Shown here: in pieces, positions 1 to 64,000 of the stretch | Numbering within the stretch: the first letter of the stretch is position 1 | How the letters are laid out: every line of letters starts with the position of its first letter | NCBI RefSeq assembly: GCF_900086705.1 | Contig: NZ_LT575483.1 | Coordinates: 3,639,533 to 3,703,532, forward strand | Direction of reading: 5' to 3' | DNA length: 64,000 bases | DNA from: Massilibacillus massiliensis | Lineage (GTDB): Bacteria; Bacillota; Negativicutes; FLKF01 | Program-made: the position numbers and the translations under genes | The notes under the pieces: generated by a model | Seen by the model: the letters and a program-made list of their open reading frames with translations, nothing else | Database searches by the model: none | What the model was told of the DNA's origin: nothing

Positions 1-1541
1 CCACCTTGACAGAGAAATTGTTGCTATACGGAGGAGCGATTCATTTAGCTGGTTCAGTAAAATCCAGAAAAACGCAGCGTCATGCTGTATCTGACTGGAT
101 GGAAATCGAAAAACAGCGTGGTATTTCTGTAACATCTAGTGTGCTGCAGTTTGATTACAATGGATTCCGGATTAACATTTTAGATACGCCTGGGCATCAA
201 GACTTTAGTGAGGATACGTATCGCACGTTAATGGCAGTGGATAGTGCTGTCATGATTATCGATGTGGCAAAAGGGGTCGAAGCACAGACAAAAAAACTGT
301 TTAAAGTTTGTAAACAGCGTGGTATTCCAATTTTTACTTTTGTGAATAAATTAGATCGGTTTGGTAAATCACCGATTGACTTAATGGAAGAAATCGAAAA
401 GGTTCTAGAAATTAACGCGTATCCAATGAATTGGCCTGTAGGTGTGGATGGCAATTATAAGGGCGTCTATGATCGTCAGAAGGCGCAGGTAGAGTTATTT
501 GATGAAGATGGTTCGCATGGACAGAATGTACTTTCATCTGTTGTTGGTTCTGTAGAAGATCCGGCTTTTGCGGAGTTATTGGGAAAAGATATTCACCAAT
601 CTTTGATAGAGGATATAGAACTTCTAGATATGGCCGGTGATGATTTTGATTTGGAAAAGGTCGCGCATGGTGAATTGACACCGATGTTTTTTGGTAGTGC
701 GATGACGAATTTCGGTGTGCAAAACTTTTTAGAAGAGTTTTTACGCCTGGCACCGCCGCCGGCAGCACGAACTTCTTCAAATGGAGAGATCGCGCCAAAT
801 GATGAGAAGTTTTCTGCATTTGTATTTAAAATTCAGGCGAATATGAATCCTGCGCATCGTGATCGTTTATCATTTATACGAATTTGTTCAGGTAAATTTA
901 CGCGTGGTATGTCTGTGTATCATGATAAGACGGGCAAGATGTTAAAACTTGCGCAACCGCAGCAGTTTTTAGCGCAGGATAGAACGATCATTGATGAAGC
1001 GTATCCCGGTGATATCGTGGGGCTTTTTGATCCGGGTGTATTTAGTATCGGCGATACCTTATGTCAGCAAGGCGAGAAGTTTTCTTTTGCGGATTTCCCT
1101 GTTTTTCCGCCGGAGCAATTTGCACGTGTACAGGCAAAAGATACAATGAAGCGTAAGCAATTTGTCAAGGGGATCACGCAGCTGACGCAAGAGGGGACAG
1201 TGCAGCTCTTTCAGCAGGCTGGTGCGGGAACCGAGTCTTACATTGTAGGTACGGTTGGAAGCTTGCAATTTGAGGTGTTGGAGTATCGGCTCAAAAATGA
1301 GTATGGGGTTGATATTTTAATGCAAATGCAGCCATATGAAGTTGCACGTTGGTTAAAAGCGCAAAATGGTGGGGAGATAACACCGGCATCACTGCGTGGA
1401 GCAGAGCGCGGTATGTTTGTATACGATATTAAGCAGCGTCCGGTTTTACTGGTGAGCAATGAATGGGCATTGGGCTGGATTGCGGACAATAATCCAGGCA
1501 TTGATTTATTCCATGTTCCGCCAGATAAAAAAGAAGCCTGA
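1..1541 (+). CDS. prfC: Peptide chain release factor 3 (5' end outside window)
   Basis: Translational GTPase that recycles RF1/RF2 from the ribosome after peptide release. The reading frame is open at the left edge: the first codons read T-L-T-E-K, the continuation of the family GKTT-LTEK P-loop, so the start codon and most of the P-loop lie upstream. The G2/switch stretch EKQRGISVTSS, the G3 motif DTPGHQDFSEDTYRTL and the G4 motif NKLD are all visible, and the C-terminal RF3 domain runs to the natural end. About 515 residues are present; the family is about 530. It ends just before a hairpin shared with the convergent gene on the minus strand. The family call is secure; only the N-terminus is unseen. 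Confidence 0.97.
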   Translation, partial: TLTEKLLLYGGAIHLAGSVKSRKTQRHAVSDWMEIEKQRGISVTSSVLQFDYNGFRINILDTPGHQDFSEDTYRTLMAVDSAVMIIDVAKGVEAQTKKLFKVCKQRGIPIFTFVNKLDRFGKSPIDLMEEIEKVLEINAYPMNWPVGVDGNYKGVYDRQKAQVELFDEDGSHGQNVLSSVVGSVEDPAFAELLGKDIHQSLIEDIELLDMAGDDFDLEKVAHGELTPMFFGSAMTNFGVQNFLEEFLRLAPPPAARTSSNGEIAPNDEKFSAFVFKIQANMNPAHRDRLSFIRICSGKFTRGMSVYHDKTGKMLKLAQPQQFLAQDRTIIDEAYPGDIVGLFDPGVFSIGDTLCQQGEKFSFADFPVFPPEQFARVQAKDTMKRKQFVKGITQLTQEGTVQLFQQAGAGTESYIVGTVGSLQFEVLEYRLKNEYGVDILMQMQPYEVARWLKAQNGGEITPASLRGAERGMFVYDIKQRPVLLVSNEWALGWIADNNPGIDLFHVPPDKKEA

Positions 1542-1550
1542 ATGAAATAA

Positions 1551-1606
1551 AACAGAGGAAGCGCAGGCATAATCTGCAAATCCTCTGTTCTTTTGTATAT
1601 TTTTTC
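1551..1606. terminator. Probable bidirectional terminator between prfC and the convergent HIT-like gene
   Basis: The arms AACAGAGGA (1551-1559) and TCCTCTGTT (1581-1589) pair around a 21-base loop. A T-rich tract follows on the plus strand, and the minus strand also has T-rich sequence after the hairpin. It lies between the ends of two convergent genes. Confidence 0.75.
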
Positions 1607-2372
1607 ACTTACTAAAGTAAAGTTTTTGTACGTTTTTGACAATGGTTTCAATATTAGTCGGGATCAAGTGAATATTATAACCGATAAATAGGGGCGAGGT
1701 AGCAAAGCGTGGCAAGATTTTCACACGAATAAGACCGTCTATTAAGTAGAAGAATATATTATAGCTTTTGCAATGTGTGTGTGGTCCATTGTGTAAAAGA
1801 TAATGGGCGGCAACGTGAATATAATCTGCAAGCTGTTCTAGGTTTTTATTATCGTCCATAACGATGTTGAATTCAGAAAAACCGATTTTAGGATAAGTTG
1901 AAACGTTCAGTTCAACGCCATTGCTGCGCTGGATGACGACGCCTTCAAATTCTTTGGGATCGAGGTCGCTATAGCAGTCGATATCTGTCAGCCCAACGAT
2001 TTGCATATGCGGATGGCGGATTGTGCCGCCTGAAAGCGGTCCGTGATTTTTGAAAAAGAGTACAGATTTATATAGATTAGATGCGTACATCTTAAACCAA
2101 TGTTTTACGCCGAATTTTATTAATTTATACAGATGTTCTTTGCTATATTCAGATAGTTCTGAATTGCAGTCGCGCGTTTCAATTAATACGGTTTGTTCAG
2201 AGTTTTGGAGAACTTGATATTTATTTTTTATCAACAGCAGATCATCTTCTTCTGCGATGATGTCTGTCAGTGCAGTGCGGTCGCAAAATGGACATTTTGC
2301 AGTGGTATTTATAATGTTTTCAGGTTTTTTTTGACCAATGGAGACATTAAAACCTAAATAATTCGTTGGCAT
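1605..2372 (-). CDS. GalT/HIT-superfamily protein, DUF4931-like
   Basis: A 255-residue soluble protein resembling galactose-1-phosphate uridylyltransferase-type HIT proteins. The motif RHPHMQIVG near residue 120 is the HIT-like nucleotide-binding and catalytic histidine segment. An N-terminal CPFC pair near residue 28 suggests half of a zinc site, as in GalT. The C-terminal half carries HNGPHTHCKSYNIFFYLI, another GalT-like histidine segment. The ATG start has AAGGTGA upstream. The gene stands alone, divergent from the flippase gene. A nucleotidyl transferase or hydrolase role is inferred from the fold; the substrate is unknown. DUF4931 is named from memory of the family. Confidence 0.7.
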   Translation of the reverse strand: MPTNYLGFNVSIGQKKPENIINTTAKCPFCDRTALTDIIAEEDDLLLIKNKYQVLQNSEQTVLIETRDCNSELSEYSKEHLYKLIKFGVKHWFKMYASNLYKSVLFFKNHGPLSGGTIRHPHMQIVGLTDIDCYSDLDPKEFEGVVIQRSNGVELNVSTYPKIGFSEFNIVMDDNKNLEQLADYIHVAAHYLLHNGPHTHCKSYNIFFYLIDGLIRVKILPRFATSPLFIGYNIHLIPTNIETIVKNVQKLYFSK

Positions 2373-2531
2373 GGAGTCACCTTCTTGTTAAATTAATACT
2401 GGAATACTATGGCTAGAAATGATATAATTTTTTAGCTTGATAAAAATATAGTGTTTGTTTTTTTCATTTACTATACTATATATTATATAGATTTATGTTA
2501 AAAAGGAAAGCGAAAGTTTGCTTTAAGGCAG

Positions 2532-4172
2532 GTGTTATACATTAGTAATCAAGGAGAAAAAGCAAATACGAGTGAGTCTTTTCTTAAAGGCACTTTTATT
2601 CTCGCGATTGCTGGTATTGTTGTAAAAGTCATCGGTTCTCTAAATTGGATCTTTGTGTCAAGGGTTTTGGGCGGTGAAGGGATCGGTCTCTACCAAATGG
2701 CATTTCCTATTTATTTATTGGCACTCAGCATATCAACGGCGGGTGTGCCAGTTGCGATTTCGATTATTACGGCAGAAAAAATTGCATTAAAAGATATATG
2801 GGGCGCAAAAAGGATCTTTCGAATTTCGCTTGCGTTAATGGCGGTTACGGGCTTGTTTTTCAGCTTAGCTACATATTTTGGTGCTGGTTTTTTAATTGAG
2901 TATCGATTTATCCGTGATCCAAGAGCGTATTACTCCGTAGCAGCTTTGGCACCAGCCATATTTTTTGTTACGCTTTTGGCGAGTTCACGCGGTTATTTAC
3001 AAGGCTGGCAGCGGATGACACCGACGGCTGTTTCACAGATTGTGGAACAAATTTTTCGAGTCATTACGATGATTTTATTTGCCAATCTTTTATTGCCGCA
3101 GGGGCTTGAGTTTGCGGCCGCAGGTGCGAGTTTAGGTGCTTGTGCCGGGGCAGTGGCAGGCGTAATTGTCCTTATTTATTATCACTGGCAGCTAGAGCGG
3201 GATATCACACGTGAATATAGCGGTCAGATTGTAGAAACAAAAACAAAACATGAATCCAGTTTGAAAATTATCCGGCGTATTTTTGCACTCGCATTGCCAG
3301 TCTCGGCATCAAGCATTATGTTACCGGTTGTAGCAAATTTAGATTTAATGATTGTTCCGGCCAGATTAGAAGTCGCTGGTTATAGTGTAAGTCAGGCAAC
3401 GGAACTCTTTGGATATTTGACAGGTATGGCGGTACCATTGATTAATTTGGCGACGATTTTGACGGCATCTTTGGCAGTTAGTATTGTGCCAGCGATTTCA
3501 GAGGCACAAGCACTTGGTGATAAGTTGCGTTCATTCCAGCAGACTTCTGCTGCTATGAGAATTTCTAATTTGATTAGTTTCCCGGCTTTTATCATCGTAT
3601 TTATGTTGGATACGCCTATTTCAGAACTGATCTATAACGCAACGGGTGCAGGGCCGACTGTGCGTGTATTATCCACCAGTATTGTGCTGTTAGGTATTCA
3701 TCAGGTAACGACTGGGGTTTTACAAGGACTTGGTCATACCTCGATTCCGATGATGAATATGATCATTGCAGCGATTGCTAAAGTTGCATTGAATTGGGGA
3801 CTTACGGCACAACCGGCACTTGGTATTCAGGGCGCTGCATGGGCAACGGTTGCTGACATTGGGATTGCTGCGATTATGAATTTATATTTTCTGCATAAAT
3901 ATATCGGATATAATATAGATCTTAAACAGGTTGTAAAAACTATTTTTGCGACTACGCTGATGGGAATATCATTGTATTTCTCTTATTTATACGCGATGGC
4001 GTATTTCCAGATGAATAGTGTAGCTACGCTGGGCTCTATTTTGGTTGGGTGTATTGTTTATGTTGTTGTGTTGATCTTCATTGGCGGAATTAGCCAGCGT
4101 GATGTAGAACGTGTACCAATGGTTGGCTCTATATTAACGAAGCTTTTGCGTCGTATTGGTGCATTTAAATAA
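2532..4172 (+). CDS. SpoVB/MurJ-type polysaccharide flippase
   Basis: A 546-residue integral membrane protein of the MOP/MVF superfamily with about 14 predicted transmembrane segments. This group (stage V sporulation protein B and relatives) moves lipid-linked cell-wall or polysaccharide precursors across the membrane. The N-terminal segment FLKGTFILAIAGIVVKVIGS followed by RVLGGEGIGLYQMAFPIY is characteristic of the SpoVB branch. The start is GTG at 2532 with AAGG just upstream; a stronger AAGGAG at 2550 has no usable in-frame start after it. It is followed within about 30 bases by a lipid kinase gene, so a membrane or envelope operon is likely. The exact substrate cannot be told from sequence. 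Confidence 0.85.
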   Translation: MLYISNQGEKANTSESFLKGTFILAIAGIVVKVIGSLNWIFVSRVLGGEGIGLYQMAFPIYLLALSISTAGVPVAISIITAEKIALKDIWGAKRIFRISLALMAVTGLFFSLATYFGAGFLIEYRFIRDPRAYYSVAALAPAIFFVTLLASSRGYLQGWQRMTPTAVSQIVEQIFRVITMILFANLLLPQGLEFAAAGASLGACAGAVAGVIVLIYYHWQLERDITREYSGQIVETKTKHESSLKIIRRIFALALPVSASSIMLPVVANLDLMIVPARLEVAGYSVSQATELFGYLTGMAVPLINLATILTASLAVSIVPAISEAQALGDKLRSFQQTSAAMRISNLISFPAFIIVFMLDTPISELIYNATGAGPTVRVLSTSIVLLGIHQVTTGVLQGLGHTSIPMMNMIIAAIAKVALNWGLTAQPALGIQGAAWATVADIGIAAIMNLYFLHKYIGYNIDLKQVVKTIFATTLMGISLYFSYLYAMAYFQMNSVATLGSILVGCIVYVVVLIFIGGISQRDVERVPMVGSILTKLLRRIGAFK

Positions 4173-4201
4173 TTTTGGTAGAAGGATGTGACGGGATTAG
4201 A

Positions 4202-5089
4202 ATGAAAAAATTAATTCTTGTCTATAATCCAGTTTCTGGAGATGCGATGTTTAAATATAAACTGGATGATATTTTTGCAAAATTTTTAGAAAATGATTGC
4301 ATTATCATACCTTATCGCACGCAGAAAGAGAATGAAAAGAGTTTTATTGCTTTTTTTCAAAGTGTTGATGTTGATGGAATTGTTATATCAGGTGGAGATG
4401 GCACTGTACATGAAATTATAAATCTTATGATTCAGCATGAGATCGATCTGCCGATTGGAATTATAGCAAGCGGCACCTCTAATGATTTTGCTTCTTTTTT
4501 AGGCATTAATGAAGATTTAGATGGATATATTAAAGCGATTGCACGTGGAAAAGTGATGCCAATCGACATTGGAAAAATTGGCGATAAGTATTTTATTAAC
4601 GTAGCAAGTGCCGGCGTATTGACGTCTGTTGCCCATAAGGTGGATGCTGGACTGAAAAATGCAATTGGTAAAATGGCGTATTATTTAAAAGGGTTAGGGG
4701 AAATTCCTGGCTTTCGAGCGTTAAATTTGACGATCCAAGCGGATGGTCTCGTCATTCATGAAAATGTATTTTTATTTGTGATCATTAATAGTGGTACGGT
4801 TGGCAGTATGAAGAATATTGCAACGCATGCAAAAATTGATGATGGTAAATTAGATATGATTATCGTGAAACAATGTAGTATTCCTGAACTTATGGGGTTA
4901 GCGGTGGAGTTGTTAGCAGGAAATGATATCACAAAGCGGAATAATGTGATTTATTTGCAGGCAAAAGATATTTGTATTGACTGTACAGAGTGTATTGAGA
5001 GTGACCTTGATGGGGAACTTGGGCCTAAATTGCCATTACATATTAAGACTTTGCAGGGCAAATTAAATTTATTTTATGAATCGAAGTGA
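4202..5089 (+). CDS. Diacylglycerol/lipid kinase family protein (DgkB/YegS-like)
   Basis: Cytosolic lipid kinase of the DAGK catalytic family, 295 residues from the ATG at 4202. Visible motifs are the N-terminal strand KLILVYNPVSG, the nucleotide-binding ISGGDGTVHEIIN and the GIIASGTSNDFA loop. The C-terminal beta-sandwich half ends with DGELGPKLPLHI, which resembles the DGE motif of DgkB. A TTG at 4175 is in frame but has no Shine-Dalgarno sequence. It probably phosphorylates diacylglycerol or a related lipid to recycle it to phosphatidate. It is co-oriented with and close to the SpoVB-type flippase, suggesting lipid or wall-precursor turnover. Confidence 0.85.
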   Translation: MKKLILVYNPVSGDAMFKYKLDDIFAKFLENDCIIIPYRTQKENEKSFIAFFQSVDVDGIVISGGDGTVHEIINLMIQHEIDLPIGIIASGTSNDFASFLGINEDLDGYIKAIARGKVMPIDIGKIGDKYFINVASAGVLTSVAHKVDAGLKNAIGKMAYYLKGLGEIPGFRALNLTIQADGLVIHENVFLFVIINSGTVGSMKNIATHAKIDDGKLDMIIVKQCSIPELMGLAVELLAGNDITKRNNVIYLQAKDICIDCTECIESDLDGELGPKLPLHIKTLQGKLNLFYESK

Positions 5090-5152
5090 GGATTTAGAAA
5101 ATAGAAAATTCGGAACGTATTTTTTCAAAAAAAGACAGAAATACGAAAGAAT

Positions 5153-5186
5153 AGGGATGTCGCACTTTTTTGTATGCGACATCCCT
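5153..5186. terminator. Bidirectional hairpin between convergent genes
   Basis: A perfect 12-bp stem (AGGGATGTCGCA at 5153-5164 with TGCGACATCCCT at 5175-5186) encloses a T-rich 10-base loop. It lies between the lipid kinase and the convergent DUF815 gene. The T tract after it is modest on both strands. Confidence 0.65.
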
Positions 5187-5209
5187 AGTTAGTGTTTGCT
5201 ATAAAAATC

Positions 5210-6445
5210 TTATTTGCAAAGGATTCCTAGATAATAGTTTACAAATTGTTGGGCAGTGCGTCCGGAACGACCGGAATGCATCATTTCCCATTGGAGTGCT
5301 TGCGCACGAATTGATTCATCTAAAGAAATATTGTGCTTTTTAAGTAAAGCAGTGATGATGTTGAGATATTCTGCTTGGTTTGGTGCAAGATAATGAATGG
5401 TTAAACCAAAACGATCAGATAAAGAAATGGTTTCATTTAAAGTATCATTGCGGTGTATTTCATCATTCGATTCACCGCGGTCTTTCCAAGTTTCTTTAAT
5501 GAGATGACGGCGATTGGAAGTAGCATAGATGAGCACGTTGGCAGGTTTCGATTCAACGCCGCCTTCAATTGCAGATTTTAAATATTTGTATTCAACCTCA
5601 AAGTCTTCAAAGGATAAATCGTCTAAAAAGATGATGAATTTTTTGCTGTTATATAAACGCAGTGCTTCCATGATTTTCGGCAAATGAATGAGTTGGTACT
5701 TGGTAATTTCAAGCAAACGCAGCCCTTGATCGAAATAGGTATTTGCCAGTGCTTTCACGGCTGAAGACTTACCAGTGCCTCGTGCGCCGACGAGTAGAGC
5801 ATTATTTGCTGGTTTTCCTGCTATAAAGGCCTCTGTGTTAGAAATTAATAAGTTTTTCTGGGTGTCATAGCCAATAAGATCATCTAACTTCATTGGATCA
5901 AAATATTGAATACCAACTAATGTGTTTTCAGAATCCCAACGAAATGCACCGTAGTTGGCAATGTCTCCAAACCCATATACGGCATAGTGGTCGATGAATA
6001 AATCTGCGAGCTCTTCAGGTGAAGAACTTGCTTTAAGTTTTGTCTGTAAGCTGATAAAAGCAGGCGAGGTATTACGTATCGTCGGTTGGTAATTGTCTAA
6101 AATTTTTGTATTTAAAAATTGGCTGGGGACTAAATTTAATAGATAGTACATAGGATGCATATCTTCTTTAAATGCAGCGTGCAGGCTGGAACCAAGTTGT
6201 CCGTTTGAACGTTCTGCCATGAAAGCGGCGATATGATTTCCCTGCGCCATAATATAAGTCGTATAGCTGCAAATGAGGTTTCCGGATAACCCCAGGTTTT
6301 CGGCTTTTTCTATAAGTTCTGTGATCAACGTATTGCGCAAATTGATGTTTTGCGTATTTTCTAAGTAGGTGATTAATTTTGTAAATATAGGATCCGTTAG
6401 GAGCGGACGACAAACAATAAATTCATTTAGATTAGGTTTAATCAT
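5210..6445 (-). CDS. DUF815 AAA+ ATPase
   Basis: A 411-residue AAA+ family ATPase. The N-terminal 200 residues are a family-specific helical region. The P-loop GARGTGKSS is at about 220-228, followed by a Walker B FIIFLDDLSF near 275 and a sensor-1-like YATSNRRH. The substrate and partners of DUF815 proteins are not established, so no process is assigned. The ATG has AGGAGG eight bases upstream. The gene is monocistronic between two hairpins and co-oriented with dapL further upstream. Family assignment is confident; function is unknown. Confidence 0.85.
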   Translation of the reverse strand: MIKPNLNEFIVCRPLLTDPIFTKLITYLENTQNINLRNTLITELIEKAENLGLSGNLICSYTTYIMAQGNHIAAFMAERSNGQLGSSLHAAFKEDMHPMYYLLNLVPSQFLNTKILDNYQPTIRNTSPAFISLQTKLKASSSPEELADLFIDHYAVYGFGDIANYGAFRWDSENTLVGIQYFDPMKLDDLIGYDTQKNLLISNTEAFIAGKPANNALLVGARGTGKSSAVKALANTYFDQGLRLLEITKYQLIHLPKIMEALRLYNSKKFIIFLDDLSFEDFEVEYKYLKSAIEGGVESKPANVLIYATSNRRHLIKETWKDRGESNDEIHRNDTLNETISLSDRFGLTIHYLAPNQAEYLNIITALLKKHNISLDESIRAQALQWEMMHSGRSGRTAQQFVNYYLGILCK

Positions 6446-6533
6446 AGGGTGCCTCCTATAAATAAGTATTCAATTAGTATAACGCAATAGGGGAATAAAG
6501 TAAATGTTAAGATGTAATCTTGTAAAGAAATGA

Positions 6534-6567
6534 AAATAACGCTTTGCATTTTAGCAAAGCGTTATTT
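6534..6567 (-). terminator. Terminator after dapL
   Basis: A long stem AATAACGCTTTGC / GCAAAGCGTTATT with a six-base loop. On the minus strand it is followed by a T-rich tract, placing it directly after the dapL stop codon. Confidence 0.85.
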
Positions 6568-6578
6568 GATCTCGTATG

Positions 6579-7814
6579 TTAAATTTTTAATTTATTTTTA
6601 ATGCGTTCAATGGCTCTTTCCGTATTTTCTCTATTACCAAAAGAAGTCAAGCGGAAATACCCTTCGCCAGATGGACCGAAGCCGGCACCAGGCGTACCTA
6701 CGATATGTACTTCATTTAATAATTTATCAAAGAAGCTCCATGAATCTAGATTTTGTGGAGTTTTCAACCAAATATAAGGGGCGTTGACACCACCAAAAGC
6801 TTGAATGCCAGCAGCAAGTAATCCTTCACGGATAATCTTTGCATTTGTCATATAATAATCAATCGTTGCTTTAATCTGTGCTTGCCCTTCTGGCGTATAA
6901 ATTGCTTCAGCACCGCGTTGTACAATGTAAGGCGTGCCATTGAATTTCGTTGTATGACGGCGATTCCATAATTGATTTAGAGGATGCTCTTCACCTTTAG
7001 AATCTTTAGCCATCACCGTTTTTGGAATTACTGTATATGCACAACGTGTACCAGTAAAGCCGGCTGTCTTAGAGAAGGATCTAAACTCAATTGCAACATC
7101 CTTTGCACCTTCAATTTCATAAATAGAACGAGGCACATCGTCTTCTGTAATATATGCGGCATAGGCTGCATCAAACAGGATAATGGAACCATTGGCTTTT
7201 GCATAATCTACCCATTTTTTTAATTCTTCTTTCGAGAGCGTTGTACCAGTTGGATTATTCGGGCAGCAAAGATAAATCATATCCACTCTGCTTTTTGGCA
7301 AAGCAGGTGTAAAGTTATTTTCAGCATTACAAGGCAAATAAACAACTTTTTCAAACATGCCATTTTCTTGCAATGTGCCTGTACGCCCAGCCATAACATT
7401 CGTGTCTAAGTAAACAGGATAAACCGGATCTGTAATTGCAACTACATTATCAGTGCCGAAGATCTCTTGAATATTGCCGACGTCACTTTTGGAGCCGTCA
7501 CTTACGAAAATTTCGTCAGTAGCGATTTTAATATTGCGGCTTGTATAATTTGTTTCAATGATTTTTTCAATTAAAAAGTCATAGCCTTGTTCAGGTCCAT
7601 AACCGCGGAATGAAGATTGGTTTGCCAATTCTTCAACCGCATCATGCATTGCCTTAATAGAAGCAGGTGCAAGGGGTTGTGTTACATCACCGATCCCAAG
7701 ACGGATAATGTCTGCATCAGGATTGCTTTGTTTGAAGCTGGTTACACGACGTGCAATTTCAGCAAACAAGTAACTTCCTGGTAATTTTAAGTAATTCTCA
7801 TTAATTAAAGCCAT
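6579..7814 (-). CDS. dapL: LL-diaminopimelate aminotransferase
   Basis: PLP-dependent class I/II aminotransferase that converts tetrahydrodipicolinate directly to LL-diaminopimelate, bypassing the succinyl or acetyl branches of lysine and peptidoglycan synthesis. At 411 residues it has the normal DapL length. Visible features are the N-terminal [19 protein letters not shown], the substrate-loop segment CPNNPTG (184-190), the cofactor Asp in LFDAAYAAY (about 215-220) and the Schiff-base lysine in SFSKTAG (about 249). AGGAGG lies about 12 bases before the ATG. DapL is typical of anaerobic Firmicutes lineages. It is single, with its own terminator; no lysine riboswitch is visible upstream. Confidence 0.96.
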
Positions 7815-8157
7815 ATATTCAGAAAACCTCCTATTGATTTACTTATTAATACAAAAAGTATTATGCTAAATAATTATACAATAAATGTTGAATTTTGGGT
7901 AGTTTTCGAAGAATTTATTGATAAAAAAATTGTCAATTATAAAAATAATTTGGAAATTTATTATAATAGGTCTTGATTATATATTTAATTTATACTATAA
8001 TAACCAATGTGAAAATAATTATACATAATATTTAAATTGTTCTGATAATTACTGTTTATTATTAAATAATTGGTATATATAAATATGGGTTATCAAATTT
8101 AAATAAAAGGCATTATGTAAAACGTTTTCATAGCAATCATATCTAAGGGGTGTATTT
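7815..8157. other. AT-rich intergenic region between dapL and dcuB
   Basis: This 343-base divergent promoter region is strongly AT-rich and has no supportable ORF. The dcuB Shine-Dalgarno sequence AAGGGGTG sits six bases before the ATG at 8158. Many TATAAT-like tracts are present, but none can be assigned with confidence because of the base composition. Confidence 0.5.
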
Positions 8158-9498
8158 ATGGAAATTATTTTAGGGTTTGTCATATTGTTAGCTTGTTTAA
8201 TCGTCGGCGTTAGACATGGCGGCTTGGGATTGGCCGTTGTTTCTGGGATTGGTCTGGTCATTTTTGTATTTGTTTTTCATTTGACACCAGGGAAGCCACC
8301 GGTAGATGTAATGTTGACCATTATGGCAGTTGTTACTTGTTCTGGTTTTTTACAGGCGTCAAATGGTTTGACAGTTATGTTGAAATACGCAGAAAAATTC
8401 TTGCGTAGTAATCCAAAGTATGTAACTGTTTTGGCGCCAATTACAACTTGGTTTTTAACTGTATTGTGTGGTACAGGCCATGTTGTATATACTATGTTTC
8501 CGATTATATATGATATTGCAATCAAACAGGGCATTCGTCCGGAACGTCCAATGGCAGCGGCATCTGTAGCATCACAGATGGGAATTTGTGCATCGCCTGC
8601 ATCTGTAGCGGTTGTTTCTGTAGTTGCAATGCTTGCAGTTACGGGTACACATTTTAGTGTAGTGCAAATTTTAGCAGTATCTATACCGGCTACGTTTTGT
8701 GGTGTTGTAGCTACGGGTTTGTGGAGTATTAATCGTGGTAAAGATTTGGATAAGGATCCAGAATTCCAAGCGAGAATTGCTGATCCTGAACAAAAAGCTT
8801 ATATCTATGGAGATTCTGAAAGTTTAGTTGGTAAAGAATTACCAAAAACAGCTTACTGGGCAACGGCGATCTTCTTAATCGGTATTCTTATTATTGCGAT
8901 ATTTGGTAGTTTCCCTGATTTACTTCCGCATTTTGCTGATGCAAAAGGAAAAATGAAGGCTTTATCGATGACACTTACAATTCAGATGTGCATGCTTGTT
9001 ATTGCGGCTGTAATTATGCTGGTATGTAAAGTAAAGGCATCAGATGTTAGCAATGGCTCAGTATTTAAAGCTGGGATGGTTGCAGTTGTATCTGTTTATG
9101 GTGTTGCGTGGATGGCCGAAACTTATTTTGGTGCATACTTACCATTATTGAAAAAGTCTTTAGGACAAATTGTAATTGATTATCCTTGGTCTTATGCAAT
9201 TGTATTGTTTTTAGTATCAAAACTTGTTAACTCGCAAGCTGCCGCATTGGCGATCATTGTGCCAATGGCATTGAGTGTAGGTGTGGATCCACTGATCGTT
9301 TTATCTTTTATTTCAGCTTGTTATGGATATTTTGTACTGCCTACATATCCATCTGATTTGGCATGTATTGGATTTGACCGTTCAGGAACAACCGGTATTG
9401 GTAAATTCATTATCAATCATAGTTTTATTATTCCTGGTTTGATTGGAATTTTTGTTGGTTCTTGTGTAGGGTATATCCTTGTTCATACGCTTTATTAA
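8158..9498 (+). CDS. dcuB: Anaerobic C4-dicarboxylate transporter, DcuA/DcuB family
   Basis: A 446-residue polytopic inner-membrane carrier of the Dcu family, which exchanges fumarate, malate or aspartate for succinate during fumarate respiration. Signature segments match E. coli DcuB closely: FVFHLTPGKPPVDVML, LCGTGHVVYTMFPIIYD, IKQGIRPERPMAAASVASQMG, GKDLDKDPEFQ, SKLVNSQAAALA and LPTYPSDLACIGFDRSGTT. The Shine-Dalgarno sequence AAGGGGTG supports the ATG. A strong terminator follows, so it is probably transcribed alone. Choosing DcuB over DcuA rests on overall resemblance and is less certain than the family. It implies fumarate-based anaerobic energy metabolism or aspartate uptake. Confidence 0.93.
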   Translation: MEIILGFVILLACLIVGVRHGGLGLAVVSGIGLVIFVFVFHLTPGKPPVDVMLTIMAVVTCSGFLQASNGLTVMLKYAEKFLRSNPKYVTVLAPITTWFLTVLCGTGHVVYTMFPIIYDIAIKQGIRPERPMAAASVASQMGICASPASVAVVSVVAMLAVTGTHFSVVQILAVSIPATFCGVVATGLWSINRGKDLDKDPEFQARIADPEQKAYIYGDSESLVGKELPKTAYWATAIFLIGILIIAIFGSFPDLLPHFADAKGKMKALSMTLTIQMCMLVIAAVIMLVCKVKASDVSNGSVFKAGMVAVVSVYGVAWMAETYFGAYLPLLKKSLGQIVIDYPWSYAIVLFLVSKLVNSQAAALAIIVPMALSVGVDPLIVLSFISACYGYFVLPTYPSDLACIGFDRSGTTGIGKFIINHSFIIPGLIGIFVGSCVGYILVHTLY

Positions 9499-9544
9499 AA
9501 GCAGATTTAAATAATACGAAGTTCTGCCTGACTTCGTTATGTAC

Positions 9545-9592
9545 AAAAAACAGTATCAATAGCGTTTTGTGCTATTGATACTGTTTTTTATG
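9545..9592 (+). terminator. Strong terminator after dcuB
   Basis: A near-perfect stem AAAACAGTATCAATAGC / GCTATTGATACTGTTTT with a seven-base loop and a T run. A smaller ACGAAGT/ACTTCGT hairpin (9516-9537) precedes it. Confidence 0.92.
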
Positions 9593-9688
9593 TATTTCTA
9601 TATTTATACGATTTCACTGTTGATTTCATGACGATATTGTAGGATAATTCTTTTAGTGCGGTTTGATAGGTCGAGAAGGGGGTTTTTT

Positions 9689-11149
9689 ATGAAGAAGCGT
9701 TTCATTTTATTGATGTTGGTCAGTTTTATATTTGGTTGCGCGGACATTGGACAGGCAAATGCACTGCCTAAAGCGATTGTAATTCATGACGGAGAAAATG
9801 CAATCAACACGGAGCAGTTTGTCAGGTTTGATCAGGGTGAAGATTTGATTCCGGTAGATGTGCTTCAAGCGCATATCTATAGTAATATGCGTTTAGACGA
9901 GAAGGAAAAGCAGGTTAAAATTAAGTTTTCCTTACCTCGTGTACGATTTGAAGATGCTGCATTTTCTAGAAAATTTTTCTCAAGCACAACATTCTCTTTG
10001 CCATACAAGATGATAGAAGGTCAATCTTATGTTGATAGAGAAGTTGCGGAAAAAATACTTGGTTTTACGAGTGAAGCTGATGAGGAAACAGTAAAAATTT
10101 CTATGAACCAATATAGTTCTTTTAATCCTCGCATTTTAACAGCCAATGAGCGGTTATCTTTAGCGGGACAAAAAATTAATTTGGTTTGGCAGCCTACATT
10201 TGAGGAAAAAACTGATATTACGAAAACTGATAAAATAGAAGGACTCAATGTTGTATCCCCATCATGGTTTGAAATTGTCGCTGAAGACGGTGCAATACGT
10301 AATAAAGCGAGTATACGGTATGTAAAAGATGCACATGAAAGAGGATACCAAGTGTGGGCGCTGATTACCAATAGTTTTGATCCGGATTTAACAAAAAGCG
10401 TTTTACATAATGAGCGGGCAAGGCAAAATGTAATAAAACAGTTAGCTTTATATGTCAGTCTTTATCAGTTGGATGGAATTAATTTAGATTTCGAAAATAT
10501 TTATGATGAGGATAAGGACCAACTTACAGAATTTGTTCAAGAGATTACAGAGACTTTGCATAAGTTGCATGCTAAGGTATCCATTGATGTAACAATTCCT
10601 TCTGGCGTTTCACAATGGTCAGCTTGTTATGATCGTACTGGTTTAGCGAAAAACGTTGATTATGTAATGCTAATGGCATATGATGAACATTGGCGCTCTA
10701 GCCCAATTAGCGGGTCGGTTGCTTCAATTCAGTGGGTTGAAAACGGCGTGCAAAAAACCTTGAAAGATGTTCCGGCAGAAAAATTGGTGTTAGGTGTTCC
10801 TTTTTATATGCGAGAATGGGAAGAAAACTTTGCGGGGCAGAAAACCAATGTTAAAACAATGACAATGGAAATGGCTGAACAAACAATACAAAAATATCAA
10901 TTACAGCCACAGTGGCTACCTGAAAAGGGTCAATATTATTTTGAATATATAGAGAACGGCAAAAAGTATCGTGTATGGCAAGAAGATGAACGATCCATGG
11001 CGTTAAAAGTAGAGTTAGTAAATCGTTATCATTTGGCAGGCCTTGCTGCATGGCGCAGAGGTTTTGAAAAGCAAGAAATCTGGCAAGTCATTGAAAAAGG
11101 CTTAAAAGAGAACCCTGTTGCAGAAATAAAGCAGGATACGAAAAAATAA
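9689..11149 (+). CDS. Exported GH18-domain (chitinase-like/spore-wall type) protein
   Basis: A secreted or surface glycoside hydrolase family 18 protein of 486 residues. The start is ATG 9689, behind GAGAAGGGGG. An N-terminal signal segment MKKRFILLMLVSFIFGC ends in a cysteine that could be lipidated, although the lipobox is weak. Residues of about 25-150 form a copper-amine-oxidase-like or stalk region. The GH18 barrel follows, with the catalytic motif DGINLDFEN (DGxxxDxE type) and later VMLMAYDEHW. Relatives include the spore cortex-associated YaaH/CotE-type hydrolases, so a peptidoglycan or chitin-like target is inferred. It is single and bounded by terminators. Confidence 0.85.
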   Translation: MKKRFILLMLVSFIFGCADIGQANALPKAIVIHDGENAINTEQFVRFDQGEDLIPVDVLQAHIYSNMRLDEKEKQVKIKFSLPRVRFEDAAFSRKFFSSTTFSLPYKMIEGQSYVDREVAEKILGFTSEADEETVKISMNQYSSFNPRILTANERLSLAGQKINLVWQPTFEEKTDITKTDKIEGLNVVSPSWFEIVAEDGAIRNKASIRYVKDAHERGYQVWALITNSFDPDLTKSVLHNERARQNVIKQLALYVSLYQLDGINLDFENIYDEDKDQLTEFVQEITETLHKLHAKVSIDVTIPSGVSQWSACYDRTGLAKNVDYVMLMAYDEHWRSSPISGSVASIQWVENGVQKTLKDVPAEKLVLGVPFYMREWEENFAGQKTNVKTMTMEMAEQTIQKYQLQPQWLPEKGQYYFEYIENGKKYRVWQEDERSMALKVELVNRYHLAGLAAWRRGFEKQEIWQVIEKGLKENPVAEIKQDTKK

Positions 11150-11187
11150 AAAACTCTTACGCGAATAGCTTCGCGTAAGAGTTTTTT
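11150..11187. terminator. Bidirectional terminator between GH18 gene and LysR gene
   Basis: A 16-bp perfect stem AAAACTCTTACGCGAA / TTCGCGTAAGAGTTTT with a tetraloop. It has T runs on both strands and lies between convergent genes. Confidence 0.93.
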
Positions 11188-12076
11188 ATTTCACTTGATT
11201 TTGTAAGGTTAATGTACCTTTGCAGAAATCGATAAAAGATTGTGCTGCACGGGAAATGTAACGATCTTTTTTCCAAGCTAACCCGATATCAACAAAAAGT
11301 GGTTCGCTAAGTGGGATTGTCTTAATACCAGGTGTATCGTGAACAATAAAGTCAATTAGGAAAGCAATTCCCACATCTGAAGCAACTAACCCCTTAATTG
11401 TTTCAATTTGATTAGATTCCAATACGATATTTGGATCAATGTTTGCAGCCTTTAACTTTTGTAATACTAGATTACGCAGGTAAGAGCCTTGTTTTAGCAT
11501 AATAAGATCGGTATTTTCCAGATCTGAAAACGATAATGACGTTTTCTGGGAGAGCTCATTTTGCGGAGGAATACAAGCCATGATTTGGTTGTTTGACATC
11601 GGTAACAATTGTAAATTTGGTGAAGCATCCGTAAGGATAACAATACCAAAATCCAATTCGTCACGTTCTAATTGTTCACGAATTGCCATAGAACCTTCTT
11701 CATATAGATAAATATCTAAGTGAGAATAGCGACGTTGAAAACTTGAAAATATTTTTGGAAACAAATATGCACCGATCATGGAAGGAATACCGATTTTAAT
11801 CGTGCCTTTTTGTAATTGTTTGTAATCATTTACTTCAAGTACCGCATCTTGAATGTTGCGGAGGGCAAGTTCAATACGATTTAAAAATACAGCACCCTCG
11901 GGTGTTAATGATAGCTGTTTTTGACTGCGGTCGAACAATTGTATACCGAGTTCAGCCTCAAGTTTTTTGATAGCAACTGTAATATTTGGTTGAGATACTC
12001 TCAATCTTTCTGCTGCACGTGTAATGTTTTTTAGGCGGCTAGCCATTTGAAAATATTCTAATTGTCTTAATTCCAT
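11186..12076 (-). CDS. LysR-family transcriptional regulator
   Basis: DNA-binding regulator with an N-terminal winged helix-turn-helix (MELRQLEYFQMASRLKNITR onward, including QPNITVAIKKLEAELG) and a C-terminal periplasmic-binding-like effector domain; about 296 residues. The start is placed at 12076 because GGAGAG lies seven bases upstream; the longer frame from 12103 has no Shine-Dalgarno sequence. LysR proteins usually control a divergent gene, but the next plus-strand gene here encodes a spore protein, so the target is unclear. A 14-bp tandem repeat just upstream (12104-12130) may be an operator. The effector is unknown. Confidence 0.9.
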   Translation of the reverse strand: MELRQLEYFQMASRLKNITRAAERLRVSQPNITVAIKKLEAELGIQLFDRSQKQLSLTPEGAVFLNRIELALRNIQDAVLEVNDYKQLQKGTIKIGIPSMIGAYLFPKIFSSFQRRYSHLDIYLYEEGSMAIREQLERDELDFGIVILTDASPNLQLLPMSNNQIMACIPPQNELSQKTSLSFSDLENTDLIMLKQGSYLRNLVLQKLKAANIDPNIVLESNQIETIKGLVASDVGIAFLIDFIVHDTPGIKTIPLSEPLFVDIGLAWKKDRYISRAAQSFIDFCKGTLTLQNQVK

Positions 12077-12103
12077 TTTTTCTCTCCATCTATTTATTAG
12101 CAT

Positions 12104-12130
12104 TTATAATAATCAATTATAATAATCAAT
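12104..12130. repeat. Tandem 14-mer repeat upstream of the LysR gene
   Basis: TTATAATAATCAAT occurs at 12104-12117 and again at 12117-12130. It is followed by the small inverted repeat AATCAATGATT (12125-12135). The position just upstream of the LysR start suggests an autoregulatory binding site, but the very AT-rich context lowers confidence. Confidence 0.45.
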
Positions 12131-12412
12131 GATTATTTAAGTATTATTATATCATATTTTTAACCAATATTATAACATGATATAATTAATTTAATAAAAA
12201 AATAAAAAATTTATAATATTGTGTAAGTTTATCATAAATTACATAATTATGCCACTATTTTTATTATTTCTATTTATGAATAATAAAAATTTTTTTTGTA
12301 AAAAATAAAAAGAATCCTGAATTTCTAAGGAAAAACTTTAAGAATAATATATGACGTTTATGTGTAAACTATAAATGGCGATCCAAAATCAACGAATTGG
12401 AGGCGACTGTTT
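12131..12412. other. AT-rich intergenic region upstream of the spore protein gene
   Basis: Together with the tandem repeat it forms a gap of more than 300 bases, extremely AT-rich, with long A and T tracts. No ORF is supportable. It presumably carries the spore-protein promoter; no sigma-G type element could be identified with confidence. Confidence 0.45.
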
Positions 12413-12595
12413 ATGGCAAAGGTAATGTCTGAAAAAATGAAATATCAGTTGGCGAACGATTTAGGTTTTGGTGACAAAGTTGCAGATGGAGATTGGTCTG
12501 ATGTTACAAGCGGCGAAGTCGGTTCTATGGTTCGGGAAGCGATCAAACGCGGTGAAGATAAAATGACAAAAAATGATCAAGGCAATGCATACTAG
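12413..12595 (+). CDS. Alpha/beta-type small acid-soluble spore protein
   Basis: A 60-residue protein matching the small acid-soluble spore protein pattern known in spore-forming Clostridia and Negativicutes. It has MSEKMKYQLANDLGFGDKV at residues 5-23, where the family has MSE-x-LKYELAKELGFYDTV. A DW segment follows, then GSMVREAIKRGEDKM, where the family has GNMVKRAIEIAEQ. Such proteins coat spore DNA and protect it from UV and heat. GGAGGCGA lies before the ATG and a strong terminator follows, so it is an independent unit. Identification is by recalled family pattern and is fairly secure. It is evidence that the organism is, or recently was, a spore former. Confidence 0.82.
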   Translation: MAKVMSEKMKYQLANDLGFGDKVADGDWSDVTSGEVGSMVREAIKRGEDKMTKNDQGNAY

Positions 12596-12620
12596 TATAC
12601 GTGCCTACTAAAAATCGATA

Positions 12621-12665
12621 AAAACGGCTTCGGGGTATTTACTATCCCGAAGTCGTTTTTATTTT
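12621..12665 (+). terminator. Terminator after the spore protein gene
   Basis: The stem AAAACGGCTTCGGG / CCCGAAGTCGTTTT (one G-U pair) is followed by a T-rich tail. Confidence 0.9.
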
Positions 12666-12771
12666 TAACATTTTTGGCACAGTATGTAGATTCGATAATA
12701 AGATTGCCGATTCGACAGGAAATAGTATAAAATATGTATATGATAAAGTTTGTAGTAAGGGGATTTAATTT

Positions 12772-15700
12772 ATGATTCAAACAGAGCATTGTAAGCTGAC
12801 TCTGCAAGCACTAAAGGGAAAACTTTTAGCAGCGTATGAGTATTTAATGGAAGAGCAGGATCAACAAAATGCTGATAAAATCAAGCAGCTAGCAAGTAAA
12901 CTGATACATAAAGAATTTGCGATTGCTTTTTGTGGTCATTTTTCTGCAGGAAAATCAAGAATGATCAATCGTTTAATTGGAGAAAATCTACTACCTTCAA
13001 GTCCGATTCCGACAAGTGCAAATCTTGTAAAAGTCAAATCGGGGGAATCTTATGCGAAAGTGTTTTTTAAGAATGGAAAACCCCGATTATATCCAGCGCC
13101 TTATGATTATGAAATGGTAAAGAGGTATTGTAAGGACGGCGATCAAATTCAAGAAATTGAGCTGAGTCATGCAAATTCCAAACTGCCGGATCAGGTCGTA
13201 GTCTTGGATACGCCTGGTATTGATTCAGCGGATGATGCACATCGTATTGCTACGGAATCAGCGATTCATCTTGCCGATTTAATTTTTTACGTAATGGATT
13301 ATAATCATGTTCAATCAGAGCTGAATTTTATGTTTACAAAAGAATTGACAGAGGCAGGCAAAGAAGTTTATCTCGTCATTAATCAGATCGATAAGCATTC
13401 TAATCAAGAACTTTCATTTGACACGTTTAAGACGAGTGTGGTACAAGCATTCTCTTCATGGGGCGTTAAACCAGCGGAAGTTTTTTATACTTCATTAAAA
13501 ATAGAAGATCATGAAGAAAATCAATTTTTAAAGTTGCAGTCTTTTTTATTGGAACGTTTGCAAGAAAAAGATACGTTATTACTGGAATCGGTTTTTTATT
13601 CTCTGCAAAAAATTTTAAAAGATCACCTGGAAATAAGAAAAAAAACCGAAGAAGAAAAACTGATACCTGTCAAAGTTATTTTAAGTGAGCTATCTGAACA
13701 AGAACAGGCTGATTTAATCCATACTTATGGAGAGTTGCATGAGCAAGATCGGCAATTACATGACGTGTATGAGAATGCGAAAAGAAATTTTGAAATAGAA
13801 GTCAATAAAATTATGGAAAATGCATATCTAATGCCTTTTGAAACAAGAGCACTTGCACAGGCGTATTTGGAATCGTGTCAGCCGAATTTTAAAGTTGGAC
13901 TGCTGTTTACGAAACAAAAAACGTTAGCTGCAAAGCAAGAAAGATTGACCGTGTTTTATCAGGCGATACTCAAAAAGACAAAATCACAGTTGGAATGGCA
14001 TCTCCGAGAGTTTTTATTGCGGTTTTTAAGAGAAAGACGTATCGAAGATAAAATCCTGCTTGAGAAAGTGCAGAACTTTTCAATTCAGTTTTCTGAGCAA
14101 TTATTAGTTGAAGCCTTAAAAGCAGAAGCGCATATGTCTGGTGAATACGTTTTGAACTACACGGCTGATGTAGCGAATGGTATTAAGCGAATTGCCAAAC
14201 AAATCATTACTGCGCTCAAAACTGAAATGTTGCATCTTTTAGAAAAGAAAAATACAAAAATGCAAGAAAGTTCAGCGAAAAAGATAGAAGCGATGGATCG
14301 GTATATTACAGCAGTAAAAAAAGTAGAAGCGCATAAAGCGGCGATCGAAACAGAAGAAAAAAGACTTGCCATATTGCTGCAGGAGAACAATATGCCGGGT
14401 AAGGATCGATTCGATCTCTTTGTATTGAAGGAAACGGAATATGAAGTAATTCGTGAAGCGCATAGTTACCATACAAAGGCAGAAGAAAATGTAAAGGTGA
14501 TTGACAAACCTTTACATTTACAAGAAAAGAAGACTGCGTTGTCTGCCGAATCTGGGGATCAAATGAAACGTATGGCTCAAAAACTAAAACAGGCGTCTCA
14601 ACTGGTACATGATTTACCAGGTTTCCATAAGCTTGCAGCTGAATTGGCAGAAAAAGCGGAGCGATTAGATCAGCAAGGGTTTACTGTTGCGTTATTTGGT
14701 GCGTTTAGTGCGGGAAAATCTTCTTTCGCAAATGCGTTAATTGGAGAAAGCGTGTTGCCGGTTTCACCGAATCCGATGACGGCGGCAATTAATAAAATTA
14801 AACCAGTCGATGCGATACATCAACATGGAGAGGTCATTGTTAAACTTAAAGCGGCATCTATTATGCTTGCAGATGTGAATCATGCGTTAAAGGCTTTTGA
14901 TGTTCAGGCCCCAAATTTGACAGCGGCAAAGCAGCAAATAGAAAAACTTCATGAAAATTTGCAGGACTTAAATGCGGGGGAAAAGAGAAATTATGCTTTC
15001 TTACAGGCGTTTATCCGTGGCTATCATGTTTTTGTAAATCAATTAGGCTCGGTAATTCAGACAACGGTTGATGTATTTGGTGAATATGTTGCGATGGAAG
15101 AAAAATCTTGTTTTGTTGAGTCGATTGATCTTTATTATGATTGTGCGTTAACTCGTAAGGGGATTACATTAGTTGACACCCCGGGCGCTGATTCAATCAA
15201 TGCCCGTCATACAGGCGTAGCGTTTGATTTTATTAAAAATTCGGATGCAATTTTGTTTGTGACGTATTATAATCATGCATTTTCAAAAGCGGATCGAGAA
15301 TTTGTTATTCAACTTGGAAGAGTAAAAGAATCCTTTCAGTTAGATAAAATGTTTTTTATGATCAACGCCATCGATTTAGCGGAGCATGAGGAAGAAAAAG
15401 AAACGGTTATTGCATATGTGCGTGGACAGTTAATTGAGTATGGTGTGCGAAATCCACATTTATACCCGATATCGAGTTTAGCAGCATTGCAGGAAAAATT
15501 GAAAAAAGAGACAGGTGCTAATTCAGGCATGTCTGTTTTTGAGGAAGCTTTTTATCATTTTATTACCAATGATTTAGCAAATCTTGCGTCCAAATCATCG
15601 GAAAAAGAATTGCAGCGCGTTTGTCAATTGGTAGAAAAACTCATAGAACATACACAGGAAGATGTTGCAGTTAAACAGAAAAAACGGATGCATATTGAAG

Positions 15701-16431
15701 CTGAAAAAGCCAGCATTCATGCAATTTTTACGCAGCAGAGTACACAGGATTTAAATCGACGTTTACAGCAAGAAAGTGAAGAATTGATTTATTATATCAA
15801 GCAACGTGTCTTTTTAAGGTTTAATGACTTTTTTAAAGAAGCATTCAATCCGGCAGTATTGCGTGATGATGGTCGCGATATGAAAAAAGTTCTGCAGTAT
15901 GCACTTGATGAATTGATTGCTCAAATTGGATTTGATTTTGCGCAAGAAATGAGAGCGACGACGGTAAGACTGGATCGGTTTGCTGAGAAAATTTCAGTAC
16001 AGTATCAAACTACACTTAGTGATACACTTCGAGAGATCAATGAAGACCTGTCTTTCTCATTGTTTGAATTACAAAATCATGAAAAAATAGAATTTGAAGC
16101 AGCGTTTAAGGAGCTTCCAAGTGGGATGTTTACAAAAGCGTTGTCTTTCTTTAAAAATTCAAAAGCATTCTTTGAAAAAAATCAAAGCAAAGGGATGCGT
16201 GATGAACTATATAATGTGCTTAGCGTAGCTGCAGATACGTATTTGCAGCATGAACAGGAACGAATACAGAGATTGTATGAAAAGAATATGGAAAATGCAT
16301 TTAATAATATCATTTTGCATATGACAGCACAGACCGATGACTTTTATCTAAGTTTGTTCTCTGCTTTAGATGGTGGCATTTCTGCTGAACAATTAATCGA
16401 AGTCCGGCAAAATTTAAAAAACATAAGTTGA
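12772..16431 (+). CDS. Double-headed bacterial dynamin-like GTPase (DynA-like)
   Basis: A 1219-residue protein with two dynamin-type GTPase modules in tandem. The first P-loop is GHFSAGKS (about 55-62) with a G3 DTPGIDSADDAH; the second is GAFSAGKSS (about 642-650) with a G3 DTPGADSINARH near 800. Each GTPase is followed by long helical, coiled-coil-rich stalk segments. Size and duplicated layout match Bacillus DynA (YpbR), a membrane-binding protein that tethers and fuses membranes and helps resist phage and pore-forming agents. A membrane remodelling role here is inferred. AAGGGGA precedes the ATG. It appears monocistronic, with no partner dynamin beside it. Confidence 0.88.
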   Translation: MIQTEHCKLTLQALKGKLLAAYEYLMEEQDQQNADKIKQLASKLIHKEFAIAFCGHFSAGKSRMINRLIGENLLPSSPIPTSANLVKVKSGESYAKVFFKNGKPRLYPAPYDYEMVKRYCKDGDQIQEIELSHANSKLPDQVVVLDTPGIDSADDAHRIATESAIHLADLIFYVMDYNHVQSELNFMFTKELTEAGKEVYLVINQIDKHSNQELSFDTFKTSVVQAFSSWGVKPAEVFYTSLKIEDHEENQFLKLQSFLLERLQEKDTLLLESVFYSLQKILKDHLEIRKKTEEEKLIPVKVILSELSEQEQADLIHTYGELHEQDRQLHDVYENAKRNFEIEVNKIMENAYLMPFETRALAQAYLESCQPNFKVGLLFTKQKTLAAKQERLTVFYQAILKKTKSQLEWHLREFLLRFLRERRIEDKILLEKVQNFSIQFSEQLLVEALKAEAHMSGEYVLNYTADVANGIKRIAKQIITALKTEMLHLLEKKNTKMQESSAKKIEAMDRYITAVKKVEAHKAAIETEEKRLAILLQENNMPGKDRFDLFVLKETEYEVIREAHSYHTKAEENVKVIDKPLHLQEKKTALSAESGDQMKRMAQKLKQASQLVHDLPGFHKLAAELAEKAERLDQQGFTVALFGAFSAGKSSFANALIGESVLPVSPNPMTAAINKIKPVDAIHQHGEVIVKLKAASIMLADVNHALKAFDVQAPNLTAAKQQIEKLHENLQDLNAGEKRNYAFLQAFIRGYHVFVNQLGSVIQTTVDVFGEYVAMEEKSCFVESIDLYYDCALTRKGITLVDTPGADSINARHTGVAFDFIKNSDAILFVTYYNHAFSKADREFVIQLGRVKESFQLDKMFFMINAIDLAEHEEEKETVIAYVRGQLIEYGVRNPHLYPISSLAALQEKLKKETGANSGMSVFEEAFYHFITNDLANLASKSSEKELQRVCQLVEKLIEHTQEDVAVKQKKRMHIEAEKASIHAIFTQQSTQDLNRRLQQESEELIYYIKQRVFLRFNDFFKEAFNPAVLRDDGRDMKKVLQYALDELIAQIGFDFAQEMRATTVRLDRFAEKISVQYQTTLSDTLREINEDLSFSLFELQNHEKIEFEAAFKELPSGMFTKALSFFKNSKAFFEKNQSKGMRDELYNVLSVAADTYLQHEQERIQRLYEKNMENAFNNIILHMTAQTDDFYLSLFSALDGGISAEQLIEVRQNLKNIS

Positions 16432-16733
16432 AAAGACTTGAAAAAACCGTAAAAATGGTATTAATTTGAATTTTTATAGGTATATAGTTCGAATAATGTT
16501 AAATTTTGCAGGATAATTAAAATAAATAGCGTATTTGTTATCTTATAACATATTTCTATTTGAAGTAGGTTAGATATTTTTAAGGATAAAAATATAAGGT
16601 TAAGGGGCTAACGGTTTTATCTTGATAATATTAGGATTAAATGCCTATGTTATTTATCTCGATCTTTATAGACAATAGTAAATATAGAATGATAAAATTT
16701 AGTTAGTTTTTCAAGCAGAGGAGGACATTTATT
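16432..16733. other. Intergenic region upstream of motA
   Basis: 302 bases with no ORF. It should contain the motAB promoter; I could not identify a convincing flagellar sigma-28 site. GAGGAGGAC is the motA Shine-Dalgarno sequence at the end. No riboswitch match was recognised. Confidence 0.4.
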
Positions 16734-17519
16734 TTGGAAAAATCAACAGCAATTGGTGCGGTTTTAGGTGTAATTTCAATCTTTGTAGGAATGGTTCTTA
16801 AAGGTGCTCCATTGTCGGCATTAAATAATCCAGCGGCATTCTTGATTATTATTGGTGGTACAATTTCATGCCTGACCACTGCTCACACTATGGAGCAGGT
16901 AAAAATGATACCGACATTATTTAAGAAGGCATTTAAGGCACCTGATACGAGACCAAAAGCGGAATTGTTAAAATTATTTGTTGAATTGTCACAAATTGCG
17001 AGACGTGAAGGGATTTTGGCACTTGAAAATAAAGTTTCGGAAATTCAAGATCCATTTTTTAAAAGTGGTTTGAATATGGTAATTGATGGGATGGATCCGG
17101 AATTTGTTAGCGATGTACTTGATGCCGAGTTAGAAGTAATGGAACAACGCCATAGAGAAGGTGCAGCAATCTTTATTCAAGGTGGTACATATGCACCGAC
17201 GTTGGGTGTTTTAGGTGCGGTGGTCGGTTTGGTTGCTGCGCTTGGGAATTTGAATGATATTGATAAACTTGGTCATTCTATTGCAGCCGCATTTATTGCA
17301 ACATTACTGGGGATTTACACTGGTTATGTTGTATGGCTTCCTTTTGCGAATAAATTAAAAATGTTGTCAGCTGTGGAAATTGCTGAAAAGCGTATGATTA
17401 TTGAAGGCGTATTATCGTTGCAAGCAGGTGATTCACCAACTGCGATCGAAGCTAAATTAATGGTATTTATTCCTCAAAGAGAACGTGATTTAATAAAAGC
17501 TGACAAAGAGAGGGCATAG
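16734..17519 (+). CDS. motA: Flagellar motor stator protein MotA
   Basis: A 261-residue inner-membrane stator subunit. The N-terminal TM pair (AIGAVLGVISIFVGMVLKG and NPAAFLIIIGGTISC) is followed by a large cytoplasmic loop with charged residues that contacts the rotor. Two more TM helices follow, including QGGTYAPTLGVLGAVVGLV, which lines the ion channel. The start is TTG with GAGGAGGAC upstream; no better start exists. It pairs with MotB, four bases downstream, to form the proton- or sodium-driven stator. It implies a flagellated cell. Confidence 0.95.
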   Translation: MEKSTAIGAVLGVISIFVGMVLKGAPLSALNNPAAFLIIIGGTISCLTTAHTMEQVKMIPTLFKKAFKAPDTRPKAELLKLFVELSQIARREGILALENKVSEIQDPFFKSGLNMVIDGMDPEFVSDVLDAELEVMEQRHREGAAIFIQGGTYAPTLGVLGAVVGLVAALGNLNDIDKLGHSIAAAFIATLLGIYTGYVVWLPFANKLKMLSAVEIAEKRMIIEGVLSLQAGDSPTAIEAKLMVFIPQRERDLIKADKERA

Positions 17520-17522
17520 GTT

Positions 17523-18281
17523 ATGGCTAGGAAGAAAAGACATGCACCTCATGAAGAACATATTAGTGAAGCCTGGCTGGTTCCTTACGCTGATATTTTA
17601 ACTTTACTTCTGGCATTATTTATTGTATTGTTTGCGGTGTCGCAAACGGATCAGAAAAAAGTAGACGAAATGGCGCAAGCATTCAGTGCTGCTTTTAACA
17701 CTGGTGGTCCTTCTATGTTTGATAAGGCGGGTCCAAGTGCTGGACAAACAACAGATCTTTCCTCTACTTCGGCGCAAACCCAAGCTTATTTGGCCGAAAA
17801 TGAGCAATTGAGTCAAGCAAAAGAAGTGCTTGATCAAATGATCAAGGAACAAAATCTTGGTGATGAATTAAGTACAGCGCTTACGGATGAAGGATTATCG
17901 ATTAGAATTAAGGAGAAAGCATTGTTTCCGTCAGGAAGTGCAACTTTGCTCGCGCATTCTATGGAATTAGGGAAACCGATTGCAGCATTATTAGCAAGCG
18001 TGCCGCAAAAAGTTATTATTTCTGGGCATACTGATAATGTACCAATCGCGAATTCAACTTTTCCGTCGAATTGGGATTTAAGTGCGCAGCGTTCACTTAA
18101 TTTTATGAAATTTATTCTAACACAAGGTAATTTAAATCCAGCACGTTTTAGTACTGTAGGGCACGGGGAATTTCGACCAATTGCTTCTAATGATACAGAA
18201 GAAGGTCGAGCGCAAAATAGACGTGTTGAAATCTTAATCTTGCGTAATTATCAGTCAAATAATATGAAATCAATTCAGTAA
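17523..18281 (+). CDS. motB: Flagellar motor stator protein MotB
   Basis: A 252-residue partner of MotA. A single N-terminal TM helix contains the ion-carrying aspartate in LVPYADILTLLLALFIVLFA (Asp24). A linker and plug region follow. The C-terminal OmpA-like peptidoglycan-binding domain carries the motifs SGHTDNVPI, NWDLSAQRS and RAQNRRVEI. The ATG is four bases after the motA stop codon, indicating a bicistronic operon; a perfect terminator hairpin follows. Ion specificity (H+ or Na+) cannot be settled by eye. Confidence 0.95.
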   Translation: MARKKRHAPHEEHISEAWLVPYADILTLLLALFIVLFAVSQTDQKKVDEMAQAFSAAFNTGGPSMFDKAGPSAGQTTDLSSTSAQTQAYLAENEQLSQAKEVLDQMIKEQNLGDELSTALTDEGLSIRIKEKALFPSGSATLLAHSMELGKPIAALLASVPQKVIISGHTDNVPIANSTFPSNWDLSAQRSLNFMKFILTQGNLNPARFSTVGHGEFRPIASNDTEEGRAQNRRVEILILRNYQSNNMKSIQ

Positions 18282-18288
18282 ATTAAGA

Positions 18289-18326
18289 AGAGCTGTTGCA
18301 GATACATTGCAACAGCTCTAGTTTTT
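18289..18326 (+). terminator. Terminator after motAB
   Basis: A 12-bp perfect stem AGAGCTGTTGCA / TGCAACAGCTCT with a seven-base loop and a following T tract. It excludes the upstream in-frame starts suggested for acpS. Confidence 0.9.
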
Positions 18327-18349
18327 ATAAAGTTTGTAGGAGGTTTTGT

Positions 18350-18730
18350 ATGATTATCGGAACCGGTATTGATATCGTTGAGATCGATCGAATTGAAAAA
18401 GCTTTGCAAAATCCGCGGTTTATCGAAAGGGTTTTTACTACAAAAGAGATAATATATTGTAAGAGTAGAGGTGCGCAGGCAAGTGCATCGTATGCTGCAC
18501 GTTTTGCGGGAAAAGAAGCGGTTCTTAAAGCTTTTGGGACAGGCTTGCGTGGAGGAAGTTTACTTGATATAGAGATTTTACCAAATGAAAAAGGCTGTCC
18601 TCAAGTTCGTTTATATCGTTATTTTTCAGATAAAGCAAAACAAATTGGTGTAACTCATATTTATATTTCATTGAGTCATGCACGTATGTATGCTACGGCG
18701 CAGGCTATTTTTTGGGGGGATATAGATTGA
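18350..18730 (+). CDS. acpS: Holo-[acyl-carrier-protein] synthase
   Basis: 4'-phosphopantetheinyl transferase that activates acyl carrier protein for fatty acid synthesis. It has 126 residues from ATG 18350, which follows GGAGG; the longer frame from 18296 would run through the motAB terminator. Motifs are [16 protein letters not shown] (Mg/CoA site) and [19 protein letters not shown]. Its stop codon overlaps the TTG start of the hydrate-repair gene, so the two are translationally coupled. Confidence 0.96.
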
Positions 18731-20274
18731 AAGTTGTAACTGCTAAGCAAATACGACAGATTGATCATCAGACGATTGAACAATATGGTATGCCGGAAAT
18801 TGCATTGATGGAGAATGCGGGAAGTGAAGTTGCAAAAGCTGTTGTACGTATACTAAAAACTATTGACGGGAAAAAAATATGTATTTTTGCAGGAAAAGGG
18901 AATAATGGTGGTGACGGGTTTGTTGCTGCAAGACATTTGATCAACCAAAAAGCGAAGATAAAAGTTTTTATTATCGGTAATGCTACTGATATAAAAAATA
19001 GTGCAAAAATAAATTTAAATATTTTATTGTCTATGGGCGCAGATGTTTTGGAAGTAAAAGGTGAACGTGACTGGGACAAGGTAAAGATTGCACTTGCTTT
19101 TTCGGACTGTTTTATCGATGCTTTACTAGGCACCGGATTCGAAGGTACACTACGGCCTGAGATGATAAAAATGATTGACATGATGAATGGTATGGGCAAG
19201 ACAATTATTGCAGTTGATATTCCCAGTGGTGTGGAAGCTGATAGCGGTATCGTGCATAATACTGCAGTACAAGCCGCCGCAACTGTAACGTTTGGTTTAC
19301 CGAAAATTGGTCTGCTTCTTTATCCTGGTGCCGCGCATGCAGGTGAAATTTTGACCGTTGATATAGGAATTCCTAATGTTTTATTGTCAGATGGGAATAT
19401 AAAGCAAAATATGATCAATACTAATATGGTAAAGAGCTTACTTGTCAAAAGGCATGACGATTGTCATAAAGGTACGTGTGGAAAAGTTTTACTTGTAGCA
19501 GGCTCAGTCGGGATGACTGGTGCGGCTGTGCTTGCGGCAAATGCTGCATTAAGGAGTGGGGCTGGTCTTGTGACTTTAGCAATCGCTAAATCATTACAAC
19601 CGATAGTGGCAGCGAAATTAACGGAGGTTATGACGTATCCATTATCCGAAGAGCGTGCAGGCGTCATTGGCGCAGAGGCAGTACAAGAATTAATTGCGCT
19701 TGCACAAGGGTATGATGTGATTGCAATTGGACCGGGGCTAGGTCGAGATCCTGCGACGCTTGATATGGTATATCAGCTTGTTACTAAAATTGATAAGCAA
19801 GTAATTCTTGATGCAGATGCAATTCATGCGTTTGCTGGTACGGCAAAAGATTTGACAAAAGCAAAAATGACACCGATTTTAACGCCTCATCTCGGGGAAT
19901 TTTCAAATTTAATTGGAATATCAATTGATGATATAAAATCGGATCTCATTGATATTGTAAGGCAGGCAGCCGAAGATTTTAAATCTATTCTTGTGGTAAA
20001 GAGTGCCCGAACTGTAGTTGCATATCCAGATGGTAATGTATATATTAATATTAGGGGTAATGCTGGTATGGCAACTGCAGGATCAGGAGATGTACTTACA
20101 GGTGTAATCAGCGGTTTGTTTGTGCAGGGATTACTGAGTTATAGTGCAGCTGTTGCAGGTGTATTCCTACACTCTTTTGCGGGAGATTTGGCGGCTCGGT
20201 CAGGAATGGTTGGATTGGTTGCAAATGATATTGTGCAAGCATTGCCAGCTGCTAGATGTGGTATTGATGCGTAA
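18727..20274 (+). CDS. nnrD/nnrE: Bifunctional NAD(P)H-hydrate epimerase / ADP-dependent dehydratase
   Basis: Metabolite-repair enzyme that reverses hydration of NADH and NADPH. It has about 515 residues. The N-terminal YjeF_N epimerase domain (about 1-215) contains [16 protein letters not shown] and [10 protein letters not shown]. The C-terminal ribokinase-like dehydratase domain (about 225-500) contains [28 protein letters not shown]-like [30 protein letters not shown] and AGSGDVLTG. The TTG start at 18727 overlaps the acpS stop as TTGA and lies after GGGGGGAT. The acpS-nnr order is common in Firmicutes. Confidence 0.95.
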
Positions 20275-20286
20275 ATGTGATAGATC

Positions 20287-20331
20287 TTTTTATATAAAAA
20301 AGTTGACTTTTTTATATAAAAAATCTATACT
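20287..20331 (+). promoter_or_regulatory. mazEF promoter overlapped by a 36-bp perfect palindrome
   Basis: A consensus promoter, TTGACT (20303-20308), a 17-base spacer and TATACT (20326-20331), lies 40 bases before the antitoxin start. A perfect inverted repeat with 17-base arms (20287-20303 and 20306-20322, two central bases) covers the -35 box and most of the spacer. Antitoxins of the ribbon-helix-helix class usually repress their own promoter at palindromes, so this is the likely MazE/MazEF operator (inference). Confidence 0.75.
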
Positions 20332-20370
20332 ATTTATAGATTTATCGTGTGAAACTGCGGGGGTGTAGCT

Positions 20371-20643
20371 GTGGCTGAGTTAAAGCGCATTATGATTAGT
20401 ATTCCAGATAGCTTATTGCAAGAAATTGACGGTATTGTTGCCATGGAAAAGTTGAGCCGTAGTCAATTTATGCGTAATGCAATGAGACTGTATATTGAAG
20501 ATCGTAAGCGTAAGGCAATCATAGAAAATATGAGAAAAGGATATCAGGAGATGGCAGCAATCAATTTGACATTAGCGGAGGAAGGTCTATATGTTGACGT
20601 TGATGTTGTTGAAATGCCTAGCTTGCTGGTGGAGCGTGAATAG
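20371..20643 (+). CDS. mazE: Ribbon-helix-helix antitoxin (MazE/EndoAI type)
   Basis: A 90-residue antitoxin. The N-terminal ribbon-helix-helix DNA-binding fold is seen in [20 protein letters not shown] followed by [18 protein letters not shown], as in Bacillus EndoAI. The acidic C-terminal tail would wrap and inhibit the toxin. The start is GTG with GGGGGTGT upstream. The toxin gene begins three bases after its stop. It probably autorepresses the palindromic promoter. Confidence 0.9.
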
Positions 20644-20645
20644 CC

Positions 20646-20996
20646 ATGGTGGTGAAAAGAGGAGATATTTATTATGCGAATTTAAGCCCCGTTGTTGGTT
20701 CAGAGCAGGGGGGACTTAGACCAGTCTTGGTCATTCAAAATGATGTTGGTAATAAATATAGTCCAACGGTAATTGTAGCGGCAATTACCTCGCAAATTAG
20801 TAAAGGAAAATTGCCCACGCATGTTGAACTTACATCGAAGGATTGTCAACTTGAAAAAAATTCGGTTGTTTTATTAGAACAACTTCGAACAATTGATAAA
20901 CGTCGATTAAAGGAAAAGGTAACGCAATTACCTGATGACTTTATGCTGAAAGTGGATGAGGCAATTCAAATCAGCATTGGTTTGGTTCAGTTTTAA
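20646..20996 (+). CDS. mazF: MazF/EndoA-type mRNA endoribonuclease toxin
   Basis: A 116-residue PemK/MazF-family endoribonuclease, close to Bacillus EndoA (NdoA). Hallmarks are [32 protein letters not shown], here split as [10 protein letters not shown] and [14 protein letters not shown], then [19 protein letters not shown] and [13 protein letters not shown]. It should cleave single-stranded mRNA at a short recognition site when freed from the antitoxin. In Bacilli this pair lies near acpS; here it follows acpS-nnr. A terminator follows immediately. Confidence 0.94.
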
Positions 20997-20999
20997 AAA

Positions 21000-21023
21000 T
21001 GGCGAGCAATGCTCGCTATTTTT
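21000..21023 (+). terminator. Terminator after mazEF
   Basis: A short stem TGGCGAGC / GCTCGCTA with loop AAT is followed by TTTTT. Confidence 0.75.
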
Positions 21024-21065
21024 ATGCATAAAAATAAATAAAATAATGAGGAAATAGGGAGAAAT

Positions 21066-21971
21066 ATGAAGAAATTTATACAGTTTATACTTGTTATGAT
21101 GATGATGTCTTTTGCCGTTTCCATGATAGGATGCGGGAATCGCGCTGATAAGAATGTCAATGCGGAAAATTCAACAAATACCGCTGCAAAGGCGAATACG
21201 CATCTCAAAATAAAGATGCTTGATATTGGACAAGGGGATGCAATTCTGATCAAAACGGGGGAGCAAGTGATTTTAATTGATACTGGTGACGTTGATATGC
21301 GTGATAAGTTGGTTGATTTATTAAAAAAAGAGGATATTCATCGTATTGATAAACTTATTATTTCACATCCGCATGCCGATCATTTAGGTGGCGCATATGC
21401 AGTATTAAAAAATTTTGAAGTGAAGCAGATTTATGATAATGGACAGCCTACGACGACTTCTACGTACCGTACATATATGAAATTGATCAATCAAAAGAAA
21501 ATACCATATAAACAACTTTTAGATTCAGATAATCTCGATTTTGGAAATGGCGTTAGTTTTAAGGTTTTCAGTCCAACCGCAAGTGAAATTAAAACGGGTG
21601 GAGATTTAAATAATAATTCAATTGTTGGCAAGTTGACATATCAAAAATTTTCTATGCTCTTTACTGGAGACTGTGAAACGGAACGAGAGAAAGTGATTTT
21701 GAAAAAATATGGAAATCAGCTAAAAAGTACAATATTGAAAAGCCCACATCATGGCAGTAAAACTTCATCAAACCGTAACTATTTAAAAGCAATTGATCCA
21801 GAAGCTGTATTGATTTCCTGTGGTAAAAATAATGATTATAAACATCCGCATGATGTAACTTTGAATAAATATGAAGATTTAAAACTGAATATTTATCGTA
21901 CGGATAAAGATGGCTCAGTTACAATTGATACAGATGGAATTTCTTATTCGATTGAAAAGGAGAATAGATAA
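21066..21971 (+). CDS. ComEC-like metallo-beta-lactamase-fold lipoprotein
   Basis: A 301-residue surface hydrolase. The N-terminal signal peptide ends in the lipobox SMIGC, so it should be a lipoprotein. The metallo-beta-lactamase fold carries the metal motif SHPHADHLGG, FTGDCE and SPHHGS. It resembles the C-terminal hydrolase domain of the DNA-uptake protein ComEC/Rec2, but the membrane channel domain is absent. Proteins of this type may degrade extracellular DNA or another phosphodiester; that is inference. The next gene overlaps by one base (TAATG), indicating coupling to a DUF3006 protein. Confidence 0.85.
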   Translation: MKKFIQFILVMMMMSFAVSMIGCGNRADKNVNAENSTNTAAKANTHLKIKMLDIGQGDAILIKTGEQVILIDTGDVDMRDKLVDLLKKEDIHRIDKLIISHPHADHLGGAYAVLKNFEVKQIYDNGQPTTTSTYRTYMKLINQKKIPYKQLLDSDNLDFGNGVSFKVFSPTASEIKTGGDLNNNSIVGKLTYQKFSMLFTGDCETEREKVILKKYGNQLKSTILKSPHHGSKTSSNRNYLKAIDPEAVLISCGKNNDYKHPHDVTLNKYEDLKLNIYRTDKDGSVTIDTDGISYSIEKENR

Positions 21972-22186
21972 TGAAGGCAGTCATTGATCGATTTGAAGAA
22001 AATAAGGCGGTTTTACTTGTTGGGGAAGAGGAAATAAGCATTGTGTTTCCAAAAAAATATTTACCTCAAGATAGCAAAGAAGGGGATTATTTAAAACTAG
22101 AAATTTCCTATGATCGAGAATTGACCAAACAGGCGAATTTGGAAGCAGCGGCCTTACAAGCCTTGGTCATGAAGCAAAATAAATAA
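21971..22186 (+). CDS. DUF3006 domain protein
   Basis: A 71-residue small protein with the DUF3006 pattern: KAVIDRFEENKAVLLVGEEE, then VFPKKYLPQDSKEGDYLKLE. It is a predicted small beta-barrel of unknown function. The ATG overlaps the stop of the ComEC-like lipoprotein gene. That pairing recurs in Firmicutes (from memory), which suggests a joint role, but none is known. Confidence 0.8.
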   Translation: MKAVIDRFEENKAVLLVGEEEISIVFPKKYLPQDSKEGDYLKLEISYDRELTKQANLEAAALQALVMKQNK

Positions 22187-22209
22187 AGCTTCATATCTGG
22201 GCAGGCGTT

Positions 22210-22236
22210 ATTGTCTTTTAAATCATAAGAGACAAT
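22210..22236 (+). terminator. Possible weak terminator or hairpin
   Basis: The stem ATTGTCTTTT / AAGAGACAAT (one G-U pair) encloses a seven-base loop. The T tract after it is broken, so termination is uncertain. Confidence 0.4.
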
Positions 22237-22361
22237 AGGGTCTGTCTTTATTTAGTGTCAAAAATTTTGTTTGTTCAAACGGTATTTAGTGGTAAAATAA
22301 ATTGTCGTTGAAAAATTTGAGGTATTTTATCAAATTAAATTATAAAATAGGGGCGGAGGCT

Positions 22362-23414
22362 TTGAAAAAAAGAATTTTTTTTGCGTGTTTATGTCTATGG
22401 ATACTATTGACGCAAATTGTTTGTGCGGCGCCAAATAATCAAGTAAAATATAGAATAAGCAGTTTTAGCTATTTTGTGAACGAAAAGACGGATGTTCAAC
22501 CAGGTGGATTAAGCTTAGAAATAGGTTTAAATAAACCTACAGATGCGTTTATAACGAAGATTGACGATACGAATCCTTCTGCATTAGTATTAGAGTTAAA
22601 GCAAGCACGATTAGGTAAAATCAAAAGTTTTGTTGCATTAAATCAATCTCTTGCTAAGAATATAAAGTTTGAGCAGGTGGATAAATCTACGGTTCGCATT
22701 ACAATTCAACTCACAAAGGATGTGAATGCGACCAATTACAAAGTATATACTTTACCTAAGGATGCGCGGGCAAAAAAACCATTTCGTATTGTCCTAGATT
22801 TTCAGGATGGCTCTAAATTTTTTTCTTCCGCAGGAGTGAAAGGGAAAACGATCATTTTAGATCCGGGACATGGCGGTAGTGATCCGGGTGCAATTGGACC
22901 GAATCGTGTACGAGAGAAAGATGTAACGTTAAATGTAGCAATGAAGGTAAAGTATCTATTGCAAGATGCTGGTGCACGTGTTATTATGACGCGTAGTGAT
23001 GATCGGGATGTGTATGGGCCAAATGCGAGTGATAAAGAAGAATTGCAGGCGCGTGTTAATGTTGCGCGAAAGAATACAGCCGATATTTTTGTCAGCATTC
23101 ATGCAAATTCATTTATCAATCAAGCGGCGCATGGAACGTCGACTTATTATTACGAAAAGTCTACTTATGATAGCAGACTTGCGGAATCTTTACAAAATGG
23201 ATTAGTCGAGTTTGGTGGCTTGTACGATCGAGGTATTCAAGAGGCGAATTTTTATGTAGTGAAACGAACCAATATGCCGGCTGCGCTTGTTGAGTTGGCT
23301 TTCATATCGAATCCAAAAGAGGAAAGATTGTTGAATTCAGCAGAGTTTCAACAAAAATTAGCCGAAGGTATTTGTAAAGGATTAAGTGATTTCTTTAGTC
23401 AAACAGCTAAGTAG
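22362..23414 (+). CDS. N-acetylmuramoyl-L-alanine amidase with AMIN domain
   Basis: Exported peptidoglycan amidase of 350 residues. The start is TTG 22362 behind GGCGGAGGC, giving the signal peptide KKRIFFACLCLWILLTQIVC. An AMIN domain (about 28-140) targets the protein to the wall. The C-terminal amidase_3 domain (about 165-345) has the zinc ligands in ILDPGHGGSDPG, NRVREKDVT and VSIHAN, and the catalytic Glu in ALVELAFISN. It cleaves the bond between MurNAc and the stem peptide, in cell separation or cortex remodelling. The GerM-domain lipoprotein gene follows 13 bases later. Confidence 0.93.
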   Translation: MKKRIFFACLCLWILLTQIVCAAPNNQVKYRISSFSYFVNEKTDVQPGGLSLEIGLNKPTDAFITKIDDTNPSALVLELKQARLGKIKSFVALNQSLAKNIKFEQVDKSTVRITIQLTKDVNATNYKVYTLPKDARAKKPFRIVLDFQDGSKFFSSAGVKGKTIILDPGHGGSDPGAIGPNRVREKDVTLNVAMKVKYLLQDAGARVIMTRSDDRDVYGPNASDKEELQARVNVARKNTADIFVSIHANSFINQAAHGTSTYYYEKSTYDSRLAESLQNGLVEFGGLYDRGIQEANFYVVKRTNMPAALVELAFISNPKEERLLNSAEFQQKLAEGICKGLSDFFSQTAK

Positions 23415-23427
23415 AAAGGTGATAGTT

Positions 23428-24015
23428 ATGTTAAAAGTTTCTAAGTATTTTATTATGATTTTGGCTATTATGTTTTTTGTAATAACTGCTGGATGCAGCA
23501 AAGAAAATGGTGGAAATGATGAAAAGGTAAATCCTGATAATCAGGTAGCCACGGAACAAGAAAAGAGCGCAAAAGACACAAAGAAAATACCAGCAGATAA
23601 AAATCATAATTTAAAAGTATATTATGCCAATGCCGATGGTACAAAACTTATCGTTGGAGCAAATGTAAAAGAAGTTGCTGGTGAAGATAAATATACGACC
23701 GTGATGAAGCAGTTAATTGCTGGCACAAGCGATAAAGAGGCTGTTTCTATCATTCCGAAAGGCACGAAGCTTAGGAGTGTAAAAATAGAAAATGGGCGAG
23801 CTTATGTTGATTTTTCGCATGAATTAATCAAAAATTTTAATGGTGGTTCTGCGGGCGAAATTATGTTGGTTGGTTCAATTGTAAATACTTTAACTGAATT
23901 TCCGGAAATAAAAACTGTACAAATTTTAGTTGATGGAAAAAAGATAGAAACCATTTCTGGGCATATGGATACAAGTGAGCCATTGAAACGTTTTTCAGAT
24001 TTAATAAAAAAATAA
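23428..24015 (+). CDS. GerM-domain lipoprotein
   Basis: A 195-residue predicted lipoprotein; the signal peptide ends VITAGC. A charged linker (about 28-60) leads to a GerMN domain (about 65-190) with NLKVYYANADGTKL, KQLIAGTSDKE, GKAYVDFS-like GRAYVDFSHEL and EIMLVGSIVNTLTEF. GerM proteins act in sporulation and germination in Bacillus, but the domain is also found in general envelope proteins. The ATG at 23428 follows GAAAGGTG. It probably forms an operon with the amidase gene. Confidence 0.88.
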   Translation: MLKVSKYFIMILAIMFFVITAGCSKENGGNDEKVNPDNQVATEQEKSAKDTKKIPADKNHNLKVYYANADGTKLIVGANVKEVAGEDKYTTVMKQLIAGTSDKEAVSIIPKGTKLRSVKIENGRAYVDFSHELIKNFNGGSAGEIMLVGSIVNTLTEFPEIKTVQILVDGKKIETISGHMDTSEPLKRFSDLIKK

Positions 24016-24070
24016 GTATACATTACAAAAAAAGTCTGATAAGATAAAAAAGAATTGTATATGTTTTTAT

Positions 24071-24149
24071 CCACTAGGGGGGCATTTTTGCTGAGAGGTT
24101 TTAAACCGACCCTTGGAACCTGTTGGTTAAGACCAGCGTAGGGAAGTGG
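24071..24149 (+). promoter_or_regulatory. TPP (thi-box) riboswitch upstream of thiC
   Basis: All conserved thi-box elements are present: CTAGGGGGGC, GCTGAGAGG, ACCCTTGGAACCTG and AGACCAGCGTAGGGAA. The P1 stem is CCACT (24071-24075) with AGTGG (24145-24149). It senses thiamine pyrophosphate. A terminator hairpin lies between it and thiC, so control is probably by transcription attenuation. Confidence 0.97.
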
Positions 24150-24166
24150 CAAATTTGCTTTTTTTT

Positions 24167-24205
24167 AAAGCCATTTAGCTGCTGTGCTAAATGGCTTTAT
24201 TTTTA
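24167..24205 (+). terminator. Riboswitch-controlled terminator before thiC
   Basis: A 13-bp perfect stem AAAGCCATTTAGC / GCTAAATGGCTTT with a six-base loop and a following T-rich tract. It lies 18 bases after the riboswitch and 20-30 bases before the thiC start, as expected for the expression platform. Confidence 0.9.
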
Positions 24206-24227
24206 TTTATTGATTGGGGGAGAAGAA

Positions 24228-25535
24228 ATGGAAATGACACAGATGCAAGCAGCACGAAAAGGAAAAATCACGGACGAAATGCAAATCGTCGCAAAGCAAG
24301 AAAACATGGATGTCAATATCATCCGAGATCGTATCGCAGAGGGAACCATCACAATTTGTGCAAATGTAAATCATACATCATTGATTCCGCGTGGTGTGGG
24401 AAAAGGATTATCTACAAAGGTAAATGCAAATATCGGTACTTCGAGCGCATATCCGGATATTGAGCCTGAACTATTAAAATTAGATGCAGCGATAAAAGCT
24501 GGTGCTGATTCTGTGATGGATCTAAGCACGGGGAATAATATTGATCTGTCAAGAAAAGCAATCATTGATAAGTCTACAGTTATGGTTGGTACAGTGCCAA
24601 TTTATCAAGCAACAGTAGATGCAATCAAAAAACATGGTGCTGTTGTAGATATGACAGGAGATGATTTACTGCAGGTGATTGCAACGCAGGCAAAAGATGG
24701 CGCAGATTTTATGACAATTCATTGTGGTGTGACACGTGAAGTTATTAACCGCATGTGTAATCAAGGTCGTGTTATGGATGTTGTAAGCAGAGGCGGTTCG
24801 TTTATTACGGGATGGATGCTCCATAACCAGAAGGAAAATCCACTTTATGAAAGATATGACGATATCTTAGATATTTGTGCGCAATATGATGTTACGATTA
24901 GCTTAGGAGACGGATTGCGTCCGGGGTGTTTAGCAGATGCAACCGATCGTGCGCAATTACAAGAACTTATCATACTAGGCGAACTTGTAGATCGTGCTTG
25001 GGCGAGAGGGGTACAAGTTTTAGTTGAAGGGCCTGGACATGTACCTTTTGACCAGATTGCTGCGAATATGAAATTGCAAAAACAACTGTGTAAAGATGCG
25101 CCGTTCTATGTACTTGGGCCGTTGGTAACAGATGTAGCACCTGGATACGATCATATAACGTCTGCGATAGGTGGCACACTCGCAGCTGCAAACGGGGCGG
25201 ATTTTTTATGTTATGTAACACCAGCAGAGCATTTGGCATTGCCGACAATTGAAGATGTGCATGAAGGTGTAATTGCATCTAGAATTGCAGCACATGCTGC
25301 AGATATCGTAAAAGGTGTACCAGGAGCGAAAGAATGGGATTTGAAAATGGCGAAGGCAAGAAAAGCGTTGGACTGGCAGAAGCAAATAGAACTTGCCATA
25401 GATCCTAAAAAAGCGCAAGCCAAACGCGGAGCAAGAAATGTAGAAGGTGCAGAAGCTTGCTCTATGTGCGGAGATTATTGCGCAATGAAAATTGTTGGTG
25501 AATATCTAGATAAACCAGTTGATTTATGCGATTAA
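24228..25535 (+). CDS. thiC: Phosphomethylpyrimidine synthase
   Basis: Radical-SAM enzyme that rearranges aminoimidazole ribotide into the thiamine pyrimidine (HMP-P). It has 435 residues from ATG 24228, preceded by GGGGGAGAAG. The frame continues upstream through the riboswitch but that part is not coding. Motifs are RGVGKGLSTKVNANIGTSS, split as STKVNANIGTS, then VEGPGHVPFDQI, GPLVTDVAPGYDHI and CYVTPAEHL. The C-terminal cluster motif is ACSMCGDYCAMK, spaced C-x2-C-x3-C. The protein is much shorter than proteobacterial ThiC, as in other anaerobe-type enzymes. It is controlled by the TPP riboswitch. Confidence 0.97.
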   Translation: MEMTQMQAARKGKITDEMQIVAKQENMDVNIIRDRIAEGTITICANVNHTSLIPRGVGKGLSTKVNANIGTSSAYPDIEPELLKLDAAIKAGADSVMDLSTGNNIDLSRKAIIDKSTVMVGTVPIYQATVDAIKKHGAVVDMTGDDLLQVIATQAKDGADFMTIHCGVTREVINRMCNQGRVMDVVSRGGSFITGWMLHNQKENPLYERYDDILDICAQYDVTISLGDGLRPGCLADATDRAQLQELIILGELVDRAWARGVQVLVEGPGHVPFDQIAANMKLQKQLCKDAPFYVLGPLVTDVAPGYDHITSAIGGTLAAANGADFLCYVTPAEHLALPTIEDVHEGVIASRIAAHAADIVKGVPGAKEWDLKMAKARKALDWQKQIELAIDPKKAQAKRGARNVEGAEACSMCGDYCAMKIVGEYLDKPVDLCD

Positions 25536-25740
25536 ATACAAATTTAGAAGTGATTCTATAAGATGAGATATAGACTTTGAGGTTCGGGTATTTTATTTGA
25601 AGGGGAATTACATATTTTATCTTATCAGCATGTTTGACTGAAATTTTCCATTTTTTTAAAGGAATGTGTAAACGAATGACGAATTCATCCTATAGATAAA
25701 AGTTAACTATTAACTATACAATCGATTAGGAGGGATAAAA

Positions 25741-26121
25741 ATGAAAAAAATTAGTAAAATTTTAGTGCCAGTTGATGGTTCTGTTAATGGTTGTAAAGCT
25801 GTAGATTATGCGATTTTTTTAGCTGAAAAAAGCGAGGCGAAACTAGATTTTGTTTATGTTGCTAGTAGTATCAACAAGGATATTCCTAGTGATATTGTTT
25901 TTGATAAAATTTGGGGCAAGATACCTGCGCATATCATTGCAGAAAAACATATAGAAAATGGAAATATTCCTCGTGCTATCATAAAAGTAGCAGAACAATG
26001 TCAAAGTGATATGATCGTTATGGGCAGTCGAGGACTTGGAATTTTAAAAGGTGCGTTGATTGGCAGCGTCAGCCAAAAAGTCACTGAAGAATCAAAATGT
26101 CCTGTTATGGTCGTTAAATAA
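25741..26121 (+). CDS. Universal stress protein, UspA family
   Basis: A 126-residue single USP domain. The N-terminal strand KISKILVPVDGSVNGCKAVD is followed by the ATP-binding type loop GSRGLGILKGALIGSVSQKV, consistent with the nucleotide-binding subclass. GGAGGG precedes the ATG. It is monocistronic, with a strong bidirectional-looking hairpin after it. Its role in stress or starvation survival is only inferred from the family. Confidence 0.92.
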   Translation: MKKISKILVPVDGSVNGCKAVDYAIFLAEKSEAKLDFVYVASSINKDIPSDIVFDKIWGKIPAHIIAEKHIENGNIPRAIIKVAEQCQSDMIVMGSRGLGILKGALIGSVSQKVTEESKCPVMVVK

Positions 26122-26137
26122 AATTTTATGGAAATAA

Positions 26138-26174
26138 AAAATAGGTTACTCACATTTTGAGTAACCTATTTTTA
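26138..26174 (+). terminator. Terminator after the universal stress gene
   Basis: A 16-bp stem AAAAATAGGTTACTCA / TGAGTAACCTATTTTT with a short loop. Confidence 0.9.
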
Positions 26175-26192
26175 TTAGGCGTTATAAGTAAA

Positions 26193-26218
26193 AAACAGAG
26201 GTATGTACCTCTGTTTTT
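26193..26218 (-). terminator. Terminator after the rubrerythrin gene
   Basis: A perfect AAAACAGAGGTA / TACCTCTGTTTT stem. It reads as a terminator on the minus strand, ten bases after the rubrerythrin stop. Confidence 0.8.
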
Positions 26219-26228
26219 CAATATTTGT

Positions 26229-26771
26229 TTAAGCAAAATAACGTTTTAATAAACCACTGAAACCACAACCATGACGTGCTTCATCTTTAGCCATTTCATG
26301 AACGCTGTCGTGGATGGCATCTAGATTTTGTTGTTTTGCAAGTATTGCTAATTCTTTTTTACCTGCACATGCTCCATGTTCGGCAGCAGCGCGTAGTTCA
26401 AGATTTTTCTTTGTACTAGGTGTAACTACTTCACCAAGCATTTCGGCAAATCTAGCAGCATGATCGGCTTCTTCAAAAGCGTAACGTTTAAAGGCTTCGG
26501 CGATTTCAGGATAACCTTCTCTGTCTGCTACACGACTCATTGCGATATACATACCGACTTCAGTACATTCACCAACAAAGTTCTGACGTAACCCTTCTAC
26601 GATTTTAGGATCTATTCCATCAATGATGCCTACACGATGCTCATCGGCGTAAACAACATCACCTGTTTGTTCTTTAAATTTGGATGCTGGTGCTTTACAA
26701 ATTGGGCAAGCTGCAGGAGCTTCTGTCCCTTCATGAACATATCCACAAATACTACAAATAAATTTTGACAT
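26229..26771 (-). CDS. Reverse rubrerythrin (NADH peroxidase type)
   Basis: A 180-residue non-haem diiron protein for peroxide detoxification in anaerobes. The rubredoxin-like FeS4 domain is at the N-terminus ([11 protein letters not shown] and CPICKAP), the reverse of classical rubrerythrin. The diiron four-helix domain follows, with [42 protein letters not shown] and [10 protein letters not shown] ligands. The start at 26771 is chosen because GGAGG lies eight bases upstream. It probably takes electrons from NADH via a separate reductase. It is monocistronic. Confidence 0.92.
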
Positions 26772-26786
26772 TAAATCTACCTCCAA

Positions 26787-27168
26787 AAATGTTTTATAAA
26801 ATACACTTTATTTTAATTGATGCAATCACGATTAGAAGCATGGCGCTTGTATTTGTGATTGACTATGGTTATATTATAACGAATGAGGCTTAAAAATTAA
26901 ATCAATGAATTTCTTTAAAATCATTGATTTTAGTCAGATATAAAACGATTTGCTAGTTCATACAACATTTTACGAATAATTACTAAAAATATTTTATTAT
27001 TAACAAATAATAATTATTAAAAATAAAGATGCATTGCATATAAGTATTACAGGGATTCATTTTTATGGTAAAATCATTTATATATAAATAGAGAATGAAT
27101 GAAAAGACTACATAAAATCTGCTTCGTTATGAAGTTATGATTCATTTTCAAATGAAAAAGGTGAGTAA
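26787..27168. other. Divergent intergenic region with a 10-bp inverted repeat
   Basis: This 382-base gap lies between the rubrerythrin gene and thiL. It is AT-rich with no ORF. The inverted repeat AAATCAATGA (26899-26908) / TCATTGATTT (26921-26930) has a 12-base spacer and could be an operator or a minus-strand terminator-like hairpin. No PerR or Fur box could be assigned by eye. Confidence 0.45.
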
Positions 27169-28161
27169 GTGGAATTAAAAGATGTTGGTGAATTTGGCTT
27201 TATTGATTTAATAAAAGAAGGGTGCATCGTGAATCAAGAGAATGTTGTAGTTGGAATCGGTGATGATGCAGCAGTAATCAAACCAACTCCTGGTAGATTG
27301 CAATTAATCAGTACGGATATGCTGATGGAAGGTGTACATTTCGATTTAGCGTTTATGTCACCGTTTCAGTTAGGATACAAATCAATTGCGGTAAATTTAA
27401 GTGATATTGCTGCCATGGGTGGAGTACCAAAGCAATTGGTTATATCAATTGCTTTGCCTAAAAAAATATCTATGGATGTTATTCTTGAAATTTATCGAGG
27501 GATGAAGGCACTTGCACATCGTTTTCATGTGAATATTATTGGCGGTGATACGATTGCTAGCTCTGGAGGCATTGTGATTAATGTAACCGTAATGGGAGAG
27601 GTTTGTGCTGAGAAACTACAAAAAAGAAGCGGAGCACAGCTTGGTGATTTGGTTGCTGTTACAGGATCATTGGGAAATTCAGCGGCGGGGCTTGCCTTAT
27701 TGCAAGCAGGCGGCTTTACTGCATATGATTTTAGTGAACCATTGATTCAATCGCATTTAATGCCCTTGCCGCAAATTGATATGGCGAATCATATTGCGGA
27801 ATATGCGCATAGTATGAATGATATTAGTGATGGACTTGCCAGTGAAGCAAGTGAAATTGCATCTGCAAGCCAAATTGGCCTGCGTTTATATGAAGAGAAA
27901 ATTCCACTGACCCAAGAGCTGATACAAGCGAGTCGCATATTAGGAAAGTCAGCTTTAGAGTTTGCTTTATATGGTGGAGAAGATTATCAATTGATTTTTA
28001 CGATTGCACCAGAGAAATATGCGCTTTTAAGCAAGTGTCAGATGATCAATTCGATTACGATCATTGGGGAAGTGACGAAGATGCATACAGGGGTAGAATT
28101 GGTTCAGCGAAATCAAGAGATTGCCCGACTAGAACCTAAAGGGTATAATCATTTTAGATAG
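27169..28161 (+). CDS. thiL: Thiamine-monophosphate kinase
   Basis: ATP-dependent kinase that makes thiamine pyrophosphate from thiamine monophosphate, in the PurM/AIRS fold. It has 330 residues, normal length. Motifs are GEFGFIDLI, VGIGDDAAVI, STDMLMEGVHFDL, LSDIAAMGG, IIGGDTIASS, VTGSLGNSAAGLALL, NDISDGLASE and YGGEDYQLIF. The GTG start follows AAGGTGAG. It heads the thiL-tsaE-tsaB-rimI-tsaD series, an arrangement common in Firmicutes. It has no TPP riboswitch of its own. Confidence 0.96.
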   Translation: MELKDVGEFGFIDLIKEGCIVNQENVVVGIGDDAAVIKPTPGRLQLISTDMLMEGVHFDLAFMSPFQLGYKSIAVNLSDIAAMGGVPKQLVISIALPKKISMDVILEIYRGMKALAHRFHVNIIGGDTIASSGGIVINVTVMGEVCAEKLQKRSGAQLGDLVAVTGSLGNSAAGLALLQAGGFTAYDFSEPLIQSHLMPLPQIDMANHIAEYAHSMNDISDGLASEASEIASASQIGLRLYEEKIPLTQELIQASRILGKSALEFALYGGEDYQLIFTIAPEKYALLSKCQMINSITIIGEVTKMHTGVELVQRNQEIARLEPKGYNHFR

Positions 28162-28181
28162 AAGTAATAGGAGTGTTAAAC

Positions 28182-28646
28182 ATGCAGTTAAAAACGACGT
28201 CACCAGAGGAGACTTATGCATTGGGGAAACAGTTATCTCACTATGTATCCGATGGCGTAGTTCTTTGTTTAGAAGGAGATTTAGGCGCTGGAAAAACTTT
28301 GTTTGTGCAAGGTATCGCCAATGGGTTAAAAGTGATAGACGAAGTGACAAGTCCAACGTTTACGATTATGAATATATATCAAGGCGAAAAAACAATCTAT
28401 CATTTTGATTTATATCGTTTAGATTTAGCAGAAGAGTTGTTAGACATTGGTTTTTACGAATACACGCAGCAAGAAGATGACGTTATTGTAATAGAATGGC
28501 CTAATAAATTTATCGAGGAATTGCCAGAAGAATATCTATGGATCGAAATTTGCCGCGGATCAATTGAAAATGAACGAATTTTTAAGATCCGTTTACAAGG
28601 CGAAAAGTATAAAGAGATCTACAAGGAGTTGGAGAAAAATTGCTAA
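28182..28646 (+). CDS. tsaE: tRNA t6A modification ATPase TsaE
   Basis: P-loop ATPase of 154 residues required for cycling of the TsaB-TsaD complex that installs threonylcarbamoyl on A37 of ANN-decoding tRNAs. Motifs are Walker A EGDLGAGKTLF, then EVTSPTFTIMNIY and HFDLYRL, with EWPNK at the Walker B-like region. ATG 28182 follows AGGAG by eight bases; an upstream GTG lies inside that ribosome site. Its end overlaps the TTG start of tsaB by seven bases, suggesting translational coupling. Confidence 0.95.
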   Translation: MQLKTTSPEETYALGKQLSHYVSDGVVLCLEGDLGAGKTLFVQGIANGLKVIDEVTSPTFTIMNIYQGEKTIYHFDLYRLDLAEELLDIGFYEYTQQEDDVIVIEWPNKFIEELPEEYLWIEICRGSIENERIFKIRLQGEKYKEIYKELEKNC

Positions 28647-29350
28647 TTTTAGCATTGGATACGGCGACATTAGTATCAAGCGTCGCGGTTACATCGGGAG
28701 AAAAGTTATTAGCAGAGCTTACTTTACAAACTAAATTGACACATTCGGAAGTTTTAATGCCGCATATAAAACAAATTTTAGAAATGACGAAAGTGGATAA
28801 AAATAAAATTGAAGCAATTGCAGTGAGTATTGGACCGGGTTCGTTTACAGGTCTTCGTATTGGACTCGCGACTGTAAAAAGTATTGCATATGTACTGAAC
28901 ATTCCTATTATCGGAGTTTCAACACTTGCTGCGCTTGCTTATAATTATGCTGTTGAGGGGGTTTACCTTGCACCTATGTTAGATGCGCAAAAAGGAAATG
29001 TTTATGCGGCCTTGTATACTTGGGAGCAGGGGGAATTAAAAGAAATTTATGAACCAGCAGTAAAACCATTTGATCAAGTTGTAGAGTTTTGCCAAACTTT
29101 GGATAAAACTGTGGTGCTACAAGGCGAAGTAGCGGTAAAACAAGCGGAGAAAATAAAAAATATTGGCGGGAATATTCGATTGGCAATGCCACATATGATT
29201 ATGCCTCGTGCAGCAAGTGTAGCGATGCTGGGTAAACATATGATGGAACAAGGCATCCTACATAATGTTATGGATCTAGAGCCATTTTATATTAGACGAT
29301 CAGAAGCTGAAGAACTTTGGGAACGAAGAAATGGAATAAAAAATGACTGA
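28640..29350 (+). CDS. tsaB: tRNA t6A modification protein TsaB
   Basis: A 236-residue ASKHA-fold scaffold for TsaD. The N-terminal segment MLILALDTATLVSSVAV and the motif VSIGPGSFTGLRIGLATVK are diagnostic. The start is TTG with GGAG upstream, overlapping tsaE; the end overlaps rimI by eight bases. It has no catalytic metal site of its own and acts in complex with TsaD and TsaE. Confidence 0.95.
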   Translation: MLILALDTATLVSSVAVTSGEKLLAELTLQTKLTHSEVLMPHIKQILEMTKVDKNKIEAIAVSIGPGSFTGLRIGLATVKSIAYVLNIPIIGVSTLAALAYNYAVEGVYLAPMLDAQKGNVYAALYTWEQGELKEIYEPAVKPFDQVVEFCQTLDKTVVLQGEVAVKQAEKIKNIGGNIRLAMPHMIMPRAASVAMLGKHMMEQGILHNVMDLEPFYIRRSEAEELWERRNGIKND

Positions 29351-29795
29351 GATTGTGTTTCGCAAAATGGTGGAAGCGGATATTGATCATGTTGTTTCTG
29401 TAGAAAATGCGTCGTTTAGTTCTCCGTGGGCCAGGCAGTCGTTTTGCGAAGAATTAGAAAATCAGTTGGCTTATTATTTACTTGCAACTTCTGGCGATGC
29501 TGTAATCGGCTATGTAGGGATGTGGATTATTATTGATGAAGCACATATTACCAATGTTGCTGTTTTACCAAGTCATCGAAGGCTGGGAATTGGTGAGGCT
29601 ATGATGCAGGAGGCTTTGGTTGTGGCTAAATCAAAAGGCGCTTGCGCAATGACCTTAGAAGTGAGAGCATCCAATCTTGCTGCAAAGAATTTATATGAGA
29701 AATTAGGCTTTGAATCAAGTGGTGTTCGAAAAAATTACTATGAAGATACACAGGAAGATGCAATTATTATGTGGCTTCGTGATATAAATAAATAA
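29343..29795 (+). CDS. rimI: Ribosomal-protein-alanine acetyltransferase RimI-like
   Basis: A 150-residue GNAT N-acetyltransferase. The acetyl-CoA pyrophosphate loop is VLPSHRRLGIGEAMM, followed by LEVRASNLAAKNLYEKLGF, characteristic of RimI. It overlaps tsaB by eight bases and belongs to the same operon. Its usual substrate is the N-terminus of ribosomal protein S18, but other targets are possible. Confidence 0.9.
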   Translation: MTEIVFRKMVEADIDHVVSVENASFSSPWARQSFCEELENQLAYYLLATSGDAVIGYVGMWIIIDEAHITNVAVLPSHRRLGIGEAMMQEALVVAKSKGACAMTLEVRASNLAAKNLYEKLGFESSGVRKNYYEDTQEDAIIMWLRDINK

Positions 29796-29975
29796 AAAAA
29801 GGGCGCTTTCGCGCGCCTCGGGTGATTGGTAATATACTATATGTTAAGATCTCCGTTTTGGTTACTCATCTTATGTTTTTTCATTTTAGAAAGATTGAAA
29901 ATGAGAATGAGGGCTATAGGGATTTTAGGTAGAGAAACGGGATTTAAGTGTCAGTGTAATGATGGGGGTAATAGA

Positions 29976-31016
29976 TTGAATAAGGAAAAAATGAAGGAAA
30001 AAACATGTCTAACTTTAGCAATTGAGACGAGTTGTGATGAGACGTCTGCGGCGATTGTTGCCGATGGTCGTACAATTTTGGCAAATATTATTTCGACGCA
30101 AATTCCAGTGCATCAAAAGTTTGGCGGCGTTGTGCCTGAAATTGCTTCACGGAAACATATTGAGCATGTAATTCCTGTGGTAGATGAATGTTTAAAACGA
30201 GCGAATGTTAAATTAACAGATATTGATCATATTGGTGTAACCTATGGACCTGGTTTAGTAGGCGCGTTGCTGGTAGGTGTTGCAGCAGCAAAAGCATTGT
30301 CTTATACATTAGATGTGCCGCTTATTGGGGTAAATCATTTAGAAGGACATATTTTCGCTAACTTTTTAGCCAATCCGGAACTTGAACCTCCGTTTATTGC
30401 TTTGGTTGTGTCAGGGGGGCATACTTCACTTGTATATGTAAAAGGATACAATGAATTTGAGCTTCTTGGGCAGACACGAGATGATGCAGCGGGTGAAGCG
30501 TTTGATAAAGTTGCACGTGTTATGGGGCTTCCTTATCCGGGTGGACCGCAGATTGATAAATTAGCTGCACAGGGAAATCCAGATGCGATCTTATTTCCGA
30601 AAGCGCTAAATGAAAAAGGTAATTTTGAGTTTAGTTTTAGTGGACTTAAATCTGCAGTTCTTAACTATTTGAATAGTGCAAAGCAAAAAGACGAAGAAAT
30701 TAATTATGCAGATGTCGCGGCAAGTTTTCAAAAAGCTGTTGTTGATGTTTTGACGGAAAAAGCGCTGCGTGCAGTGCAGCAAACAAAAGTAAAAACACTG
30801 GTACTTGCAGGTGGGGTTGCCGCAAATCGTTGTTTAAATGCGCAATTTACGATGAACTGTGAGAAAGAAGGTATAAATTTCTATCATCCGAGTATAATTT
30901 TATGTACGGACAATGCTGCTATGATTGCTTGTCGTGCATACTATCAAAGTCAGGTTGGACACTATGCAGATTTATATTTAAATGCAGTTCCCAGTTTAAA
31001 GTTGACAAACCTTTGA
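29976..31016 (+). CDS. tsaD: tRNA N6-adenosine threonylcarbamoyltransferase TsaD
   Basis: Catalytic subunit that transfers threonylcarbamoyl from TC-AMP to tRNA A37; about 346 residues. Motifs are [15 protein letters not shown], the metal-binding histidines in [57 protein letters not shown] and [12 protein letters not shown] 29976 follows GGGGG by seven bases and gives normal length; ATG 29991 (after AGGA) is an alternative. The frame is open further upstream to 29826, but without a ribosome site. Confidence 0.95.
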
Positions 31017-31181
31017 GTTTGAAGGCAAGAGCTGAAAATACCGTTGAATTTTGTTAGCAGGTATGCGTTTGTATTTTGTATTTTTTATATTTTCTTAGAT
31101 TTATGAATTTTCCAAAGGAATTCATTCACTTAGGTTGAACTGTATAGTCTATGCTAAGTTATTGGGAGGATTTTTTGTAAT

Positions 31182-32609
31182 ATGGGATTTCTTTTGGATA
31201 AATGTCGACAGTTGACCAATTTATCTGCTTTACAAATTGATTTTTTAAATAAACTGAGTGCAACTTTTCCTTTGGTTTCTGATTTATCGCATGCACATTT
31301 AACCGTATACGCGAAGGCTGCGGAAAAAGATGCACTTGTTGTAATCGCACAAATTGATCCACATACTAGTTTTAGTCAATATAGGCCTAATATTCTTGGA
31401 AGTACAGTTCGTGCGGCAGAAGAGCCTATGATTTGGAGGACGATGCTTACTGGCCAAGCAATTAAAGGAAAGCGCGAATGGGCCTGGGGTTTTATGTTAG
31501 ATATGTACACGTTTGCAATTTATGATTATGAAGGAACTGTAATTGCAAGTGTCAGCTTTGAAACGAATTCTGAGGAATTGCGTATCGAGGGTTATAATTA
31601 TCTACTAGAGACTGCTTATACGATGCTGCTAAATTCTAAACTACCGATTGATAGAGAGCTATATCGTCCCTTATCCGCAAGTGATGGAATTATTATAACA
31701 GACAGACGTAGTAAAATTGTTTTTGCGAATACTGCTGCCAGCAGTATTTATAAAGTGCTCGGTGTTGGCAAAATGGTGGGACATCATATTTTTGACCGAC
31801 AAATTACGATGCATATTACCAAGGAAACTACAGTTAGTCAAAGACCTTATGAAAAAGAAGTAGAAGCTGGAAATTTAGTTTTAGTACAAAGAAATATTCC
31901 TTTAATAAAAAACGAACAATTGGTAAGAACTGTGATTGTCGTTTCCGATGTTACAGAATTGAGAAAAAAAGAAAAAGAGTTGTTAATTAAATCGGCGGTT
32001 ATCCAAGAGATTCACCATCGTGTTAAAAATAATTTGCAAACAATAGCAAGTTTATTGAGGTTACAATCAAGGCGTACGAATTCTGAAGAGGTTAAAGCGG
32101 CACTGAAAGAAAGTGTGAATCGAATTCTCAGTATTTCGGTTGTTCATGAATTTTTATCACAACAAGATGCAGAAATTATTGATGTGGTAGAAGTTGCGAA
32201 AAATATTTTAGATTTAGTGATACAGAATATGTTAGAGCCGGAGTTTAAGCTCAATACAAAATTTCGAGGAGAAACCATCATTTTACCTTCTGAACATGCG
32301 AGCAGCTTAGCTTTAGTTGTAAACGAATTGATTCAAAATTCGATTGAACATGGTTTTATTGGTTTAAAGGAAGGAACAATTGGTTTAGACATTACAACAA
32401 ATGAGGATAGCTATTTAATCGATCTCTATGATGATGGAACGGGAATTCCCGATGATTTCAATCCGCAGGCTTCAAAAAGTTTAGGCCTTCAAATTGTTAG
32501 AACTTTAATTGAGGATGATCTGAGCGGAACTTTTCTATTATACAAGGATCATGGTACGCATGCGAAAATAAAGATTCCTCGTAAATTGGAGGGTGGAAAT
32601 AACAGATGA
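31182..32609 (+). CDS. Sensor histidine kinase, EutW-like (PAS plus HisKA_2)
   Basis: A 475-residue cytosolic two-component kinase with no transmembrane helix. An N-terminal sensing domain (about 1-150; WAWGFMLDMYTFAIYDYEG) resembles the H_kinase_N domain. It is followed by a PAS segment (about 165-265), the HisKA_2 helix with EIHHRVKNNLQTIASLLRLQ (His278/279), and an HATPase (NELIQNSIEHGF; DDGTGIPDDF; SLGLQIV). This is the layout of EutW-type kinases paired with ANTAR regulators. Its stop overlaps the partner gene (ATGA). The signal is unknown. Confidence 0.88.
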   Translation: MGFLLDKCRQLTNLSALQIDFLNKLSATFPLVSDLSHAHLTVYAKAAEKDALVVIAQIDPHTSFSQYRPNILGSTVRAAEEPMIWRTMLTGQAIKGKREWAWGFMLDMYTFAIYDYEGTVIASVSFETNSEELRIEGYNYLLETAYTMLLNSKLPIDRELYRPLSASDGIIITDRRSKIVFANTAASSIYKVLGVGKMVGHHIFDRQITMHITKETTVSQRPYEKEVEAGNLVLVQRNIPLIKNEQLVRTVIVVSDVTELRKKEKELLIKSAVIQEIHHRVKNNLQTIASLLRLQSRRTNSEEVKAALKESVNRILSISVVHEFLSQQDAEIIDVVEVAKNILDLVIQNMLEPEFKLNTKFRGETIILPSEHASSLALVVNELIQNSIEHGFIGLKEGTIGLDITTNEDSYLIDLYDDGTGIPDDFNPQASKSLGLQIVRTLIEDDLSGTFLLYKDHGTHAKIKIPRKLEGGNNR

Positions 32610-33187
32610 GAGCTTTAAGAATTGTAATTGCTGATAACGAGTCAATTATTCGAATGGATTTAAAAGAACTTTTAGAAGAAGCCGGACATGAAGTTGTTGG
32701 TGAGGCAACGGATGGTGTCAAGGCGATTGATTTGACTCGAAAGTTTAAACCTGATTTGGTTATTATGGATATTAAGATGCCGGAAATGGATGGAATTGCT
32801 GCGGCAAAGGTTATTTCTAACGATAAAATTGCGCCAGTGCTCTTATTAACAGCCTTTAGCCAAAAAGAAATTGTTGACAAAGCTAAAGATTCTGGCGTAC
32901 TTGCCTATTTAGTAAAACCAGTCAAAGAAAGCAATCTATTCCCGGCAATAGAAATTGCGTTGTCTAGATTCCAAGAAATTATGGAGCTTGAACATGAGCT
33001 TGATAACGTAAAGAATTCTTTGGAAATGCGTAAAATTCTTGATCGTGCAAAGGGCATTTTAATGGACGCCTATGGATTAAATGAAAGTGAAGCGTATCGA
33101 AGAATTCAGCAGTATAGTATGGCAAAGCGAAAGACGATCAAAGAAGTTGCACAAGCAATCATAGATTCTGTAATAAAAAATAAATAA
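32606..33187 (+). CDS. Response regulator with ANTAR RNA-binding domain (EutV/AmiR-like)
   Basis: A 193-residue regulator. The receiver domain (about 1-120) has the phosphorylated Asp55 in LVIMDIKMPEMDG and the conserved Thr and Lys in LLTAFSQ and YLVKPV. After a coiled-coil linker, a C-terminal ANTAR domain (about 130-190; KILDRAKGILMDAYGLNESEAYRRIQ) binds paired hexaloop RNA hairpins and prevents termination. It overlaps the kinase gene as ATGA. Its target transcripts are not evident in this window. Ethanolamine genes are absent here, so the regulated pathway is open. Confidence 0.9.
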   Translation: MRALRIVIADNESIIRMDLKELLEEAGHEVVGEATDGVKAIDLTRKFKPDLVIMDIKMPEMDGIAAAKVISNDKIAPVLLLTAFSQKEIVDKAKDSGVLAYLVKPVKESNLFPAIEIALSRFQEIMELEHELDNVKNSLEMRKILDRAKGILMDAYGLNESEAYRRIQQYSMAKRKTIKEVAQAIIDSVIKNK

Positions 33188-33240
33188 TGCATATAAATTT
33201 GCGTTCTAGAAAAAATCTGGGACGCAATTTTTATATGCAT
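33187..33240 (+). terminator. Hairpin after the ANTAR regulator gene
   Basis: Long arms beginning ATGCATATAAA and ending TTTATATGCAT are joined by an inner TTGCGT/ACGCAA stem around a 17-base loop. The T tract lies inside the right arm, so termination is likely but not certain. Confidence 0.6.
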
Positions 33241-33501
33241 AAAATAAAAATTTGAACATATAATTTTAGTATGCAATTTTATCCAGATTTAAATTATTGC
33301 GTAATATTGAGCATTTTTGCAATAAAAGTTGATTTTATTAAGATATTTATTAAAAAAATTTCATAAAAAGGCTAAAAATTTGATTATTGGTATTGATTTT
33401 TATCCTCGAATTATATATCATGAAATATGTAATTAGCACTCACGTAAACTGAGTGCTAACAAAATTAAAATTTTCTTTATATTATAAAGGAGGCAAATAA
33501 A
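33241..33501 (+). other. groESL upstream region
   Basis: With the preceding hairpin this makes a 314-base gap. It is AT-rich with no ORF. Its recognisable content is the CIRCE operator (33433-33459) and the groES Shine-Dalgarno sequence AAAGGAGG. Confidence 0.6.
33433..33459 (+). promoter_or_regulatory. CIRCE operator (HrcA site) of groESL
   Basis: The perfect consensus TTAGCACTC, nine bases, GAGTGCTAA lies 43 bases before the groES start. HrcA binds this element and represses chaperonin genes until heat shock. hrcA itself is not in the window. Confidence 0.98.
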
Positions 33502-33786
33502 ATGATTAAGCCATTAGGCGACAGAGTTGTCATCGAAGTTGTAGCAGGTGATTTAAAAACTGCAAGTGGTATCGTGTTACCGGATACTGCGAAAGAAAAA
33601 CCTCAAGAGGGTACCGTTATAGCTGTTGGTACAGGTAAAGTTTCAGATAACGGCACTCGTATAGCACTTGATGTGAAAGCTGGCGACAAGATTATTTTCT
33701 CCAAATATGCTGGAACTGAAGTAAAAGCTGATGGTAAAGAATATTTAATCGTTAGCGAAAGAGATATTTTAGCGATTATCGCGTAA
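33502..33786 (+). CDS. groES: Co-chaperonin GroES
   Basis: A 94-residue lid of the GroEL folding chamber. The sequence has [13 protein letters not shown], the mobile loop around [19 protein letters not shown], and the C-terminal [21 protein letters not shown] precedes the ATG. It is followed by groEL 39 bases downstream and is under CIRCE control. Confidence 0.98.
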
Positions 33787-33795
33787 TTACGATGA

Positions 33796-35469
<1,674 letters not shown>

Positions 35470-35504
35470 TAGTTTCTGCAAAATTGAAATTTGTGGAGTC
35501 TAAT

Positions 35505-35543
35505 AAAAACACCGTATTTACAAAATGTAAATACGGTGTTTTT
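35505..35543. terminator. Bidirectional terminator between groEL and yeiH
   Basis: An 18-bp stem (35505-35522 with 35526-35543) built on ACACCGTATTTACA / TGTAAATACGGTGT with a three-base loop. A-rich and T-rich ends give a T run on both strands between convergent genes. Confidence 0.93.
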
Positions 35544-35546
35544 GTG

Positions 35547-36527
35547 TTAGATGAGCCCAATAGAAAATTGAACGATAAGTGAGACGACTGCAACGGCTAT
35601 CCAGCAAGCGAGTCCCAACAGAATGGGGCGAATACCATTTTGGATAAGCTGCTTCAAATTTGTATTCAGCCCGATCGCACTCATCGCCAGAATAATGCAA
35701 AACTTACCTAGGTTTCCCAATAGTTTCGAAAGCTCGGTTGGAAGAATCCCAATAGAGTTTATAATAGATGCAACAACAAACCAAAGAATAAAATAAGGGA
35801 AAATTTTTGCGATATGAAAGCTACCGTTATCAGCTCTTTTTTTGGAGGTTATGATGGCTAGAATAAGGCAAATTGGAACAATCATCAGGGCACGAGTTAA
35901 CTTTACGATTGTTGCGTAATCGCCAGCAGCTAAACTGTAAGAATAACCAGCAGCTACGACAGAAGAGGTGTCGTTGATGGCGGTTCCGGCCCACATCCCA
36001 AAGCCTGTGTCGGAAAAATTGAAAAAGTGTCCAATTGCCGGAAAGATAAATACAGCCAAAACATTAAACAGAAAAATCGTCGAGATGGAGAATGCTACAG
36101 TCTTATCCTTAGCACCGATTACAGGTGCGATTGCAGCAATTGCAGAGCCACCGCAAATCGCAGTGCCGCCGCCAATCAATAGTGTGGTTTCAGTATCAAG
36201 TTTAAGTAACTTTCCGATAAAAAATGCGGTTAAAAATGCCGTGGTCAAGGTGAAAAACATAACAGATAAGGATTGGGTCCCGACTTGAAGTACAATCAAT
36301 AAGTTCATTTCAAAACCGAGCAGAATAATGGAGTATTGTAAAATTTTTTTTCCGGTAAATTTGATTCCTGCTTCCAGGCTTTCAGGTCTTTTTATGCCAG
36401 CAGCCAGCATACCTAATAAAATTCCAAATACAGGACCTCCTATGATAGGAAATTGCCTGCCTAAAAACCAGGCGGGTACAGAAAAGAGCAAAGAAAAAGC
36501 AATGCCTTTTAACAATTTAAAACTCAT
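35547..36527 (-). CDS. yeiH: YeiH-family putative sulfate exporter
   Basis: A 326-residue membrane protein of the PSE (UPF0324) family with about ten TM segments. The hallmark segments GGPVFGILLGMLAAG, GGGTAICGGSAIAA, FNVLAVFIFPAIGH and AGTAINDTSSVVAAGY match YeiH. The start is taken at 36527 since AAGGAG lies ten bases upstream; the TTG at 36536 directly abuts that site. It is divergent from a LysR gene, the arrangement of yeiH-yeiE in E. coli. Export of sulfate or sulfite-related anions is a family prediction, not proven. Confidence 0.88.
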   Translation of the reverse strand: MSFKLLKGIAFSLLFSVPAWFLGRQFPIIGGPVFGILLGMLAAGIKRPESLEAGIKFTGKKILQYSIILLGFEMNLLIVLQVGTQSLSVMFFTLTTAFLTAFFIGKLLKLDTETTLLIGGGTAICGGSAIAAIAPVIGAKDKTVAFSISTIFLFNVLAVFIFPAIGHFFNFSDTGFGMWAGTAINDTSSVVAAGYSYSLAAGDYATIVKLTRALMIVPICLILAIITSKKRADNGSFHIAKIFPYFILWFVVASIINSIGILPTELSKLLGNLGKFCIILAMSAIGLNTNLKQLIQNGIRPILLGLACWIAVAVVSLIVQFSIGLI

Positions 36528-36563
36528 AAAAATCAACTCCTTTTACTGAAACTAAGTTTAGCA

Positions 36564-36583
36564 TTTACATATATATATGTAAA
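36564..36583. promoter_or_regulatory. 20-bp perfect palindrome between yeiH and its LysR regulator
   Basis: TTTACATATATATATGTAAA is perfectly self-complementary and sits in the 107-base divergent promoter region. It is a candidate LysR operator or the overlapping promoters themselves. A second small palindrome, ATAGGTA-TT-TACCTAT, lies at 36606-36621. Alternating AT content makes chance more likely than usual. Confidence 0.5.
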
Positions 36584-36634
36584 ATAATATAATTAAATAA
36601 AAAAGATAGGTATTTACCTATGAATGGAGCAGCT

Positions 36635-37519
36635 ATGACATTAAGGCATTTAACGGTGTTTATTGCCGTGTGTGATTTAAATAGTATGACGAGAGCCGCA
36701 GAAAAGATGCATATGACACAACCTTCTGTCAGCCAATTTATTTGTGAGCTGGAAAAACATTATGATGTGCGCCTTTTTGAGCGATTGGGACGGCAGTTGT
36801 TTTTGACAGCTGCGGGAATTAAATTATTAACTTATGCGAGACATATTGTAAATTTGCAAAACCAGACTGAGGAAGCTATGCGTCGTTTCGGCAACGTATA
36901 TCATGTGCGTTTAGGTGCAAGTGTTACGATCGGGGAAAGCATATTGATAGATTTGATTCAATTGATGTACAAACGGTATCAGGAACATCAGATTACATCT
37001 GCAATTCATAATACAGCAGTACTAGAAAAAATGTTGCTCGCAGATGAACTTGATATTGCATTAATTGAAGGACGAATTCAATCGGAATATTTGCTTAAGA
37101 CACCTTTTATGGATGATGAGTTAATTTTCATTTCCAGTACTGCACATCCTTTGGCACAGAAAAAAAAGATCAATTTTTCTGATTTAGAGAGTGTAGGATT
37201 TATTGTTCGCGAAGAAGGAAGCGGTACACGCAATCTGTTTGAGCAGGTGATGGCAAACTATAATATACATTGCCATGTAATTGGAACTTATAATAATGCG
37301 GAGACCATAAAAAAGGCCGTAAGCGCAGGACTGGGGATTAGTGTAATATCAAAACTTGCAGTACGTAATGAATTAGCCAAGGGACAACTGTGTCAATTGA
37401 AAATAGAGCAACTTATCTTCAAGCGGAAATTTCATGTTGTTTATCATAAAAATAAATATATTTCAGAAGAGATGAAAACCATCCTGCATTTTTGTCATGC
37501 CATGACAAGAGTGGAATAA
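36635..37519 (+). CDS. LysR-family regulator divergent from yeiH
   Basis: A 294-residue LysR protein. The helix-turn-helix runs MTLRHLTVFIAVCDLNSMTR onward through THMTQPSVSQFI-like HMTQPSVSQFICELEKHY. The effector-binding domain follows, with REEGSGTRNLFEQVM. ATG 36635 has GGAG seven bases upstream and gives the typical LysR N-terminus; the ATG at 36620 is less well placed. By context (divergent yeiH) it probably controls the exporter and resembles YeiE/CysL-type regulators. Confidence 0.9.
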   Translation: MTLRHLTVFIAVCDLNSMTRAAEKMHMTQPSVSQFICELEKHYDVRLFERLGRQLFLTAAGIKLLTYARHIVNLQNQTEEAMRRFGNVYHVRLGASVTIGESILIDLIQLMYKRYQEHQITSAIHNTAVLEKMLLADELDIALIEGRIQSEYLLKTPFMDDELIFISSTAHPLAQKKKINFSDLESVGFIVREEGSGTRNLFEQVMANYNIHCHVIGTYNNAETIKKAVSAGLGISVISKLAVRNELAKGQLCQLKIEQLIFKRKFHVVYHKNKYISEEMKTILHFCHAMTRVE

Positions 37520-37571
37520 AACTGACCTTTTTGCATAGAGTTTCTATAAGGGGAAGTGAGGAGGCTTTTTT

Positions 37572-38312
37572 ATGGTAATTAATTTACGGGGATTGCTAAA
37601 GAATCGCAATGTGATGTGCGGTATATTTGGCTTGTTCGTTTTAAGTGCAACTTATTTACAGCTTTCAGAAATTTTAGCAAGCGGACCGATTGCAATTGCT
37701 GGGACTAAGACAGAACAAAAAGTCGTAGCATTAACGTTTGATCATTCGTGGGGCAATAAATTCACACCAGCGATTTTAGATGTGTTAAAACAAAATGATC
37801 AGAAAGTTACCTTTTTTATTATGGGGCCTTGGGCCTTAAAATACCCTGAAGTTGCAAAACAAATGGTTGCAGACGGACATGAAATTGCAAGTCATGGGCA
37901 TAAGCATGAGAATTACGGAGATCGGACGACAGAATGGGTAAAAAATGATATACAAAAAGCACATGCGGAAATCAAAGAAGCTACGGGCATGGATTGTTCC
38001 TTAGTTCGTCCGCCCAATGGAAGTTATAGTAAAGAATCCTTAAAAACGGTAGATGAATTGGGCTATAAAACGATTATCTGGAATATTGATTCACTGGATT
38101 GGAAGAACCCGGGACGTGATGTGATTATTGATCGCGTAATGAAAAGACTAAAACCTGGTGGGATTATTTTGATGCATGCGTCTGATACGCCTTTAGAAAC
38201 AGCAGCAGCGTTACCGATTATTTTAGAAAAAATAAAAGCGGAAGGATATAAAATTGTAACAGTTGGAGAATTACTTTCTAATTATGCTGAAGGCGGCGTT
38301 GTGCGACATTAA
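37572..38312 (+). CDS. Polysaccharide deacetylase, PdaB-like
   Basis: A 246-residue membrane-anchored NodB-domain protein (carbohydrate esterase family 4). One N-terminal TM segment (about 14-36) precedes the catalytic domain. Motif 1 is ALTFDHSWG (Asp57), with His in place of the second Asp, as seen in PdaB-type proteins. Motif 2 is ASHGHKHENY (His108 and His112), and later come RPPNGSYS and IILMHAS. It probably removes acetyl groups from peptidoglycan or the spore cortex, but PdaB enzymes may be degenerate catalysts. GAGGAGG precedes the ATG. Confidence 0.87.
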   Translation: MVINLRGLLKNRNVMCGIFGLFVLSATYLQLSEILASGPIAIAGTKTEQKVVALTFDHSWGNKFTPAILDVLKQNDQKVTFFIMGPWALKYPEVAKQMVADGHEIASHGHKHENYGDRTTEWVKNDIQKAHAEIKEATGMDCSLVRPPNGSYSKESLKTVDELGYKTIIWNIDSLDWKNPGRDVIIDRVMKRLKPGGIILMHASDTPLETAAALPIILEKIKAEGYKIVTVGELLSNYAEGGVVRH

Positions 38313-38325
38313 TTGTAATAGCGGA

Positions 38326-38368
38326 GGTATGGAATGTGTATCCGGCATTGTATACATCCGTTTTTTTA
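38326..38368 (+). terminator. Imperfect terminator after the deacetylase gene
   Basis: An imperfect stem pairs CGGAGGTAT with GTATACATCCG and ends in TTTTTTT. Mismatches lower confidence in the fold, but the T tract and position fit. Confidence 0.55.
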
Positions 38369-38490
38369 TACTTGTTTTTGCAAACATTGACTAGGTTTAT
38401 CAATTTAGCAGGAATTTAAATATAATAGAACGAAGTATAAAAGGTTATTGAGCAAAATGTAGTGTTATATTATGCAAGAGGTGAAAATAC

Positions 38491-39588
38491 ATGACGAGTA
38501 CATTGACAGCAGCGCAAAAAGCAGCAGAGGGGAAAAGGCTGACGTTAGAAGATGCGCTTGAATTATATCACTCTGATGATTTGTTAAATTTAGCGGCATG
38601 GGCGAGAGCAGCCAAGGAACGTAAGAGTGGTAAAGAGGTTTACTATAATGTAAATCGTCATATAAACTTAACGAATGTTTGTGTATCTGGATGTCCATTG
38701 TGTGCATTTGCTTGTAAAAGTGATCAGCCACAAGCTTATGTTATGACAGAAGAAAAAGTGATCGAGCTTGTCAAACATACGGCAGAGAAAACACCGGGAC
38801 TCAGCGAAGTGCACATGGTCAGTGCCTTACATCCAGACAAAGATTTTGAATATTATTTGCATATCGTAAAGGCCGTAAAAAAAACGTTGCCATATATTCA
38901 TTTAAAAGCGTTTACCCCAGTGGAGATTGTGCATTTTTCTAGGATATCTAATCGATCAATTCTAGAAGTATTAACGCTTTTAAAAGAGGCTGGATTAGAT
39001 TCATTGCCAGGCGGTGGAGCAGAAATCTTAGATGATGAAGTGCGGAAAGTGATCTGCCCAAATAAAGCAACGACTGCCGAATGGATTGAGACGATAAAGA
39101 CAGCACATAAACTTGGAATTCCGACGAATGCGACGATTTTATACGGGCATATAGAGTCTGTTAAGCAGCGTTTGCAGCATTTAATTACACTTCGTGATAT
39201 TCAAGATGAAACGGGTGGATTTCAGGCGTTTGTTGCCTTTCCGTTTCATCCTGCGAATACTGGATTCTCTGAAATTCAACGTGGTACATCATGGGAAGAT
39301 TTAAAATTCATTGCACTTTCAAGATTAATATTGGACAATTTTGATCATATCAAGGCCTTTTGGATGATGCTTACGATGCCAGTTGCACAACTTTCTTTGG
39401 CTTTCGGAGTAGATGATTTGGATGGAACCGTAGAAGAGGAAAAAATCATCCATGCAGCCGGGGCTAAGACAAAAAGGGGAATTACGAAACATGATATGAT
39501 GAAAATCATTGCGGAGACTGGATATATTCCAATCGAGCGGGATACTTTCTATCATCCAGTAAAACAAGAAAGTAATGGAGTTGAGTAA
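38491..39588 (+). CDS. mqnE: Aminodeoxyfutalosine synthase MqnE
   Basis: Radical SAM enzyme of the futalosine menaquinone pathway that joins 3-enolpyruvylbenzoate to the adenosyl group of SAM. It has 365 residues. The cluster motif is CVSGCPLC (C-x3-C-x2-C), followed by LHPDKDFEYYLHIV, AFTPVEIVHFS, GLDSLPGGGAEIL and ATILYGHIE. AGAGGTG precedes the ATG. The next gene, mqnA, begins one base after the stop codon, and mqnC overlaps mqnA, so mqnE-mqnA-mqnC form one unit. Confidence 0.93.
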   Translation: MTSTLTAAQKAAEGKRLTLEDALELYHSDDLLNLAAWARAAKERKSGKEVYYNVNRHINLTNVCVSGCPLCAFACKSDQPQAYVMTEEKVIELVKHTAEKTPGLSEVHMVSALHPDKDFEYYLHIVKAVKKTLPYIHLKAFTPVEIVHFSRISNRSILEVLTLLKEAGLDSLPGGGAEILDDEVRKVICPNKATTAEWIETIKTAHKLGIPTNATILYGHIESVKQRLQHLITLRDIQDETGGFQAFVAFPFHPANTGFSEIQRGTSWEDLKFIALSRLILDNFDHIKAFWMMLTMPVAQLSLAFGVDDLDGTVEEEKIIHAAGAKTKRGITKHDMMKIIAETGYIPIERDTFYHPVKQESNGVE

Positions 39589-39589
39589 A

Positions 39590-40429
39590 ATGGCAAAACC
39601 AAAGGTAGGACATATTAATTTTATCAATTGTTTACCTTTAACGTATAGTTTGAATGAAGAGGGATTTCATCAAGGTCTTGACATTCATGCTGCAGTGCCG
39701 GCTGTTCTCAATAATGATATTGTGAATGGGCGGCTTGATGTAAGTCCGGTATCGTCCATTGTTTATGCACGAAATAGTGAAAAGTTTTTTATTTTGCCAG
39801 ATGTTTCTATTACGGCGGATGGTCCAGTACAAAGTATTATTCTGGTTTCTAGAAAGCCAATTGAAAAACTAATGGCAGATAAAATTATTCTAACGGCAAA
39901 ATCTGCAACTTCGCATTGTTTATTGAAAATCGTGCTGCACAATGCATATCATGCAAAGCCGAATTATTATATTCGTATTATTGATATGCAGAAGATTATT
40001 CCTGACGATGCGACTGCAACACTTCTGATTGGTGATGATGCACTTTATGCTTATCATAATCAGCAAGCGGGATTGTACTATTATGATATTGGCATCGAAT
40101 GGAAGAAACTCACGGGCCTTCGCATGGTGTATGCCGTATGGGTTGTAAATCAAGAGTTTGCAAAGAACAAGCCAGAATTATTGCAGCTTGTCTATGATCG
40201 TGTCACACGTGGTTTTAAGAATGGCTATAAGAAAAAAGCCAAGGCGATTCATACAATTGTATATGATAAACCATTTACGTTTGAACAATTAGATGATTAT
40301 TTAGAAGTGATCAAATGGGATTTTGCAAAAGAGCATGAACAAGCGTTACTTACTTTTTATCGAATGGCACATGACATGAATCTGATTGACCATGTACCGG
40401 AAATTGAAATTGCGGAGGTTTTTAAATGA
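39590..40429 (+). CDS. mqnA: Chorismate dehydratase MqnA
   Basis: First enzyme of the futalosine route, dehydrating chorismate to 3-enolpyruvylbenzoate; a periplasmic-binding-protein-like fold without a signal peptide. It has 279 residues from ATG 39590, behind GGAG. Motifs are KVGHINFINCLPLTYSL, GRLDVSPVSSIVYARN and LLIGDDALYAY. The stop overlaps the mqnC start as ATGA. MqnD is the related later enzyme; the neighbours and the NCLPL motif favour MqnA. Confidence 0.93.
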   Translation: MAKPKVGHINFINCLPLTYSLNEEGFHQGLDIHAAVPAVLNNDIVNGRLDVSPVSSIVYARNSEKFFILPDVSITADGPVQSIILVSRKPIEKLMADKIILTAKSATSHCLLKIVLHNAYHAKPNYYIRIIDMQKIIPDDATATLLIGDDALYAYHNQQAGLYYYDIGIEWKKLTGLRMVYAVWVVNQEFAKNKPELLQLVYDRVTRGFKNGYKKKAKAIHTIVYDKPFTFEQLDDYLEVIKWDFAKEHEQALLTFYRMAHDMNLIDHVPEIEIAEVFK

Positions 40430-41451
40430 GCTTAACGCAAGCAGCAGGTTTAGAATTATTACAGCATACAGATATCTTGGCATTGGGAAAAATGGCAGAT
40501 GAGATGAGGCAAAAGCTTCATCCGGGAAAAACAGTAACCTTCGTTATTGATCGCAATATTAATTATAGTAATGTTTGCGTGAGTGAATGTAAGTTCTGTG
40601 CATTTTTTCGTCCTAAAGATCATAAAGATGCTTATATTTTATCGACCGAAACAATGCTAGAAAAAATTAAAGAAACCATTGCAGCGGGTGGTACACAAGT
40701 TATGATCCAAGGCGGTTTGCACCCTGAACTGGATTTGAAATTTTATTTGGATTTATTGTATACGATTAAACAAAATTACGATATAACAATTCACTCTTTT
40801 TCGCCCGCTGAGATTGTGCATATGGCAAAGCAGGCAAATCTTTCTGTAATTGATACATTGAAGGAACTAAAAGCTGCGGGACTGGATTCACTTCCAGGCG
40901 GTGGTGCTGAAATTTTAGTTGATGAGGTCAGACAACGTGTGAGTCCGAAGAAAATCAGCGCAGGTGAATGGCTCAATGTAATGGAGTGTGCGCATAGCAT
41001 TGGGATGCAGAGTACAGCAACTATGGTAATTGGTATGGGTGAAACGCTTGCGCAGCGTATTGCGCATATGGAAAAAGTTCGCGCTTTACAAGAAAAAACG
41101 GGTGGTTTCCGCGCGTTTATTACGTGGACGTTCCAGCCCGGAAATACAGTACTTGGCGGTGAAAAAATTTCTGCTTGGGAGTATTTAAAAACCTTGGCGA
41201 CGACAAGACTTTATTTAGATAATATAAAGCACATACAAGGATCTTGGGTGACGCAAGGTCAAAATATTGGACAACTTACCTTGGCCTTTGGCGCCAATGA
41301 CTTAGGCAGTATTATGTTAGAAGAAAATGTAGTGAAAGCCGCTGGTACATCGTATCAGATGTCAATTGATAAAATGGTAGGTATGATTGAAGCAACTGGC
41401 AGAGTTGCTGCACAGCGTGATACTGCATATCATATCATAAAAAAATTTTAA
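40426..41451 (+). CDS. mqnC: Cyclic dehypoxanthinyl futalosine synthase MqnC
   Basis: Radical SAM enzyme that cyclises dehypoxanthine futalosine; 341 residues. The cluster motif is CVSECKFCAFF; other motifs are MIQGGLHPELDLKFY, HSFSPAEIVHMA, GLDSLPGGGAEILVDEVR and TATMVIGMGET, plus WTFQPGNT. GGAGG lies seven bases before the ATG, which overlaps the mqnA stop. It is clearly paralogous to MqnE in the same operon. Confidence 0.94.
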   Translation: MSLTQAAGLELLQHTDILALGKMADEMRQKLHPGKTVTFVIDRNINYSNVCVSECKFCAFFRPKDHKDAYILSTETMLEKIKETIAAGGTQVMIQGGLHPELDLKFYLDLLYTIKQNYDITIHSFSPAEIVHMAKQANLSVIDTLKELKAAGLDSLPGGGAEILVDEVRQRVSPKKISAGEWLNVMECAHSIGMQSTATMVIGMGETLAQRIAHMEKVRALQEKTGGFRAFITWTFQPGNTVLGGEKISAWEYLKTLATTRLYLDNIKHIQGSWVTQGQNIGQLTLAFGANDLGSIMLEENVVKAAGTSYQMSIDKMVGMIEATGRVAAQRDTAYHIIKKF

Positions 41452-41465
41452 TGGAGCGATAGAAA

Positions 41466-42293
41466 ATGAAGAGTATTCCAGCAGTAGAATTTGCCGTGAT
41501 TGGCGGTTCTGGTACGTTATCAAGCAACTTCCCATTGGGTGCAAAGGCAGATGACGTGGAAGTATTAGCAGAGGATTTAGTTTATGAAACCCCTTATGGG
41601 ACAAGTCCTGCTTTTCGATTATTTCGTGTAGGCGATAAGAAAGTTTTGACTTGTAAAATGCATGGTTGGCGTGCAGAAGTTAGTCGCGGAGATGCATCAA
41701 GACAAGTATTTTGGGTGTTTCGCGAAGCGGGTGTGCAGCGTGTTATTTCTGAAGGCGGCGTAGGATCAATTAATCCATTGCTTGACCCTAGAGATTTTGT
41801 AATTCCTGATGATTATCTTGATATGTCAGAACGAAAAGGCGTTGGATTAGAGGGAAAATATTTATTGATTATGCGTGATGCGCTTTGTCCTCAGATGCGC
41901 AAACAATTAATTGAAAAAACGAAAGAGCAGTTTGACGGACGTGTATTTACTCGAGGCACTTATGCGGTGACGGAAGGGCGTCATTTTGAAAGTCCCGCAG
42001 AAATTGCGATGATGAAAGGGCACGCGGATATTGTTGGACAAAGCATATGTCCGGAAGTGTATCTGGCACGCGAAATCGGGGCATGTTATGCAGGTCTTTA
42101 TTTTATCGTAAATTATGGCGAGGGATTGGTAAAATCTTGGTCACATCAAGAGCTTAAGGATATCTTTTTTGATGATGCGCCTATGATTAGTCGGATTATT
42201 TTAGACACAATTCGCTCTTTACCATCCGTTGGAGCATGTGAATGTAAAGACCTTCGCAAAGAAACATTGTTAAAGGGTATTTACAATAAGTAA
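41466..42293 (+). CDS. MTAP-family purine nucleoside phosphorylase
   Basis: A 275-residue trimeric-type nucleoside phosphorylase of the MTAP/PNP-II family. Motifs are FAVIGGSGTLSSNF, the phosphate-site KMHGWRAEVSRGD, SEGGVGSINPLLDPRDFVIP and TRGTYAVTEGRHFESPAEI. It follows mqnC by 14 bases, so it is probably in the menaquinone operon. The pathway needs removal of adenine from aminodeoxyfutalosine, normally by a hydrolase (MqnB/MTAN), and no such gene is present here. This phosphorylase could do that step; the alternative is methylthioadenosine salvage or supply of purine to guaA next door. Confidence 0.82.
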   Translation: MKSIPAVEFAVIGGSGTLSSNFPLGAKADDVEVLAEDLVYETPYGTSPAFRLFRVGDKKVLTCKMHGWRAEVSRGDASRQVFWVFREAGVQRVISEGGVGSINPLLDPRDFVIPDDYLDMSERKGVGLEGKYLLIMRDALCPQMRKQLIEKTKEQFDGRVFTRGTYAVTEGRHFESPAEIAMMKGHADIVGQSICPEVYLAREIGACYAGLYFIVNYGEGLVKSWSHQELKDIFFDDAPMISRIILDTIRSLPSVGACECKDLRKETLLKGIYNK

Positions 42294-42343
42294 AACATTG
42301 TGATATATTGGCTTAAACAGTCTTTTGAGGGGGATTTAGAGCA

Positions 42344-43885
42344 TTGAGTAGTGAGAAAAATGAAATGGTGTTAATTTTAGATTTTGGTGGTCAATATAAT
42401 CAATTAATCGCCAGACGGGTAAGAGAGTGCGGCGTGTATTGTGAAATAGTGCCTTATGATTACAGTATCGAAAAAATTCGGGCAAAAAACCCGAAAGGGA
42501 TCATCCTTACAGGTGGCCCTAATAATGTGTATGCGGATGATTCGCCGAAAGCGGATGTAGAAGTATTTGAACTAGGAGTACCTGTACTTGGTATTTGTTA
42601 CGGACATCAATTTATGGCGTACACTTTTGGTGGTAAAGTTGAAAATGCAGAAGTTGGGGAATACGGTAAAACGGCAGTTGAATTATTTCCTGAGCATAAA
42701 CTTTTTGCTGGCATCGATGGAAAAAATCAATGCTGGATGAGCCATATGGATTTCGTTTCCGTTGCACCAGAAGGTTTTGCTGTGGCTTCTACGACAAAAG
42801 AATGTCCAGTCGCAGGCATGGTAAATGAGTCGAAAAATTTATATGGTGTACAATTCCATCCGGAAGTAGAGCACACACCATTTGGAAAAACAATGCTGAT
42901 GAATTTCTTGTTTAAGATTTGTGATTTACAGGGTGATTGGAATATGTCGTCTTTTGCACAAGAAAAAATCGCTGAGATTAAAGAATTTGTTGGCGATAAA
43001 AAGGTGCTTTGCGCGTTGTCTGGCGGTGTAGATTCTTCTGTAGCTGCTGTACTTGTGCATAAAGCAGTAGGAAAACAATTAACTTGTGTCTTCGTCGATC
43101 ATGGATTATTAAGGAAAGATGAAGGGGATCAAGTAGAAGCAATCTTTAGAAAACAATTTGATATGAACTTGATTCGTGTTAATGCAAAAGATCGTTTCCT
43201 TGGAAAACTTGCGGGTGTTTCTGATCCGGAAAGAAAACGTAAAATTATCGGGGAAGAATTTATTCGTGTTTTTGAAGAAGAGTCTAATAAGTTAGGGAAA
43301 ATTGATTTTCTCGTACAAGGGACGATCTATCCAGATGTTGTTGAAAGTGGGACAAAGACTTCAGCGACAATTAAGAGTCATCATAATGTGGGCGGTTTAC
43401 CGGAAGATATGGATTTACAACTTATTGAACCATTGCGTGAATTATTTAAAGATGAAGTACGTGCTGTCGGTGAGAAATTGGGGATTCCACATCATTTGGT
43501 ATGGCGTCAACCGTTCCCAGGGCCAGGTCTTGCGATTCGTGTACTTGGTGAAATTACAGAAGAGAAATTATCGATTACGCGTGAAGCCGATGCAATTTTT
43601 AGAGAAGAAATCGCCAGTGCCGGCTTAGAGGGTAAGATATGGCAATACTTTGCTTGCCTGCCGAATATTCGTTCCGTTGGTGTAATGGGCGATGAAAGAA
43701 CATATTGCCACACAGTAGCACTTCGCGCGGTTACCAGCTCGGATGGAATGACTTCTGATTGGGCGCATATCCCTTACGAGGTATTAGATAAAGTTTCTCG
43801 CCGTATTGTCAATGAAGTAAAAGGCGTTAATCGTATTGTTTATGATGTGACTTCAAAGCCACCATCTACAATTGAATGGGAATAA
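42344..43885 (+). CDS. guaA: GMP synthase (glutamine-hydrolysing)
   Basis: Converts XMP to GMP; 513 residues, normal length. The N-terminal class I amidotransferase has [18 protein letters not shown], the nucleophile in GICYGHQF and the FHPEVEHT histidine. The ATP pyrophosphatase domain carries [13 protein letters not shown], and the C-terminal dimer domain [16 protein letters not shown]. The start is taken as TTG 42344, with GAGGGGG ten bases upstream; ATG 42365 would cut the first strand. It has its own terminator. Confidence 0.97.
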
Positions 43886-43959
43886 ATGGAATTGTCGTGG
43901 GGCACTGCAATTTATCCGACAAAGGGCTAAAGTGCTTAGCCTGCCGACATAGAAAAAAC

Positions 43960-44007
43960 GACCTTGCATTAAAGCTTTTCGAAGCTTGTGCAAGGTCCTT
44001 TTTTTAT
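43960..44007 (+). terminator. Terminator after guaA
   Basis: A two-part stem GACCTTGCA...TGCAAGGTC, with an inner AAGCTT/AAGCTT, is followed by CCTTTTTTT. Confidence 0.9.
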
Positions 44008-44009
44008 CC

Positions 44010-44345
44010 TCAACCTGCGTAAATACAGGGATTTCTGCTTGCTAAAAAGAGCGGTGACCATGGAGTGGCGGGCATAGCTAGCAAAGCCAGGGAGAATACA
44101 GGAAAATGCCCTTTGGAGAATAAATTGCAGTGCCCCAGGACATGGTGATATTTTCTTTTATGCTTTTGGGGAAAAAGCATATTGCTGTGATTTTCATGAG
44201 TGTTGGCTTGAAACGCCCGTAATACGGGGCGAGAAAATATATTCATGATGTCCTGTTTCCCAAAAAACGAATCTCCAATTTCCCCAAAACCGCCCATTTT
44301 CATTTTGGGGGCGAGTTTTTGGGAAAATGGAGTCAAGCAGCAGAG
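44010..44345. other. Unexplained structured intergenic block at the island border
   Basis: About 335 bases visibly richer in G and C than the surroundings, with several hairpins. CGCCC-GTAATAC-GGGGCG occurs at about 44213, and a large hairpin at 44278-44327 pairs TTTCCCCAAAACCGCCC with GGGCGAGTTTTTGGGAAA imperfectly. A minus-strand reading frame of 108 codons spans it, but its composition does not look like a protein and it has no ribosome site. It could be a structured RNA, an interspersed repeat or a mobile-element remnant. Confidence 0.4.
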
Positions 44346-44372
44346 CGTTCCTAATATGGAGGTTTTGCAAAG

Positions 44373-44537
44373 GTGAGGAAGAAAAATTTTAAAGGTCGTT
44401 GTGAAAAACGTGTCATTGTCAAGTGCAATGAAATATGTAGGATATGTGATTACTGTATGATCAAGACAGCCGAAACTAATCCTATTAATAAAGATAGACT
44501 TGCATTTGTGAAGATGGAGTTTGTTAAGAAATGTTAA
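44373..44537 (+). CDS. Small Cys-rich ORF, 54 residues
   Basis: The GTG at 44373 is preceded by a good GGAGG ten bases upstream and opens a 54-residue frame. The product is basic, with a cysteine cluster KCNEICRICDYC at about 17-28. The first 25 residues (KKNFKGRCEKR and KCNEICR) recall, from memory only, the beginning of TnsA-like proteins in Clostridia, after which the frame diverges. It may therefore be a truncated transposase-endonuclease gene rather than a functional small protein. It follows the structured block and precedes a terminator. Confidence 0.4.
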   Translation: MRKKNFKGRCEKRVIVKCNEICRICDYCMIKTAETNPINKDRLAFVKMEFVKKC

Positions 44538-44578
44538 GGTTCATGTGGATGAGGGCAGAATGGATACATAACTAAGAA

Positions 44579-44618
44579 AAAATGACCGTTCCTGATTTTT
44601 GGGACGGTCATTTTGATT
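44579..44618 (+). terminator. Terminator before the hypothetical membrane gene
   Basis: The stem AAATGACCGTTCC / GGGACGGTCATTT with an eight-base loop. T residues follow within the right arm. Confidence 0.8.
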
Positions 44619-44647
44619 TATGATATACTGAAGATAGAGGTGTTTAC

Positions 44648-45400
44648 ATGGAAATTTCAATTACATATATCTTAGATTTGATGCTTAAATATGGAACGTT
44701 AATCGTAACTATCATCATTGGAGTATGGGCAAGACACAAATTTAATAAACAGCATGATTTTAATAAAGATGTTGAATTTCTGAAGTCACAGCTTGTGCAA
44801 AATCAAGCAATCTTGAATTCGACTATTAACTCTTTTGCTTCTGAAAGGCAGGCTTCGCAAGAACGAAGGATTATGGGTGTTGATGCTATTTGGAAAGAAG
44901 TAATTGATATTCGGCAAAAGCATTCAGCTGTTACATTCTTTTACTCGATTTTGTTTCCAGATGAATATAATAAGGAACTCAAGAATCACCCAATAGTAGA
45001 TTTAGATGAAATCGAAATTGTTCTTAGAGAATTATCTAAAAATAATTTGGAAGTACATAGACCGTTTATAGGTGAAAAATTATGGTTTTTATTTTGGACC
45101 TATAGAGCGTTTCAAGGTCGTGTAACATACCGTTTTATTGAAGCTTCTAAAAAAAGTAATATTCAAGATTGGCGTGACGATAAAGGATCTATTGAACACT
45201 TAAGTAATGTTTTAAAAAAAGATGAATTGATTTATGTGAAAAAGTATAGTCCGCTTGGTTCATTGACGATTGCAATTAATTTGATTGAATATAAGATATT
45301 GGAAGAAATAAATTTGTTGATTTCAGGGGAAAAAGCTGCAGAGAACAGTTACAAAAATGCTATTAAGTTCGCAGAGGCATCAATCCATGATGTCAAGTGA
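44648..45400 (+). CDS. Hypothetical membrane-anchored protein
   Basis: A 250-residue protein not recognised. One TM helix near the N-terminus (YGTLIVTIIIGVWA, about 15-28) is followed by a basic stretch and a predicted coiled coil (about 35-75; DVEFLKSQLVQNQAIL). A helical cytoplasmic domain follows, with EKLWFLFWTYRAFQGRVTY. AGAGGTG lies before the ATG and a TATACT box 19 bases before that. It lies at the start of a run of accessory genes; a membrane-sensing or defence role is possible but unsupported. Confidence 0.7.
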   Translation: MEISITYILDLMLKYGTLIVTIIIGVWARHKFNKQHDFNKDVEFLKSQLVQNQAILNSTINSFASERQASQERRIMGVDAIWKEVIDIRQKHSAVTFFYSILFPDEYNKELKNHPIVDLDEIEIVLRELSKNNLEVHRPFIGEKLWFLFWTYRAFQGRVTYRFIEASKKSNIQDWRDDKGSIEHLSNVLKKDELIYVKKYSPLGSLTIAINLIEYKILEEINLLISGEKAAENSYKNAIKFAEASIHDVK

Positions 45401-45433
45401 TTATTTGTCAAAGAAAGAGGGGGTGATACTTAA

Positions 45434-45896
45434 ATGTCAATTACGGATGTTTTAGCAATTATTGGTGCTTTTTCAGGGGTTAGTTCAATTTGTTGAAATA
45501 TTTATCAGTGGCGACAAAGTAAGGCAAGGTTAAAAATATCGGCTTCAGTTAAGTACCTTAATCCAAGGTCAATTAAGGGTGGAAAATATTCTTGTTGTAA
45601 AAATGGTTAATGCGGGCAAGAAGCCTATAAATATAGAAAATATTGGTGGGAAAACAACGAAGTCTGAAATTTCTATTTGTCCAGTTAATTTGCCAGTGAT
45701 GTTAGATGAATCAAAAACTCATAGAGAAATTCATAAAACAACAATTGCTGAAATGGCTAAAAGGAATGAATTACTTCTTGAAATATATGTAGTTGATTCA
45801 TTGGGGAAACATTGGAATGTTAGTGACGATGATATAGTTAAAATTAATTTTCATGTGGATAAATTACGACGGGGTGATTCTATACATTATTGTTAA
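45434..45896 (+). pseudogene. Broken hypothetical gene (nonsense plus frameshift)
   Basis: The ATG at 45434 begins a membrane-like N-terminus MSITDVLAIIGAFSGVSSIC and meets TGA at 45494-45496. The same frame continues sensibly as NIYQWRQSKARLKISASVKYL. It then ends near 45600, while the frame shifted by one base continues as VENILVVKMVNAGKKPINIENIGG to 45896. The simplest reading is one gene of about 150 codons carrying a Trp-to-stop change and a one-base insertion (or two-base loss) near 45580. The downstream part (from 45579) has no ribosome site of its own. The product family is not recognised. Confidence 0.72.
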
Positions 45897-46003
45897 TTTA
45901 TCATAAAGGTATATAGTGTATCTAAAAAATAGTATTTATAGTAGTTTAAATTACAATTTTTTATGTGAAATAAAGTCGAAAAACATGTAGAGGTGGAATG
46001 CAT

Positions 46004-46675
46004 ATGTTGTTTTTAAATGTACCTTTTCATCAAAAAGATGAAGCAAAAGCGCTTGGAGCTAAGTGGAATGCTCAAGCTAGAAAGTGGTATATACCAGATG
46101 AATTGAATATTGAAAAATTTGGCAAGTGGTTGTTGTTAATTGAGCTTGTACCTGAAACTGCTTGGTATAAAAATTTACGATCAGAATTAACAAAGGAAGA
46201 ATGGGAAAACGTTAAACGAAAAACTTTTATGGCAGCAAATTACACTTGTGAAATTTGCGGTGGAAAAGGTCCTAATCATCCAGTTGAGTGTCATGAGGTG
46301 TGGAAATACGATATTGAGACTGGGGTACAAACTCTAATTAGGACGATTGCATTGTGTCCAGCTTGTCATGAGGTCAAACATTTTGGACGAGCTAATATTA
46401 AAGGCAGATTTAAGGTTGCTATGGCGCATTTAATGAAGGTGAATAATTGGAATGAGGATACTGGAAATTGGCATTTTGATAAGTGTGGAGAAGAATGGTT
46501 ACAACGGAATGAAATTGACTGGGTATTGGATGCAAGGTGGTTACTAGATTTTATAGATTTGTCTGAGGAAACGAAACAAACTATTTTGGATCATGCGGAG
46601 GGGTTATATTTGTTAGGTGAAAACTCCGATTCATACAGCGCTGCCGATCGTTGGGCTCTTTTAACAGGAGAGTAA
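46004..46675 (+). CDS. DUF5710 domain protein with HNH-like zinc region
   Basis: A 223-residue protein. The N-terminal 45 residues (LFLNVPFHQKDEAKALGAKW and RKWYIPDELN) are a DUF5710 module, found at the ends of DNA-processing proteins such as primases and plasmid proteins. A central region has CEICGGKG, VECHEVWKY and LCPACHEVKHFG, which resembles an HNH or zinc-ribbon nuclease core. AGGTGG lies seven bases before ATG 46004; ATG 45998 is possible. DNA binding or cutting is inferred. The position in an accessory island fits a mobile or defence function. Confidence 0.65.
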   Translation: MLFLNVPFHQKDEAKALGAKWNAQARKWYIPDELNIEKFGKWLLLIELVPETAWYKNLRSELTKEEWENVKRKTFMAANYTCEICGGKGPNHPVECHEVWKYDIETGVQTLIRTIALCPACHEVKHFGRANIKGRFKVAMAHLMKVNNWNEDTGNWHFDKCGEEWLQRNEIDWVLDARWLLDFIDLSEETKQTILDHAEGLYLLGENSDSYSAADRWALLTGE

Positions 46676-46722
46676 ATTTAGAATACATAAGTATTTAAAT
46701 GTATGTACAGGGAGTATGACGA

Positions 46723-46875
46723 GTGGAAAAAGAAGAATTCATAAGTAAAGCAAAAGAGCTTGGCTATACGGATGAAATGATTAATGAACATATCAAATTG
46801 AATGAAGAAGCTGAAAAACAAGGAATAAAAGTTCCTTGGGAATTTGGTCTTGTAGAATTACCTATTAATGATTAA
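46723..46875 (+). CDS. Small helical protein, 50 residues
   Basis: GTG 46723 has GGGAG eight bases upstream and encodes a 50-residue soluble, acidic, helical protein. It starts VEKEEFISKAKELGYTDEM and ends KVPWEFGLVELPIND. No family is recognised. It lies between the DUF5710 gene and the left toxin-like cassette. The good ribosome site and protein-like composition make it probably real. Confidence 0.55.
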   Translation: MEKEEFISKAKELGYTDEMINEHIKLNEEAEKQGIKVPWEFGLVELPIND

Positions 46876-46889
46876 AGATGTCTTAGTCC

Positions 46890-46917
46890 TTTACTTATTG
46901 ATGTATTTTGTTATAAT
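46890..46917 (+). promoter_or_regulatory. Promoter of the left toxin-like cassette
   Basis: TTTACT (46890-46895), a 16-base spacer and TATAAT (46912-46917). The same promoter occurs in the right copy with only a few substitutions. Confidence 0.7.
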
Positions 46918-46981
46918 ATGTCTATAGGTGTTACCATAAAACGGTAGGCGGTTAATATTGCCCCCGAAAGGGGGTATGCCC

Positions 46982-47074
46982 ATGAATGAGACGAATGTAA
47001 CATTGTTGCTTTTTATTGTTCTTGTGGTACTTATACAAAAAAAAGTAACCGCCCCTAGCTACCAACTGAAGTGA
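46982..47074 (+). pseudogene. Left, decayed copy of the small hydrophobic peptide gene
   Basis: It begins MNETNVTLLLFIVLVVLIQKK, the counterpart of the right-hand copy, behind the same CCCCC-GAAA-GGGGG hairpin (46961-46974). An eighth A in the run at 47037-47044 (seven in the right copy) removes the stop codon, so the frame runs on for nine codons into the left end of the inserted IS. The sequence homologous to the right copy ends inside the terminator loop. The right terminator arm and the antisense promoter are missing, replaced by the IS. Confidence 0.7.
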
Positions 47075-47112
47075 ACCCCTTTTGTTAGACAAAAAAGTCT
47101 AATGAAAGGGGT
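47075..47112 (+). promoter_or_regulatory. IS left-end hairpin that would hide the transposase ribosome site
   Basis: A 16-base left arm (47075-47090) pairs with a right arm (47097-47112) through two G-U pairs around AAAAAA. The right arm contains the AAAGGGG Shine-Dalgarno sequence of orfA. A transcript entering from outside would form the hairpin and block translation. The neighbouring stump element has the equivalent structure with 20-base arms (48882-48929). Confidence 0.65.
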
Positions 47113-47118
47113 ATTTTT

Positions 47119-47625
47119 ATGCCAAAGAGAATATATACTACAGAATTAAAGATGAAAATAGTGCAACGTTATCTAAAAGGTGATATTGGACTCAAATCAC
47201 TTTCTAATGAGTATCATGTGAATAGAGGAGATATTCAAAAATGGGTAGCAGCGTATAAAGAACATGGCATTGATGGTCTTTGTACAACTCATAGAACTTA
47301 TACTGGTGATTTTAAGGTTTCTGTCGTAGAATATATGCATAATACAGGTACATCAATTCGCCAAACTGCTGCACATTTTAATATTCCATCTCATCCATCC
47401 ATAAGCACATGGGAGCGTATTTACTATGAGAAAGGCAAAGATGCTCTGTATGAAGAACGCAGAGGAAGATCAAGTAAAATGGGAATAAAAAAACAAAGTA
47501 AAAACATTGAAAAGAATGAAGATCTTTTATTAGAAGTCCAGAGACTTCGCATGGAGAATGAATACCTAAAAAAATTGAATGCCTTAATTCAAAAGCGGGA
47601 AAAATCGGAGAAACCGATAAAGTAG
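47119..47625 (+). CDS. IS3-family transposase OrfA (IS150-type)
   Basis: A 168-residue DNA-binding subunit. There are two helix-turn-helix segments, at about 5-55 (LKMKIVQRYLKGDIGLKSLS) and about 60-110 (FKVSVVEYMHNTGTSIRQTA). A C-terminal leucine-zipper-like region follows (EDLLLEVQRLRMENEYLKKL). In the zero frame the run CTA-AAA-AAA at 47566-47574 gives a canonical A-AAA-AAA slippery heptamer, which would shift a fraction of ribosomes into the orfB frame to make the full transposase. Confidence 0.9.
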   Translation: MPKRIYTTELKMKIVQRYLKGDIGLKSLSNEYHVNRGDIQKWVAAYKEHGIDGLCTTHRTYTGDFKVSVVEYMHNTGTSIRQTAAHFNIPSHPSISTWERIYYEKGKDALYEERRGRSSKMGIKKQSKNIEKNEDLLLEVQRLRMENEYLKKLNALIQKREKSEKPIK

Positions 47626-48470
47626 CTGTCATAACGGAATTAAGGCACAAATATAAGCTGACAGCATTATTAGAACTAGTTAAGATTCCACGCAGCACAT
47701 ACTATTATTATTTGAAAAAATCAAATGAACCTGATAAATATAAAATAATAAAAGATCAAATCATAGCTATTTATCATGAAAATCAAGGTAGATATGGATA
47801 TCTTAGAATCACAACCGAATTAATAAATAGAGGGCATAAAATCAATCATAAAACAGTGCAACGTTTAATGAAAGTGTTGAAAATTAAATGTATGGTAAGA
47901 CTCAAGAAATATCGTTCTTATAAGGGTGAAACTGGGAGAATTGCCCCCAACCTTATCCAGAGAAATTTTAAAACTGATGCACCAAATCAGAAGTGGACAA
48001 CAGATGTAACGGAATTTTCGTTATTTGGCACTAAATTATATCTGTCACCGATTTTGGATATGTATAATAGCGAAGTCATAAGTTATAACATTAGTCAAAG
48101 GCCTGTATTAGGACAAGTGATGGATATGCTAGATAAAGCTTTTGCAAAGATTCCAAATAATACAAATCTTATATTTCATTCTGATCAAGGATGGCAATAT
48201 CAACACAAACATTATCAAAAAAGGCTTAGAGAGAAAGGGATAATCCAAAGTATGTCTCGAAAAGGAAACTGCTTGGACAATTCAATTATGGAAAATTTCT
48301 TTGGGTTACTTAAGTCAGAGCTTTTATATTTGAGAAAATTTAGTTCTATAGAGGAATTTAAAGTTGAATTAGAAAAATATATAGATTACTATAATACTAA
48401 ACGAATTAAGAGTAAATTAAAAGGACTGAGTCCTGTTCAATACAGGCTTCAATCCTCATTAGTTGCATAA
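47568..48470 (+). CDS. IS3-family transposase OrfB (made by -1 frameshifting)
   Basis: DDE integrase domain in the -1 frame relative to orfA. The frame is open from 47562, and the likely product is an OrfAB fusion joined at the slippery run; TTG 47712 is the first codon of a possible free OrfB but has no ribosome site. Catalytic residues are visible in WTTDVTEFS (Asp), LIFHSDQGWQYQ (Asp) and NCLDNSIMENFFGLLKSEL (Glu). The preceding HTH_21-like segment reads YHENQGRYGYLRI. It appears intact. Confidence 0.9.
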   Translation, partial: KKIECLNSKAGKIGETDKVAVITELRHKYKLTALLELVKIPRSTYYYYLKKSNEPDKYKIIKDQIIAIYHENQGRYGYLRITTELINRGHKINHKTVQRLMKVLKIKCMVRLKKYRSYKGETGRIAPNLIQRNFKTDAPNQKWTTDVTEFSLFGTKLYLSPILDMYNSEVISYNISQRPVLGQVMDMLDKAFAKIPNNTNLIFHSDQGWQYQHKHYQKRLREKGIIQSMSRKGNCLDNSIMENFFGLLKSELLYLRKFSSIEEFKVELEKYIDYYNTKRIKSKLKGLSPVQYRLQSSLVA

Positions 48471-48499
48471 TTTATTTTTTGTCTAACTTTTTGGGGTCA

Positions 48500-48875
48500 G
48501 ATCATTTTCCACTTTTGAACGACGCTCCTTCGTTTTAAGTTTCAAAGCATCAGGACCAGCAATTCTAAAATCATTTACCCATCTGGCAAGCAGTGTAGGA
48601 TTATTCATTCCGACACTCAAAGCTAACTCCTGATATGAAACTTCTGTTGTTAAATATGACTCTACCATATGAAGTTTAAAATCAAAAGAATAAGTTTTAT
48701 TTTTTCGAGATCTCATTAATCCATCAGAACCCATTTTTTGATAAGCATTTACCCATTTCCTTACCATAACCTCATTCACTATCGAATATTTTTTTGCCAA
48801 ATATTTGTATCCACCTTCGCCAGATAAGTATGCCTGGACAACCTTTTGCTTAAGTTCAAAACTATACTTTGCCAT
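48500..48875 (-). pseudogene. Truncated IS3-family orfA
   Basis: Encodes about 125 residues with two helix-turn-helix units (KYLAKKYSIVNEVMVRKWVN and LALSVGMNNPTLLARWVNDF). The C-terminal zipper is lost at the junction with the neighbouring IS; the last few in-frame codons up to 48483 come from that element's terminal repeat. GGGGG lies 11 bases before the ATG, inside the left-end hairpin. Confidence 0.8.
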
Positions 48876-48932
48876 GAAAAAACAGACCCCCTTAAATTAG
48901 ATTTTTAGGTCTAACTTATGGGGGTCTGTTCA
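48500..48932 (-). mobile_element. Stump of a second IS3-family element
   Basis: Only the left end and most of orfA remain, on the minus strand. The outer end reads TGAACAGACCCCCATAAG from 48932. The orfA-like frame starts at ATG 48875 and is cut by the right end of the complete IS at 48499. It is a different, related IS150-type element: its orfA begins MAKYSFELKQKVVQAYLSGE. All of orfB and the right end are missing, so it cannot move by itself. Confidence 0.8.
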
Positions 48933-48946
48933 AAAAATCCCAGTCC

Positions 48947-48974
48947 TTTACTTATTGGCGTATTTTGCTATAAT
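48947..48974 (+). promoter_or_regulatory. Promoter of the right (intact) toxin-like cassette
   Basis: TTTACT (48947-48952), a 16-base spacer and TATAAT (48969-48974); transcription would start near 48981. Confidence 0.75.
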
Positions 48975-49017
48975 ATGTTTATAGGTGTTGCCATAAAACG
49001 GTAGGCGGTTAAACTTG

Positions 49018-49031
49018 CCCCCGAAAGGGGG
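49018..49031 (+). promoter_or_regulatory. Hairpin hiding the Shine-Dalgarno sequence of the peptide gene
   Basis: CCCCC-GAAA-GGGGG forms a five-GC-pair hairpin with a stable GNRA tetraloop. The right arm is the Shine-Dalgarno sequence of the peptide gene, seven bases before ATG 49039. Sequestered ribosome sites are typical of type I toxin mRNAs. It is identical in the left copy. Confidence 0.75.
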
Positions 49032-49038
49032 TATGCCC

Positions 49039-49104
49039 ATGAATGAGACGAATGTGACCTTGGTACTTTTTATCATTCTTGTGGTAATTTTACAAAAAAA
49101 GTAA
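49039..49104 (+). CDS. 21-residue hydrophobic peptide, candidate type I toxin
   Basis: Encodes MNETNVTLVLFIILVVILQKK: a short polar start, a continuous hydrophobic stretch of about 12 residues and a QKK tail, the form of small membrane-active type I toxins. An upstream in-frame ATG at 49033 is too close to the ribosome site. The peptide is conserved with a few conservative substitutions in the left copy, and the ORF ends inside the left arm of a bidirectional terminator. It does not match a named toxin family that I recognise. Toxicity is inference from architecture. Confidence 0.6.
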   Translation: MNETNVTLVLFIILVVILQKK

Positions 49105-49189
49105 GCCGCCCCCAGTGACCAAACTAAGGCGGCTTACTTTTTACCTACTTATGTTGGGGCTGACCGCTTATCGGTAGCACCTTATTTAT
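49094..49189 (-). ncRNA. Candidate antisense RNA (type I antitoxin)
   Basis: A minus-strand promoter (49196-49224) would start transcription near 49189, running toward the peptide gene. The RNA would end at the shared terminator, where the A run at 49094-49100 supplies a minus-strand T run. It would overlap the last codons and 3' part of the peptide mRNA by about 45 bases. Its 5' part can fold as GCTACCG-ATAA-GCGGTCAGC. Ends are predicted, not observed. Confidence 0.6.
49101..49142. terminator. Bidirectional terminator shared by the convergent RNAs
   Basis: A 10-bp stem GTAAGCCGCC (49101-49110) / GGCGGCTTAC (49128-49137) with a 17-base loop. TTTTT follows on the plus strand and seven T on the minus strand. 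In the left copy only the left arm remains. Confidence 0.88.
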
Positions 49190-49195
49190 ACATTT

Positions 49196-49224
49196 ATTAT
49201 AACCATAATTTTATAAAATATCAA
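49196..49224 (-). promoter_or_regulatory. Antisense promoter with 17-bp spacer
   Basis: Read on the minus strand: TTGATA (49224-49219), 17 bases, TATAAT (49201-49196). This is close to the consensus sigma-A promoter and faces the peptide gene. The left copy has no equivalent. Confidence 0.75.
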
Positions 49225-49390
49225 ATGGAACTTAAATTCAATAAATTTTAAATATAGTGTATCAAAATAACACGGTAAATTATAAAAAGAATGGTTGGGG
49301 CGTGAAGTTCCAGTAAAATAACATAGGGTATAGGATGAGCGGTATCTTTTAGTTGAATCATTACATAACATAGTACAAGGGGACGTATAA

Positions 49391-50290
49391 ATGGATGGGA
49401 ATAATAAGACATATGCATTGTTGCTGACGGCGGTTTTGATTTGGGGAATTCAACCGATCTTCATAAAATTTTTAGTTCATGACTGGTCGCCGGTTATGAT
49501 TACTTGTGGCCGATTTTTCTTGTTTAGTATTATCGTGTTCGCAGTGCTTTACTTACGGCACGATCCGGGATTGATACCGCCGCAAGAGTGCTGGCTGCCA
49601 TTTATTTTCATGGGATTCAGCTTGTTTATTAATAATGTAGCGCAGTTCACTGGACTGCAATATTCAACGGTTATAAATTGTACGTTGATAGCAGCTACTA
49701 CACCTGTAGTTACAGCGTTGATGGCAGCTGTATTTTTGCGGGAACGGCTCAATGTTTTCGCATGGCTGGGTATCGTTATTTCTTTTGCTGGTGTCATAAC
49801 GATTATAAGTCATGGCTCTTTAAATATTATTTTAGGACTGGATTTTGCTTATGGAGATATATTGTTTTTTATCAGCCAATTTTCCTGGACGATTTATTCT
49901 TTACTGGGAGTTCGGGTGATGAAACATATATCTGTTATGGCGGTCACTGCCTGGTCTGGTTTGAGTGCATCGGTACTTACATTATGTTATGGACTGTTGA
50001 CACACCAAGTAAGTGTTCCGGTATTTGCACCAGTTTCATTGGCTTCTTTTCTCTACACTGTTGTGTTTGGCGGCGTTTTAGCGCAGATATTTTGGAATGG
50101 TGGCGTAAAAAATGCTGGCCCTAGTCTGACTTCTATTTTTACAAATATTATGCCGCTTGTAGGTATGATCGGCGGCGTTGCGTTTTTGGGAGAAATGATC
50201 AGTATGGTGGAAATCGGTGGAGCATTGGCAATTTTCGCTGGTGTCTATTTGATGACGCATAGTGAAAGTTTGGGGCAGGCAAGATGTTAA
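49391..50290 (+). CDS. DMT-superfamily transporter (EamA type)
   Basis: A 299-residue membrane protein with ten predicted TM helices arranged as two EamA repeats. The first repeat runs LLTAVLIWGIQPIFIKFLV and ITCGRFFLFSIIVFAVLYL, ending ERLNVFAWLGIVISFAGV. The second starts near GDILFFISQFSWTIYSLLG and ends GEMISMVEIGGALAIFAGVY. Such proteins export amino acids, nucleosides or other metabolites; the substrate cannot be read from sequence. AAGGGGA precedes the ATG. A terminator follows. Confidence 0.88.
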   Translation: MDGNNKTYALLLTAVLIWGIQPIFIKFLVHDWSPVMITCGRFFLFSIIVFAVLYLRHDPGLIPPQECWLPFIFMGFSLFINNVAQFTGLQYSTVINCTLIAATTPVVTALMAAVFLRERLNVFAWLGIVISFAGVITIISHGSLNIILGLDFAYGDILFFISQFSWTIYSLLGVRVMKHISVMAVTAWSGLSASVLTLCYGLLTHQVSVPVFAPVSLASFLYTVVFGGVLAQIFWNGGVKNAGPSLTSIFTNIMPLVGMIGGVAFLGEMISMVEIGGALAIFAGVYLMTHSESLGQARC

Positions 50291-50634
50291 AACAATATAT
50301 TTGTTTAAGAATTTTATAAAAGGTTTTTACCATGGGGATGTTGTAATAAGATTGCAGCATCCTCCTTTTAATTTTCCGTATCTAAATTTTTACTAAACTA
50401 CGTTTTATAGAATAATTTAGATGCTTAAAAGAGGAAGATTCGAATTTTGTTTATCTTATATTTTGCATAGTATTAGCCATATTTATTTAAAATAGATAAA
50501 TCGAAGCATGCAAATTATCCTATAGGGATGATGAAAAAAGAAACAAAGAGAAGTAAAATAAAAGAAGAAATGCGATAAAAGTAAAGTCTTAGAAAATTTT
50601 GTATGGTAATAGGTCAAAAGGAGTGTTAGTTATT
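50291..50634. other. Intergenic region between the EamA gene and allD
   Basis: This 344-base gap contains the terminator hairpin at its left end and then AT-rich sequence, presumably with the allD promoter. No ORF or recognisable riboswitch is seen. The allD Shine-Dalgarno sequence AAAAGGAG is at 50617-50623. Confidence 0.45.
50335..50372 (+). terminator. Terminator after the EamA transporter gene
   Basis: An imperfect stem GGGATGTTGT / GCAGCATCC with a following CTCCTTTTAATTTT tract. Confidence 0.6.
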
Positions 50635-51708
50635 ATGAGTGAGCAAGAGATTGTATTAGTAGACAAAGAAGATTTGCATAAGTTGATTAAGCGTAAGGTG
50701 ATGAAAGCTGGTTTACCAGAAGATCATGCACAAGAACTTGCAAATCACCTTACCTATGCAGATAGTAGAGGCGTACACTCACATGGAGCAGTACGTGTGG
50801 AATATTATTCAGAGCGGATTTCTAAGGGCGGTAGTAATGTAAAACCTGATTTTTCTTTTAAAAAGACAGGACCGTGCACAGGGATTTATGAAGGTGATAA
50901 TGCAATCGGCATGGTTGTAGCGAAAAATGGGATGCTTGAGGCGATTCAAATGGCCAAAGAAAATGGAATTGGCCTTGTTGGTATGCGTAATCTAGGTCAT
51001 TGCGGAACACTTTCCTATTTTCTTAGAATGGCTACAGAAGAAAATATGATTGCGATGTCAATGTGTCAATCTGATCCTATGGTCGTGCCATATGGATCTG
51101 CAGATCCATATTTTGGAACAAATCCGATTGGATTTGCCGTACCTTGTGCTGGACATGCTCCAATTGTATTTGATATGGCCACTACGGTTGGTGCTTGGGG
51201 GAAAATTTTAGATTCTAGGGCAAAAAACAAAGCAATTCCTGAAACTTGGGCTGTTGATAAAGAGGGGCATCCTACGACAGATCCATTTGCAGTTGGCGGC
51301 CTTTTAGCGATTGCAGGTCCAAAAGGTTATGGACTTATGATGATGGTAGATATTTTATGCGGATCTTTACTTGGTGTTCCATTTGGACAACATGTTAGTT
51401 CGATGTATGCGGATCTTTCAGCTGGACGCGGTCTGGGACAGATTCATTTAGTGATCAATCCAGATTATTTCTCCTCGGCTGAGGCATTAAAAAATAATGT
51501 ACGCAAGATGGTAGACGAACTTCATGGTCTTCGTCCTGCAGCTGGCTTTGATAAAGTTATGGTACCGGGCGAATCTTCTGAAGATAAAGCAGAAGCGTAT
51601 GAGAAGAACGGAATTCCAATTGTAAAAGAAATATATGATTATCTTGTAAGCGACGATGTGCATTATAACCGTTACGATGGGAAAAGTGCATTTGCTTCAG
51701 AGAAATGA
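50635..51708 (+). CDS. allD: Ureidoglycolate dehydrogenase (AllD), Ldh2/MDH2 family
   Basis: NAD-dependent oxidoreductase that oxidises ureidoglycolate to oxalurate (oxamate N-carboxamide); 357 residues from ATG 50635. The fold signature of the malate/lactate dehydrogenase type 2 family is clear: YADSRGVHSHGAVRVEYY, GMRNLGHCGTLSYFLRMA, GTNPIGFAVPC, FDMATTVGAWGKIL and GPKGYGLMMMVDIL. AllD versus another Ldh2 member is chosen because of the allantoate/oxamate operon nearby. It is separated from that operon by a chemoreceptor, a hydrolase and the regulator. Confidence 0.85.
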   Translation: MSEQEIVLVDKEDLHKLIKRKVMKAGLPEDHAQELANHLTYADSRGVHSHGAVRVEYYSERISKGGSNVKPDFSFKKTGPCTGIYEGDNAIGMVVAKNGMLEAIQMAKENGIGLVGMRNLGHCGTLSYFLRMATEENMIAMSMCQSDPMVVPYGSADPYFGTNPIGFAVPCAGHAPIVFDMATTVGAWGKILDSRAKNKAIPETWAVDKEGHPTTDPFAVGGLLAIAGPKGYGLMMMVDILCGSLLGVPFGQHVSSMYADLSAGRGLGQIHLVINPDYFSSAEALKNNVRKMVDELHGLRPAAGFDKVMVPGESSEDKAEAYEKNGIPIVKEIYDYLVSDDVHYNRYDGKSAFASEK

Positions 51709-51726
51709 GATAAAGAGGTAGCGTGT

Positions 51727-51763
51727 AAAGGGTCTCAATAGATTGTGAGATCCTTTACTTTTG
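51727..51763 (+). terminator. Terminator after allD
   Basis: The stem AAAGGGTCTCA / TGAGATCCTTT (one G-U pair) is followed by ACTTTTG. Confidence 0.78.
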
Positions 51764-51800
51764 TCTTAAGCAAGTATGATAGTCAAACTTAAGGAAAAGG

Positions 51801-53798
51801 ATGAGGAATATGCTTACTTTACAAAAGAATGGTTTTGGTATTAAAACGAAATTAATTTTAGCTTTTGCCGTAATTTTATTGATCCCTAGTTTATGTATTG
51901 GGTGGTTTGCCTATAAAACTGCATACGATAGAGTTGAAGAAACGATGCTGGGGAATGCAAACGAAAGTGTAGTTATGTTGGATCATATATTAAATCAAGT
52001 GATCGTTGATACGCAAAAAAATGTGGATTTTATGGCTTCAAGGATTGCACTTGGTGGCGTAGGTGCTACACAAGGCGATGAGGATCCAATGATTAGAACG
52101 ATGTTGGATGCTTATAAAAAGACACATGCAGACGTAGAGCTTGCTTCTGTTGGTACGGATAAGGGCGTGTATATGAATTCTCCGGCGAGTGCTGTAAATC
52201 CAGCGGGTTATGATCCAAGAAAACGCCCATGGTATACAATGGCATCTGAGAATAGAAATAAACCAACCGTGATTAATCCTTATATTTCTAGCAATAGCGG
52301 ACAAGTTGTAGTTACAATATCACAAACGGTAAGTGATCAGCATGGTGTCGTTTCTATCAGCCTTTCTCTGCAAGAGTTAGCCAGAATTACAAATGGAATT
52401 AAGGTTGGTAAAGAAGGCTATGCATATATTTTAGATAAAAACGGCAATGTATTGGTACATCCGACGCTGAAACCGGGAACGAAAGCAGAAGGCGCTATTT
52501 TTGAAGAAATGATGAAGCAGAAAAAAGGGATTATGCATTATGAAGCAGACGGTCAAAAAAGATTGGCATTTCTTACAACCAATGAACAAACGGGATGGTT
52601 GATTGGTAGCACGATGGCTGAGTCTGAAATTATTGCCGCTGCAAGACCGATTTTAATAGGAACTTTGAGTGTTGTATTGCTCTTTGTTGTGATTGGCAGC
52701 GTGATTACATATTTTGTTACGAGATCTATTACAAGACCATTGCAAATATTGGTCAATGCTTCAGAACAGATTAGCAATGGCGATTTGCGCGTCAATATTC
52801 CAATTGTATCTCAAGATGAATTTGGTAAGTTGAGCATAAGTTTTAATAAAATGAGTGATTCTCTGCGTGCTTTCCTTAAACAGATGCAACAGACTGGTGA
52901 GCAATTGTCGGCATCAAGTGAACAGCTTTCTGCGAGCTCTAATGAATCGGCGCAGGCGTCTACGCAAGTGGCTGGTTCCATTACAGATGTTGCACATAGT
53001 GTAGAATTGCAATTGAATGCAATCAATGATACTTCTAGTACAATAAAAGATATGTCCCAAAATATTGAGCAAGCAGCTGTTACAACAAAATTGGTATTCA
53101 AGGAGTCCACAAACGCGACCGAAAAAGCTGCTGCTGGTGGAAAAACAATTGAAGAGGCTATCCAGCAGATGGCACAAATTGAGCAAACGGTCATTACTTC
53201 GGCGCAAGTGGTCGAAAAGTTAGGTGACCGTTCAAAAGAAATTGGTCAAATCGTCGATACAATTTCGGGTATTGCAGGACAGACAAATCTTTTAGCCTTG
53301 AATGCAGCGATTGAAGCTGCACGTGCTGGGGAGCAAGGAAGAGGCTTTGCTGTAGTAGCCGATGAGGTAAGAAAACTTGCTGAACAGTCACAAGCCGCGG
53401 CTAAACAAATTGCAAGCTTAATTAATGAAATTCAAAACGATACGGATCAAGCCGTTATTACGATGAATGATGGTACCAGAGAAGTTAAAAAAGGTGCTGA
53501 TGTAGTTGATAGTGCCGGAAAAGCATTCCAGGAAATTGTACTGTTGATTTCACAGGTTTCAGAGAAAGTAAAAGGTTTTTCTGCAGCTACGGATCAATTA
53601 TCGAACGGCAGTCAACAGATCGTGGATGCAATGAGCAGAATTGACGAGATGAGCAAAAAGGTTACAACGGAGGCTGAAATGGTATCTGCTGCAACAGAAG
53701 AACAATCCGCATCTATGCAAGAAATTGCTGCTGCCAGTCAGGTTTTATTGCAAGCTGCGCAAGCGCTTCAAAATGAAGTATATAAATTTAAAGTGTAG
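51801..53798 (+). CDS. Methyl-accepting chemotaxis protein with dCache sensor
   Basis: A 665-residue transmembrane chemoreceptor. TM1 (about 15-37) is followed by an extracellular double-Cache domain (about 40-275) with DPRKRPWYTMASENRNKP, here YDPRKRPWYTMA, and GWLIGSTM near its end. TM2 (about 285-308), a HAMP domain (about 308-362) and a signalling coiled coil follow, whose tip reads GIAGQTNLLALNAAIEAARA. dCache_1 domains often bind amino acids, purines or carboxylates. Its place between allD and the allantoate operon suggests, but does not show, that it senses a ureide or purine-derived compound. Confidence 0.93.
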   Translation: MRNMLTLQKNGFGIKTKLILAFAVILLIPSLCIGWFAYKTAYDRVEETMLGNANESVVMLDHILNQVIVDTQKNVDFMASRIALGGVGATQGDEDPMIRTMLDAYKKTHADVELASVGTDKGVYMNSPASAVNPAGYDPRKRPWYTMASENRNKPTVINPYISSNSGQVVVTISQTVSDQHGVVSISLSLQELARITNGIKVGKEGYAYILDKNGNVLVHPTLKPGTKAEGAIFEEMMKQKKGIMHYEADGQKRLAFLTTNEQTGWLIGSTMAESEIIAAARPILIGTLSVVLLFVVIGSVITYFVTRSITRPLQILVNASEQISNGDLRVNIPIVSQDEFGKLSISFNKMSDSLRAFLKQMQQTGEQLSASSEQLSASSNESAQASTQVAGSITDVAHSVELQLNAINDTSSTIKDMSQNIEQAAVTTKLVFKESTNATEKAAAGGKTIEEAIQQMAQIEQTVITSAQVVEKLGDRSKEIGQIVDTISGIAGQTNLLALNAAIEAARAGEQGRGFAVVADEVRKLAEQSQAAAKQIASLINEIQNDTDQAVITMNDGTREVKKGADVVDSAGKAFQEIVLLISQVSEKVKGFSAATDQLSNGSQQIVDAMSRIDEMSKKVTTEAEMVSAATEEQSASMQEIAAASQVLLQAAQALQNEVYKFKV

Positions 53799-53813
53799 TA
53801 TAAAATGAACGTG

Positions 53814-53857
53814 AAAAAGGGAATGGTGCATGTAACGATGCTGCCATTCCCTTTTTT
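53814..53857. terminator. Bidirectional terminator between the chemoreceptor and hydrolase genes
   Basis: The stem AAAAAGGGAATGG / CCATTCCCTTTTTT with a 17-base loop lies between convergent genes. Confidence 0.9.
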
Positions 53858-53863
53858 TCGTTT

Positions 53864-54727
53864 TTAAGCTTGGAAATTTTCTAGCCACTGTATGATTTTT
53901 GCATAGGTTGATTTTCCTTCGGGATCTTCTAGATTTCGGTCGAAGTCATGCACATCTTTATAAACTGTGATAAGGTGTGCGTTTGGGATACGTTTGCTAA
54001 GTGCTTTGCTTATTCTGAAAGGAACATCAGGATCTAATGTTGCCGCAGCTAATAGGGTGGGGGGCAGAAGTTTCAATTGTTCTTCATCCAATGAATAGGC
54101 TGCAGAACTTTCTTTGCCACAAAGCAGGTTTATCCATGTCCCATCTTGACGCGCTTTAATATAAAGTGAAAAACGTAGATGCATTGGCCCGTAAGTAATG
54201 GGGGAATCCGCAATGATTTTTTCTATGGCGGCATCCGAAATGGTGCCTAGTTTGTTATAGTGCTTACTCGGTGTAGAAAATTCAATTTCGTCAAGTCGTG
54301 TATAACCATATAAACTTATGATTGCCAACGGTAAAACGGCTTTGTTTTGTAGTAATAAAGTATAGAGCATAAAACAGAGATAAGCGCCTGCTGATCTGCC
54401 AAATAAAATGTAATGCTGATTGGTGAGTCCAAGCCGTATAGTTTTGTTTTCCAGGTAATAAGCAAGTGCAGCAAAAGAAGAATCTAAAATTAGTTTTAAA
54501 TTGGCTTCCGGGGCGAATGGATAATCTAAAGCCAGCAGATCATAACCTGCTTCCAAATACATATGGATATAAACTTCCGGCAGATCATCTCTCGTTCCAT
54601 AAAGCAATCCACCACCATGGAAATAGAGAACAGTTATATTTTTACGGTTCTTTTCTGCCTTATATAAATCCATGTTTAAGTTTATATTCTCTTTCGTTGT
54701 AAAACTAAAAGTTTCGGGTTTATTCAC
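53864..54727 (-). CDS. Alpha/beta hydrolase (HGGG / HSL-like)
   Basis: A 287-residue cytosolic hydrolase. The oxyanion motif FHGGGLLYG, the nucleophile elbow FGRSAGAYL and a late acid/histidine pair (DPDVPF and DVHDFD) give the expected triad. GTG 54727 is preferred: GGGAG lies eight bases upstream, and this start overlaps the pucR stop by eight bases, indicating coupling. An upstream TTG (54745) has no ribosome site. Its coupling to a purine regulator suggests a hydrolytic step in ureide use or amide cleavage, but the substrate is unknown. Confidence 0.78.
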   Translation of the reverse strand: MNKPETFSFTTKENINLNMDLYKAEKNRKNITVLYFHGGGLLYGTRDDLPEVYIHMYLEAGYDLLALDYPFAPEANLKLILDSSFAALAYYLENKTIRLGLTNQHYILFGRSAGAYLCFMLYTLLLQNKAVLPLAIISLYGYTRLDEIEFSTPSKHYNKLGTISDAAIEKIIADSPITYGPMHLRFSLYIKARQDGTWINLLCGKESSAAYSLDEEQLKLLPPTLLAAATLDPDVPFRISKALSKRIPNAHLITVYKDVHDFDRNLEDPEGKSTYAKIIQWLENFQA

Positions 54728-56354
54728 TAAGTTTTCTCCCGTCAATTAATTTAAATATTCTTGAAGATATTTGAATTTGGAGTAGTTCTTCCGGATTTAA
54801 AAAATCTATATTTAATAAGTTCTTTATTTTTTCAATTCTGTATCTTACTGTTTTTGGATGAAGAAAAAGTTTCTCAGATGTCAGATTATAGCTTTGATTG
54901 GTATCTAGAAATGTTTTTAGTGTTTCAAATAATAATGGATATTCATTTCTAAAACGAATTGTTTTTGGTGATATAAAACTTTTGAGATTGTCCAGACTTT
55001 TTGGATCTAGGAAAAGCTTGTAGATTCCCAGTTCTTCATAAGGCAGTATTTTATTGGTGTTATGAAATAATCGCAGAACTTTTTGGGTATCTAAAACTTC
55101 GCGGTTCGCGTTAAAAATGCTTGCTTTTTCTACCTTGGAGCTAATGCTTACATAATAATAGAATTCTTTAAATAAGTTGTGCTCCGTTAAGTCATTCATT
55201 ATTTTTTCAATCACGTCTGTAGTAAAGCCGGATTGGCTATGATTTAGGTTGAGAATAAATACGACGCGATCTAATTTTTCGAGAAACACAATATCGCGGA
55301 AGCAGGATTTGAACTTTATTCTAATTTGTCTTAGTGTTTTAGAAATAAAATTCGCACTTAGAATTTTACTCTCATCACGCTGCTGCAAACTTACCAATGT
55401 GATTTGATACATAGCATAACGATGTAAATTCAGGGATTCTAAAACTTCGTCGACATCTTTTTTTTCATACAAACGTCCATTCAGAAGATCATTGATAATA
55501 TTATTTTTTTGATGAAATAAATTTTGCGAGATTACATAATTCCTCAATAATTCTAGTTGTAAAAATTTAACGGCATTTTCTATGACCATAAAATCTTCCG
55601 GACTAATTTGTTCTAATAGTTCATGAATAACTAATTCATAATCGTAATAGCCTAAATGCGGGATACGGACGCGGAGTTGATTGCCAGTAATTTTAGGATT
55701 GGTATGATGATACATGACTTTTTTACGTTCATATTCAAAATGCATGTAATCTTTTGTAGCAACTTCACTTGTACTGAGTATTGTTATCGTTGAAAGCTGC
55801 GCGTTTGTCGTAATTTCCGTTCCTTTTGTTGCATTGATCAGGCTTACATCACGCAAGATCATTTTTTTAAATTCAGCTAAAATTTTGTCCATAGAAGGCA
55901 TTTTTAATGCCAGGCTGGTTAATTCACTGTGCACTTCATAATACTTATTTAGAAGGTTTACATTATTGTTGATGATAGGTCCTAAAATCTCAAGAATGAT
56001 GGATTCATACTTAACATCTTTATTTATCTGGATTAATGGAATCAAGTGCTTGTTACAAAGATCAATGATGATGTTTGGTATCTGAGAAACCAACCGGTCA
56101 ATTTTCATTATAATTGCACTGATTTCTAAATTATGGAGCTTTTCGAAGAATGCACCTAATTCATGATCATTCAAATTTTGCAAGGCAAAAAAACTGGTAA
56201 TAATCACTTCACCAGAGCGTCCCCAATTTGTTATATCCGTTGCCTCAAGTATGTTGACACCTGTTATTTCATTTAAAAGTTGATTTTTACCAGCTAGCAA
56301 TTTTGCTTTTTGAAAGGAATTCATTTTTAATAAATCTTTGATGTTCAAAGCCAT
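54720..56354 (-). CDS. PucR-family transcriptional regulator
   Basis: A 544-residue regulator. The N-terminal PucR domain (about 1-125; LNIKDLLKMNSFQKAKLLAG and GEVIITSFFAL) precedes a CdaR/GGDEF-like middle region. The C-terminal HTH_30 (LKTFLDTNQSYNLTSEKLFL followed by HPKTVRYRIEKI) binds DNA. PucR activates purine-catabolic genes in Bacillus in response to allantoin-type effectors. It is divergent from the fdrA-all operon and coupled to the hydrolase gene. The start at 56354 is supported by GGAG eight bases upstream; the frame from 56429 has none. Confidence 0.9.
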   Translation of the reverse strand: MALNIKDLLKMNSFQKAKLLAGKNQLLNEITGVNILEATDITNWGRSGEVIITSFFALQNLNDHELGAFFEKLHNLEISAIIMKIDRLVSQIPNIIIDLCNKHLIPLIQINKDVKYESIILEILGPIINNNVNLLNKYYEVHSELTSLALKMPSMDKILAEFKKMILRDVSLINATKGTEITTNAQLSTITILSTSEVATKDYMHFEYERKKVMYHHTNPKITGNQLRVRIPHLGYYDYELVIHELLEQISPEDFMVIENAVKFLQLELLRNYVISQNLFHQKNNIINDLLNGRLYEKKDVDEVLESLNLHRYAMYQITLVSLQQRDESKILSANFISKTLRQIRIKFKSCFRDIVFLEKLDRVVFILNLNHSQSGFTTDVIEKIMNDLTEHNLFKEFYYYVSISSKVEKASIFNANREVLDTQKVLRLFHNTNKILPYEELGIYKLFLDPKSLDNLKSFISPKTIRFRNEYPLLFETLKTFLDTNQSYNLTSEKLFLHPKTVRYRIEKIKNLLNIDFLNPEELLQIQISSRIFKLIDGRKLSE

Positions 56355-56489
56355 ACTCCTTTCTCCATTATGTATAAAAAAAACGTATTTTTTATAAGTT
56401 TTATACCAATGATAATGAAAAAAAATCATGATATAATGACGATGATTTTAGATTTAACACAATATTAACATAATAAAGGAGACTTGGAA
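56355..56489. promoter_or_regulatory. Divergent pucR/all operon control region
   Basis: 135 bases between the two divergent start codons. A plus-strand TATAAT (56432-56437) is preceded at 17 bases by only a weak -35, consistent with an activated promoter. The region is AT-rich. PucR binding sites are expected here, but none could be defined by eye. Confidence 0.5.
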
Positions 56490-59400
56490 ATGCTATATAC
56501 GGTAATTAAGAAAAATAATTATCAAGATTCGATCAATCTTATGTTACTTACAAATTCAATTAATACCCTGCATGGTATCACAAAATGTTCAATTATGATG
56601 GGAACTGATGCCAATAAGGATATTCTTAAAAATAGTGGACTTCTTACCGTTGAGGCTGAAAGCGCAGCACCAAGTGATATGATCATTGTCTTAGAAACAG
56701 CGGATGAAAAAAATGTTGAGAATGTTTTGGCTGAGACAGATAAATTTTTAAATGACCTAGCGGTTAAGAAAAAGAAAAACAGCGTTGAAAGTGTAACAAG
56801 CATCGAAGCGGCGATTGAAGAATTGCCGGATGCCAATGTAGCATTATTTTCTATTCCAGGCGAATATGCAGCCGATGAGATTGAAAAAGCGCTTGACCAA
56901 GGTTTACATGTATTTTCCTTTACCGATAATATTTCTATAGAAGATGAAGTCAGACTTAAGAAAAAAGCACATGAAAAAGGACTTTTATTGATGGGGCCTG
57001 ACTGTGGAACAGGCATCATCTCCAGTATTCCGATCGCGTTTACCAATGTAGTAAGACCAGGCAATATTGGTATTGTTGGCGCTTCCGGTACGGGAATTCA
57101 GGAAGTAACTACAATCATTGACCGACTTGGGGGTGGCGTTGTTCATGCGATCGGAACAGGTGGACGTGATTTAAGTGAAGCAGTTAATGCGACGACCGTT
57201 CGTGATGTAATTTTAGGTCTTGAACAACATGATCCTACGGATGTAATCGTTGTTATTTCCAAACCTCCGGCACCGGCAGTTAGAAATGAAATTGTAGAGT
57301 TATTACAAAATGTCAGCAAGCCTGTAGTCGCGATATTCTTGGGTGAGAAACCGGAGCAGCATGAAGGCAATGTGTATTTAGCACATACCTTGGAAGAAGC
57401 TGCGATGATTGCGGTGGATCTTGCGCAAAACTTACCGGTAAAACCGAATTATATGGAAGCAATCGAATATGAAGTGAAAAATCCGTTGCCTACAGAAAAA
57501 ACGGTAAAAGGCTTGTATTCAGGCGGTACGCTTGCTGCTGAAGCAGGCATGTTGATCGCCGAGGCACTCGAACTTGGAAAATTATCAAAAAAAGAAGGCT
57601 ATATACTGAACACAAATGGATATGAAGTCATGGATTTAGGCGATGATATCTATACGCAAGGAAAGCCACATCCGATGATTGATCCAGAAGTTAGAATCAA
57701 TAAAATCAAAGAATATGCAAAAGATGCCAATACGGGTGTTATCCTCTTTGATTGCGTATTAGGGTATGGTTCGCATCCTGATATGGCCGGTGTGTTATCA
57801 GAAGCTATTAAAGGAGCTATAGAAACTGCAAAAAATGATGGAAGAGAGCTTCATTTTGTTGCAACGGTCTGCGGAACGGAATATGATCCACAAAGTTATC
57901 AAAAATCAATAAAAACATTGCAAGAAGCCGGTGTATTGGTGGCCCAAAGTAATGCAAAAGCAGTTAGACTTGCCCTCAAATTAAAGGGAATAGAAGTTAA
58001 AGAAGCTGACAAATACGTAGTAGAAAGAAAAGTAGAAAAGAAAGCCTTACCAAAAGCCAGCGAAAGCATCATGGATCTTTTAAACTCTAAACCTCGTATT
58101 GTAAATATCGGACTTAGCAGTTTTACAGAATCTATTTTGGCATATGGTGGAAGTACCGTACAGTACGATTGGAAACCAGCGGCAGGTGGAAATAAAAAAC
58201 TGATTAAAATTTTGAATCAACTTTCTAAGATGGAAGAAATAGAACAAAGCAATCAAGAAGTCATTGACAAAATGAAGAGCTCACAGCCTTTCTTGGTTGA
58301 CGTAGTTCCGGCAAAATCAGTGATTGAAGCTTTAAATGATAAAGTGTTGCTTCACGCAGGTCCGCCAATTGAATATAAAAATATGACGGGTCCGATGAAA
58401 GGATCTTGTATTGGTGCAGTGTTGTTTGAAGGCTGGGCCGAAGATGAAGCGAGTGCGAAGGCTTTACTAGAAAGTGGAGCAGTCAAATTTACGCCATGCC
58501 ACCATGTAAATGCAGTAGGTCCTATGGGCGGCATCACTTCAGGGAATATGCCGGTATTCGTTGTGAATAACAAGCTGGATGGTTCAGTTGCTTATTGCAT
58601 CATGAATGAGGGAATCGGCAAAGTGCTTAGATTCGGTGCTTATTCCGAAGAAGTAATTACCAGATTAAAATGGATGAGAGATTCTTTGGCGCCGGTATTG
58701 TCTAAAGCGTTACAACGAAAAGAAGGTGGATTAAACATCAACGTTCTCATTGCAAAAGCAATTACAATGGGTGACGAGTTCCATCAAAGAAATATAGCAG
58801 CTTCGTTGATCTTCTTGAAAGAAATCACCCCATTCATCGTAGAACTTGATATAGACGAGAAAGAGAAGTACAGCGTAATAAAATTCTTGGCAGATACAGA
58901 TCAATTCTTCTTAAATATTATGATGGCAGCAGGTAAATCCATCGTCGATTGTGCAAGAAAGGTTACGCGTGGTACGGTCGTTACGACCATGTCGAGAAAT
59001 GGAGAAAATTTTGGTGTACGCATCAGCGGTATGGGGGATGAATGGTTTACTGCACCGGTTAATACACCAAATGGTTTATATTTTACAGGGTATGCAGAGA
59101 CGGATGCGAATCCGGATATCGGCGACAGCGCAATCACAGAAACAGTTGGTGTCGGTGGTATGGCAATGGTAGCTGCGCCCGGCGTTACCAGGTTTGTCGG
59201 CGCAGGCGGTTTTGATGATGCATTAAAAGTTTCGAATGATATGGATAAGATTTGTATTGCAAATAACTCCAATTGGAGTATTCCTACTTGGGATTTCAAA
59301 GGTGCTTGCTTAGGCATTGATGCAAGAAAAGTAGTGGAAACTGGCATCGAGCCATTGATTAACACAGGAATTGCGCATAAAAATGCTGGCGTAGGTCAGA

Positions 59401-59495
59401 TTGGAGCAGGAACTGTACGTGCACCGCTTGCTTGTTTTGAGAAAGCAATTGTTGCTTATGCTAAAAAACTAGGAATTTATGTTGAAGAAGACTAA
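56490..59495 (+). CDS. allFG: FdrA-YlbE fusion (AllF-AllG), oxamate carbamoyltransferase subunits
   Basis: A 1001-residue protein that joins two polypeptides encoded separately in E. coli. Residues of about 1-515 are FdrA-like, related to succinyl-CoA synthetase: GIVGASGTGIQEVTTIIDRL, GTGGRDLSEAV, GLYSGGTLAAEA and DCVLGYGSHPDMAG. After a charged linker, residues of about 545-1000 are YlbE/DUF1116-like: HAGPPIEYKNMTGPMKGS, TPCHHVNAVGPMGGITSGN and MSRNGENFGVRISG. FdrA, YlbE and YlbF are reported as the oxamate carbamoyltransferase AllFGH (recalled from the E. coli literature). ATG 56490 has AAGGAG eight bases upstream. Confidence 0.9.
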   Translation: MLYTVIKKNNYQDSINLMLLTNSINTLHGITKCSIMMGTDANKDILKNSGLLTVEAESAAPSDMIIVLETADEKNVENVLAETDKFLNDLAVKKKKNSVESVTSIEAAIEELPDANVALFSIPGEYAADEIEKALDQGLHVFSFTDNISIEDEVRLKKKAHEKGLLLMGPDCGTGIISSIPIAFTNVVRPGNIGIVGASGTGIQEVTTIIDRLGGGVVHAIGTGGRDLSEAVNATTVRDVILGLEQHDPTDVIVVISKPPAPAVRNEIVELLQNVSKPVVAIFLGEKPEQHEGNVYLAHTLEEAAMIAVDLAQNLPVKPNYMEAIEYEVKNPLPTEKTVKGLYSGGTLAAEAGMLIAEALELGKLSKKEGYILNTNGYEVMDLGDDIYTQGKPHPMIDPEVRINKIKEYAKDANTGVILFDCVLGYGSHPDMAGVLSEAIKGAIETAKNDGRELHFVATVCGTEYDPQSYQKSIKTLQEAGVLVAQSNAKAVRLALKLKGIEVKEADKYVVERKVEKKALPKASESIMDLLNSKPRIVNIGLSSFTESILAYGGSTVQYDWKPAAGGNKKLIKILNQLSKMEEIEQSNQEVIDKMKSSQPFLVDVVPAKSVIEALNDKVLLHAGPPIEYKNMTGPMKGSCIGAVLFEGWAEDEASAKALLESGAVKFTPCHHVNAVGPMGGITSGNMPVFVVNNKLDGSVAYCIMNEGIGKVLRFGAYSEEVITRLKWMRDSLAPVLSKALQRKEGGLNINVLIAKAITMGDEFHQRNIAASLIFLKEITPFIVELDIDEKEKYSVIKFLADTDQFFLNIMMAAGKSIVDCARKVTRGTVVTTMSRNGENFGVRISGMGDEWFTAPVNTPNGLYFTGYAETDANPDIGDSAITETVGVGGMAMVAAPGVTRFVGAGGFDDALKVSNDMDKICIANNSNWSIPTWDFKGACLGIDARKVVETGIEPLINTGIAHKNAGVGQIGAGTVRAPLACFEKAIVAYAKKLGIYVEED

Positions 59496-60339
59496 ACAAC
59501 AGCAAAATAGAAAGGCAAAGAGTAATCTATTGCCTTTCTATTTAAAGGATTACTGCGTTGGTAAAGTGCACAGTAAATTTAATCAAGGGCTGAATTTGCA
59601 ATTTGAGGATCGTCTGATTTATATCGGCCGCAGCGGAACGCCGTTATCTGCATTTGGATTCAATATAGAAGAAGAAAAATTGCTGCATATACTTAAAACT
59701 GTGAAAATTGATGATATGGTAATCCGGAAAGAGGATCATTTCATTTTTTATAGTTTTGCGGAAATTATAAAAATTTCTAGTGAAGAAGCAGAAGAAATTG
59801 ATTTGAAAATTCCTCAAATAAAATGTAAGGCTGAAAAAATTTCTGATACTGCATTATATAAATACCTAACCAATATACAGTTTGAACAATCAATTGGCAT
59901 TGAGTTGAATGAGAAAACGAAGAAATATGTAGTTTTGTTATCAACGTCTGATAAAGCCGATTTAAATTTAAATTTGGACATCATAAGATTTTTTACTGGC
60001 AGAGGTAAAGGATTGACGCCTAGTGGCGATGATATTCTCCTGGGATTTACGCTATGCATTCACTTATTTGGGGACTTCCCTCAGTGGAAACAAATGCTTG
60101 CATTTGCGGTTACCAATGAATCGACGACGATGATAAGTGTGGCATATCTTAATGCGTTATTGCAAGGGTATGTGAGTGAATCTTGTATACAGCTTGTAAA
60201 GTTATTAGATCATGGAGAAACAGAGCAAATACAAAAAAAGGTAGAACAAGTCAAGTCATTCGGACATACATCAGGAAGTGATACCTTGTTTGGATTTTTA
60301 CTAGGATTAAATTTTTTAATACATCAATGGGAGGGATAA
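59479..60339 (+). CDS. allH: AllH / DUF2877 protein (YlbF-like), third oxamate carbamoyltransferase subunit
   Basis: A 286-residue DUF2877 protein. The signature FFTGRGKGLTPSGDDILLGF is at about 168-187, and SFGHTSGSDTLFGFLLGL lies near the C-terminus. The start at 59479 overlaps the end of the fusion gene by 17 bases, with AGGA just upstream, so translation is coupled. It lies where ylbF follows fdrA-ylbE in E. coli, supporting an AllFGH complex made here from only two chains. Confidence 0.87.
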   Translation: MLKKTKQQQNRKAKSNLLPFYLKDYCVGKVHSKFNQGLNLQFEDRLIYIGRSGTPLSAFGFNIEEEKLLHILKTVKIDDMVIRKEDHFIFYSFAEIIKISSEEAEEIDLKIPQIKCKAEKISDTALYKYLTNIQFEQSIGIELNEKTKKYVVLLSTSDKADLNLNLDIIRFFTGRGKGLTPSGDDILLGFTLCIHLFGDFPQWKQMLAFAVTNESTTMISVAYLNALLQGYVSESCIQLVKLLDHGETEQIQKKVEQVKSFGHTSGSDTLFGFLLGLNFLIHQWEG

Positions 60340-60342
60340 TGC

Positions 60343-61566
60343 ATGGACATTATGTTGAATGAAGTTCAAGAGACAATGGAATGGTTATCTTCAATTAGTG
60401 ACGAACAAGGACCAGGCACGACACGGCTTTTGTATTCTCCAAGTTGGTTAAAGGCACAAAACGATTTGAAAGCGCGTTTTGAAAAATTAGGAATGGAATG
60501 TCATTTTGACGGTGTAGGCAATCTATACGCTACGTTAAAAGGAACGGAGTTTCCTGAAAAGACAATCGCTACAGGTTCTCATGTGGATACCGTTGTCAAA
60601 GGTGGAAAGCTGGATGGGCAACTTGGAATCTTCGGTGGGTATCTTGCAGTAAAACATTTGCTTGAAAATTTCGGTAAACCGAAAAAAAGTATTCAAATTA
60701 TTTCGATGGCAGAGGAAGAAGGCTCTCGCTTCCCGTATGTTTTCTGGGGCAGTAAAAACATTTTTGGTCTGGCAAAAAAAGAAGAAGTCGAGTCGATCAA
60801 AGATGCGGATGGTATCGGTTTCGTGGAAGCTATGCGTAAATGTGGTTTTGATTTTATTGAGAGTCATAAAGAACGTACAGATATTGAAGCTTTTATTGAA
60901 CTGCATATCGAACAAGGAAATTTCCTTGAAGAGGAAAATTACACAGTTGGCGTAGTAAACTCAATTGTTGGGCAGAAACGCTATAATATTACGCTCAAAG
61001 GTGAAGCTAACCATGCGGGTACGACACTCATGCGATATCGCAAGGACACCGTTGAATGTATGGCACGCATCATAACGCATTCGATTGATAAGGCAAAAGC
61101 TGTAGGGGATCCATTGGTCTTGACCTTTGGTAAAGTTGTACCAAAACCGAATACAGTGAATGTTGTTCCCGGTGAGACTTTATTTACGATGGATTGCCGG
61201 CATACAGATGAAACACTTCTGCAAGCTTTCACAACGGCACTTGAAGCTGATATGAAAGAAATCGCTGAAAAAAGCGGCATTGCAATTGAGATCGATAATT
61301 GGATGAATGAAAAACCTGTATCCATGGACAAAGAAGTTGTTGCAATTGTTGAACGCGTTTGCCAAGAGAAGAAAATGAACTATAAAGTAATGCATAGTGG
61401 TGCCGGTCATGATTCACAAATATTTGCACCGCGTGTTCCTACAGGCATGATCTTTGTTCCAAGTATCAAGGGGATTAGCCATAATCCAGCCGAGGACACG
61501 AAAGTCGAAGATCTTCGTGAAGGAATTAAAACGCTGGCTTATACGCTACACGAACTTGCTTATTAA
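60343..61566 (+). CDS. allC: Allantoate amidohydrolase-type M20 hydrolase (AllC)
   Basis: A 407-residue Zn/Mn-dependent amidase that releases ammonia and CO2 from allantoate to give ureidoglycine. Metal ligands are visible in TGSHVDTVVKGG, the bridging Asp in GKLDGQLGI, the Glu pair in AEEEGSRF, the ELHIEQGN histidine and the C-terminal SGAGHDSQIFA. The dimer-loop motif is NHAGTTLMRYRKD. GGGAGGG precedes the ATG. It is in the operon between allH and the MFS carrier. Related carbamoylases (beta-ureidopropionase, hydantoinase-linked) share the fold; the neighbours favour allantoate. Confidence 0.9.
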   Translation: MDIMLNEVQETMEWLSSISDEQGPGTTRLLYSPSWLKAQNDLKARFEKLGMECHFDGVGNLYATLKGTEFPEKTIATGSHVDTVVKGGKLDGQLGIFGGYLAVKHLLENFGKPKKSIQIISMAEEEGSRFPYVFWGSKNIFGLAKKEEVESIKDADGIGFVEAMRKCGFDFIESHKERTDIEAFIELHIEQGNFLEEENYTVGVVNSIVGQKRYNITLKGEANHAGTTLMRYRKDTVECMARIITHSIDKAKAVGDPLVLTFGKVVPKPNTVNVVPGETLFTMDCRHTDETLLQAFTTALEADMKEIAEKSGIAIEIDNWMNEKPVSMDKEVVAIVERVCQEKKMNYKVMHSGAGHDSQIFAPRVPTGMIFVPSIKGISHNPAEDTKVEDLREGIKTLAYTLHELAY

Positions 61567-61590
61567 TATAAGTATGAAAGGATGTTTTTT

Positions 61591-62859
61591 ATGAACACAC
61601 AAGCCTTAACAAAATCATATCCGGAAAACTATTGGAAACGACTCGTATTTACGTTCTGCATGGGCTGGACAATTATCTGGATTTACAGAGCGATGCTTTC
61701 GCCGATTTATCCGGAAATTCAAGCTACAATAGGACAACAAACAAACGCTGCTATGGGTATTATTGCATCATGTTATTTTTTTGGTTACACGGCACTACAG
61801 ATTCCGTCTGGTTATTTAGTTGATAAATTTGGGCAGAAGAAAGTCTTGATTCCCGGTTTTATCATTTTTGCTGCTGGTGTTTTCAGTATTGCGTCGGCAA
61901 CATCCATTATGCCGATTTATATCGGAGCGGTATTAGCCGGTGTTGGTTGCGGAACGTATTATGGATCTGCTTTTTCCTTGACATCACAACATGTACCGCA
62001 GGAAAAGAAAGGTTTACAAACTGCAATTGTAAACAGTGGCTCTGCACTTGGGATGATTCTTGGTATGACGGGATCAAGTTATTTCGTTAAAACGATGGGA
62101 TTGCCATGGCAGACTATGGTGATTATTTCTGGGTGTCTGTTGATCTTCCTTGTTTTATGGTTCTTCTTTGTTATCATTGAACCAAGTAAAGTTGCACCTT
62201 CAGCTGCAACGGCGAGCAATAAAGCAGAAGCATCTGCTGAGGTGGTAGAAGAATCTAAAGGTTCAATGTTCCGTCCTTCTTTGGTCACTTGCTATTTCTT
62301 GTATTTCACAACTTGCTATGCCTACTATATGATCGTAACTTGGCTGCCAAAATTTCTTGAAGCTGAACGTGGTATTACAGGTGGTATGATCGGTCTTACT
62401 GTATCGATGATTGCTGTGACTGCTGTACCGGGTGCTTTATATTTTGCCAACTTGTCAGATAAAAAACGTGGCAAGAAAGCGGCGATTATTCTTTTCCTTG
62501 AAATTGCTGCTTTTGTCTTGATCGCAGTTTCTATGTTTGTACCGGATACAACAAGCCTCGTTGTTGTTTTACTTTTATACGGTTTCTTAGGAAAAATGGC
62601 CGTAGATCCAGTTTTGATTTCCTATGTGTCTGACCAAGCTGATAAGAAAACGATGGCAACAACATTGGGAACTTTTAATTTCTTCGGAATGTCATCTTCT
62701 GTTGTAGCTCCTGCTCTTACGGGGTATATCATGGATCAAACTGGTTCAGGCGTGTGGGGCTTTTATCTTGGGGCTATTTTATTACTCATTGGTGCAGTTG
62801 TATTCTATATGACGAACTCCAGAACAAAGAGTCTAGATAAAGAAGGTGCTTCCGCGTGA
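61591..62859 (+). CDS. MFS transporter, probable ureide/allantoate uptake
   Basis: A 422-residue major facilitator with 12 TM helices. The motif A region GYLVDKFGQKKVLI lies between TM2 and TM3, and a long acidic cytoplasmic loop (about 208-230) divides the halves. The ATG at 61591 is nine bases after AAAGG; the ATG at 61582 abuts that site. It lies inside the all operon, and allE overlaps its end. By context it should import allantoate, ureidoglycolate or allantoin; the superfamily alone does not say. Confidence 0.82.
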   Translation: MNTQALTKSYPENYWKRLVFTFCMGWTIIWIYRAMLSPIYPEIQATIGQQTNAAMGIIASCYFFGYTALQIPSGYLVDKFGQKKVLIPGFIIFAAGVFSIASATSIMPIYIGAVLAGVGCGTYYGSAFSLTSQHVPQEKKGLQTAIVNSGSALGMILGMTGSSYFVKTMGLPWQTMVIISGCLLIFLVLWFFFVIIEPSKVAPSAATASNKAEASAEVVEESKGSMFRPSLVTCYFLYFTTCYAYYMIVTWLPKFLEAERGITGGMIGLTVSMIAVTAVPGALYFANLSDKKRGKKAAIILFLEIAAFVLIAVSMFVPDTTSLVVVLLLYGFLGKMAVDPVLISYVSDQADKKTMATTLGTFNFFGMSSSVVAPALTGYIMDQTGSGVWGFYLGAILLLIGAVVFYMTNSRTKSLDKEGASA

Positions 62860-63638
62860 GTTATCTGAATGATGTTGTCGGATATAGAAAAGACCTTTTA
62901 CTCAATCGATCCATCGTTAAGAAAAATTATGCAGTGCTTGAGCCGGATGGTTTAGTGAAAAATGTGATTCCCGGTTTTGAAAATTGTGATGTTACGATTC
63001 TCGGATCGCCAAAACTGGGCGCTAGTTTCGTAGATTATCTTGTTACGATTCACGCCGTTGGAAAGAATGAATTAGGCTTTGGCGAGGCAGATATCGAAAC
63101 TTTATTCTATTTAATAGAAGGCAGTTTGGAAGTGAAAGCTGATGAAGCGTCCTATTCCTTGGCTAAAGGGGGCTTTATTTACTGCCCGCCAGGTACGAAA
63201 CTTTATTTTCAGAACAAAAGCGGTAAGGAAGTAAAAGCGTTTATGTATAAACGCCGTTATACACGATTAGAAGGAACTCAGCCGTATGTTGTTACAGGAA
63301 ATACAGAAGATATGGAATGGACAATTTATGAGGGTATGGAGGATGTTTTAGTCAAAGACTTTTTACCAAAAGATTTGGCTTTTGACTGTAATTTTCATAT
63401 TCTTAGTTTTAAACCGGGTGCATCACATGGCTATATTGAAACCCATGTGCAAGAACATGGTGCTTATTGCCTGAGCGGACAAGGCATGTATAATCTGGAT
63501 AATGAATGGATTCCAGTGAAAAAAGGTGACTATATTTTTATGGGCGCGTATTGTTTACAGGCTTGCTATGCTGTGGGACGCGATGAATCTTTTGCATATG
63601 TCTATTCAAAAGATTGTAATCGTGATGCAATACTTTAA
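62856..63638 (+). CDS. allE: (S)-ureidoglycine aminohydrolase
   Basis: A 260-residue bicupin enzyme that hydrolyses ureidoglycine to (S)-ureidoglycolate and ammonia in a manganese-dependent reaction. Two cupin folds are visible: the first near ETLFYLIEGSLEVKADE, and the second with metal ligands in HGYIETHVQEHGAYCLSGQG. The GTG start overlaps the MFS stop as GTGA. It supplies the AllD substrate and completes the AllC-AllE-AllD sequence. Confidence 0.94.
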   Translation: MSYLNDVVGYRKDLLLNRSIVKKNYAVLEPDGLVKNVIPGFENCDVTILGSPKLGASFVDYLVTIHAVGKNELGFGEADIETLFYLIEGSLEVKADEASYSLAKGGFIYCPPGTKLYFQNKSGKEVKAFMYKRRYTRLEGTQPYVVTGNTEDMEWTIYEGMEDVLVKDFLPKDLAFDCNFHILSFKPGASHGYIETHVQEHGAYCLSGQGMYNLDNEWIPVKKGDYIFMGAYCLQACYAVGRDESFAYVYSKDCNRDAIL

Positions 63639-63680
63639 ATTTGTCGAAGACAGGTAAGATAGATAAAGAGGAGAATCGAA

Positions 63681-64000
63681 ATGGGCAAACAAGTCGTAAT
63701 TGCTTTAGGCGGAAATGCGCTGGGCAACACTCCGATTGAGCAAAAAGAAGCAGTGATGGCTGCTGGAAAACATATTGTCAGTCTCGTTAAAGATGGCTAT
63801 AAAATCGTTATTGTCCATGGGAACGGACCGCAAGTTGGCATGATTAATTTGGCGTTTGAACTTGCATATAAAGAGAATTCAAAAGTTTCCGCGATGCCAT
63901 TTGCTGAATGTGCGGCGATGAGTCAAGGGTATATTGGATTTCATTTACAAAATGCTTTGCAAAATATGTTCGTTGAACAAGGGATGACGACACATGTTTC
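63681..64000 (+). CDS. allK: Carbamate kinase (3' end outside window)
   Basis: ATP-forming kinase that uses carbamoyl phosphate from oxamate carbamoyltransferase to phosphorylate ADP. Only the first 106 codons are in the window. The N-terminus is MGKQVVIALGGNALGNTP, followed by VIVHGNGPQVGMINLAFELA, as in ArcC and AllK (YbcF). GAGGAG lies before the ATG. It is last of the visible operon, 42 bases after allE. Its substrate link to AllFGH is by analogy with E. coli. Confidence 0.92.
   Translation, partial: MGKQVVIALGGNALGNTPIEQKEAVMAAGKHIVSLVKDGYKIVIVHGNGPQVGMINLAFELAYKENSKVSAMPFAECAAMSQGYIGFHLQNALQNMFVEQGMTTHV

What the first reader, a model, noticed from the sequence alone, without database searches (positions are those of the whole stretch)
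48942..49224. Candidate undescribed type I toxin-antitoxin cassette with convergent RNAs and a shared bidirectional terminator
All parts are visible in 283 bases: a promoter (TTTACT-16-TATAAT), a GC hairpin that hides the ribosome site, a 21-residue hydrophobic peptide with a QKK tail, a terminator with T runs on both strands, and an opposing near-consensus promoter (TTGATA-17-TATAAT). The two RNAs would overlap by about 45 bases across the terminator. The layout is that of Fst/RNAII and TxpA/RatA loci, but the peptide does not match a toxin family I recognise. Toxicity and antisense control are inference.
Basis: partly seen in the sequence, partly recalled or inferred. Interest (0 to 1): 0.9.

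Follow-up and report, generated by a model that had tools for sequence, protein, structure and literature searches.

The report
Widespread undescribed toxin–antisense RNA cassette
A 280-base stretch looks like a tiny self-contained unit that makes a membrane peptide and, from the other side, a small RNA to silence it; the same RNA frame carrying different peptides recurs many times in this genome and in many related bacteria, apparently without having been described.

Summary
The locus is one of 14 intact-looking copies in this genome. An RNA model of the antisense half matches 196 of 380 genomes of the class at E<=0.01 (136 at <=1e-6, hand count) and 12 genomes outside the class. Named carriers include Anaerovibrio, Butyrivibrio, Roseburia and an Eubacterium eligens plasmid. 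Kept across loci: both -10 boxes, the leader, a hairpin hiding the ribosome site, an ORF under amino-acid-level selection (pN/pS about 0.3) running into a two-way terminator, and the antisense 5' hairpin. The peptide varies: one cassette carries a peptide above Pfam's Hol_Tox cut-off; the window's peptide matches no family. Best reading: a new family of type I-like toxin–antitoxin modules. It works like Fst/par or TxpA/RatA, but lacks Fst's direct repeats; instead both RNAs begin with the same sequence (an inverted repeat in DNA), so the antisense RNA carries a copy of the leader hairpin and a C-rich stretch that could cover the ribosome site. Toxicity and antisense control are inferred. No Rfam match; no description seen in eight searches of an open-licence library; key subscription surveys could not be read.

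The parts
48947..48974 (+). promoter of the peptide mRNA (TTTACT-16-TATAAT)
   Evidence: a -10 at this position in 98 of 121 cassettes, no conserved -35 on this side
48984..49009 (+). leader motif GGTGTTGCCATAAAACGGTAGGCGGT, 5' hairpin of the mRNA
   Evidence: leader motif upstream of 123 of 155 antisense motifs, reversed-sequence control 2 of 155
49018..49031 (+). hairpin CCCCC-GAAA-GGGGG whose 3' arm is the Shine-Dalgarno sequence
   Evidence: SD run predicted paired in 61 of 68 representative cassettes
49039..49104 (+). ORF of the 21-residue hydrophobic peptide MNETNVTLVLFIILVVILQKK
   Evidence: pN/pS 0.33 over 77 pairs of relatives
49096..49142 (.). shared two-way intrinsic terminator (15-bp stem, T runs on both strands), overlapping the end of the ORF
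   Evidence: stem covariation
49094..49190 (-). predicted antisense RNA (ends approximate, set by me)
   Evidence: model R1 match at 49076-49183, 96.8 bits, E 2.2e-22 (the window copy was in the model's alignment); fold
49156..49181 (-). antisense 5' motif GGTGCTACCGATAAGCGGTCAGCCCC: hairpin like the leader's plus a C-rich stretch
49196..49224 (-). promoter of the antisense RNA (TTGATA-17-TATAAT)
   Evidence: -10 in 111 of 123 cassettes
46912..47071 (+). another copy of the cassette (leader 46927-46952, ORF from 46982), cut in its terminator by an insertion sequence; its ORF reads on to 30 residues
47072..48932 (.). IS3-like insertion sequence between the two copies
   Evidence: ORFs, inverted ends; the IS3 name is my reading of the ORF layout, not a family search

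Best explanation
A type I-like toxin–antitoxin module of a new family, built on an RNA frame that stays alike while the peptide varies. The right-going RNA encodes a 21-residue membrane peptide that probably damages or depolarises the membrane when over-made (inferred). Its ribosome site is shut in a leader hairpin (seen in sequence and fold prediction). The left-going antisense RNA meets it across the two-way terminator, with about 50 nt of perfect complementarity (transcripts inferred from promoter conservation). Pairing probably starts between the two terminator loops (inferred). The antisense RNA's 5' end, a copy of the leader hairpin plus a C-rich stretch, may then cover the Shine-Dalgarno sequence (weakly supported). 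The result would be blocked translation and decay of the duplex (inferred).
For: 14 intact-looking copies in the genome. R1 matches 196 of 380 class genomes at E<=0.01 and 12 genomes outside the class at E<=1e-6. Of 13 out-of-class stretches read, none used to build R1, 8 carry the leader at 6 or fewer errors (0 of 13 reversed). -10 boxes kept on both sides. In-frame pN/pS 0.18-0.41 in five identity bands; the two shifted frames give 0.78-0.99 and 1.7-2.6 in the three bands tested. 108 of 113 distinct peptides have K/R in the last five residues. The same frame carries a peptide above Pfam's Hol_Tox cut-off (L124, 29.2 bits against 23.3). Homology between unlinked own copies commonly runs from near the toxin promoter to the antisense -35. 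Antisense terminator loops hold UUGG/UUUG in 50 of 99, 20 expected.
Against: No transcript, toxicity or pairing was measured. The window's peptide has no family match. 32 of 155 antisense motifs lack a recognisable leader, as do 4 of 13 out-of-class hits, and a fifth (L257) only at chance level. Two chassis loci (L255, L260) have no hydrophobic peptide. The toxin-side -35 is not conserved. Anti-SD pairing shows cognate preference overall (11 of 5000 permutations reach it) and outside Negativicutes (30 of 5000) but not in Negativicutes-type cassettes, the window's own kind (1975 of 5000). The two 5' hairpins show no cognate preference for each other (4879 of 5000).
Confidence: 0.78

Rival explanations
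1. A plain member of the Fst/par family that pairs through direct repeats (DRa/DRb) flanking the translation start.
For: Convergent promoters, shared two-way terminator and SD hairpin are as described for par(pAD1) (passages of PMC7472228).
Against: In an Fst locus the longest direct word shared by leader and antisense side is 14 nt, inverted 8. Here the direct word averages 6.0, about the shuffled value of 5.6, and reaches 8 in only 2 of 115 cassettes; the inverted one averages 8.9. No Fst family match. R1 gives no match at the Fst locus at E<=10.
Confidence: 0.05
2. A non-toxic small membrane peptide (a regulator or partner of a membrane protein) whose dose is set by the antisense RNA.
For: Very short peptides, many copies, widely differing sequences; no toxicity data.
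Against: The same frame carries a Hol_Tox-scoring peptide, and such a tight lock is typical of toxins (general knowledge). The copies whose surroundings I read lie beside unrelated genes.
Confidence: 0.13
3. A miniature mobile repeat whose inverted ends are transposon ends, the ORF being incidental.
For: Multi-copy, inverted ends, some copies next to an insertion sequence.
Against: The homologous unit reaches beyond the inverted ends to the promoters; the ORF is under amino-acid selection. Target-site duplications were not tested.
Confidence: 0.03
4. A leader peptide or attenuator that controls the downstream gene.
For: Short ORF followed by a terminator, upstream of what I read as an EamA-type transporter gene in the window (by eye).
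Against: The copies read lie beside different genes, some as tandem copies; the opposing promoter is conserved.
Confidence: 0.01

Closest known systems
Fst/par (RNA I/RNA II of pAD1)
   Same: Convergent promoters, shared two-way terminator, SD-hiding hairpin, small hydrophobic peptide with a charged tail.
   Different: No direct repeats; both RNAs begin alike instead. Peptide not Fst by Pfam/NCBIfam. R1 gives no match.
TxpA/RatA and BsrG/SR4 (Hol_Tox, PF16935)
   Same: 3'-overlapping antisense RNA (recalled). The chassis carries a peptide above the Hol_Tox cut-off in one Lachnospiraceae contig (L124), with weaker matches elsewhere. The bsrG leader also has a CCCC...GGGG hairpin at its SD, and its longest word shared with the antisense side is inverted too (10 against 7 direct).
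   Different: The window's peptide does not match Hol_Tox and the whole genome has no Hol_Tox match at E<=0.01. The bsrG locus gives only 15.9 and 11.3 bits with R1 (E 0.03 and 0.44).
Ibs/Sib (E. coli)
   Same: Toxins of similar length, about 19 residues (recalled).
   Different: Sib RNAs cover the whole toxin mRNA (recalled); not compared by sequence here.

Membership tests
Fst/par | convergent promoters and shared two-way terminator | tested here: met
   (prediction and conservation, no transcripts)
Fst/par | direct repeats DRa/DRb giving a second complementary region | tested here: not met
   direct word mean 6.0 (shuffled 5.6), 8 or longer in 2 of 115; Fst control 14
Fst/par | SD hidden in a 5' stem-loop | tested here: met
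   (61 of 68, leader part folded alone); fold prediction
Fst/par | Fst-family peptide | tested here: not met
   no Fst family among the Pfam/NCBIfam matches
TxpA/BsrG (Hol_Tox PF16935) | Hol_Tox peptide | tested here: not met
   window peptide none, whole genome none at E<=0.01; one cassette elsewhere above cut-off
TxpA/BsrG (Hol_Tox PF16935) | antisense RNA overlapping the 3' end, duplex cut by RNase III | not testable with these tools
   overlap predicted; cleavage needs experiment
type I toxin-antitoxin (general) | small hydrophobic peptide with charged C-terminus, conserved as protein | tested here: met
   (the ORF set was picked partly by hydrophobicity)
type I toxin-antitoxin (general) | antisense RNA is made | tested here: inconclusive
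   promoter position and RNA structure conserved; no transcripts
type I toxin-antitoxin (general) | peptide toxic, antisense RNA neutralises it | not testable with these tools
   needs expression assays

The most novel reading that the evidence does not exclude
The antitoxin RNA is half antisense, half mimic: its 3' half is true antisense across the terminator, while its 5' half is a copy of the toxin mRNA's own leader (5' hairpin plus the C-rich arm that shuts the SD) and takes that arm's place in trans. This RNA frame is a general chassis onto which differing membrane peptides have been loaded across Bacillota.
Probability: 0.33. Interest if true: 0.82.

Novelty: new variant of a known kind. 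Interest (0 to 1): 0.68.

Why it matters
If true, a large share of Negativicutes and some Clostridia, including gut and rumen commensals, carry an unnamed toxin–antitoxin family, often in several copies, that protein-based searches miss because the peptides are tiny and variable. The conserved RNA frame gives a handle to find them and to name their peptides. It also poses a clean question: why do a toxin mRNA and its antisense RNA start with the same sequence?

Tried and rejected
Peptide HMM searches led nowhere for the window's peptide and its class. Rfam gave nothing significant. Nearer relatives could not be sampled: own family and order hold only this genome. Phage records gave no match to an own copy; plasmid records gave none to an Anaerovibrio-type copy. 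The idea that the two 5' hairpins pair specifically with each other was tested and not supported. The anti-SD idea is supported overall and outside Negativicutes, not within them. Peptide clustering was uninformative: single linkage merged 108 of 113. A transposon-end reading was set aside without a test for target duplications. Structure prediction was not tried; the peptide is below the 30-residue limit. tblastn of a Hol_Tox-like peptide against plasmids found nothing. Literature: eight searches showed no description in their listings. I read passages of PMC6563280 and PMC7472228; of the rest I saw listings with abstract starts.

Full report
What is there. All elements in the finding are at the stated places. 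The promoter scan alone is only mildly above shuffled sequence, so single-locus evidence is weak. The start codon is suggested by relatives: the ATG at 49039 is kept, while the upstream ATG at 49033 is in frame only in the window-type copies (L001, L002, L003) among the own copies read.

Copies in this genome. A DNA search of the genome and reading of the loci give 14 intact-looking cassettes: the window's, L002, L005, L006, L007, L008, L022, L010, L011, L013, L016, L015, L107 and the divergent L012 (its ORF read by eye). In L006 the usual stop is lost and the frame reads on to 30 residues. Five remnants: window copy 1, L004/L106, L009, L108 and L110. With R1, 18 places score E<=0.1 here; one is the opposite strand of a cassette (L109) and one shows no cassette parts (L111). 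Between unlinked copies the homology commonly starts 20-40 nt before the leader (sometimes only at the leader) and ends at positions 650-656 of the compared stretch, where the antisense -35 lies (645-656); some pairs extend further. L013 against L016 aligns only at its two ends (82.6% and 82.4%, E<=1e-8), not in the coding middle; L016 against L008 and L022 does align partly or wholly through the middle, at 67-72%. So the ends are the better-kept part.

Distribution. Class search with one copy's DNA: 39 of 380 genomes at E<=0.001, at most two candidates scored per genome. R1 was built from 35 antisense halves (17 pairs, 7 with double-sided change, all in the terminator stem). It matches 196 of 380 genomes at E<=0.01, in 62 of 102 genera, at most 10 candidates scored per genome; 136 of 380 at E<=1e-6 by my hand count of that table. 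In a sample of 398 genomes of the phylum, 20 match at E<=1e-6: 8 in the class (own genome included) and 12 outside. I read 13 stretches from those 12 genomes: 8 have the leader at 3-6 errors (reversed control 0 of 13), L257 at 8 errors (a level 2 of 13 reversed stretches also reach), 4 have none. Seven of the nine have a hydrophobic ORF; L255 and L260 do not. Seven viral contigs match. The E. eligens ATCC 27750 plasmid has a cassette between two MATE genes with no gene listed there (that gene table is incomplete). A Monoglobus plasmid has four matches in a row.

Anatomy across loci. 155 unique antisense motifs were collected; 123 have the leader motif upstream (reversed-sequence control 2 of 155). 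The set includes loci used to build R1; of the 112 places from the pattern scans (chosen by the antisense motif alone), 85 have the leader. Of the 123, 121 have a hydrophobic ORF of 16-60 aa; hydrophobicity was a filter in that pick, so the count is not independent evidence, and a few picked frames look wrong (singletons). A stem of 6 bp or more was found in 115, starting at or before the end of the stop codon in 90. -10 boxes sit at fixed distances on both sides; a -35 peak is seen on the antisense side only, and the antisense window tested is wider than its controls. In-frame pN/pS is 0.33 in 77 pairs of the window's peptide class and 0.36 within this genome (35 pairs); pairs are not independent. 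In 68 representatives the SD run is predicted paired in 61, median fold z -2.77 against mononucleotide shuffles, with only the leader's 3' part folded.

Peptides. Types seen include MNDTNLTLLFFIILVFAIKKD (window class), MTLYDFLSLVFLVAICIIAIKS (Anaerovibrio-type), MLTIEGLIAVISLCLTCFGLGYTIGSNKTQK-like (Lachnospiraceae), MVTYADLFQFGLLIVAIIGLVYKIAHKK (L124) and MEIVEHIDTILEWISKILVIAVTIRNFHKEK (viral contigs). Of 25 peptides scanned, 4 match Hol_Tox at E<=1, one above its cut-off; the same one has sub-cut-off similarity to NCBIfam ComI and PepG1. Other weak family matches are all below their cut-offs where a cut-off is shown.

How it may work. The terminators give perfect complementarity of about 50 nt in the window. 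Antisense loops hold UUGG/UUUG in 50 of 99 against 20 expected (loops over 26 nt left out), compatible with a U-turn kissing site; in par the U-turn lies in the toxin RNA (passages of PMC7472228). The second contact differs from par. In an Fst locus leader and antisense side share a 14-nt direct word (inverted 8); the bsrG locus gives direct 7, inverted 10. Here direct words average 6.0, near the shuffled 5.6, while inverted ones average 8.9 and exceed the direct ones in 110 of 115 cassettes (4 equal). The inverted figure is partly built in, because the set was chosen by motifs that share GGTGCTACC; the independent evidence is the leader found beside motifs chosen by the antisense side alone. 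So both RNAs start alike: a GGUGCUACC hairpin, then a C-rich stretch. In the mRNA that stretch closes the SD hairpin; in the antisense RNA it could do so in trans. Pairing energies of antisense nt 18-45 with the ribosome site are better for cognate than for permuted partners over 68 representatives (-9.56 against -8.95 kcal/mol, 11 of 5000), and in the 47 others (30 of 5000), but not in the 21 Negativicutes-type (1975 of 5000); groups were assigned by eye, and reversed controls are not significant (979, 1284 and 3346 of 5000). Sequence likeness of antisense 5' end and leader is slightly higher for cognate pairs (197 of 5000). The two 5' hairpins show no cognate pairing preference (4879 of 5000). 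The mimic is therefore the novel reading, not the settled one.

Comparison. The general plan is that of type I toxin–antitoxin loci with convergent RNAs. Membership in Fst fails on two tested features; membership in TxpA/BsrG fails on the peptide for this locus, though the chassis carries such a peptide elsewhere. In one search, R1 scores the cassettes at 44-97 bits, bsrG at 15.9 and 11.3, and nothing at the Fst locus. Hence: new variant of a known kind, a new family with its own RNA frame.

Limits. No expression or toxicity data, no access to subscription surveys. Counts by R1 near E 0.01 will include chance terminators and orphan halves.

Noticed in passing
L265:7814-10178 (own genome, contig 6, about 3235313-3237677): CRISPR-like array: 36 repeat cores, spaced 66-68 nt where read; none of the 8 (of 12) larger neighbouring ORFs scanned has a cas-type Pfam match. 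A cassette begins about 260 nt after it and a second one 1.3 kb later.
   Followed up: partly
window 47072-48932, also L002 and L110: An IS3-like insertion sequence cuts the terminator of the first window cassette and ends 14 nt before the second's promoter; similar insertion-sequence ends adjoin cassettes L002 and L110.
   Followed up: partly
L042, L108, L252, L253, L256, L259: Antisense halves without a recognisable leader or intact peptide: decayed cassettes or free-standing antitoxin RNAs.
   Followed up: no
L255, L260: The same RNA frame without a membrane peptide; in L260 the frame after the ribosome site reads MSMRITLRIGTFTFTIELKRTHK (read by eye).
   Followed up: no
L266 (own genome, contig 6, 3780500-3796500): Three intact cassettes (L011, L005, L007) and two decayed ones (L009, L004) within 16 kb, beside unrelated genes such as a chemotaxis receptor.
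   Followed up: partly
L263:555-603 (Bacillus phage SPBc2, bsrG leader): The known bsrG leader also has a CCCC...GGGG hairpin over its SD and a 10-nt inverted word shared with the antisense side, a possible hint of distant kinship.
   Followed up: no

Follow-up and report, generated by a model that had tools for sequence, protein, structure and literature searches.

A fused AllF-AllG protein of Massilibacillus massiliensis, with a third module at its joint, as the likely single-chain core of an oxamate carbamoyltransferase

The genes for oxamate (oxamic) carbamoyltransferase were unknown from the 1960s to 2024, and the question of how its subunits are arranged is still unsolved (PMC11326118). 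Oxamate carbamoyltransferase activity was measured for the AllFGH proteins of Escherichia coli; the composition of the enzyme could not be determined by the authors, and AllF and AllG washed off when only AllH was tagged (PMC11326118). This loss from the tagged subunit leaves it doubtful how stable the holoenzyme is. The question arises again at a gene in a 64,000-nucleotide stretch of Massilibacillus massiliensis DNA (the window), which an initial annotation described as a natural fusion of FdrA and YlbE (AllF and AllG) into one protein of 1001 residues. Natural fusions of this kind fix part of the subunit arrangement, since the termini that are joined must meet and, as that annotation had argued, a 1:1 ratio of AllF to AllG follows from their being one chain in the organisms concerned. 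A single-chain form is also a simpler protein for structural and kinetic studies than three co-expressed subunits.

The gene (Table 1) is an uninterrupted reading frame on the plus strand, running from an ATG at 56490 to a stop codon at 59493-59495 and encoding 1001 amino acids. A Shine-Dalgarno-like aaaggag lies just 5′ of the ATG, and Met1-Leu2 are invariant across 66 fused sequences. When both halves were searched with profiles, as the annotation had proposed, each scored above its cut-off: the NCBIfam FdrA model NF004760 matches residues 1-578 (683 bits, cut-off 433, E 2.6e-205) and the Pfam AllG family PF06545 (DUF1116) matches residues 665-880 (321 bits, cut-off 27, E 3.4e-96). The junction had been placed at about codons 515-545. 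The frame is intact there and at residues ~578-582, with no stop or frameshift at either place, but it is at ~578-582 that the seam relative to the E. coli genes falls. Residues 515-545 instead comprise the linker and start of a further module, M, and coincide with the position of the gene boundary in paralogues.

Table 1. Features of the fused gene and its neighbourhood, in window coordinates
Feature	Position	Strand	Evidence or remark
allD, ureidoglycolate dehydrogenase	50656..51708	+	TIGR03175 above cut-off
PucR-family regulator, divergent from fused gene	54720..56429	-	Family match
Whole fused allF-M-allG gene, stop included	56490..59495	+	Frame, translation, upstream site
AllF N-terminal segment, residues 1-99, outside 3dmy alignment	56490..56786	+	FdrA model, PDB alignment, conserved start
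F part, residues 100-497, FdrA/AllF core	56787..57980	+	CoA_binding (190-285), Ligase_CoA (342-496)
F-M linker, residues 498-527	57981..58070	+	Weak sequence conservation, constant length
Module M, residues 528-580, beta-alpha-beta-alpha	58071..58229	+	M profile, AlphaFold2; in relatives a free gene, or attached as AllF tail or AllG head
G part, residues 581-1001, AllG/DUF1116	58230..59492	+	PF06545 at 665-880, 3clq alignment
allH (DUF2877), 17-nt overlap with fused gene	59479..60339	+	PF11392, 89.8 bits, cut-off 25, E 2.2e-25
allC, allantoate deiminase	60343..61566	+	TIGR03176 above cut-off
MFS transporter	61582..62859	+	Domain/family match
allE, (S)-ureidoglycine aminohydrolase	62856..63638	+	TIGR03214 above cut-off
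Carbamate kinase (allK-like), cut by window end	63681..64000	+	Complete at L133 6214-7152

Judged from its sequence, the fused protein is composed of three parts (F, M, and G), not two. Comparison of the junctions revealed one stretch that closes AllF in pairs of the E. coli type and opens the DUF1116 protein in the paralogous ones. A profile HMM of this shared piece (window residues 528-580, built from fused proteins) was run on six-frame segments of all loci, and M was found in four arrangements. In the tree set, F, M, and G are fused in 79 rows (one genome counted twice), M is the tail of AllF in 18 rows, as in E. coli, and M is the head of an AllG-like protein, such as E. coli YahG, in 50. 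The fourth arrangement, in which a gene of 53-79 codons encodes M by itself, accounts for 22 G rows, drawn from 19 loci. The HMM matches every locus that bears F, the match at Nonomuraea L203 being weak and divergent (an M-like G head, E 0.63). With the same HMM, M was not detected in six loci that carry G without F (L142, L181, L189, L201, L202, and L206).

The free M genes have the properties of functional coding sequences. A start codon is present (the start listed is the first possible one), often with a purine-rich site ahead of it; pairs of these genes give pN/pS values of 0.06-0.26, indicative of purifying selection; and the invariant residues are those common to M in the other arrangements. 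The independently built NCBIfam FdrA model matches free M with its last ~53-55 positions (E 8.5e-15 to 2.5e-12), and profile-profile comparison among the M forms gives probabilities of 99.6-99.9%, on which grounds we rejected chance similarity. There is no Pfam family for M. The joint is, on this evidence, a mobile third module that many genomes encode as a gene of its own, a finding that is new as far as we have checked. The two-subunit account of the initial annotation thus stands in describing a real AllF-AllG fusion within an allantoin operon, and needs amendment in that the parts number three and that fusion is found widely.

What M does is suggested by its attachments. We lean toward the view that M is a previously unrecognised third core piece of about 50 residues, free-standing in many genomes of the window's phylum, which forms a bridge from F to G and has been re-attached repeatedly, with the AllF/AllG and YahF/YahG boundaries of E. 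coli on opposite sides of it. A place between F and G, where M would help form a shared interface, is the simplest reading, given that M may be joined covalently to F, to G, or to neither. It would also explain why evolution has tolerated M joined to either neighbour, free, or joined with both in one chain.

The main competitor, which we regard as a good deal less probable, holds that M is a mere detachable subdomain of F without a role at the F-G interface, its changes of attachment reflecting neutral fission and fusion at a flexible linker. The occurrence of M with F, and its apparent absence from the six G-only loci, are indeed compatible with M being no more than a detachable part of F, and the poor conservation of the F-M linker points the same way. 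This reading sits uneasily, however, with the joining of M to G instead of F in so many of the sampled loci, with the purifying selection on the free gene, and with the length constraint on the M-G seam. From the conserved G567 to P600, 66 fused proteins have 33-35 residues, and the E. coli AllF tail and AllG head placed end to end have 33 between the same landmarks. Fusion therefore adds no spacer at this seam, which argues that the termini of AllF and AllG are adjacent in the split enzyme too; we infer that F and G are likewise 1:1 in split enzymes. The F-M linker is poorly conserved in sequence yet keeps a constant length, with A491 and P535 44-45 residues apart in 66 sequences.

Structure prediction gives M a beta-alpha-beta-alpha fold. 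In the AlphaFold2 model of the fused chain (mean pLDDT 85.9, pTM 0.79), M consists of a strand (536-540), a helix (545-551), a strand (555-559), and a helix (569-579), and the first helix of G begins directly afterwards at 582. The same fold of M is predicted in an M-G paralogue, L198 (pLDDT 92.2, pTM 0.90). Sequence comparison with the PDB aligns 3dmy (E. coli FdrA) to residues 99-578 and 3clq (a DUF1116 protein) to 581-990, so that two separate proteins cover F-M and G, respectively, whereas the window has them in one chain; the same comparison found no structure of a complex. The 3dmy chain begins near window residue 79 and aligns only from 99, and its sequence suggests that the conserved N-terminal segment (Table 1) is probably absent from the crystallised FdrA. 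Residues nearly invariant in all arrangements of M include H394, H622, H671, H765, R767, D879, and E884 (window numbering).

Gene boundaries in this family have moved repeatedly. The AllG tree requires at least 11 changes among the four arrangements, a rough figure given a quick tree and long paralogue branches. In a tree of F, M, and G together the fused proteins do not form one clade; forcing them to do so costs 147 log units (AU p 4e-53), and a single clade of all fused forms was rejected. A history of three fusions is as short as one with a single fusion and two fissions. Within Paenibacillus, one locus (L076) is fused and its sister (L069) is split. Among split orthologue pairs, 12 of 13 are in the same frame (the exception is E. 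gilvus), a count to be read with the fact that the ranking of loci favours in-frame pairs, for which reason we dropped in-frame spacing as proof of fission. The fdrA and ylbE genes of E. coli (L153, 10666-10677), Salmonella (L158), and Photobacterium (L155) share a frame with 9-12 nt from stop to start. This close spacing is suggestive of past fission or of easy fusion, the sampling of frames elsewhere being biased.

Other departures from the common gene orders were seen. At L152, L172, and L177, separate F, M, and G genes have a further G gene, different from the first, in tandem behind them, and some enzymes of this type may use two different G subunits. The order is reversed at L183 and L184, with M-G ahead of F, and more than 1 kb lies between M (or F-M) and G at L166, L185, and L188.

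The surroundings of the fused gene bear on its function. The genes for carbamate kinase, AllD, AllC, AllE, and AllH all lie in a cluster with it. The overlapping allH that the initial annotation had placed after it is borne out by a start at 59479 and a PF11392 match (Table 1). A class-V aminotransferase gene is also present downstream, beyond the window end and near the carbamate kinase gene. No Rfam elements were found in 50000-64000. The AllG tree places the window in a clade with E. coli AllG, away from the paralogues, and the window groups with the E. coli and Salmonella AllF-AllG proteins with a clade support of 100. The E. coli AllFGH system is like the window in that its F, M, and G are orthologous, its cluster also includes AllH and carbamate kinase, and its neighbours belong to the allantoin pathway; it differs in that AllF-M and AllG are two genes, in the same frame and 9 nt apart, where the window encodes one chain.

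On this comparative evidence, the likely product of the gene is the oxamate carbamoyltransferase core as a single AllF-M-AllG chain, which would work with AllH and in which M would bridge F and G. By orthology with the E. coli enzyme, oxalurate would react with phosphate on the fused chain and AllH to give oxamate plus carbamoyl phosphate, from which the downstream-encoded carbamate kinase would make ATP. As a guess, F and M may handle phosphate and carbamoyl phosphate and G the ureido acid, because M is tied to F and because in Azospirillum and Caballeronia the neighbours of G-only genes include genes of oxalurate catabolism. At L202 (6001-7212) and L206 (5992-7188), G genes lacking both F and M lie beside genes for hpxZ ('oxalurate catabolism'), amidases, and xanthine-dehydrogenase-like subunits, and G alone may act there on an oxalurate-like compound. 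Module M helps to show how a little-understood enzyme is put together. Given the stand-alone M genes, paralogous systems rebuilt or annotated from FdrA and DUF1116 genes only would probably lack a needed piece.

A same-family carbamoyltransferase might instead act on another ureido compound, such as ureidoglycine or a pyrimidine-derived ureido acid, rather than on oxalurate. Many split paralogues lie beside genes for ring-opening amidohydrolases, cysteine hydrolases, xanthine permeases, and carbamate kinases, neighbours so varied that specificity in the family probably varies as well. In addition, the best allantoinase-like protein of this genome (G000:C6:3937739-3939016, L208) scores 273.9 bits, below the family cut-off of 357.85, leaving allantoinase unconfirmed and the top of the allantoin pathway uncertain. 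We nevertheless judge another substrate improbable here, since the window belongs to the same clade as the E. coli enzyme, with the paralogues branching elsewhere, and AllD (which makes oxalurate), AllC, and AllE adjoin the fused gene.

Databases suggest a different activity again. The public annotation of the fused protein, as for Enterococcus faecalis WP_002355249.1, is 'acyl-CoA synthetase FdrA', a name that hides the fusion. The Pfam domains CoA_binding and Ligase_CoA are present, and residues ~100-293 weakly resemble the alpha subunit of succinyl-CoA synthetase, the alignments with the E. coli subunit ending at its chain residue 236, ahead of the phosphohistidine region. However, the succinate-CoA ligase models score far below cut-off, no ATP-grasp Pfam match is found in the fused protein, and the neighbours examined belong to other families. 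With carbamoyltransferase activity measured for the E. coli orthologue (PMC11326118), an acyl-CoA synthetase is very improbable. The fused protein has no match to the OTCace Pfam domains of the classical transcarbamylases (ATCase and OTCase), in agreement with PMC11326118.

In at least 75 other loci, complete chromosomes among them, the same fused frame occurs with 58-88% identity. This conservation, together with the constant linker lengths, led us to reject two readings as scarcely conceivable, that errors of sequencing or assembly created the fusion and that it is a local, functionless accident. The survey of fused and split forms that had been proposed was made with one genome per species; among the best 80 loci, nearly all of which match the whole query, 71 are fused and 9 split, in a sample biased toward forms close to the query. 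Fused forms were seen in Bacilli, Clostridia, Erysipelotrichia, Coriobacteriia, relatives of the same class, and one Leptotrichiaceae MAG (Fusobacteriia). The AllG domain is present in 14 of 100 genomes of the window's class, and a frame of ~1000 codons in 6 of these 14, the window's genome included. By this sequence record the fusion is a widespread, common form of a known enzyme family and not a local curiosity. A literature search limited to open-licence papers found none that discusses the fusion or module M. The organism of the original biochemistry, Streptococcus allantoicus, appears in the taxonomy under Carnococcus allantoicus alone, and no sequence for it turned up.

Two known systems are close for comparison. 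The E. faecalis protein (L157) is 70% identical to that of the window and resembles it in length (1003 aa), in its F-M-G order, in an overlapping DUF2877 gene, and in having carbamate kinase and AllD near; its annotation gives no hint of AllG. E. coli YahF-YahG and plasmid-borne fdrA-DUF1116 pairs belong to the same family and also have a DUF2877 protein and carbamate kinase near, but, unlike the E. coli-type orthologues of the window, M heads their DUF1116 protein and is not the FdrA tail. Split pairs of this type (fdrA and M-DUF1116) with carbamate kinase were found on conjugative plasmids (IncA, IncK2/Z, and IncP) at L156, L205, and L207, adjoining ring-opening amidohydrolase or cysteine hydrolase genes and suggesting a possible use of other ring-derived ureido compounds.

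Around allD in the window lie genes for a chemotaxis receptor with a Cache sensor (51801-53798) and an EamA transporter (49391-50290), both possibly tied to allantoin sensing. Beside the allantoin region, adjoining helix-turn-helix and integrase-like frames at 47119-48470 resemble an IS3-type transposon.
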